Origin: Hadesarchaea archaeon
GTDB lineage: Archaea; Hadarchaeota; Hadarchaeia; Hadarchaeales; Hadarchaeaceae
NCBI GenBank assembly: GCA_004375695.1
Contig: SOKQ01000031.1
Location: 1 to 33,943 of the forward strand
DNA: 33,943 nucleotides
Direction of reading: 5' to 3'
The notes under the pieces are model-generated. The model was not told the DNA's origin. It searched no databases and was given only the letters and a program-made list of their open reading frames with translations. Position 1 is the stretch's first letter, and each line of letters opens with the position of its first letter. Of this stretch, positions 1 to 33,943 are shown in pieces. The position numbers and the translations under genes are program-made.

Positions 1-166
1 CACATCAGGCATGCAACCTAACCTGCGAAGAGGTAAGCAGTCCTTTTATTGGAAGTTCCTTAACTGATGTTGGTGCCCGAGGTCATTTGACCCCAAAAAC
101 CGGGTCAAAATCCCTGCCCCGGCGCCATCAGGACTTTTAACGACATTGCCGTACAATATCTAGTGG

Positions 167-242
167 GCCGCCGTGGCTCAGCTGGTAGAGCGATCGCCTC
201 GTAAGCGATAGGTCGTGGGTTCGATCCCCACCGGCGGCTCCA
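167..242 (+). tRNA. tRNA-Thr (anticodon CGT), CCA encoded
   Basis: Full cloverleaf: acceptor GCCGCCG/CGGCGGC, D-stem GCTC/GAGC, anticodon stem ATCGC/GCGAT with loop CTCGTAA, T-stem GTGGG/CCCAC with TTCGATC loop, discriminator T, CCA at 240-242. Confidence 0.97.
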
Positions 243-276
243 GAAGTATAAAAACAGAAGATTATACCCCAAGACT

Positions 277-1722
277 CTAAGATTGCTTTCTCTTTTTAAC
301 GAACACCACGGCTCCAATCCCTATGGCGACGATAATAACCGCAGCTGCGATCCACAAGATTGGAGGCTCTGAAACCTCGGTGAGTTCAATCGTTGCAGAG
401 CCACCCGTCGACCCGATATATGTGCTTCCTACGTATTTTTCATCAGAGGTCTTGAAGTAGATCGTTTGATTGGCGAGTTCGGAATTGTCTATTATAATTT
501 TCCCCTCGTTGTCCGTTGTGCCCAGATAGTTAGTTTCTTGGCCACTTGAAAGGCCGTAATAAATTTCGGTGTCGGTGAGTAGACTTCCGTCGGGCGCACA
601 GAAAGTTAAAGTGGCAAAATAAACGGTTGGTAACTTTCTACTAAACAAATAGACTTTACCAGCCCCTGCTGCTGCAATGTAATTACCATCGGAAGAAATT
701 GAAACTGTTTTTCTTTTAAAGAGATAAGTAGGGTCAATTTCATGACTCCAAAGCATGTCGCCCGACTTGTCAAAGAGGTAGATCTTGTTGTCGTTATTTT
801 GGGTAATTATATAGCTCCCATCTGAGGAAATTGATATCCATCTGATTGGGCCCCCCACCTGATGGACCCAGAGTGGAGCTTCGCCCGCGCGACGAGAGAA
901 TAGACCGACTTTGTTGTCCCCGCTCCCAACCGCGACGTATGAGCCATTTGAGGAAATCGCAACTAATATGGGGGGATATTCAAAATCATTATCGTTAAAG
1001 TTCTGAAGTGGCGCGCTACTTGAGGGTGAAAGCAAAGGGATAAAATTGCCGCCCCAGTGGAAGACGCATGAACCGTCCGAAGACATGGACAGGTTGTAAT
1101 ACAAAAATGTGTGCCTAGTAAGGTACTTGTAAATCGGAGTGTTGCTCGTGCGTGAAAACATGTAGAGACAACCATCTTCACTCCCTGCTGCCACGTAGTT
1201 TCCGTCTGACGATATGGCAACCCAAAAAACACCACCGCCTGTCTGGTAACTCCAGAGTGGCGAGTTGCCGGAGGTGTGGAACAAATAGACATTATTTTTA
1301 AGGTCCCCCGCTACGATATAGTTACCATCAGAAGAAATCGCAATTGATTCGGTCTGCCCCCCAGTTTCGTAAGACCATAGTGGAGTACTACTTGACCTAC
1401 TGAAGAGGTAAACCCTGTGATCACCAGAGCATGCAACCGCAATGTAATTGCCATCCGCAGAGATTGCCACCGCGCGAATAGTATAGTTATCATAAATCCA
1501 TAACGGGGTGTTATCCTCTTTAGAAAAGAGAGTAAGTACACCCGCAGTACTACCCGAAACTATGTAATTCCCATCAGATGAGATTGCTACCGATTCAATT
1601 TTATCGTCAGTCTCGTAGCTCCACAACGGCTGCTGTTCATCCGTTGCACCTGCTTGCGGCACCGAGCCAAGGTAGGAAAACACGAGCACGAAAACTAACC
1701 CACTGATAATTGCTCGTTTCAA
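277..1722 (-). CDS. Secreted/membrane-anchored WD40/PQQ-like beta-propeller protein with C-terminal TM anchor
   Basis: N-terminal signal peptide; repeated 'PLWSYETGG..ESVAISSDGNYIVAGS' blades; C-terminal hydrophobic segment followed by KKRKQS. Confidence 0.85.
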   Translation of the reverse strand: MKRAIISGLVFVLVFSYLGSVPQAGATDEQQPLWSYETDDKIESVAISSDGNYIVSGSTAGVLTLFSKEDNTPLWIYDNYTIRAVAISADGNYIAVACSGDHRVYLFSRSSSTPLWSYETGGQTESIAISSDGNYIVAGDLKNNVYLFHTSGNSPLWSYQTGGGVFWVAISSDGNYVAAGSEDGCLYMFSRTSNTPIYKYLTRHTFLYYNLSMSSDGSCVFHWGGNFIPLLSPSSSAPLQNFNDNDFEYPPILVAISSNGSYVAVGSGDNKVGLFSRRAGEAPLWVHQVGGPIRWISISSDGSYIITQNNDNKIYLFDKSGDMLWSHEIDPTYLFKRKTVSISSDGNYIAAAGAGKVYLFSRKLPTVYFATLTFCAPDGSLLTDTEIYYGLSSGQETNYLGTTDNEGKIIIDNSELANQTIYFKTSDEKYVGSTYIGSTGGSATIELTEVSEPPILWIAAAVIIVAIGIGAVVFVKKRKQS

Positions 1723-1870
1723 GTCTCAGCCTCCAACTTTCTATCTACGTTCCTTTATAAAAACCGGCTCGAGTCATGGCGTTGTTATCAAGGCGTAGGA
1801 TGTGGGCTCGTTTAAATGTCTGCTTTTATACTTTCATTCCGAAGCACACCGACGGCTCCACTTCGCTTGG

Positions 1871-2686
1871 TCAACTTGGGAATGCGGGCTCACACCTCAC
1901 CTCGAGTTCTCTGCATACCGATTCAACATTCGAGCTTACCCGACGCCAGTTTTCCGGATTTCGGGAGAGGCCAGAGTACCGTTTCACCAGTCCCGGAAGC
2001 TTTTTTTCAAGTACTGGCGTAAGTCTGTCGAGTACCCATCGCCTCAGGTTGAGCCGATCGTAGATGAGCCTGCTGTTCGTTCGTTTGGCAACTTCAACTA
2101 CTCGTCTGATGTTTTCTTCGCTATCGTTGATCTCCGAGATGATTGGCCCTAAAAAGATCCACGTTTTAACGCCTCGGGTCGAGAACTCTTCGAGCACTTG
2201 CGCACGTGCATCGGGTGGCGAAGCGTGAGGTTCAAGCGCGCCTGCTAGCTCAGTATTCATTGTCGTTATCGTTACCCCCACTTCAAAACCTCCGGGCTTG
2301 ATCACATCCTCGTCACGCAACACCAAGTTGGATTTTGTCTGGATGCATACATCGAAACCCTCCCGTGAAAGTAGTTCGATACATTTGCGAGTGAGCTCGA
2401 GTTTGGCTTCTATTAGTTGGTAAGGATCGCATATCGTGCTAACCCCAACCGTGCCGCGTGGTTTTTTCCGCAGCTCTTTCGCCAGCACCTCGACGATATT
2501 TTGCTTTGCTCGCACGAACTTTCCCCAATTCATCGCAATCCATTCGTCGCGGAGGGTTGAGGGCGAGTAACAATAGACGCAGCCGTGCTCGCAACCTAAG
2601 TACGGGTTCAACGAGTACTTTAGCCCCGGCAGCTTGCTGGGGGAAAGGGCGCTCTTGCATTTAATTGACGAATATTCAACGCTCAT
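1871..2686 (-). CDS. Radical SAM protein, spore photoproduct lyase-like (SplB/COG1533 type)
   Basis: 'LNPYLGCEHGCVYCYSPS' CxxxCxxC motif; overlaps the upstream NreA gene by 4 bp. Confidence 0.85.
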   Translation of the reverse strand: MSVEYSSIKCKSALSPSKLPGLKYSLNPYLGCEHGCVYCYSPSTLRDEWIAMNWGKFVRAKQNIVEVLAKELRKKPRGTVGVSTICDPYQLIEAKLELTRKCIELLSREGFDVCIQTKSNLVLRDEDVIKPGGFEVGVTITTMNTELAGALEPHASPPDARAQVLEEFSTRGVKTWIFLGPIISEINDSEENIRRVVEVAKRTNSRLIYDRLNLRRWVLDRLTPVLEKKLPGLVKRYSGLSRNPENWRRVSSNVESVCRELEVRCEPAFPS

Positions 2687-4011
2687 GCGGCGAACTCCGT
2701 GATCTTTTTCTGGAATAAAGTACGTTTTAACATCTCACTATTTTCGACCCACTTACGCAGCGGGATTGTAAGTTTCGTTTGCGCATGATTTAGGGCTGCT
2801 TGAAAGGTGTCGAACTTCTGCGGCTCGCTCTGCACCGTTTGCCGGACGGACTCACGCACATTCCAGACGCCCACGGGTAGGATGTAGCCGGGATGAATTT
2901 CTCGAAGCACCAGCGCCGAAGCTTGCCTCCGCTCCTGATTCAACCTCTCGGCAACCGCCAGCCTGCAAGCGTAGTAACACCCACCAACATCGGGGTAAGT
3001 TGTCCGGCCACGGTAGGGCTCGAAGTCCCCCATTATCGCGGGGGCGGCAGCACGCTCGTCAGGATTCCAAGTGGTGCCCGGGAACCAAGCCTCGATCCAT
3101 TCGAAGCTCCAGCGTTCAGGCATCAGGATTGCGACGAATCGATTGTCAAGGTGTTCGAAGGAGTAGACGCGATACTCGTCGATTGTATTGTGCTGCTTTA
3201 TTTGATTGATGAGTTCGAGCGATAGGATTGAGTCAACTGCTGTGATGCTCCAGCGGGTTGGGACGAGCTTCCTACGCTTTTGGAAGCCGAACATGCCCAA
3301 GCTGAAAGCTCGTTGGATGCGCGTGACCAAAACGTCATCTTCGTAGAGCTCGACGACCGCATCGGTCGCCTTAAAGTCGCGGTCGTAGAATGCGCGTTCT
3401 ATTCTGTGATCAACACTCACGTCTGAAGTTTTGAATGATATCAGAGGCGCAGAAGGACCGAAAGGTTGGGACTCTCCGCTCAGGGTTATCACCTTGTTAG
3501 GAACTCTCGTGAGCATGGCTTCAGCATCGACAGGCCGCTTCCCCATCGCCAGCTCCTGAAGCGTGTCAAGCAGCCTCCCGCCAGATTGGGCGTTGTACAC
3601 GCTTGTTCGTACCTTCCCACGAATTAGGGCGAAGCGATAATCGATTATGTCTTGAATACTTTTCCCAATCCATAGCTCGGGGGTGTCGAGGATTTCGGTG
3701 TCGCCTCGGTAGGGGGGCACCATGGGGCCAATGTAAACTTTGGGATAGCCTATGCGCCCGACGAACACCCCAGGGGGAGTCGAGCCTTGGATGCAGGGGG
3801 AGGTGATTTGCAGGCTCGATTTGGCGAGCGATTGCGCTTTGGCCACGATCGGGCATCTCAGCTTACCACAAAGCATCCGCCCGCCCTTGCACAGCAGGCA
3901 AAGAGAGCTCGAGGGGGCTCTGGCAACTTTGACATCTCTGAATGCAGCGAGTTCGCCAACTTGTTTGGTCGCGATGATGTCGCGAAGCCATTTAATATCA
4001 GTTGGCTGCAT
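2683..4011 (-). CDS. nreA: NreA-like archaeal DNA repair protein
   Basis: N-terminal Cys cluster CLLCKGGRMLCGKLRCPI; NreA-like body 'FVGRIGYPKVYIGPMVPP'; PIP-like C-terminus QKKITEFAA. Confidence 0.85.
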   Translation of the reverse strand: MQPTDIKWLRDIIATKQVGELAAFRDVKVARAPSSSLCLLCKGGRMLCGKLRCPIVAKAQSLAKSSLQITSPCIQGSTPPGVFVGRIGYPKVYIGPMVPPYRGDTEILDTPELWIGKSIQDIIDYRFALIRGKVRTSVYNAQSGGRLLDTLQELAMGKRPVDAEAMLTRVPNKVITLSGESQPFGPSAPLISFKTSDVSVDHRIERAFYDRDFKATDAVVELYEDDVLVTRIQRAFSLGMFGFQKRRKLVPTRWSITAVDSILSLELINQIKQHNTIDEYRVYSFEHLDNRFVAILMPERWSFEWIEAWFPGTTWNPDERAAAPAIMGDFEPYRGRTTYPDVGGCYYACRLAVAERLNQERRQASALVLREIHPGYILPVGVWNVRESVRQTVQSEPQKFDTFQAALNHAQTKLTIPLRKWVENSEMLKRTLFQKKITEFAA

Positions 4012-4060
4012 ACTATACCCATTATATTTGGCGTGTTGACCAATAAATGGTGGAAGTTGT

Positions 4061-5065
4061 TTGAGATTTTACGATTTCGAATCGGCGCGGGTCAAGCGAT
4101 TTCTGAAACAGCACAGGGCGAGACGAGCGGCGATTCAACTCCCTGCGGGGTTGAGGGAACACCTACGAGAAATCGTGGAACCTTTTGCTAAAATGGGTGT
4201 GGAGACACTCGTGTTGGCGGACAGCTGTTATGGCGCCTGCGATTTGGCCGATGAAAAGGCAAAGCAACTTGGGGGTGATGTTCTGGTTCACTACGGACAT
4301 GCGGACATGGGGGTGTCCGCCTGCTTGCCAACTCTCTACATCGAGGCACGCATGTCGGTTGATCCTCGCGGGGTGGTTGAGCGAGTACTACCCGAGTTGA
4401 AGTTCAAGCGCGTGGGGCTACTCACCACCGTTCAACACATTGCCCACCTGCAGGATGTAGCGAAACTCCTCCGTTCAAGCGGAATCAAACCGTTTATCGG
4501 CAGGCCTGGACCGAGGGCGAAGTATCCCGGACAACTTCTGGGCTGTGATTTCGGCTGTGCCCGCTCGGTCGCCGCCCGCGTAGACGGTTTTCTTTACATC
4601 GGCACGGGTGAGTTTCACCCGCTGGGTGCAGCGCTCGCGACTGGCAAGCAGGTTTTAGCCGTAAACCCAATTTCGGAGGGCTTCAAAATGCTCTCCCCGG
4701 ATATCGGCGCTTTTTTGCGGGCGAGAAAGGCGATGGTTGCTCGAGCTACAGCGGGAGAGCGGTTCGGCATCATTGTGAGTACAAAGCCCGGGCAGGCCCG
4801 CTTCAAGCTAGCGGAGAAGATATTTAAGGATCTCAAGCGTGCCGGCAAGGTTGCGCACGTACTCGCGGTCGACGAAGTGCGGCCGGAGGAGCTGGGTGAT
4901 TTTGGGTTCGATGGGTTCATCTGCGCCGCCTGCCCGCGCATGCCCATTGATGATGCGGAACGATTCGAGCGACCGATTCTGACCCCCTTTGAGGCGCGGG
5001 TCATGCTGGGGAAGGCAAAGTTCGAGCCATACAGGATGGATGAGGTTAATAGGAAAGAGTTTTGA
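4061..5065 (+). CDS. dph2: Diphthamide biosynthesis protein Dph2 (2-(3-amino-3-carboxypropyl)histidine synthase), TTG start
   Basis: 'AAIQLPAGL', 'VLADSCYGACDLAD', 'VHYGHADMG' and further conserved Cys residues. Confidence 0.9.
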   Translation: MRFYDFESARVKRFLKQHRARRAAIQLPAGLREHLREIVEPFAKMGVETLVLADSCYGACDLADEKAKQLGGDVLVHYGHADMGVSACLPTLYIEARMSVDPRGVVERVLPELKFKRVGLLTTVQHIAHLQDVAKLLRSSGIKPFIGRPGPRAKYPGQLLGCDFGCARSVAARVDGFLYIGTGEFHPLGAALATGKQVLAVNPISEGFKMLSPDIGAFLRARKAMVARATAGERFGIIVSTKPGQARFKLAEKIFKDLKRAGKVAHVLAVDEVRPEELGDFGFDGFICAACPRMPIDDAERFERPILTPFEARVMLGKAKFEPYRMDEVNRKEF

Positions 5066-5121
5066 TGTACTTTTATGTAAGAAGATTTAAGCTCGGATAG
5101 ATTAATTGAGGTGGGATTGAT

Positions 5122-5700
5122 ATGGCAGAAATAAAAACAGGAGATTTCGTTGTTCCGGGGGACTTCCTCGCGACCGCAGAGGAGTTCGTCCCTGGTGATG
5201 GAGCATACGAAGAGGGTGGCGAGATATATTCCTCTTGTACTGGCGTGGTGCTAGTCGATGTTCAAACCAAGCGCATCTCGGTGTTGTCCCGTGCCTCGGG
5301 GCCACCAAAGTTAAAGCTCGACGACACAGTAGTCGGGCGGGTCGAAGATGTAAGAGACCAGAGCGCGAACGTTTACATAGGAGTTCTCAGGGGGCACGAG
5401 AATCGGGAGCTCCCCCTTCCGAATATGGGCACCGTTCACATTTCGCAGGTTCGCGCTGGTTACGCCAAGGAGATGCGCGGTCAGTTTAAGCCCGGCGACA
5501 TCATCCGCGCGCGGGTTCTGAACGCGCGCAGGGCACCCGTCCAGCTTTCGACGGCTGGAGATGACCTAGGGGTAATCGTTGCAGCTTGTTCGCGCTGCCG
5601 TGCGCCGCTCGAGCGAGAGGATTCCAAGCTTCGGTGCTTGGAGTGTGGCAATGTAGAGGTTAGGAAGCTCGCGAGCGATTACCGCCAAGGAGCCCTCTGA
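5122..5700 (+). CDS. csl4: Exosome RNA-binding subunit Csl4
   Basis: N-terminal 'GDFVVPGDFLATAEEFVPGDGAYEEGGEIYSSCTGVV', S1 domain, C-terminal zinc ribbon CSRC..CLEC. Confidence 0.92.
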   Translation: MAEIKTGDFVVPGDFLATAEEFVPGDGAYEEGGEIYSSCTGVVLVDVQTKRISVLSRASGPPKLKLDDTVVGRVEDVRDQSANVYIGVLRGHENRELPLPNMGTVHISQVRAGYAKEMRGQFKPGDIIRARVLNARRAPVQLSTAGDDLGVIVAACSRCRAPLEREDSKLRCLECGNVEVRKLASDYRQGAL

Positions 5701-5909
5701 TGCAAAAACAAAAGCGAACCATCAACGTGCAGGTGAAGGACACCTCTCAGCTTATCGCGTTAATGGAGGCGCTCGGAAAGTTGAAAGTGGATTTAGTCGC
5801 GGAGTCGCGTCCCAGAATGGTCAAGATAGAGGTGTTTGGCTCGAAGGAGGAGGCCCGCGGGCTGGAGCACAAGATAAAGGAGTTCCTCAAAACCCCGCAA
5901 TCCTCATAA
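5700..5909 (+). CDS. Small conserved archaeal protein of the csl4-rpoL locus
   Basis: 69-aa ORF starting within the csl4 stop codon region; good coding context between csl4 and rpoL. Confidence 0.7.
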   Translation: MQKQKRTINVQVKDTSQLIALMEALGKLKVDLVAESRPRMVKIEVFGSKEEARGLEHKIKEFLKTPQSS

Positions 5910-5940
5910 GTCGATGGGATAAATTAAGTAAGGGATAACC

Positions 5941-6222
5941 GTGGAGCTTGAGCTTATTGAAAAGGGCGAGGGATCTTTGCTGATAAAGGTGAGAGGAGAA
6001 GATCATACCCTCTGCAACCTCTTGCGCAAAACCCTGCACAGCGACAAACACGTTGTTACGGCATCCTATGTGATCGAACACCCCCTCGTGGAACCCCCCA
6101 AGCTCTATGTGAAGACAAAAAAAGGAAAGACGCCCGAGCGCGCCCTCATGGATGCGGCTGGGCAAGTAGCGGGACAGTTGAAGGAACTACAGAAGCAGCT
6201 GCAGCGAGAGCTCAAGAAATAG
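5941..6222 (+). CDS. rpoL: DNA-directed RNA polymerase subunit L (GTG start)
   Basis: 'GEDHTLCNLLRKTLHSDKHVVTASYVIEHPLVEPPKLYVKT' Rpb11/RpoL signature. Confidence 0.95.
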   Translation: MELELIEKGEGSLLIKVRGEDHTLCNLLRKTLHSDKHVVTASYVIEHPLVEPPKLYVKTKKGKTPERALMDAAGQVAGQLKELQKQLQRELKK

Positions 6223-6251
6223 TCACGGAGCGCTCCTCGCGGAGGCTTGAG

Positions 6252-6857
6252 TTGCAGAAAGTCAAATTTTGGCAGATAAAGCCAGAGATAAGGATTCTCG
6301 GTATAGACGATGGACCATTTGAGAAACGTGCGAAGGGAACAGTTCCGCTCGTAGGAACGGTCTTCAGGGGAGGGCAATGGTTAGATGGAGTTCTGAGCAC
6401 CACAATCGAGCAGGACGGTACCGATGTGACCGAGCGCGTGGTCGAGATGATCAACCGAAGTCGGCACCGAGGGCAGCTCAGAATAGTGATGGCGGACGGA
6501 GTTACTTTTGCCGGCTTTAATGTGCTCGACGTCAAGAAGGTATTCGAGCAAACAGGCCTGCCGATTATCATCGTCTCCAGGGAGTTGCCGAACATGGCGG
6601 ATGTCAGAAAAGCGATCAAGCATCTCCCCAACTGGCGCGAGCGGTGGAAGATAATTAAAAGTTCTGGCAAGATTTATCCGGTGAGGACTAAACCCCGAGC
6701 GGGGCCTGTCTACATGCAGTTTGTCGGCATGGGGCGTGCAGATGCTGAACAGGTGGTAAAATTAAGTTCGACGCGCAGTCTAATCCCGGAGCCGTTAAGG
6801 GTCGCGCACTTGATTGCCACGGCCATGGTGCGAGGCGAGAGTTACGGGAGGGCCTAG
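6252..6857 (+). CDS. DUF99 family protein (endonuclease V-like)
   Basis: 'ILGIDDGPF....VPLVGTVFRGG.WLDGVLSTTIEQDGTDVTERV' DUF99 pattern; TTG start. Confidence 0.88.
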   Translation: MQKVKFWQIKPEIRILGIDDGPFEKRAKGTVPLVGTVFRGGQWLDGVLSTTIEQDGTDVTERVVEMINRSRHRGQLRIVMADGVTFAGFNVLDVKKVFEQTGLPIIIVSRELPNMADVRKAIKHLPNWRERWKIIKSSGKIYPVRTKPRAGPVYMQFVGMGRADAEQVVKLSSTRSLIPEPLRVAHLIATAMVRGESYGRA

Positions 6858-6858
6858 C

Positions 6859-7413
6859 TTGGCGAGAAAAAAATCATGGAAGAAGTTGCGCGCGAGTAAG
6901 AAGTTTGTAATGAACATATTTGGCCGTAAGATCGTCAAAGAAGTGCTGGAATTTCTCTTGATCTTAGCTATCCTCTATTTTGGTGTGAGTGGTGTTCTGG
7001 CCCTGGCCCTGCGCACCGACACGTACTGGATGGCGGTCGTATCCAACAGCATGAGGCATGACGATGAGAGCTGGAGGGAATATTTTGAGACACGTGGTTA
7101 TGCTTCCTCCCAATTTTCAATTCAAGGCGGGTTCGAGCGCGGGGACATGCTCATTATTCAGGGAGTGGGGTCCGTCACGGAAATAGCGGTCGGAGAAGTC
7201 ATAATGTTTAATATCAATCGACCAATGCCGCTCGTCCACCGCGTCGTAGACATAAGTAACGAAAATGGGGTGGCGCGAGTACAGACGAAGGGGGATGGCA
7301 ACAGTGGAATTTTATCCGTGGAAAAGTCAATAAAACCCGAGCAAATCAGGGGTAAGGTAATTTTTGTAATCCCGAAGCTCGGCTATCTGTCGCTTTGGTT
7401 CCAGGGAAGTTGA
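6859..7413 (+). CDS. Archaeal signal peptidase I (S26, Ser/His type)
   Basis: TM segment followed by 'AVVSNSMRHD' (catalytic Ser) and 'PLVHRVVDI' (His). The TTG at 6859 avoids the 44-bp overlap with DUF99 implied by the ORF-track start (6814). Confidence 0.82.
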   Translation: MARKKSWKKLRASKKFVMNIFGRKIVKEVLEFLLILAILYFGVSGVLALALRTDTYWMAVVSNSMRHDDESWREYFETRGYASSQFSIQGGFERGDMLIIQGVGSVTEIAVGEVIMFNINRPMPLVHRVVDISNENGVARVQTKGDGNSGILSVEKSIKPEQIRGKVIFVIPKLGYLSLWFQGS

Positions 7414-7417
7414 TAGT

Positions 7418-7810
7418 ATGGAGCGGTGCCCCATGCTCGCAGTCGATGTGGTCATTCGAACTCCAAATGGCGTGGTGCTGATCAAGCGAAAGAATGAACC
7501 GTATAAGGGGAAGTGGGCGATACCAGGCGGGTTCGTGCGTTATGGCGAAAGAGTTGAAGATGCGGCGGCACGCGAGGTGAACGAGGAAACAGGTTTAAGA
7601 GTCAAGCTGGGGAATCTTGTGGGCGTTTACTCAGACCCAAAGCGAGATCCGCGGGGGCATGTTGTCAGCGTATGTTTTTCGGCAGAACGGGCGGGTGGCA
7701 GGTTAAAAGCAAGCAGCGATGCTCAAGATATAAAAATTTTCAAGCACATTCCTTGGCGGGAGCTGGCGTTCGATCATGCACGGATTTTAAAGGACGCAGG
7801 GTTTAAGTGA
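7418..7810 (+). CDS. Nudix hydrolase
   Basis: Nudix box GGFVRYGERVEDAAAREVNEETGL. Confidence 0.93.
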   Translation: MERCPMLAVDVVIRTPNGVVLIKRKNEPYKGKWAIPGGFVRYGERVEDAAAREVNEETGLRVKLGNLVGVYSDPKRDPRGHVVSVCFSAERAGGRLKASSDAQDIKIFKHIPWRELAFDHARILKDAGFK

Positions 7811-7814
7811 GTGC

Positions 7815-8141
7815 ATGCAATTCTGTCCGAAGTGCGGGGCCCTGATGCTACCAAAGCAGATCGAGGATAGGCCAATTCTAGTTTGCAATACCTGTGGCCA
7901 TGCTACAAAGACAGCAAAATTGGAAGAATACAAAATCGTCAAACCAGCCAAGCAGAAGGAGATGATAGCAGTGATAGAAAAGGGAGCGAAGCCAGCGCTA
8001 CCGACCGCTAGAACCAAATGCCCTAAATGCGGACACGGCGAAGCCTATTGGTGGCTGCGACAGACACGCGCAGCAGACGAAGCGACTACACGGTTCTACC
8101 GTTGCGCAAAGTGCGGCCACACTTGGAGAGAATACACATAG
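7815..8141 (+). CDS. tfs: Transcription factor S (TFIIS/Rpb9-like)
   Basis: Two zinc ribbons: FCPKCGALM..CNTCGH and TKCPKCGHGEAYWWLRQTRAADEATTRFYRCAKCGHTWREY. Confidence 0.96.
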   Translation: MQFCPKCGALMLPKQIEDRPILVCNTCGHATKTAKLEEYKIVKPAKQKEMIAVIEKGAKPALPTARTKCPKCGHGEAYWWLRQTRAADEATTRFYRCAKCGHTWREYT

Positions 8142-8173
8142 CATTAGATGAGATTAAAAAGTAAAAGAGAGAT

Positions 8174-8551
8174 ATGACAAAAGGATGGGGCCCGAGCATG
8201 GAAGAACTTCGACCGCGCAGAAACCCGGCACGCAGCAGAAAAATCTCCGAGATAAAAATAGGCGATGAGCAGGTGAGGTTAGTCGGGCTGGTCGTTGATA
8301 AGAGGGAGACAGAATTTGTGCTTGACGATGGCTCAGGTCGCCTCACCGTGGTTTTCGATGACCTCGCGGTAGTTGAGGGTGTAGAGATAGGCTCGAGAAT
8401 CAGGGTGTTCGGAACGCCGCTGAACGTCGCTGGCGCCCACGAACTGCGGGCTGAGATCGTGCAGAACATGAAGGGGTTGGACCTGGAATTGTATGATGAG
8501 GTCAGACGTGAAGTTAAAAAATTGGAGAAAGAACTCGAGGAGGGTGGATGA
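8174..8551 (+). CDS. OB-fold nucleic acid-binding protein
   Basis: 'VRLVGLVVDKRETEFVLDDGSGRLTVVFDD' OB-fold pattern; between TFS and PCNA. Confidence 0.75.
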   Translation: MTKGWGPSMEELRPRRNPARSRKISEIKIGDEQVRLVGLVVDKRETEFVLDDGSGRLTVVFDDLAVVEGVEIGSRIRVFGTPLNVAGAHELRAEIVQNMKGLDLELYDEVRREVKKLEKELEEGG

Positions 8552-8552
8552 A

Positions 8553-9308
8553 ATGGTAAGTGTCAGGATGGCGGATTCGAAGATTTGGAAAACATGCGTG
8601 GGTGCGATGGTGAACCTCATCGACGAGGCGGCATTCAAGTTCACCCCCGAGGGCATCAAGATGAAGGCGATGGACCCCTCGCACGTTGCGCTGTTGGATT
8701 TCGAATTGCCGGCTTCGGTATTCGAGGAGTACAAGGTCAAGCAACCAACGACTTTGGGCATAGGCCTCATCGAGATGAACAAGATTCTGGCACGTGCCAA
8801 GGCCGAGGACGAGCTGACCCTCGAGCTCGATGAGGAGAAAAATCGTTTGGCCCTCACATTCAAGGGTGTATCGACGAGGCGCCTCAGCTTGCCGCTCATA
8901 GATGTGCGCGAAGCGGAGTTGCCCGAGCCAAAGCTTCAGTTCACCGCGACGGCTGATGTGGTGGCGGGGGTGATTCAGGATGGATTGAAGGACGCAGAGA
9001 TCGTGGGGGACAATGTGAAATTCGAATTGAGCGAGGACGGATTTTTCCTTTCTGCTGAGAGCGATAAGGGCACCTCTGAACTTAAACTGCGCAAGGGAGA
9101 CCAAGGGCTGCTGAAGCTCAGCGTCAAGCAACCGGCGCATGCGATGTTCAACATAAAATACCTTAGTGATATGACGAAGGCAGCGGGATCGTCGGAAGTC
9201 ATCACCATCAACTTGGGCACGGACTTGCCGATTCGGCTGGATTTACCAGTCGCCGAGGGCAAGGGCAAGCTGCGGTTCTTGTTGGCCCCAAGGATTGAGG
9301 CGGAGTGA
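8553..9308 (+). CDS. pcn: DNA polymerase sliding clamp (PCNA)
   Basis: 'FKFTPEGIKMKAMDPSHVALLDFELP' and C-terminal 'LPIRLDLPVAEGKGKLRFLLAPRIEAE'. The ATG at 8553 is in the same frame as ORF-track start 8493. Confidence 0.96.
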   Translation: MVSVRMADSKIWKTCVGAMVNLIDEAAFKFTPEGIKMKAMDPSHVALLDFELPASVFEEYKVKQPTTLGIGLIEMNKILARAKAEDELTLELDEEKNRLALTFKGVSTRRLSLPLIDVREAELPEPKLQFTATADVVAGVIQDGLKDAEIVGDNVKFELSEDGFFLSAESDKGTSELKLRKGDQGLLKLSVKQPAHAMFNIKYLSDMTKAAGSSEVITINLGTDLPIRLDLPVAEGKGKLRFLLAPRIEAE

Positions 9309-9318
9309 TTTTACGTGG

Positions 9319-9471
9319 ATGGAAGGTGTGTTAAAGGGAAAAATATCAAAAAGTTTTTGTGAGTATTCTAAAATCGGAACTGGAATTAGAGAGAAGCCGA
9401 TAAAGCTGGCGCAGTATTTGAGAGGAGAAAAAGAATTAGAACCAATTCGCCCCGAGATGCAGCTGACATAA
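9319..9471 (+). CDS. 50-aa hypothetical protein upstream of the HEPN-like gene
   Basis: ATG...TAA open frame: MEGVLKGKISKSFCEYSKIGTGIREKPIKLAQYLRGEKELEPIRPEMQLT. Below the ORF-track length cut-off. Confidence 0.35.
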   Translation: MEGVLKGKISKSFCEYSKIGTGIREKPIKLAQYLRGEKELEPIRPEMQLT

Positions 9472-9496
9472 GTTGTAATTTGTACGAGGTGAGTAA

Positions 9497-10567
9497 ATGT
9501 ATAACCCAGTTGGAATCCTTGTGGAACAGTTAAATGAAAGGGAGGGAACCATTGAATTTGTTGTAAGGGAATCAAATTTATTCGATGAAAGAATTCCCTT
9601 AATTAGGATACTTGAGATAGCCAAAGGTCAAACGGTGTTTATTTTAGAAAGAGATCCTGATTTTAACCTTAGGTTTATTCAGAGTAATCCAGATTACAGA
9701 ACAAAAATCGCAAAAATAAACATCCAAGATTTTCGTAATACTTCAAAATTATTCGTTGCTTTCACATGGTCGGAAAAGGAAAACGCTATTTACGTTGGAG
9801 AGTACAGAAAAGGCGAACTTAAAAATGCAAAGTCTCTTGAAGACCCGAACATTAAGTTCCGAGTGGGCAAAGATAGAGCAATTTATCAAGTAGGAGATAA
9901 GGGCATCAAAGTTGGATATTATAGAGTTAAAGTTGGGGGGGAGGTTGTTTTAGAGCCAACAGCAAAAGAGATTTTTGATTTCCAAATGGAGAAAATAAAA
10001 ATATTGATTGAAAATTGCAAAAAAGGGGACTTCCTTTTTGAATCAATCTTAGTCCAACAGATAATCGTCATGCTAACAACAGCTTTTGAAGTGTATGCTC
10101 GGACAAGGTTTATCGAACTTGAGAAAGAAGGTAAGACTGTAAATATGGATGAACTGTACAATCGGTTTGTCTCTAAGAAGTATGTGGAGCAATTTAAAGA
10201 AGAGATAAAGGAGGCCGCAAGCAGACGAGGAAAAACAGAATTAGAGGTTTTTATAGAAAGTAGATATAGTAGACATGTAAACTTTCAGGATTGGGAGTCC
10301 TTTAAAGATGCGTATAACAAAGGGTACAGTTTTAAAATTGGAGAAATTGGTATTCCAAATGACATTTTGCTTCAAGTGCAGAAGTTTATAAAGTGGAGAC
10401 ACAAAATAATCCATTCAAAAAGCGATCAAACGATGATAAACTTTGAAGAGGTTCCCCCATCAGAGCCAATTTTCACAAATAAGGTTTTGGCAGAAAAAGG
10501 CCTAGATATCTTTCAAAAATTTATTAACGAATTTCATGAAAGCACATTAAATTTAATTACACCCTGA
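9497..10567 (+). CDS. Two-domain protein: beta-rich N-terminus plus C-terminal HEPN-like domain
   Basis: 356-aa ORF; helical C-terminal half ends with 'FIKWRHKIIHSKSD', matching the HEPN RX4-6H motif. AT-rich compared with neighbouring genes. Confidence 0.6.
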   Translation: MYNPVGILVEQLNEREGTIEFVVRESNLFDERIPLIRILEIAKGQTVFILERDPDFNLRFIQSNPDYRTKIAKINIQDFRNTSKLFVAFTWSEKENAIYVGEYRKGELKNAKSLEDPNIKFRVGKDRAIYQVGDKGIKVGYYRVKVGGEVVLEPTAKEIFDFQMEKIKILIENCKKGDFLFESILVQQIIVMLTTAFEVYARTRFIELEKEGKTVNMDELYNRFVSKKYVEQFKEEIKEAASRRGKTELEVFIESRYSRHVNFQDWESFKDAYNKGYSFKIGEIGIPNDILLQVQKFIKWRHKIIHSKSDQTMINFEEVPPSEPIFTNKVLAEKGLDIFQKFINEFHESTLNLITP

Positions 10568-10751
10568 TCTTTTTTAAATGCATATTTTTCAAGTCCGAAA
10601 ATCGAGGAATCGAGGAGTAGTGAAGAATTAAAAAAGAATAAAAAAGTTAAAATTTAACCTTCATTTCCACTGAAAGTTTTTAGGTTAGCTATTTCAAATC
10701 GATGTGAAAGTGTTATCAAACACTAGAACGAATCGTTGGTGAGGCCGAATC

Positions 10752-12026
10752 TTGATCGCTCCAGAGTATGTAGCAACGCTAGACCCATTTGGAGATGAGG
10801 CAAAGAATCTGGTGGAGAAGTCCCCCCCGCTGGATTCGATGCCGCAGGAAATAGTCGATCGAGCCATTGCGCGCGTGAAATGGTCGAGCAGGGAAATGGT
10901 GGTTGAGTCTGATATCGAGGCAGTTCGAGCTGAAGTGCTCTCCTTTTATTTGATGTGTCAGGGCGTGGCCGCGGTTTCCTACCCCTACTCGCGCGAAGCC
11001 CGCCTGATAAGTGATATGACAAAGAATACGATCAAGTATCGCATGTACGACCTCTTCAAGCGCGGGCATGGGGATTTGTGTTTGGAAGTGGTTAAACGTT
11101 CGATTAAACTCGTTGAGCTGGAGGAAGGTGATGTGGTCAAGCTCGGTAGTGTAGAAATTCCTCGGGAGGACCTCTACAAGATACGTGACCGACGCCTTGC
11201 GGAGGACGGCATAGAGACCATAGACGATCGCTTACTCCCGCAGTATTTACCTAAATATGGGGTGCGCTGGACGGATCTGGCTCCCCTACTCAGACATCGA
11301 CGCGCCGAGCTAACGAAGTTCTATCTGGTGAACGGCAGGGCGGTGATCACTCCCCGCGATCTCTGGAACCTTTTTTCAGCCTTCATAGCCGTGCGAACCG
11401 AGGAATACGTGACATCGGTATACGAGCGCTTCTCCGATGTTGGGGCGCCACCCAAGCGGCTTACCGAAGTTGGTGAGAGTATTTCCTCGCTTTTGCCTCC
11501 GGAACTTGAGCTTCGCGAGAGGTTTGCGCGCGTGCCGGGAGGAAAGCTTCGCCCGGAGGCATTCCCACCTTGCGTGAAAATAGCCATGGGCGGGGTCGGC
11601 TCGGGGGTGAGGAACTACGCGATCACCGTTCTGCTGACTTCGTTTCTCTCTTACGCGCGCGTTTCCCCTTCGGGTAGGGTTGCCAATCGGATTGGTGATT
11701 TCATCAAGGACATTTCGGTCGTTCGGGATGAGATTGCAGCTCCAATTTTTGAGGCGGCCGAGCGATGCAAACCTCCGTTTTTCAAGGATCAACCCCAAGA
11801 AAAGGCGAACGTTTACTACCATCTCGGGTTCGGCATGACGGCCGAGCCTCGCCTGGACGGCAGCGGAAAATCGAAGTGGTACCGTTGCCCGAATTGCTCG
11901 AAAATAGCGATGTCGGCCGCGCCGCTCTGCGACCCAGATGAATTTTGTCGTAATCGTAAGATAAAGAACCCACTCACCTATTATTTTAGAAAATTATCCG
12001 AGCAGAGGTCAGGCGCAGGTGGATAA
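10752..12026 (+). CDS. priL: DNA primase large subunit PriL (TTG start)
   Basis: C-terminal conserved Cys set (PPCVKIAMGGVGSGVRNYAI...CKPPFF...CPNC...CDPDEFC) expected of the PriL Fe-S domain; directly upstream of priS. Confidence 0.93.
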   Translation: MIAPEYVATLDPFGDEAKNLVEKSPPLDSMPQEIVDRAIARVKWSSREMVVESDIEAVRAEVLSFYLMCQGVAAVSYPYSREARLISDMTKNTIKYRMYDLFKRGHGDLCLEVVKRSIKLVELEEGDVVKLGSVEIPREDLYKIRDRRLAEDGIETIDDRLLPQYLPKYGVRWTDLAPLLRHRRAELTKFYLVNGRAVITPRDLWNLFSAFIAVRTEEYVTSVYERFSDVGAPPKRLTEVGESISSLLPPELELRERFARVPGGKLRPEAFPPCVKIAMGGVGSGVRNYAITVLLTSFLSYARVSPSGRVANRIGDFIKDISVVRDEIAAPIFEAAERCKPPFFKDQPQEKANVYYHLGFGMTAEPRLDGSGKSKWYRCPNCSKIAMSAAPLCDPDEFCRNRKIKNPLTYYFRKLSEQRSGAGG

Positions 12027-12983
12027 ATGAAAATGCATGAAGCAACCCCAGAGGAGCGAAAGCAATTTTACTCCGAGGAATGGAACAAACGCGAGTTGCC
12101 CGATTTCATCCTTCACACCCTCTCCCTCCGTGAGTTCGGGTTCGATCTGGATGGCACGGGGCCAAGTCACCGGTACAATCAGTTCATGACCGTCGAGAAA
12201 TTGATGGAGTATTTACAGAACAGGGCGCCTTACTCCGTGTTCGCCAGCGTCGCGCTTTACGATCAGCCGTCGATGCGGAAGGGTTGGCTGAAATCCGAGC
12301 TCGCTTTTGATATCGACGCGAAGGATCTCCCTCTGAAAAGTTGTGGTTGTACATCTGGGAAAGTTTGTGAACGATGCATCGATGAGGCCCGTCGAATCGC
12401 GATAGAGTTCGCCGATACCATGCGCACGGATTTAGGGCTGCACAACATCGTTTTTTCATATTCGGGCCGCGGCTTCCACATCCGAGTGACTGACGATACA
12501 ATAATGACACTGGAGCAAACCGAGCGGACCCAAGTTGTCGAGTACGTTACCGGCGGTGTGATCCCCACCGATGTCACGATGGCGCTTGGATATTCTCAAG
12601 TCTTTCGGGAGCGCCTCGCGCGGACCTTTAAGGGATTGGACGAGCAGCGGCTTTCGAAAGCTCGCGGGCTAAGAAAGTCCATAATTCAAAAACTCTTGGC
12701 GGAGAAGGAGCGAGCCTTAGAGGCGATACGCAGGGGAAAATTGAATGAGCTTTCCACGCTCGGGGGGCTTGGCCCAAAGACCTTTCGGCAATTCTTGGAT
12801 TTTTTGGTCAGGCTGAATTCGGAGTGCACCGATGGGAAGGTCACGATCGACACAAAGCGCATTTTGCGTTTACCCTCGAGCCTACACTCCGGAGTGAGTA
12901 TGAAATGCATGCTCGTGCGGGATATGGAGCGTTTCAAGCTGGAAGACGCGCTCCCAAAATTTGTAAGTGAGCGTGAGAGCTGA
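12027..12983 (+). CDS. priS: DNA primase small (catalytic) subunit PriS
   Basis: 'SELAFDIDAKDL' catalytic DxD, 'FSYSGRGFHIRV', zinc site 'CGCTSGKVCERC'. Confidence 0.96.
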   Translation: MKMHEATPEERKQFYSEEWNKRELPDFILHTLSLREFGFDLDGTGPSHRYNQFMTVEKLMEYLQNRAPYSVFASVALYDQPSMRKGWLKSELAFDIDAKDLPLKSCGCTSGKVCERCIDEARRIAIEFADTMRTDLGLHNIVFSYSGRGFHIRVTDDTIMTLEQTERTQVVEYVTGGVIPTDVTMALGYSQVFRERLARTFKGLDEQRLSKARGLRKSIIQKLLAEKERALEAIRRGKLNELSTLGGLGPKTFRQFLDFLVRLNSECTDGKVTIDTKRILRLPSSLHSGVSMKCMLVRDMERFKLEDALPKFVSERES

Positions 12984-13534
12984 TGGTTGAATTTTCGTAT
13001 GATGACGTGAAGCAGGTGTGGTTGGCGGAAAAAACTTCGCGCGAGCTCATAGAGATCCCAGAGGAATTCTACCCAAATGTAGCTAAGTACGTGGCGCAGC
13101 TGAATCTCGAGCTCAAGCGCAGCGAACCCTTGCGCGGGGAGCTGCTGCAGGAAGAGCTCCAAAAAGTGTTTCAAATGGTACAGGAGATCTACCTCTCCCG
13201 CACGCTCAAGGCCATCGATGAAGTAGCTCAGGGGAGACTGCCGGACCTCTTGTTGGAGCGCGAGCGCTACGCGTTCAACGAGATACGGCAGAGCATGGAG
13301 AAGCTTTACGCCGAGCTCATCTCCACGACGATCGCTGGAAAGGCGGAACTCGCGGCGCCTCGCGAGATAACAAATGTTTTATTGATCGTGCTGGCCGAGG
13401 TTCCGACCATAGTCGGCGATGACCTCCGGCAATACGGACCATTCAAGAAGGGCGAGATAGCCAGCCTACCGAGACGCAGTGCCGAGCTCATGGTGAAGCA
13501 TGGTCTCGCGAGAAAAATTGAGGTCAAGGTTTAG
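12983..13534 (+). CDS. GINS complex subunit
   Basis: Position directly after priS; mostly helical 183-aa protein ending 'ADDLRQYGPFKKGEIASLPRRSAELMVKHGLARKIEV'-like B-domain. Confidence 0.88.
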   Translation: MVEFSYDDVKQVWLAEKTSRELIEIPEEFYPNVAKYVAQLNLELKRSEPLRGELLQEELQKVFQMVQEIYLSRTLKAIDEVAQGRLPDLLLERERYAFNEIRQSMEKLYAELISTTIAGKAELAAPREITNVLLIVLAEVPTIVGDDLRQYGPFKKGEIASLPRRSAELMVKHGLARKIEVKV

Positions 13535-13580
13535 TTGGCGATACCTTTTTTGGGGGAGAGGCTGAAATTTAAGGGATTAC

Positions 13581-13859
13581 ATGAAAGTCCCAAAAAAGCT
13601 TCGCACCTATTGCCCGTCTTGTAGAAAGCACACCGAGCACAGGGTATCCCAGCTAAAGAAGCGTCCCGCTCGCATAATGAGTTGGGGGCAGCGCCAGTTC
13701 GCGCGCGTCACGGCGGGGTACGGTAGCCAGCCTAGATCCGAGCAGAAGAAATTTGCGAAGACAACGAAGAAGGTAGTCCTGATGCTCAAGTGCAGCGTCT
13801 GCGGGAAGTCCCACCCCCGTCGCGGTTTCAGGGCAAAAAGTGTGAAGTTTGAGGAATAG
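13581..13859 (+). CDS. rpl44e: 50S ribosomal protein L44e
   Basis: 'MKVPKKLRTYCPSCRKHTEHRV' and C-terminal 'CSVCGKSHPRRGFRAKSVKFEE'. Confidence 0.97.
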   Translation: MKVPKKLRTYCPSCRKHTEHRVSQLKKRPARIMSWGQRQFARVTAGYGSQPRSEQKKFAKTTKKVVLMLKCSVCGKSHPRRGFRAKSVKFEE

Positions 13860-13867
13860 GTGAGAAA

Positions 13868-14047
13868 ATGCAGGAAAAACAGCGCTCGAAGTTCTTGAGG
13901 GTCAGATGTAATGGTTGCGAGAATGAACAGGTGGTGTACAGTCATGTTAGCTCCGTCGTCAAATGCAAGGTGTGTGGCAAGACGCTCGCGGTGCCGCATG
14001 GGGGAAAGGCGGAAATAAAGACCACGATTCTTGGTGTGGTGGAGTGA
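13868..14047 (+). CDS. rps27e: 30S ribosomal protein S27e
   Basis: Read by eye (missing from the track): MQEKQRSKFLRVRCNGCENEQVVYSHVSSVVKCKVCGKTLAVPHGGKAEIKTTILGVVE, with C2C2 zinc ribbon. Confidence 0.95.
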   Translation: MQEKQRSKFLRVRCNGCENEQVVYSHVSSVVKCKVCGKTLAVPHGGKAEIKTTILGVVE

Positions 14048-14060
14048 AGGGGGCGTTTAG

Positions 14061-14849
14061 TTGATAAGGCGTAAGTCGGAGTGGCCAACCATTGATGAGT
14101 TCGTCATGTGCACGGTGGCAAAGGTCTTCAATCAAGGCGCATTCATGAAGCTCGATGAGTACGGTGGAGAAGAGGGAATGGTTCACATATCTGAGGTCGC
14201 TTCGGGCTGGATCAAAAACATTCGTGATTACGTTCGGGAGGGGCAAAAAGCGGTGTGCAAGGTTTTGGCTGTGGACCCGAAACGAAAACACATCGATCTC
14301 TCGCTTCGCAGAGTCAAGGAAAGCGAGCGTCGGTGGAAGGTGCAGCAGTTGAAACGGGAGCAGAGGGCTGATAAGCTCCTTGAGCTGGCGGCAGGCAAGC
14401 TTGGAAAAAGTCTCGACGAAGCCTACGAGGAGGTGGGCTTCACGTTGCAGGACAAATTTGGTGATCTTTACTCGGCGCTCGAGTCAGCTGCGAAGGACAA
14501 GGAAGCCCTGATCGATGTGGTCAAAGACCAGCGCTGGGCGGAGGTGCTCAGCGATATCGCAGCTTCAAAGGTCGAACCGCCGTCTTATAATGTCGTTGGT
14601 TACCTTGACTTGACTTGCTATTCCCCCAACGGTGTCGAGGTGATAAAATCAGCCATGATAGATGCCCGCGACTCCACGAAGAGAAATGGGATTGATGTGA
14701 AGTTCTACTATGTGGGTTCGCCAAGATATCGCGTCGAGGTTACTGCCCCATCATACAAAGTAGCTGAGAGCGTGATGCAGAAGGCGGTTGATGGGGCCAT
14801 CGCAGCCGTGAAAAAGGTGGGTGGGAAAGGAGAATTTCACAGAACGTGA
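14061..14849 (+). CDS. eif2a: Translation initiation factor 2 subunit alpha (TTG start)
   Basis: S1 domain 'VFNQGAFMKLDEYGGEEGMVHISEVASGWIKNIRDYVREGQK'. Confidence 0.96.
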   Translation: MIRRKSEWPTIDEFVMCTVAKVFNQGAFMKLDEYGGEEGMVHISEVASGWIKNIRDYVREGQKAVCKVLAVDPKRKHIDLSLRRVKESERRWKVQQLKREQRADKLLELAAGKLGKSLDEAYEEVGFTLQDKFGDLYSALESAAKDKEALIDVVKDQRWAEVLSDIAASKVEPPSYNVVGYLDLTCYSPNGVEVIKSAMIDARDSTKRNGIDVKFYYVGSPRYRVEVTAPSYKVAESVMQKAVDGAIAAVKKVGGKGEFHRT

Positions 14850-14854
14850 TAGCG

Positions 14855-15016
14855 ATGAAATTAAAAAAGTGTAAGTCGTGTGGTGCGTATACGCTTAAGG
14901 ATGTGTGTCCGAGTTGTGGGGGGCAGACAATTTCACCCCGCCCACCCAAATTTTCACCACTCGACCCATACGGCAAATACCGGCGCATGCTGAAAAAGCA
15001 GGTTGGGGAAGTGTGA
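14855..15016 (+). CDS. nop10: Nop10 (H/ACA snoRNP protein)
   Basis: Read by eye (missing from the track): MKLKKCKSCGAYTLKDVCPSCGGQTISPRPPKFSPLDPYGKYRRMLKKQVGEV. Confidence 0.96.
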   Translation: MKLKKCKSCGAYTLKDVCPSCGGQTISPRPPKFSPLDPYGKYRRMLKKQVGEV

Positions 15017-15018
15017 AA

Positions 15019-15780
15019 ATGAAAAAGACGAACGTCAAAATTCTTTCGAAGCCCAAGCTAAAGGCGCCGACCCTGATCGAGGGCTTGCCAGGTATGGGTT
15101 ACGTCGGAAAATTGGCGGCGGAGCACTTGCTGGAAGAGTTCCATGCCAAAAAATTTGCTGAGCTTTGCTCGCCCTACTTTCCACATCACGTCGTGGTCGA
15201 AGCGAACGGCACGCTAAGGATGCTAAAGAACGAATTTTACTGGGCACGCGCCGATGGCAAAGAGGTTATAATTTTGGTCGGGGATGTACAGCCGATATCC
15301 TCGGAGGGGCACTACGAGGTCGTCAAGAGCATCCTTGATGTTGTCGAGAAGTTTAATGTGAAACAGCTCTTCACCCTCGGCGGGTATGCAACTGGCAAGT
15401 ATTCGAGGGCGAAACCGAGAGTTGTGGGGGCAGGCGACCCCGAGCTTCTGAAGAAGTTCCGCAAGCGTGGCGTCGAGGTGGAAGAGGGCGGTGGACCGAT
15501 AATTGGTGCGGCTGGTCTGATACTGGGGCTCGGAAAGCTGCGTGGGATGCGTGGGGTATGCTTGCTTGGTGAAACCCACGGGATAATGGTTGATCACCGC
15601 GCTGCGCAGGCGGTACTCGAGGTACTCGTTGGCGTGTTGGGTATAAAGGTAGATATGAGTGCCCTCGAACGTCGTGGGAGGGAAACGGAGCGTACGCTCG
15701 ATAGGATAAGAAAAGAGATGAATCTTCGTACGAACAAGGAGCGGCGGCGCGACGAGGAAGAGGCTTGGTATATAGGATAG
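15019..15780 (+). CDS. PAC2 family protein (proteasome assembly chaperone-like)
   Basis: 'APTLIEGLPGMGYVGKLAAEHLLEEF'. The ATG at 15019 is preferred to track start 14905, which overlaps nop10 out of frame. Confidence 0.9.
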   Translation: MKKTNVKILSKPKLKAPTLIEGLPGMGYVGKLAAEHLLEEFHAKKFAELCSPYFPHHVVVEANGTLRMLKNEFYWARADGKEVIILVGDVQPISSEGHYEVVKSILDVVEKFNVKQLFTLGGYATGKYSRAKPRVVGAGDPELLKKFRKRGVEVEEGGGPIIGAAGLILGLGKLRGMRGVCLLGETHGIMVDHRAAQAVLEVLVGVLGIKVDMSALERRGRETERTLDRIRKEMNLRTNKERRRDEEEAWYIG

Positions 15781-15969
15781 AATTGTTTTTCTAGATAACA
15801 ATATGCACGAAGTGGCGACGATTTTTAAAAACCCAATCTATTGCAATAGTTGCTGGAGCCAGCGTAACCTCTTGAACGTCTGGCCGGTGGATGAACCTTG
15901 GGCGTGAGGGTGAGCAGAATCCTCTTAAGCTTTTAAAACGTTGAACCGCAACATCGAGTAGGTATCCGC

Positions 15970-17214
15970 TTGCCTGAATTCCAAACCTATCCTGCCGACC
16001 TACATATACATTCCAAATACTCGGGTGCAACTTCCACGAGGATGGTTCTGGACACCATCGCGCAGCAGGCCAAACTCAAGGGACTGGCGTTCGTAGGCAC
16101 GGGAGATGTTTTTCATCCTAGGTGGTTTGAGAACATAAAGACGGAGCTCGAGGAGATCGAGGAGGGTACCTTCGAGCATCCCCGCTACCACATCAAGTTC
16201 GTTCTGACCGTGGAGGTCGAGGACAAGCACCGCGTCCACCATCTAATTCTCCTGCCTTGCCTTTCCACGGTCGAAAGTGTGCGTGAGGAGTTCGCGAAGC
16301 GTTCAAATGACATAGATGCAGATGGACGTGCAAGAGTTGAGTTAGATGCCCCGGGAATCGTTGACATAGCGCTGGCGCATGACTGTTTGGTCGGCCCCAG
16401 CCACGCCTTCACACCATGGACGAGCATGTACAAAGAGTTTGATAGCATGCGGGCCTGCTATGGTGACCGGGTGAACGACGTGAAATTCTTGGAGCTCGGG
16501 CTGAGTGCGGACACCTCCATGGCGGATCAGATTGCGGAGCTTGGGGATGTTACCTTCTTGGCAAACAGCGATGCCCATTCCCCTTGGCCCGATAAATTAG
16601 GTCGCGAGTTTAACCGTTTCGAGCTGGTGGAACCGACTTATGCCGAGATCATCAAAGCGATCAAGCGGGAAAATGGACGGCATATCGTGCTGAACGTCGG
16701 TTTCGACCCCCGCTTGGGTAAATATCACATGACCGCCTGTTCGCGTTGTTACAAGCAGTTCACGTTTGAGCAAGCGAAGGCATCGCGATGGCGCTGCGAT
16801 AAATGCGGCGGGTGGGTCAAGAAGGGGGTCTGGGATCGTGTCAATGAGCTTGCTGATTACCCAGAGCCAAGACATCCGCCTCACCGCCCCAACTACTTAC
16901 GAATAGCTCCCCTCGCCGAAGTTATTGCATTGGCGCTGGGAGAAAAAAATGCCCACGCGCCGGAGGTTCAATCAATGTGGGAGAAGCTCGTCGCACGTTT
17001 CGGTAACGAGATTGAAGTGCTCATAGACGTGCCTCCGGAGGAGCTCGCGAATGCAGCTGGGACAAAAGTTGCGGCGGTGATCAAGGCATTTAGGGCGGGC
17101 GAGTTGAAGGTGGTTCCGGGGGGAGGGGGACGATATGGTCATCTTGAAATCCCTCTCGAGCTTGCCACGACCCTACCGCCGAAAGCTCAACGCACGCTGG
17201 CGGATTTTGGGTAA
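15970..17214 (+). CDS. EndoQ-like PHP-family endonuclease (TTG start)
   Basis: PHP motifs 'DLHIHSKYSGATS', 'FLANSDAHSPWPDKLGREFNRF'; zinc ribbon CSRCY..CDKCGG; C-terminal PIP-like QRTLADFG. Confidence 0.88.
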   Translation: MPEFQTYPADLHIHSKYSGATSTRMVLDTIAQQAKLKGLAFVGTGDVFHPRWFENIKTELEEIEEGTFEHPRYHIKFVLTVEVEDKHRVHHLILLPCLSTVESVREEFAKRSNDIDADGRARVELDAPGIVDIALAHDCLVGPSHAFTPWTSMYKEFDSMRACYGDRVNDVKFLELGLSADTSMADQIAELGDVTFLANSDAHSPWPDKLGREFNRFELVEPTYAEIIKAIKRENGRHIVLNVGFDPRLGKYHMTACSRCYKQFTFEQAKASRWRCDKCGGWVKKGVWDRVNELADYPEPRHPPHRPNYLRIAPLAEVIALALGEKNAHAPEVQSMWEKLVARFGNEIEVLIDVPPEELANAAGTKVAAVIKAFRAGELKVVPGGGGRYGHLEIPLELATTLPPKAQRTLADFG

Positions 17215-17234
17215 GATGCATTCTTGTTAATGGG

Positions 17235-17939
17235 TTATTGGGTTCTGGAATTCTCCCAAAGGAGCTCAAGAAACTCTTTAAAGTGCTTAGCTATCGCGGG
17301 GTTCTCTACCCACCCACAAGCGGAGTAGTTAGGTAAGCCGATGATGGCTTCTTTTTCATCCACGAGTACATCAACTGCGAGGATAGGTTTACGCAATCTA
17401 ACCTCGATGTTTTTCAAAGATACCTCAGACTCGGTTGTAAGTCTTACTTTGACCCCCTTTCCGATTAATGAATTAAAGATTTGGTTTAGGTAACTTGCTA
17501 ATTCTTCGTAATGTGGAAGAAATATAATGACTCCTTTCTCCGCTCTCGACAGCACTTCTTGAATTTTTTTGATAACTCCCGCCCTACCGACCGTTGTGTA
17601 AATTATTTCCGGCTTTTCGGCCTTTTCCATCGAACTTTTATAGATTTTCTCAAGTTCTGCAAAAACGCGTTCAACCGTGGCAATAGACTCTTTTTGAATC
17701 AATTTTGGTGATCGTGCACGATAGCGTCTCGGCCTTCCTCGGGCGACTTCGACCCACCCTTTTTTAACGAGCGCTTCTAGGGCATCGTAAGTACTGGGGT
17801 AAGGTATCCCAGCGAGACCTGCGATCTCGCGTGGAACAGCTGATTTAGTTGATGTTAATGCGACGTAGGTTTTGGCTTCATATTCCGTCAAACCAAGCCT
17901 ACGCAAAACTCTGAGTTTTTCCTCGTCTATCAAGAGCAC
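17235..17939 (-). CDS. TrmB family transcriptional regulator (GTG start proposed)
   Basis: 'LRRLGLTEYEAKTYVALTSTKSAVPREIAGLAGIPYPSTYDALEALVKKGWVEV' TrmB winged helix. ORF-track start 18083 would run through the divergent promoter. Confidence 0.88.
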   Translation of the reverse strand: MLLIDEEKLRVLRRLGLTEYEAKTYVALTSTKSAVPREIAGLAGIPYPSTYDALEALVKKGWVEVARGRPRRYRARSPKLIQKESIATVERVFAELEKIYKSSMEKAEKPEIIYTTVGRAGVIKKIQEVLSRAEKGVIIFLPHYEELASYLNQIFNSLIGKGVKVRLTTESEVSLKNIEVRLRKPILAVDVLVDEKEAIIGLPNYSACGWVENPAIAKHFKEFLELLWENSRTQ

Positions 17940-17964
17940 CCCACTGATATAACGAAGCAAAAGC

Positions 17965-17989
17965 TTATAAATAGTAGTGATAGCTACTA
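17965..17989. promoter_or_regulatory. Divergent promoter with TATA-like TTATAAATA and inverted repeat TAGTAG-N6-CTACTA
   Basis: TATA-like element followed by perfect 6-bp inverted arms (17972-17977/17984-17989) between the TrmB gene and the ferredoxin gene. Confidence 0.5.
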
Positions 17990-18016
17990 ATTTTAGAGGG
18001 AATGTGGGGATGAAAA

Positions 18017-18190
18017 ATGAATGTAGACTCAAAGCTCTGTATAGGGTGCGGTGCGTGCGCGAGCGTTTGTCCTGTAAACGCAATCGAAGTGGCGGATACT
18101 TACGTTCGAGCTGATAAAAACTGCACTAACTGCGGGATCTGCACAAAATCATGTCCCGTGGGGGCGGTAACTGTTGAGAGAAAATTATGA
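18017..18190 (+). CDS. 2x[4Fe-4S] ferredoxin
   Basis: Read by eye: MNVDSKLCIGCGACASVCPVNAIEVADTYVRADKNCTNCGICTKSCPVGAVTVERKL; overlaps the next gene. Confidence 0.93.
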   Translation: MNVDSKLCIGCGACASVCPVNAIEVADTYVRADKNCTNCGICTKSCPVGAVTVERKL

Positions 18191-19364
18191 TGTCGTCGTA
18201 GTTGGTGCGGGCCCAGCAGGGTCGATGGCTGCTCGGGCGGCTGCCAGAGCCGGGGCAGAAGTTTTGTTGCTTGATAAGCGGCGCGAACTGGGGGTGCCAG
18301 TACAGTGCGGTGAGGCACTGTCGGAGGAGCCGCTGTTGGATCTTGGGATAAAGCCGAATCCGCGATGGATAGCTGGCGAGGTGAACGCGGTTAGACTAAT
18401 TTCACCATCTGGTCTCGAAGTCTCGATATCAGAGAAAAAAGTAGTCCACGGTAAAGTTGGCTTCATCTTGGATCGAAAGGTTTTCGACAAGCACCTCGCG
18501 ATGCTCGCAGCCAAAGAGGGCGCGGACGTAAGAGTTGGAACTTTGGTAGATAGTTTACTGATGGATGGAAAAAAAATCGCCGGCGTGAAGGCCAGCAGTT
18601 TTGACGGCAGAATGGAAGTTAGGGCGGAGGTCGTGATAGCTGCGGATGGCGTCGTTTCCAGAGTGGCACGCTGGGCTGGCGTTAACACTGCACTCAAACT
18701 GGTGAACATCGAGTCATGCGCACAATTCCAGATGGTTGGCATCGACATCAAGTCGCCGGAGGTCATGGAGTACTATTTTGGGAGCAGAATCACCCCAGGG
18801 GGATACACTTGGATATTCCCGAAGGGCAGAGACATGGCGAACGTCGGCATAGGTATCCTTGGCAGCCGTACGCAACGTCCAGCGATAGATTACTTGAAAG
18901 ATTTTGTCAATTCTATGCCAGGGCTCAAGAAGGGGCGGGTAATTGAAATAAATGGCGGCGGGGTACCGGTCGGTGGCCCCATACCGAAGACAGTCAAAGA
19001 CAATTTGTTGATAGTTGGTGATGCAGCTCGTCAGGTCAACGCTCTGACGGGCGGCGGAATCGACTCGGCCATGCGTGCAGGAGACATAGCAGGGGAGGTC
19101 GCGGCGAAAGCGATAGCTTCTGGGGATGTTTCAGAGAAAAAACTTAAGGAATACGAAAAACGTTGGCGCAAACAGATGGGGAAAAGGCTCGAGCGCTACC
19201 TGAAGGCTAAAGAAGTGCTTTTGAGCATGTCCGACGAGGAGCTCGATCGACTCGCGAAGGCTCTGCAGGGAGTGGAGTTCGAGAAAATAAGCCTGACCGA
19301 CATGCTAAAAGTGTTCATGAAAGTTAGTCCAAAACTTATGTGGAAGCTCAAAGGCCTGATGTAA
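18174..19364 (+). CDS. Geranylgeranyl reductase family FAD-dependent oxidoreductase
   Basis: '[32 protein letters not shown]', '[26 protein letters not shown]'. Confidence 0.92.
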   Translation: [396 protein letters not shown]

Positions 19365-19368
19365 AGAA

Positions 19369-20691
19369 TTAAGGGGTCAGCCTTTTCCTATCCCGCGGGA
19401 ACAGGACGCACTCTCGAATATTTTCGGCCCCGGTAAGGACCATCGTCAAACGATCCAGCCCAAGACCCCACCCAGCGTGTGGGGGTAAAGCGCCATATTT
19501 AAAGGATTGAAGGTGAGATTCGAAGCTCTGCGGATTCAACCCCTTTTGTTTGAGCTGTTTTACGAGAAGTGTTTCTTGGTGGACACGTGTTCCACCCGAA
19601 GCTAACTCGATTCCTCCATACATCAAGTCGAAAGCCTGTGCGAGCTTTGTGTCATCTCGCTTCGGCATGGTGTAAAATGGTTTGATCGCCATAGGCCAGT
19701 CAATCACAAAGTAAGCGCCACCTACCAGTTCTCCAAGTTTTCGCCCCGCTGGAGTCGGCAGATCCTCACCCCACGGAACTTTTACCCCCGCTTGTTCCAA
19801 CCTCTTGAGGGCCTCGTCGTAAGTTACACGCGGGAACGGTTTTCTCGGGACCTCCAACTTGTGCTCGAGCACTTTCAGTTCCTTGGCGCATGTTCGCTTT
19901 ACCTGCGAGAAGACTTTAACGATTAAATCCTCGAGAATTTTCGTCACGTCCTCAGCCGTTACATACGCGACCTCGATATCGATTGAAATTGCCTCGTTCA
20001 GATGTCGCGGGGTGTCGTGCTCCTCGGCGCGGAAGATTGGCCCAACCTCAAAGACCCGCTCGAAACAGCCCGTGAGCACCTCTTTATAGAGCTGGGGGCT
20101 CTGGCTCAGGAAAGCTTCGCGCTCGAAGTAGGAAATGGGAAAAAGTGCAGCGCCGCTCTCGGTCGCGGTCGCCACAATTTTCGGCGTGTTCACTTCGATG
20201 AGCCCCTTTGAAAGGAGATGATCTCTCACGCTTTGAAGTGCTTGGTGGCGAATTTTGAAGATCGCGAGCGATTCAGGGCGACAGAGATCCAGCGCCCGGG
20301 CATCTAGACGAGTGTCCAAGTTAGCTTTTACCCGCCCTCTTGGGTCGAGTGGCAGCGGGGTGATGGCGAGGTTCAAAATTCTAATCTCCGACGGCACAAC
20401 CTCGACGCCGCGCGGGGCCTGCTTTGCGGCTACGACCTTGCCCTTCACCGCCACCGCTGACTCCTGGGTTAAGCTGTCTATCTTAGCCAGAACCTTTTTA
20501 TCCGTTTTGGCTTTCGGCGCCGTAATTTGGATTGAGCCAGAAATATCGGAAAGAACAAAAAATTTGATCCCTCCAAGATCTCGGACGCCGCCGACCTTTC
20601 CCATCACTATGACTTCCTTGCTGGCCAGCTTGGGCGTGACCTCATTCGAAAGGTGTGTTCGCCGCCAGTTCCCTAATTCATCAAGCTTCAT
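19369..20691 (-). CDS. aspS: Aspartyl-tRNA synthetase, archaeal type (possibly non-discriminating)
   Basis: OB anticodon domain plus class II motifs 'FEVGPIFRAEEHDTPRHLNEAISIDIE' and 'GWGLGLDRLTMVLTGAENIRECVLFPRDRKRLTP'. Confidence 0.96.
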   Translation of the reverse strand: MKLDELGNWRRTHLSNEVTPKLASKEVIVMGKVGGVRDLGGIKFFVLSDISGSIQITAPKAKTDKKVLAKIDSLTQESAVAVKGKVVAAKQAPRGVEVVPSEIRILNLAITPLPLDPRGRVKANLDTRLDARALDLCRPESLAIFKIRHQALQSVRDHLLSKGLIEVNTPKIVATATESGAALFPISYFEREAFLSQSPQLYKEVLTGCFERVFEVGPIFRAEEHDTPRHLNEAISIDIEVAYVTAEDVTKILEDLIVKVFSQVKRTCAKELKVLEHKLEVPRKPFPRVTYDEALKRLEQAGVKVPWGEDLPTPAGRKLGELVGGAYFVIDWPMAIKPFYTMPKRDDTKLAQAFDLMYGGIELASGGTRVHQETLLVKQLKQKGLNPQSFESHLQSFKYGALPPHAGWGLGLDRLTMVLTGAENIRECVLFPRDRKRLTP

Positions 20692-20698
20692 CTAGCCC

Positions 20699-21202
20699 CT
20701 ACTCAAATGCAAGTTTAATGTTTTTATTAGTTAGCTTTGCTAGGGAGATTTGAATCTCGTCAACGCTGGCGGGGAGGCGCCTCAGGTGCGAACGTGGCAC
20801 CCTCACATGATATTCTTCCTTCCCTCCGGCATAGAGAACGTTGACACCCAGGACCTTTGCTGGGGTCAGAAGGTCTTGTGCTAACTTACGCGTTTCGGTG
20901 CCCCCCTCGACTACGCGGATTTTCGCTCGAAATCTGCGCTCGAGTGCCCGAACAACTTTACCACCCCTCCCCACGACGAAACGTATTTCTCCCCGCCTGA
21001 CGACGAGGGCAATCAAATTGCCGGCATCGATTGCGTGTTTAAAATTTATTTTTTCCAGCCCGCGGTGCTTTTGTGCGAACTCGAACAGAGTCTTGGATAT
21101 TTGGACATCTAGTTCGGAAATCTTGCCATCTTTTAACCTACTCTCGCAACCCTGACAGAGAATGCCGCTTTTGAGACAAATATTGCAGATAGGTGCTCGC
21201 AA
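20699..21202 (-). CDS. KH-domain RNA-binding protein with N-terminal zinc finger (NusA-like)
   Basis: 'CNICLKSGILCQGC' and KH 'IRFVVGRGGKVVRALERRFRAKIRVVE'. Confidence 0.82.
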   Translation of the reverse strand: MRAPICNICLKSGILCQGCESRLKDGKISELDVQISKTLFEFAQKHRGLEKINFKHAIDAGNLIALVVRRGEIRFVVGRGGKVVRALERRFRAKIRVVEGGTETRKLAQDLLTPAKVLGVNVLYAGGKEEYHVRVPRSHLRRLPASVDEIQISLAKLTNKNIKLAFE

Positions 21203-21289
21203 GTTCAGACCTAGTAGTTCTTCGCTCTGTTAATTTAAGGGCTTTCAGAATTGCGCGAGGCAAAAAAAATAAAAGAGCGCGGAAAATGT

Positions 21290-21610
21290 TTACTTGCCAA
21301 GCACTATTTCGATGGTCGAAACACTAATCAAGCCGCGCTCGCCTTTAAGCTCTTCGGTCCCAATCAAAATGTTTCGCACAGTTAAACCCTGCAGGAAGCG
21401 ATTCCTGGTTATCTCCGCAACGTCGACGGCCCTGCTAATCGCTTTACCTCGTGCCTTGAGGGTGACGTCACCGGTCCCCATGTTGAACTGCGTTATCACT
21501 GCAAGTACGTAGTTCATCACCGGTTTTATTCCAATAAAAACGGTGTTTTCCCCAGCGGGTGTTTCTTTAGCTGCAGGTTTCTCTTCAACTGTAGGTTTCT
21601 CTTCGGCCAT
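21290..21610 (-). CDS. albA: DNA/RNA-binding protein Alba
   Basis: '[50 protein letters not shown]'. Confidence 0.95.
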
Positions 21611-21640
21611 TGTACCTTTCCTCCCTTGTTTTTATCAATC

Positions 21641-21805
21641 TCTATACTTTCGACCCTAATAAATACCTTTTGGGTATACTTTTGGTCTTTATAAATAAAT
21701 TTTGGTTCTACTTTAGTCTTAAAATAAATTTTGAGTTTACTTTCGGTATTCCTTGGGGAAATCGAGACGCGAGGACGAAAAGGTTAAATCTTTACTTTTG
21801 TAAAG
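21641..21805. promoter_or_regulatory. Divergent intergenic region with repeated TACTTT units and palindrome CTTTAC-TTTT-GTAAAG
   Basis: TACTTT at 21645, 21677, 21709, 21738, 21793 within imperfect 29-32 bp direct repeats; perfect 6-bp-arm palindrome 21790-21805. Confidence 0.5.
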
Positions 21806-21818
21806 TTTAGTTTGACAT

Positions 21819-22307
21819 TTGATGATCCCCATGCCGAAGGAAGCCGAGTTAACCGAACGCCAGCTCTCTATCTTGCGCAAGCTCTTCAACGAGGGCAAGG
21901 TGATGCGAGTTCGGAGGGTCAAGAAGACGCAAGCAGCATTAGCAGAGGAGCTCGGCATAACTCGACAGGCGCTCAGCAGCCATTTGCGGGAGCTACGCGA
22001 ACTTGAGCTATTGAACGCTGGCAGAGGATTTATCGATCTCTCGGAAAAATCCGGGAACATTCTCGGGGGAGCCCCAACTCAGGCCTTCGTGTTTGCCAAA
22101 ATCGAGCCAAAGAAGAGACATAATGTCTACAAGGAGATAATGTCGCTGGATGTGTTGCAAGCCTTCCGTGTGACAGGGAATGTGGATTTGATTATTGTAG
22201 TGGATCGACAAAAACTAGATAAAGTGTTGAAGTCGCTCTCGGGTATCGATGGCGTAAAGGGAACTTCCGCCCATCTCGTGCTTTCCTCGCTGGTCGAAGG
22301 CAGGTAA
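21819..22307 (+). CDS. Lrp/AsnC-like HTH transcriptional regulator
   Basis: HTH 'TQAALAEELGITRQALSSHLRELRELELL' plus RAM-like C-terminus 'AFVFAKIEPKKRHNVYKEIMSLDVLQAFRVTGNVDLIIVVD'. Confidence 0.82.
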   Translation: MMIPMPKEAELTERQLSILRKLFNEGKVMRVRRVKKTQAALAEELGITRQALSSHLRELRELELLNAGRGFIDLSEKSGNILGGAPTQAFVFAKIEPKKRHNVYKEIMSLDVLQAFRVTGNVDLIIVVDRQKLDKVLKSLSGIDGVKGTSAHLVLSSLVEGR

Positions 22308-22715
22308 CTAACGCTTTTTAGCAGCTTTTTTCGTGAGTTCCACCATTCTCCGTTCGATTCGGTCTCGCAGCTCATCGAGGTTCCCCTCGCCGCGAGATAG
22401 CGTGACGTAGTCCAACAGGTCATCCACCATGAGTTCTGCTGTCTCGGCCTCGAGAATTCCCGCATAGACTGCTAATTCTATGGTGTAGAAAGAACGCATG
22501 ACGGCGTCGCGCCCTATCCGCCAGCGCTTCCAAGCCCCAGGCCTTTGCATACGGAGCTTTTTTGCGAGTTCTTCAAAGGTCGCACCTTCGCTCCAATAGT
22601 GCAGAAGCATCGTTTTGAGCGTCTTTTCGTCCAGGTGGGACCGTTCGAGCAATGCTCGTGCAAGCAGGTTTTCGCTCAGCCATTTTTCGGCCCGGGCGAA
22701 TTCCTCTCTCGGCAT
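22308..22715 (-). CDS. Small helical protein with possible HTH, unknown function
   Basis: 135-aa ORF; 'TLKTMLLHYWSEGATFEELAKKLRMQRPGAWKRWRIGRDAVMRSFYTIE'; downstream of the AAA ATPase on the same strand. Confidence 0.65.
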   Translation of the reverse strand: MPREEFARAEKWLSENLLARALLERSHLDEKTLKTMLLHYWSEGATFEELAKKLRMQRPGAWKRWRIGRDAVMRSFYTIELAVYAGILEAETAELMVDDLLDYVTLSRGEGNLDELRDRIERRMVELTKKAAKKR

Positions 22716-22729
22716 TTTAGTCCCCTACA

Positions 22730-22750
22730 TGTTTCCATTTTTTGGAAACA
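22730..22750. promoter_or_regulatory. Perfect inverted repeat TGTTTCCA-TTTTT-TGGAAACA upstream of 22308..22715
   Basis: 8-bp arms, 5-nt spacer, 15 bp upstream of the ATG on the minus strand. Confidence 0.45.
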
Positions 22751-22777
22751 AAATAAATACTTATCGGAAGGCGGGCA

Positions 22778-23656
22778 TCACATTAGGAAAGAAAAGATCC
22801 GTTTTAAGAAGGAGCGCTTGTTTGCCCGCTTCACCACGCGCGCGTCAATCGGTGCATCAGTCTCCGCGGCGTAGTGAATGGCGTTGCTTGCGGCCTTCAA
22901 GGCTGACCTCGGAACACCTTTGCTGAATTTGTAAAGTGATTTAAAGCCATTTGGGGTCAGTAAATCTTTATAACAGACACATCCAGCGTTTTTGAGGCGT
23001 AGTTCGAGCAATTCTTTGAGATTTTTTTTGGTCATTGGCTTTAGTTTGATTTTTGTTTGGATGCGGTCGGCCAGCGCCGGTACCTTGGCGAGAAAGCGCT
23101 CCATCTGCTTGAACGTGCCGTTGATCAGGATTGAGATGTTTGGAATGTCGGCCAGCACGCGCAGGAATTCGCCAACATCTAACGCGTCTGCACCGCTCTC
23201 AGGGAGGTCATCTATGAGTATCGCTAAACGCTCTTGGTGTTCTTGGGGCCATCGGCGCAGAAACTCGAAGAGATTCTCCCGATCTTTACTCGCATCCATC
23301 TCAAGTCCCAGAATTATCGCACGCAGTAGCTCGTCGGCAGATTTGTACGCGGCGCCGTGGATGAAAACAGGTATAATCTGTTTCGAGGGGTCGGATTCAG
23401 TTAGATTTTCTTCCTTCAATGATGCGACTAAAAACTCGCACACGGTAGTTTTGCCCGTCCCTAAACCGCCTGTGAGAACACCGACTTTGCCTCCAGAAAA
23501 CAACCGTTTGAGTTTGCGCAGGTCTCTACGTTGAAATGGGGCAAAAGCTTCGATGGATGGCAGCTCGAGCTTGAATGGGTCCTCCCGCAGCCCCCAGCTC
23601 CAGATGTAACTCTCGAAAAGCCGATCTCGGCCGATTTTTTTCTCGAAAGTAGTCAT
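22778..23656 (-). CDS. AAA ATPase, ExeA/TniB/Cdc6-like
   Basis: Walker A 'GGLGTGKTTV', Walker B 'LAILIDDLPE', ExeA-like N-terminus 'WGLREDPFKLE'. Confidence 0.82.
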   Translation of the reverse strand: MTTFEKKIGRDRLFESYIWSWGLREDPFKLELPSIEAFAPFQRRDLRKLKRLFSGGKVGVLTGGLGTGKTTVCEFLVASLKEENLTESDPSKQIIPVFIHGAAYKSADELLRAIILGLEMDASKDRENLFEFLRRWPQEHQERLAILIDDLPESGADALDVGEFLRVLADIPNISILINGTFKQMERFLAKVPALADRIQTKIKLKPMTKKNLKELLELRLKNAGCVCYKDLLTPNGFKSLYKFSKGVPRSALKAASNAIHYAAETDAPIDARVVKRANKRSFLKRIFSFLM

Positions 23657-24453
23657 CTCGCTAGCCTCACGTGTATTTCAAACATCCCGTTTTTGCTCAC
23701 AAGGTAACCACAAGCGCTCATTCGTTCACAAAATGTTTTGGCGACATCTTCAGGACAATGGGCTCGTGTGGCTAAATCCCCCAGCGTAAAGCTCTTGAGC
23801 ACGGCAGTAGCTGAGAGCAGGTCCCCAAACAAGGTACGCTGGGCCAGTCCGGTTGGCTTGAGATCGTCCAAGATCTTGTGGCGAGGTAGTTCGGTCACTT
23901 CGGGTACAGGGGGTGGCTGAATTTTTGTGGGTTTTTCGGGCTTTGGAGCGGGCGCCTCCGGCTTTGTGATTGGTTGGGGGGCTGGCATTTTACGCGCACG
24001 TTTATGCACTAGGTTGTAACACTTCTGGCAAAGTGTGACTAGATTATCTGGGTCGTTTCGGCTTGTTCCATCCTTGTGGTGCACCTCTAGTAGCTCCTTC
24101 CCCCCGCATTCTTGGCAGGTGTAGTTATCTCTGATGATTACAGCCTTTCTTACCAGTTCCCAATCGTCCCGGTGGTGAGAAAAAACATAGTTCAAAAAGG
24201 AGGAAAGGCCTTCATCCTTCGGGATTGTGGAAGGGGGTGGGGGAACGGCAGAAGGGCCCTGGAGTAGACGATTTATCTCACTTTCAGGTATCCTTCTTTG
24301 CCCTCCTTGGGGTCGCACAACCTTGATTTTTCCCTGTTTATCCCACAACCTAATCGTGTTGGGGTGTAATCCGAGTATTTTACAAGCCTCTTTCATTTTG
24401 TAGAGTTTTTCTTTTTGTTCCACTACCTCACCTTTTCTAACAATAACCAACAT
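23653..24453 (-). CDS. MerR-type HTH / HNH nuclease / Pro-rich linker / C-terminal winged-helix-like protein
   Basis: 'YKMKEACKILGLHPNTIRLWDKQGKIKVVRPQGGQRRIPESEINRLL' MerR HTH; 'VIIRDNYTCQECGGKELLEVHHKDGTSRNDPDNLVTLCQKCYNLVHKRA' HNH; 4-bp overlap with the ATPase. A GTG start at 24423 with GGTGA SD is an alternative. Confidence 0.8.
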   Translation of the reverse strand: MLVIVRKGEVVEQKEKLYKMKEACKILGLHPNTIRLWDKQGKIKVVRPQGGQRRIPESEINRLLQGPSAVPPPPSTIPKDEGLSSFLNYVFSHHRDDWELVRKAVIIRDNYTCQECGGKELLEVHHKDGTSRNDPDNLVTLCQKCYNLVHKRARKMPAPQPITKPEAPAPKPEKPTKIQPPPVPEVTELPRHKILDDLKPTGLAQRTLFGDLLSATAVLKSFTLGDLATRAHCPEDVAKTFCERMSACGYLVSKNGMFEIHVRLAR

Positions 24454-24549
24454 ATTCTAACAATACATACATATAAAGTTAACGGATTTTAACAAAGAAA
24501 TTAACCTAAACTTTACCAAAAATTAACAAAAGCTGGCAATCTTTGTTAG
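24434..24549. repeat. AT-rich array T1: helically phased (T/C)TAAC motifs
   Basis: YTAAC-type motifs starting at 24437, 24457, 24479, 24489, 24501, (24512 TTTAC), 24523; homologous to T2 and T3. Confidence 0.75.
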
Positions 24550-24711
24550 AAGTTGTAAAAATTAAACAAATAATGTAGGGATGTATTAGTTTCAAGGCCC
24601 CCATATCTGATCAATTTGCTGGAATGACGATGCAATTAGCTCGGGCTGGCAAAAAGAGATTGCCCTAGACATTTAGATTATCTAATAGAACGCTCGCCAG
24701 TCGCTAAAGGC

Positions 24712-25542
24712 ATGGCAGGGGCGACTGAAATTATCAGTGACGTGTTTTCCACTTTTAGAACCATAAACATTTATAAAAAACTTAAATATTCCCGAAACAG
24801 TTATAAACAACTTAAAAATTTATATGAAAACACTTTTATATACTTATTTGGTCATGAAGTGAAGCGCTTCACTGCAATAAAAATTTTGGTTATTTTTGCA
24901 ATTTTAGGTATTTCGGCTGCTTTATTGTTCCAAGTGATTCCGGAGCAAGAACAAAACCCTGCTGACATGCCTGGTCTTCATCCCCCCACCTCTGGAGTAT
25001 CGGGCACTCCCATCACGCTTCAAGAGGCTAGGACCAAAGCCCCATTTCTCCTCGTGCCCACGTATTTGCCGGAGGGTCTCCCGCTGAGAAGGGTGACGGG
25101 GGATCGAGGACTTGTAAGCCTTCTTTGGGAGAATGATGATTTTTACGGTAGTGAATACGGTGAGATCAGCCTCCTTTACTCGGATCGACCAATAACCACC
25201 TCTCTGGTGAATAAATACCCGGCCGGACCGAAGCTAGCGGTAGGAGTAAACATAGTAATTGGCGAGATACCTGATGAAAATTGGGTTCGTGACTCCGTCG
25301 CTTATTGGAACCAACAAGAAGGTTCTGCTGGAAAGGATGTCTTCGAGGTCGTTGAGGTCCGAGGGACGGTGGGGATCGGCCGGGACCTCGGCCACGTGAA
25401 CAAGTTCGATGGATACGAGGAGCCCCTAGGCGCAAGCTTGACTTGGTGGGAAAACAACTTAAGGTTCGGAATCGGGGGCTGGCTCTCACTCAAAGAACTT
25501 CTCAAAATCGCTGAATCATTGGAACCTCTGGAGACATCTTAA
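24712..25542 (+). CDS. Single-TM membrane protein with DUF4367-like ectodomain, copy 1
   Basis: TM 'ILVIFAILGISAALLFQVI' and 'LQEARTKAPFLLVPTYLPEGLPLRRV....LKELLKIAESLEPL'; 82%-plus visible identity to copy 2 in the N-terminal part is obvious by eye, ectodomain more divergent. Confidence 0.75.
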   Translation: MAGATEIISDVFSTFRTINIYKKLKYSRNSYKQLKNLYENTFIYLFGHEVKRFTAIKILVIFAILGISAALLFQVIPEQEQNPADMPGLHPPTSGVSGTPITLQEARTKAPFLLVPTYLPEGLPLRRVTGDRGLVSLLWENDDFYGSEYGEISLLYSDRPITTSLVNKYPAGPKLAVGVNIVIGEIPDENWVRDSVAYWNQQEGSAGKDVFEVVEVRGTVGIGRDLGHVNKFDGYEEPLGASLTWWENNLRFGIGGWLSLKELLKIAESLEPLETS

Positions 25543-25667
25543 ATCTTCCGTTAACGGCTTTTGTTTCATTTCCGGGAGATAAACGAAGGTCAAAATTTCT
25601 ATGCTGAGCGTTATCAGTCCTATCCACAGTTTTTTGTCCGGTTCAGTTCGGACATTACCTCTAAGTT

Positions 25668-25788
25668 TTTAACAATAATAAACAAATTCTAACGATACAT
25701 TACAATATAAAGTTAACTGATATTAACAAAAAATAACCCAAACTTTACTAAAAATTAACAAAAAGGGCTGGCAATCTTTGTTAGAAGT
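25668..25788. repeat. AT-rich array T2
   Basis: Motif starts 25669, 25689, 25713, 25723, 25733 (ATAAC), 25744 (TTTAC), 25755. Confidence 0.75.
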
Positions 25789-25946
25789 TGTAAAAATTAA
25801 ACAAATAATGTGGGGATGTATTAGTTTTAAGGTCCCCATACCTGACCAATTTGCTGGAATGACGATGCAATTAGCTCGGGCTGGCAAAAAGAGATTGCCC
25901 TAGACATTTAGATTATCTAATAGAACGCTCGCCAGTCGCTAAAGGC

Positions 25947-26789
25947 ATGGCAGGGGCGACTGAAATTATCAGTGACGTGTTTTCCACTTTTAGAACCATA
26001 AACATTTATAAAAAACTTAAATATTCCCGAAACAGTTATAAACAACTTAAAAATTTATATGAAAACACTTTTATATACTTATTTGGTCATGAAGTGAAGC
26101 GCTTCACTGCAATAAAAATTTTGGTTATTTTTGCAATTTTAGGTATTTCAACTGCTTTATTGCTCCAAGTGATTCCGGAGCAAGAACAAAACCCTGCTGA
26201 CATCGCTAGGCTCCCCCCCATTCATGAATCGGGCACTCCCATCACGCTTCAAGAGGCTAGGGCCAAAGCCCCATTTCTCCTCGTGCCCACGTATTTGCCG
26301 GAGGGTCTCTCGCTGAGAAGGGTGACAGGGTCTCGAGGGCTTATAAGCCTTCTTCAGGAGAATGATGATTTATATGGTAGTGAATATGGTATGATCCGCC
26401 TCCTTTACTCGGATCGACCAATAACCATACTCCCACTGGATCCCTCTGCGGTGAATAAATACCCGGCCGCAGCGAAGCTAGCGGTAATAGTAAACATAGA
26501 AATTGGCGAGGTACCTGATGAAAATTGGGTACGTGACTTCGTCGCTTATTGGAACCAACAAGAAGGTTCCGCTGGAAAGGATGTCTTCGAGGTCGTTGAG
26601 GTCCGAGGGACGGTGGGGATCGGCACGGACCTCGGCCACGTGAACAAGTTCAGCGATGGATACGAGGAGCCCGTACCCGCAACCGTGATTTGGTGGAAAA
26701 ACAACTTAAAGTTTGAAGTCAGGGGCATGCTCCCACTCAAAGAACTTCTTAAAATCGCTGAATCATTGGAACCTCTAGAGACATCTTAA
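25947..26789 (+). CDS. Single-TM membrane protein with DUF4367-like ectodomain, copy 2
   Basis: Paralogue of 24712..25542; first ~85 aa almost identical, ectodomain with substitutions and in-frame indels. Confidence 0.75.
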   Translation: MAGATEIISDVFSTFRTINIYKKLKYSRNSYKQLKNLYENTFIYLFGHEVKRFTAIKILVIFAILGISTALLLQVIPEQEQNPADIARLPPIHESGTPITLQEARAKAPFLLVPTYLPEGLSLRRVTGSRGLISLLQENDDLYGSEYGMIRLLYSDRPITILPLDPSAVNKYPAAAKLAVIVNIEIGEVPDENWVRDFVAYWNQQEGSAGKDVFEVVEVRGTVGIGTDLGHVNKFSDGYEEPVPATVIWWKNNLKFEVRGMLPLKELLKIAESLEPLETS

Positions 26790-26914
26790 ATCTTCCGTTA
26801 ACGGCTTTTGTTTCATTTCCGGGAGATAAACGAAGGTCAAAATTTCTATGCTGAGCGTTATCAGTCCTATCCACAGTTTTTTGTCCGGTTCAGTTCGGAC
26901 ATTACCTCTAAGTT

Positions 26915-27040
26915 TTTAACAATAATAAACAAATTCTAACGATACATTACAATATAAAGTTAACTGATATTAACAAAAAATAACCCAAACTTTACTAAAA
27001 ATTAACAAAAAGGCTGGCAATCTTTGTTAGAATTTGTAAA
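26915..27040. repeat. AT-rich array T3 (no downstream gene copy)
   Basis: Near-identical to T2 through 'GGCTGGCAATCTTTGTTAGAA', then diverges into the hypE 3' flank. Confidence 0.75.
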
Positions 27041-27065
27041 TTTATAAAAAGTCATTGAGATACGT

Positions 27066-28037
27066 CTAGCAAATTCTAGGTGCTGGGTCCCCGATTGGCG
27101 ACTCCAGCAGGCGCCGTCCGCCGACAACAGTTTCAAGCATAACGTCGCCGGGGTGGTCAGTTGTCGTTACTTCCCCTATCACACACGCTTCCTTCCCGTA
27201 CCTTGTTTTTCGAATTGCGGCGAGGACATCGTCACAGCGCCCGGATTCAACCCCGATTATGGCTTTTCCCTCGTTCGTTATCTGGAGCGGGTCTATGCCG
27301 AGCATCTCGCTCATCGATCTGACTGCGGGCAGGAGGGGGATATCGGCTTCTCTTACAAGTATCCCGACATTTGCCTTCGAGGCCATATCGTTGAGCGCGG
27401 CTGCCAAGCCTCCGCGAGTTGGGTCCTTCATCGCCGTTATTCCACCGACTTTTAGTGCGGTTTCGATAGTCCCCCAAATAGGCGCGATGTCCGAGCGGAG
27501 GTCGACATCGGCACCAATGCCCTCCCGGTGGGCCAAAATCGTAATGCCGTGGTCTCCGATGGTCCCCGTTGTAATGATTTTGTCTCCTGGCTTGAGTCCG
27601 TGGTCGGTCACCAAAGTTTCAGCCACGCCAATTCCCGTACTTGTAAGCACCACACCGTCGAGCGCGCCCCGTTCCATCACCTTTGTGTCACCGGTTATAA
27701 TTGGGACTTTCGCCTCTCTCGCGGTGGCGTCTATCGATCTACAAATTTTTCGGAAATCTTCAACCAAAAATCCCTCCTCAAGCACGATTGCACAGGCCAT
27801 CGCGAGCGGTCGAGCCCCCATCACCGCGAGGTCGTTGACGGTGCCTGCGATTGCGAGCCTGCCAATGTCCCCACCAGGGAAGAAAAGCGGCTTGATGGCG
27901 TGGGAATCGGTCGTCAGCACGAGGGTTTTATCACCAATCGATATCGTAGCGCCGTCGTCAAGCTCGTCAAGTCCTATTTCTCCCGCGCGCTTCAGTGAGA
28001 GCTCCTTGAGAGCGACGTCCACGATGAGTTTCATCAT
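27066..28037 (-). CDS. hypE: Hydrogenase maturation factor HypE (true N-terminus probably upstream, see findings)
   Basis: C-terminal PRIC; 'DSHAIKPLFFPGGDIGRLAIAGTVNDLAVMGARPLAM'. Confidence 0.95.
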   Translation of the reverse strand: MMKLIVDVALKELSLKRAGEIGLDELDDGATISIGDKTLVLTTDSHAIKPLFFPGGDIGRLAIAGTVNDLAVMGARPLAMACAIVLEEGFLVEDFRKICRSIDATAREAKVPIITGDTKVMERGALDGVVLTSTGIGVAETLVTDHGLKPGDKIITTGTIGDHGITILAHREGIGADVDLRSDIAPIWGTIETALKVGGITAMKDPTRGGLAAALNDMASKANVGILVREADIPLLPAVRSMSEMLGIDPLQITNEGKAIIGVESGRCDDVLAAIRKTRYGKEACVIGEVTTTDHPGDVMLETVVGGRRLLESPIGDPAPRIC

Positions 28038-28060
28038 CGCCTTGCCGCCAGCACCGTGGG

Positions 28061-28453
28061 CTAGCGAGATTTTTTCGTCCGACGTTTTTGCACCCCTTTC
28101 TTTTCCAGTTTTACATCAACGATTTCAAGTTCCTGACCCGAAGTGAGGGACAGTTCATGCCCGCCGCATTTTGGGCAGGGGATTCCTAGCTCGGGTTGGG
28201 GAATGTGGGTATCAATGGAGCTAGCGTTGCCCACGTATCCGCATTCACATTTAATCGTAATCGGCACTCGGGAGATGTTAAATTTTGTTAGGTTGAATTC
28301 ATCCCCCCCTAGTTTATTTAACCATAACTGCAGGGAGTTCGGCTCGTTTATCTCGCCCACCCGCAGGTTCACTTCCAGCACCCGCGCATCGTGCTCGGTC
28401 GCTATCCGACGGACGGCTTTTAACACACGCGTCGTGAGTTCGATTTCATGCAC
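28061..28453 (-). CDS. hypA: Hydrogenase nickel insertion protein HypA (GTG start)
   Basis: '(V)HEIELTTRVLKAV' plus zinc site CECGYVG...CPKCGGHELSLTSGQELEIVDVKL. Confidence 0.92.
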   Translation of the reverse strand: MHEIELTTRVLKAVRRIATEHDARVLEVNLRVGEINEPNSLQLWLNKLGGDEFNLTKFNISRVPITIKCECGYVGNASSIDTHIPQPELGIPCPKCGGHELSLTSGQELEIVDVKLEKKGVQKRRTKKSR

Positions 28454-28673
28454 CGCTTTCACCCGCAGCGACCTCTTCCCACGCGCTGAGTATCTCTTTT
28501 GCCTTTGTCTCGTCGAGAATCTGGATCGCATACCCGGCATGGACGAGCACGTAGTCGCCATTGCGTACGTTCCTGAGTAAGTCCAGCTTAACCTCCCGCC
28601 GCGTACCACCGAAGTCAACGGTCGCAATTTGCTCTTCAATTTTCAACACTTTACCTGGAATCGCGAGGCACAT
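28446..28673 (-). CDS. hypC: Hydrogenase assembly chaperone HypC
   Basis: 'MCLAIPGKVLKIEEQIATVDFGGTRREVKLDLLRNVRNGDYVLVHAGYAIQ'. Confidence 0.96.
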   Translation of the reverse strand: MCLAIPGKVLKIEEQIATVDFGGTRREVKLDLLRNVRNGDYVLVHAGYAIQILDETKAKEILSAWEEVAAGESGA

Positions 28674-28737
28674 TCGGCTTCCCCTTCAGCCATTTTAATT
28701 AGATTAACCTTTTCAATGCTTATGGAGTTTATGTATT

Positions 28738-29442
28738 ATGATTTTCATGCCGGCGAAGTTCGACTTCCACACCCACACGCTTTACTCGGACGGCGCGGGC
28801 ACAGTCGCGTCGATGGTCGAGGCAGCGGAGGCGCGGGGATTGAAAGCTGTTGCCCTCACCGACCACGGGTTCGAGCTGAGCATGGGCATCCCTCGAGAGA
28901 AACTAGCCCCCATGCTGCAGGACATTGGGATCGCGCGCGAAGACGCGGGAATCCAAGTGCTGGCTGGACTCGAGGCAAATGTGGTGGACGAGTGGGGAAC
29001 GATCGATGTCGACGACGAGTCCATCCGAAAGCTCGATATCTTGTTGGTCGCCATCCACAAGCTGGGGGAGGCAAGGGACCCATCCGAGCTCGCCAGGGAT
29101 TACCTGAGGAGGGCGACGAACGCGATTGAGCGCCATAAGTTTGACGTTTTTGTGCATCCGTTTTATTTTCATCACTACTTAGCACCCCACCTTTTACCGG
29201 AAGATCTCGAGGATTTCGTGAGGCTCGCGGCTGGGCACGAGGTCGCTATAGAGATCAACATAAAATACCGGACACCCGATGAGGAGTTCTTGAGGCTCTG
29301 CTTGCGCGAGGGGGTCAAGCTGAGCGTGGGGACCGATGCCCACACTGCGGGTGAGGTGGGGCGAGTTGATTGGGCACTTGGGGTACTCAGGCGCGTAGGG
29401 GCGAGGCGCGAAGACCTAATCTTGGGTCGCTTCTTGCGGTGA
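28738..29442 (+). CDS. PHP-domain hydrolase
   Basis: 'FDFHTHTLYSDGAGTV', 'ALTDHG', 'LSVGTDAHT'. Alternative ATG at 28747. Confidence 0.88.
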   Translation: MIFMPAKFDFHTHTLYSDGAGTVASMVEAAEARGLKAVALTDHGFELSMGIPREKLAPMLQDIGIAREDAGIQVLAGLEANVVDEWGTIDVDDESIRKLDILLVAIHKLGEARDPSELARDYLRRATNAIERHKFDVFVHPFYFHHYLAPHLLPEDLEDFVRLAAGHEVAIEINIKYRTPDEEFLRLCLREGVKLSVGTDAHTAGEVGRVDWALGVLRRVGARREDLILGRFLR

Positions 29443-29446
29443 TTAA

Positions 29447-29923
29447 TTGATTAACCTCCGCTCATTCCTCAAAGGTGCGAGCCGGGTGGCAATCGTAGGC
29501 ATCGGCAGCGACATGCGCGGGGACGATGTCGCGGGTATTGAAGTCGTGCGAAGGCTACGGCGCAAGCTCGAGTCGTCGAAGGTTCTTTTGATAGAAGGAG
29601 GCGTGACGCCGGAAAACTTCACTAGGGAGATAAGGAAATTCAAGCCAACACATGTGCTGTTAATCGATGCAACGGATTTCGGTTCCAAGCCGGGTGATAT
29701 CGTTCTAGCCGAGCCTGAGGCAATCGTCGGCCAATCGATCTCGACCCATACACTACCGCTTTCTATCCTCGCGGGCTACCTGCAAGAACAAACGGGAGCA
29801 AAAATAATGCTTCTAGGAATTCAACCTGCACGGGCGCAGATGGGTGCGGAGATGAGCGAGCCGGTAAAGGATGCAATCGAGAGGGTTAAAGAAGCTTTGA
29901 TGATGGAACTTGGCTCACTATAG
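29447..29923 (+). CDS. hycI: HycI-type hydrogenase maturation protease (TTG start)
   Basis: 'VAIVGIGSDMRGDDVAGIEVVRRL', 'VLLIDATDFGSKPGDI', 'STHTLPLSILAGYL'. Confidence 0.9.
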   Translation: MINLRSFLKGASRVAIVGIGSDMRGDDVAGIEVVRRLRRKLESSKVLLIEGGVTPENFTREIRKFKPTHVLLIDATDFGSKPGDIVLAEPEAIVGQSISTHTLPLSILAGYLQEQTGAKIMLLGIQPARAQMGAEMSEPVKDAIERVKEALMMELGSL

Positions 29924-29967
29924 CTCACTCGGCGCGACATACTTGTATCATTCTGAGCTATCTTGAT

Positions 29968-30273
29968 TTATCGCAGAGTGGTGAACTCGAACTCCTTGGT
30001 CATGGTAATTGCACGCGCAGGGCAGACCTCGGCGCACTCGCCACAGAAGATGCATCGCCCTAGCCATATGCTTGGCTTTTTTGTCTCCTTGCTGATGGTT
30101 ATCGCTCGGGCTGGACAAGTCCGAATACAGAGCCAGCAGCTGATACATCGCTCTGGATCGACGACCGGTCGCCCGCGATAGCCCTTAGGCGGCTCCACCC
30201 GCACTTGAGGATACTTCACCGTTGCAGGCTTGCGGAGCAGGTTCCGGAGCACTTGGGGCAATATCCGAGGCAT
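29968..30273 (-). CDS. 2x[4Fe-4S] ferredoxin-like subunit of membrane hydrogenase (NuoI/EchF/HycF-like)
   Basis: CISCWLCIRTCP and CIFCGECAEVCP motifs; last gene of the operon. Confidence 0.9.
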   Translation of the reverse strand: MPRILPQVLRNLLRKPATVKYPQVRVEPPKGYRGRPVVDPERCISCWLCIRTCPARAITISKETKKPSIWLGRCIFCGECAEVCPARAITMTKEFEFTTLR

Positions 30274-31235
30274 TAGGGCACCACCAAGACGAGCACTAAG
30301 CTGATTATCGCGAGCAGCGTGGCGGATGTCCAGTAGAACTTGAGAGCTTGGTCGATGCGCAGGCGGGCCATGATGTTTCTGAGGGTCGTCGTCAGCAGCA
30401 CAATCGCGAGGGTTTTGATGAGAAAATCGACTATGCTCGGGATTTGGACGCCGCCGATTACGTAAGCTGTGGGGCCACCTAAGAAGAGGGCGGCAAACAG
30501 GCCAGCGACCACAATCGTTTCGACATCATAGGCGAGGCGCCAGATCGCGAGTTTCGGGCCTGAGTATTCGGTCAGCGATCCGTGCACGATCTCGCTTTCG
30601 GCCTCTGGGATGTCAAATGGCACACGAAGGAGCTTGCCTTGGATGGCCACCAGCGCAGCGATTGCCGCGGGCAGGAGACGCCAATCAAGGATGAGCCACC
30701 CCTGCTGAGCTTGATAGTTTACAATCGTTGGCAGGCCTAAGGACCCAACCCTAACTACAGCAACTAGGATCGCGATGATAAACACGAACTCGTAGCCGAA
30801 GAGCTGGGCGACGTGGCGCCCAGCCCCGGTCGCACCGAACGGGCTCCCCGAGGAGTAGCCCCCCAGCATCATACATATAGCCGGGATGTTGAGCAGGTAG
30901 ATGATGACGATCAGGTCCGCGACCATCGTTAGGGTAGGTTGAGGTGAGCTGACAGGGATCAGGAGCATCACGGTTACTGCTGCCCCCAGCGCAACTAACG
31001 GCGCGGCAGTGAATATTGGCGACTGCGCGGCTCCAGGCGTGATGTCTTCCTTGCTAAGTAGTTTGCCGACGTCCAAGAACTCCTGCCATATTGGGGGCCC
31101 TATGCGGTTCTGCATGTGTCCTGTCACCTTTCGGTCGATTCCAATGTAGAGCAATCCGATGAGGGAGGCGAAGAGAAGTCCCGGGAAGACGAGGGAGCCG
31201 AGAATGAAACTTAGGACTTCCATCAATGGCGCCAC
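30273..31235 (-). CDS. Membrane hydrogenase NuoH/HycD/EchB-like subunit
   Basis: Multi-TM; 'IGIDRKVTGHMQNRIGPPIWQEFLDVGKLLSKED' and 'PFDIPEAESEIVHGSLTEYSG'. Confidence 0.93.
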   Translation of the reverse strand: MAPLMEVLSFILGSLVFPGLLFASLIGLLYIGIDRKVTGHMQNRIGPPIWQEFLDVGKLLSKEDITPGAAQSPIFTAAPLVALGAAVTVMLLIPVSSPQPTLTMVADLIVIIYLLNIPAICMMLGGYSSGSPFGATGAGRHVAQLFGYEFVFIIAILVAVVRVGSLGLPTIVNYQAQQGWLILDWRLLPAAIAALVAIQGKLLRVPFDIPEAESEIVHGSLTEYSGPKLAIWRLAYDVETIVVAGLFAALFLGGPTAYVIGGVQIPSIVDFLIKTLAIVLLTTTLRNIMARLRIDQALKFYWTSATLLAIISLVLVLVVP

Positions 31236-32374
31236 TTCCTGAGTTCCTTCAGGGACAAGTTGAAGGTCTTACCTGTGTGCGAGTCCACCAGCGCGACGCG
31301 GTCATTGCAAGCGAAGCAGGGGTCTATGCTCCATATCACGATTGGAATTTCGGCCACGGTGCCGCCGAGGAACATGCGTTTTATCGAGGCGAAATTAGCG
31401 CAGGTGGGCGTCCGCACGTGCACGCGCTCAGGACTATCGGTGCCGTTCGAGAGGGCGTAATAGAAAAGCTCGCCCCGTGGAGCCTCTGTCCGCTCGATCG
31501 CTTCATTCCTCGGGATTTCTAGATTGACTTTGATTCGAATGGGGCCGATTGGCATTTCCTTTACTGCTTGACGCACGATGTGGATTGCTTCCAAAATTTC
31601 TCGCAGCCTGACCATGCTCTTCGCCCAGACGTCTCCCTCCCGCTCGGTGATGACATTGAAGGAGAGCTTGTCGTAGATGGCGTAGGGGTGGTCCCTTCGA
31701 ATATCGGTATCGACCCCGGATGCGCGTGCGAGGGGTCCAACAGCGCAGAACTTCCTCGCATCATCCTTCGTTAATATCCCGACGTTAGTGCAACGCGCCA
31801 AGATCGTGCGGTCGGAGTTGAAAAGATCGATGTAATACTTGGTAGAGTGCTCGAGCTCATCTAGCCCGCGCAGGATTGTCGGCACGTGCTCTGGCTTCAC
31901 ATCCCTTCGAACCCCCCCGATGGTGTTGGTAGCAGACGTAACGCGATTGCCTGATATGATTTCCCGCAGGTCCATGACACGCTCGCGGTCCCGCCATGCT
32001 AGCATGAAAAGCGTGTTGAAGCCGATTTGGTGGGCAGCGATTCCGAGCCATAAGAGGTGGCTGTGGATGCGCTCAAGCTCGAGAATAATCACTCGGATAT
32101 ACTTCGCCCGCTCTGGGGGTTCGACTCCCGCAAGCTGCTCTATCGCTTGGCAGTAGGTCGTCGTGTGCACTACGTTGCAGATGCCGCAGATTCGCTCTAT
32201 TAGGTAGACATCGTGCTTATAGTCGCGTCGTTGAAGCGCCTCCTCGATTCCTCGGTGCACGTAGCCGAAACGGATGTCGACATCGGCGATTTCCTCCCCT
32301 TTGACCTCAAACCTGAAGAACGCGGGCTCTTTGAGCGCGGGGTGCTGTGGACCGATTGGAACGATGAATGTCAT
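31223..32374 (-). CDS. Group 4 [NiFe] hydrogenase large (catalytic) subunit
   Basis: L1 'RICGICNVVHT' and L2 'DPCFACNDR' give all four Ni-ligand Cys. The ATG at 32374 overlaps the NuoC-like stop. Confidence 0.94.
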   Translation of the reverse strand: MTFIVPIGPQHPALKEPAFFRFEVKGEEIADVDIRFGYVHRGIEEALQRRDYKHDVYLIERICGICNVVHTTTYCQAIEQLAGVEPPERAKYIRVIILELERIHSHLLWLGIAAHQIGFNTLFMLAWRDRERVMDLREIISGNRVTSATNTIGGVRRDVKPEHVPTILRGLDELEHSTKYYIDLFNSDRTILARCTNVGILTKDDARKFCAVGPLARASGVDTDIRRDHPYAIYDKLSFNVITEREGDVWAKSMVRLREILEAIHIVRQAVKEMPIGPIRIKVNLEIPRNEAIERTEAPRGELFYYALSNGTDSPERVHVRTPTCANFASIKRMFLGGTVAEIPIVIWSIDPCFACNDRVALVDSHTGKTFNLSLKELRKWRH

Positions 32375-32799
32375 TTTGTCTTTTCCCTCCACTCCTTACG
32401 TAATGGATACTCACCATCGGGCCAGTCGTCGGGCAAGAAAATCCGCCTCGGATCGGGGTGGCCCTCAACTTTCACGCCGAACATCTCCATGAGTTCGCGC
32501 TCATACAGAATCGCTCCCGGGAAGATGTCGGTTATGGTTGGGATTCTGAGCTCATTTTTCGGCAGGTTAATTTTCAGGTTGAGCAAGGCGGGACGGCAAT
32601 CGAAGTGATAGATGACTTCAACAGTTTTGCCTTGGTCGACCCCCGTAATTGTGAAAATGTGTTGAATGTCTTGAGTTCTTAACGCGAGCATGGCTTCACG
32701 ATACCGCTGTTTGTCGGTTGTGGCGAAGAGGCATTCATCCTTTATCTTGATTTCGTCGACATGATCTTTAATCAGGGTTGTGACTTCCTTCGCGTTCAT
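32371..32799 (-). CDS. NuoC/HycE-N-terminal-like hydrogenase subunit
   Basis: 'FPGAILYERELMEMFGVKVEGHPDPRRIFLPDDWPDGEYPLRKEW'. Confidence 0.93.
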   Translation of the reverse strand: MNAKEVTTLIKDHVDEIKIKDECLFATTDKQRYREAMLALRTQDIQHIFTITGVDQGKTVEVIYHFDCRPALLNLKINLPKNELRIPTITDIFPGAILYERELMEMFGVKVEGHPDPRRIFLPDDWPDGEYPLRKEWREKTK

Positions 32800-32802
32800 T
32801 TT

Positions 32803-33216
32803 TCACACCTTCCCCAATACTTTCAAAATTCCATAAATCATGGCTTCGGGCTTGGGCGGGCAACCTGGCACGTAGGCGCTGACGGGCACGTGCTTGTCGA
32901 GCGGCCACACGACATTGTAGCAGTCGTGGTACACGCTGCCAGATGCCGGGCAGGAGCCGATTGCAATGACGGACTTCGGCTCGGGCATCTGCTCATAAAT
33001 ACGGATGATCCGATCTTTCGCTTGCCTCGTTATGGGACCGGTGACGACTAAGATGTCGGCATGTCTGGGAGAGCCTCGGAGCTGGATGCCAAAGCGCTCG
33101 AGGTCGTAGCGAGGGGTGAGCGCTGCAACCAACTCGATATCGCACCCGGCGCAACCTCCCGTGTTAAAGTGAATAAGCCAAGGCGATTTTTTCCTACATA
33201 ATCGGATTAGTCCCAT
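32803..33216 (-). CDS. [NiFe] hydrogenase small subunit, NuoB/HycG/MbhJ-like
   Basis: 'HFNTGGCAGCDIELVAAL', 'IGSCPASGSV', 'VPGCPPKPEAMIYGIL'. The ATG at 33216 fits better than track start 33249. Confidence 0.93.
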   Translation of the reverse strand: MGLIRLCRKKSPWLIHFNTGGCAGCDIELVAALTPRYDLERFGIQLRGSPRHADILVVTGPITRQAKDRIIRIYEQMPEPKSVIAIGSCPASGSVYHDCYNVVWPLDKHVPVSAYVPGCPPKPEAMIYGILKVLGKV

Positions 33217-33220
33217 GAGT

Positions 33221-33574
33221 TCACCCCAACACCACCGCGATTGCTGCAAGGATGGTGATTAGGCCGACCACCACCCAGAAGAGGTAGGTGTTCAAGATGC
33301 CAGTGTGCTCAGGACGCACATAGCGGTAAAATGGTCTGAAGACGCGACGGATGGGCGAGAAAAACTGCTCGCTGTCCGCGTGGACCTCTTCCGCCTTAAG
33401 AGTCTCACCACAGGCATAGGTTTGGATTTTTTGGGCGGTGGGTTTTGCTTTCGTGATTCTTCGCCCACCGATTAGGATGAGCCATGTTACCGCGGTGATG
33501 AGCAAGAGCGCGGCTGTCGCAACGATGGGCCCCCAGAACCCAGGCCCGAACAACACCGGTTCAGGTACCATCAT
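33221..33574 (-). CDS. Two-TM small membrane subunit of the hydrogenase complex
   Basis: From MMVPEPVLFGPGFWGP...: two TM segments flanking 'KIQTYACGETLKAEEVHADSEQFF'. The upstream part of the track ORF is antisense-like and overlaps the antiporter gene. Confidence 0.7.
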   Translation of the reverse strand: MMVPEPVLFGPGFWGPIVATAALLLITAVTWLILIGGRRITKAKPTAQKIQTYACGETLKAEEVHADSEQFFSPIRRVFRPFYRYVRPEHTGILNTYLFWVVVGLITILAAIAVVLG

Positions 33575-33943
33575 GCACCACCCAACACCGCACTTATGTA
33601 GCCGCTCGAGTTCATCAGGGCTTCTTGCGCGGGACGCACCAAGTCTATCCCAAGCTGCGGGAGCACCCCGAACACCACACACAGCACCGCGAGTAGCATG
33701 ATGGGGAGCAGCATTGACCGTGGGGTTTCTTTCACGTCCTTCAGGTGCGCCGGTCGCTGTCCGAGGAAGATTGAGTTGAGCGCCTTCAGGAAGTAGGCGA
33801 GCGTCAGGGCACTCGTGATGAGGGCGATGATGGTGAACACGGGCTGTCCTGCCTCGATGCCGGCCACGTAGATTGTCCACTTGCTCGCGAACCCGTTGAA
33901 GGGAGGCACCCCCGAAATCGCAAGGGCGCCCACCACGAACAGT
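33571..33943 (-). CDS. Proton/ion-translocating antiporter-like subunit (NuoL/M/N, MrpD family), C-terminal part, truncated by window end
   Basis: 'GALAISGVPPFNGFASKWTIYVAGIEAGQPVFTIIALITSALTLAYFLKALNSIFLG'; frame open to the window edge. Confidence 0.88.
   Translation of the reverse strand, partial: LFVVGALAISGVPPFNGFASKWTIYVAGIEAGQPVFTIIALITSALTLAYFLKALNSIFLGQRPAHLKDVKETPRSMLLPIMLLAVLCVVFGVLPQLGIDLVRPAQEALMNSSGYISAVLGGA

Follow-up and report, generated by a model that had tools for sequence, protein, structure and literature searches.

The hypE gene described here is very probably translated from an ACG codon (28085-28083, minus strand), which would yield a protein beginning with MSDEKISLAHGAGG... 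The gene lies in a window of 33,943 nucleotides (the whole stretch of DNA that was analysed), which is an entire contig of an incomplete Hadarchaeal genome bin (629,636 bases, 67% complete). We read the ACG as the start codon because it stands in the start column of the family, where ATG, GTG or ACG is found, because coding constraint begins there and because a clade has retained the ACG. Archaeal starts are taken as AUG, GUG or UUG, and gene callers enforce this set. If the reading is true, a middle-base mismatch is tolerated, and apparently kept, at an archaeal start placed by a Shine-Dalgarno (SD) sequence, and a property in which archaeal start selection resembles that of eukaryotes becomes directly testable by reporter.

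Identity and reading frame of hypE

The gene is a real, full-length hypE. Its product matches the TIGR02124 (HypE) profile with 388.3 bits against a cut-off of 251.6, residues 5-339 spanning the whole profile (1-332), and the HypE chain of PDB 2z1e with 390 bits. The N-terminal HGAGG motif is present, as is the PRIC cysteine at the C-terminus (...DPAPRIC), and it is the full-length profile match together with the match to 2z1e and this cysteine that makes HGAGG part of the protein. The motif (28058-28044) sits 5' of the first canonical ATG of the frame (28037), and in the window sequence no ATG, GTG or TTG is found in the hypE frame between the upstream TGA (28118-28116) and this ATG. The earlier note had described such a gene, without a canonical start for its HGAGG N-terminus, and had placed the ACG (28085-28083), a run of six A (28075-28070) and the ATG (28037) correctly; the GGGGTG that it reported five nucleotides upstream of the ACG is likewise there, at 28096-28091. 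After the TGA the frame reads TGT AAA ACT GGA AAA GAA AGG GGT GCA AAA ACG, and from the ACG onwards ACG TCG GAC GAA AAA ATC (28070-28068) TCG CTA GCC CAC GGT GCT GGC GGC AAG GCG ATG (28037-28035). The arrangement is more than chance, as it recurs in ten related genes. The features of the locus are:

27066..28085, minus strand: hypE coding sequence, 339 codons counted from the ACG, then TAG; TIGR02124, PDB 2z1e, Pfam AIRS and AIRS_C
28083..28085, minus strand: putative ACG start codon of hypE, in the start column of Hadarchaeal hypE homologues; conservation begins at -2/-1
28091..28096, minus strand: Shine-Dalgarno-like GGGGTG, five bases 5' of the ACG
28116..28118, minus strand: in-frame TGA upstream of hypE, from reading of the frame
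28044..28058, minus strand: HGAGG motif, hypE codons 10-14, conserved in the relatives read
28035..28037, minus strand: first canonical ATG of the hypE frame, codon 17, the earliest ATG, GTG or TTG open to gene callers; would remove HGAGG
28068..28070, minus strand: ATC, rival near-cognate start, codon 6, 20 bases from the SD-like sequence; conserved codons 2-5 precede it
28070..28075, minus strand: A6 run, proposed slippery site, coding in both frames and not conserved
28061..28453, minus strand: hypA, GTG start and TAG stop, overlapping hypE by 25 bases in a different frame
28446..28673, minus strand: hypC, TIGR00074, 96.6 bits

A caller that accepts nothing but ATG, GTG and TTG has to place the start of the window HypE at codon 17 and loses HGAGG, and further genes started with ACG would escape it likewise. 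The ATG at 28037 was rejected as the start: it drops the conserved motif and fails the conservation and spacing tests. The assignment of hypA comes from Pfam (HypA, 59.9 bits), while matches to the NCBIfam models for HypA stay under the respective cut-offs. The overlap of hypC and hypA is 8 bases long (28446-28453, GTGCATGA) and of a type associated with termination-reinitiation, unlike the 25-base overlap of hypA and hypE. Near hypE, the plus strand of the window holds two adjacent, near-identical ORFs (24712-25542 and 25947-26789; 276 and 280 aa; MAGATEIISDVFSTFRTINIYKKLKYSRNSYKQ...), apparently a recent tandem duplication.

The start column in related genes

In a sample of 28 genomes from the Hadarchaeal phylum, the column homologous to 28085-28083 holds ACG in 11 hypE genes, the window included (G000, G004, G007, G003, G002, G014a, G014b, G001, G006, G011 and G016), and these come in part from independent assemblies (SF_Bin37 and the CSMAG and RS_16_21 series). 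Four genes carry ATG in the same column (G005, G012, G010 and G009) and one carries GTG (G017), whereas in G015, G019 and G020 an ATG lies one or two codons off the column. This comparative evidence supports initiation at the ACG, which the earlier note had listed as one of its options. The note had also held that relatives with a normal start at this position would refute its finding; the very close relative G005 (DG-33) does have ATG at exactly this codon, and the finding nevertheless stands, since the ATG of G005 and the ACG conserved elsewhere together mark the column as that of the start codon. In all of the approximately 35 HypE loci read from other groups, the motif was preceded by a canonical start. 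Nine of the 11 ACG genes, among them that of the window, offer no such start after the in-frame stop and before HGAGG; in the other two, G014b and G016, ATG or GTG codons of the same frame occur upstream of the ACG, and both genes therefore carry limited weight. A non-canonical start further upstream was rejected, as in G007 and G003 the single codon AAA is all that lies between a TAA stop and the ACG. Both hypE genes of the G014 bin (L117 and L137; contigs C24 and C3) have the ACG; they are diverged from each other and reflect either two operons or a mixed bin.

The pattern of substitutions suggests that translation of HypE begins at this codon. When the 11 ACG genes were aligned, with +0 as the A of ACG, bases -24 to -3 were variable and bases -2 to +4 invariant, and past +4 the variation fell mainly at +5, +8 and +11, which are the third positions of hypE codons 2-4. 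Counted by codon position, there were 1/1/4 substitutions in codons 2-5 compared to 11/11/11 in the eight codons before the ACG. It is the hypE frame that is constrained here, because the bases that vary as third positions of hypE codons are the second positions of codons in the overlapping hypA. Among the 79 invariant codons that are four-fold degenerate in nine ACG genes, a single codon was kept in only two, and all 13 of the invariant threonine codons vary in these nine genes while the ACG of the start column never does. In seven of these nine genes, however, the third base of the ACG doubles as the middle base of an arginine codon of HypA, and part of the conservation of the ACG could thus stem from hypA in the overlapping genes.

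Recent copying does not account for the shared codon, because nucleotide identity within the ACG set falls far: among the ACG genes measured, identity of hypE to the window ranged from 95% to 65% (the latter between G000 and G016). One clade of the HypE tree holds all the ACG genes, as 11 of its 13 rows; only its other two members, G005 and G020, have ATG. The support of this clade is modest (83/83). As the simplest reading of these sequences, a single change from ATG to ACG would have been followed by retention and by two returns to ATG.

Other readings of the locus

Several other explanations can be given for a hypE gene of this kind. Initiation at the near-cognate ATC of codon 6 would give a protein beginning MSLAHGAGG, so that the region before it would not be HypE. 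In favour of the ATC, table 11 lists it among the starts, it does not vary among the ACG genes, and the motif would be left intact. However, codons 2-5 change with a third-position bias in the hypE frame, sister genes with ATG or GTG at codon 1 keep isoleucine at codon 6 even as ATT or ATA, and the SD-like sequence would be 20 bases away. We thus find initiation at the ATC unlikely.

It is very unlikely that the ACG is turned into AUG by C-to-U editing of archaeal mRNA or is used by an initiation machinery of altered specificity; one gene throughout an archaeal clade would then depend on recoding of a kind that prokaryotes are not known to have. Editing ahead of translation, for which plastid ndhD and rpl2 are examples, would take one C-to-U step, and relatives have a genomic ATG at the same codon, but it would call for an editing site dedicated to a single gene. 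To our knowledge there is no C-to-U editing of mRNA in archaea, nor was any found in the literature searched. Plastids edit ACG to AUG in ndhD, rpl2 and psbL (PMC9845219), and hypE resembles these genes in having a genomic ACG at the start codon and ATG in relatives; the plastid codons are edited, whereas editing of the hypE codon is hypothetical. Taken by itself, editing appears to have a remote chance of being the explanation.

A programmed -1 frameshift on the A6 run, by which ribosomes would pass from hypA into hypE and make a HypA-HypE fusion, seems to be about as improbable as editing. This was another option of the earlier note, and in the window the relative frames of the two overlapping genes would permit it, the run lying inside the overlap. 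Nevertheless, as a general mechanism it finds no support, for the run is broken in three relatives, which have GAGAAAATC (G003, G002) or GAGAGAATC (G016) in its place, and the heptamer in the hypA frame, G AAA AAA, does not allow full re-pairing in the P site as the classical X XXY YYZ would. Furthermore, hypA ends one base before the ACG in G014b, hypA is absent in G016, where the only gene upstream is a divergent PHP gene, and G005 and G012 carry ATG at the ACG column. In G016, hypE (L123) directly adjoins this PHP gene and has neither hypA nor hypC upstream.

A sequencing or assembly error at 28083-28085, the last option of the earlier note, could be suspected from the incomplete metagenome bin and from the ATG of a very close relative, but several sequencing projects yielded the same ACG, in ten further hypE genes (95%-65% nucleotide identity to the window in those measured), and an error is for practical purposes excluded.

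Proposed initiation at ACG and comparison with known systems

With initiation at the ACG, the N-terminal peptide of HypE would be (M)SDEKISLAHGAGGK. The SD-like sequence just upstream would place the 30S subunit, and the ordinary initiator Met-tRNA (anticodon CAU) would pair with the ACG by two standard pairs and a middle C-A mismatch, resembling initiation at ACG in eukaryotes. Direct reading by this tRNA is the most economical mechanism, because an SD-like sequence and aIF1 are present and three of the ACG-carrying genomes have a CAU initiator tRNA. HypE would then probably be made at a low and perhaps set rate, which would suit an enzyme needed in small amounts. The overlap with hypA, found in most members although not in all, may supply ribosomes from hypA, and it may also have favoured the ACG, as ATG would force cysteine instead of arginine in the HypA tail; in G005, which has ATG, this tail reads ...RECRTKKSR. 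The overlap is not required, however, as can be seen from G016 and G014b.

Against an assumed archaeal anti-SD sequence, not one taken from 16S, the SD-like duplex of the window reaches -8.7 kcal/mol, with 27% of the genes in its genome stronger and approximately 73% weaker. Duplexes among the ACG genes range, with the same assumption, from -3.8 to -11.9 kcal/mol with normal spacing in most, that of G014a being weak at -3.8. Loss of the fidelity factor aIF1 was rejected as a cause, as its gene is present in 27 of the 28 genomes. An initiator-type tRNA with the anticodon CAU occurs in three of the ACG-carrying genomes (G001, G006 and G014); none was recognised in the incomplete (67% complete) bin of the window. 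A second initiator tRNA with the anticodon CGU was considered, and its pattern, GGGCTCGTAACCC, was matched in three genomes, but none of the matches is a tRNA. The initiator tRNA gene around GGGCTCATAACCC apparently contains one to three introns, located in the D arm and T loop, in G014, G012, G001 and G006 (L279, L280, L281 and L282), and it is uninterrupted in G015, G019 and G027; ARAGORN misses the gene of G001. A hairpin over the ACG that pairs to the Val-Asp-Val codons of HypA in several members was not taken as a feature, as it seems to be weak in the G007 group and missing from G016.

In its SD-like sequence at normal spacing, in the aIF1 gene and in the CAU initiator tRNA of three ACG-carrying genomes, hypE resembles canonical SD-led initiation in archaea, and its ACG shares the start column with ATG and GTG relatives. 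Rare near-cognate starts are known in bacteria, such as the AUU of infC and of pcnB. The ACG of hypE is similarly conserved and non-canonical and looks gene-specific, and hypE, too, is a gene for which a low dose is probably enough, but AUU alters the third base of AUG whereas ACG alters the middle one. Yeast ALA1 and the VP2 of AAV are initiated at ACG in eukaryotes, where the system is of the eIF1/eIF2 type and partly common to archaea. As proposed for hypE, methionine is placed at the ACG by a CAU initiator in these cases and in the movement ORF of poleroviruses and luteoviruses (literature on which includes PMC4422679). The eukaryotic cases differ in that the product is an additional or second one, or a small protein, whereas in hypE a whole metabolic enzyme would have the ACG as its sole start, with an SD-like sequence before it. 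In an E. coli reporter, ACG is a weak start, within a group giving 0.1-1.5% of ATG (PMC6925171).

The ACG also lies outside the AUG, GUG and UUG that reviews of archaeal initiation name as starts (PMC7531240) and outside the NCBI table-11 start list. Across 36 prokaryotic groups, switches from 61,358 ancestral AUG starts led to GUG, UUG, CUG and AUU and not to ACG (PMC5622118), although annotations would hide switches to ACG in surveys of this kind. The literature on an 'ACG initiation codon' concerns, judged by titles, eukaryotic viruses, plastids, mitochondria and eukaryotic genes, and no natural archaeal or bacterial ACG start was found in the literature searched, of which coverage was partial. 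A hypE started with ACG would therefore be a new form of near-cognate initiation, for which the comparative support is good. The ACG start looks gene-specific and not common in the lineage, as far as can be judged from a scan that could miss other cases: with 413 pairs of orthologues from G000 and G001 (simulated sensitivity 130/287, approximately 45%) it flagged seven ORFs, and hypE was the sole convincing case. On inspection, the other flagged ORFs appear to be either shadows of genes on the opposite strand or genes whose normal start is correctly positioned.
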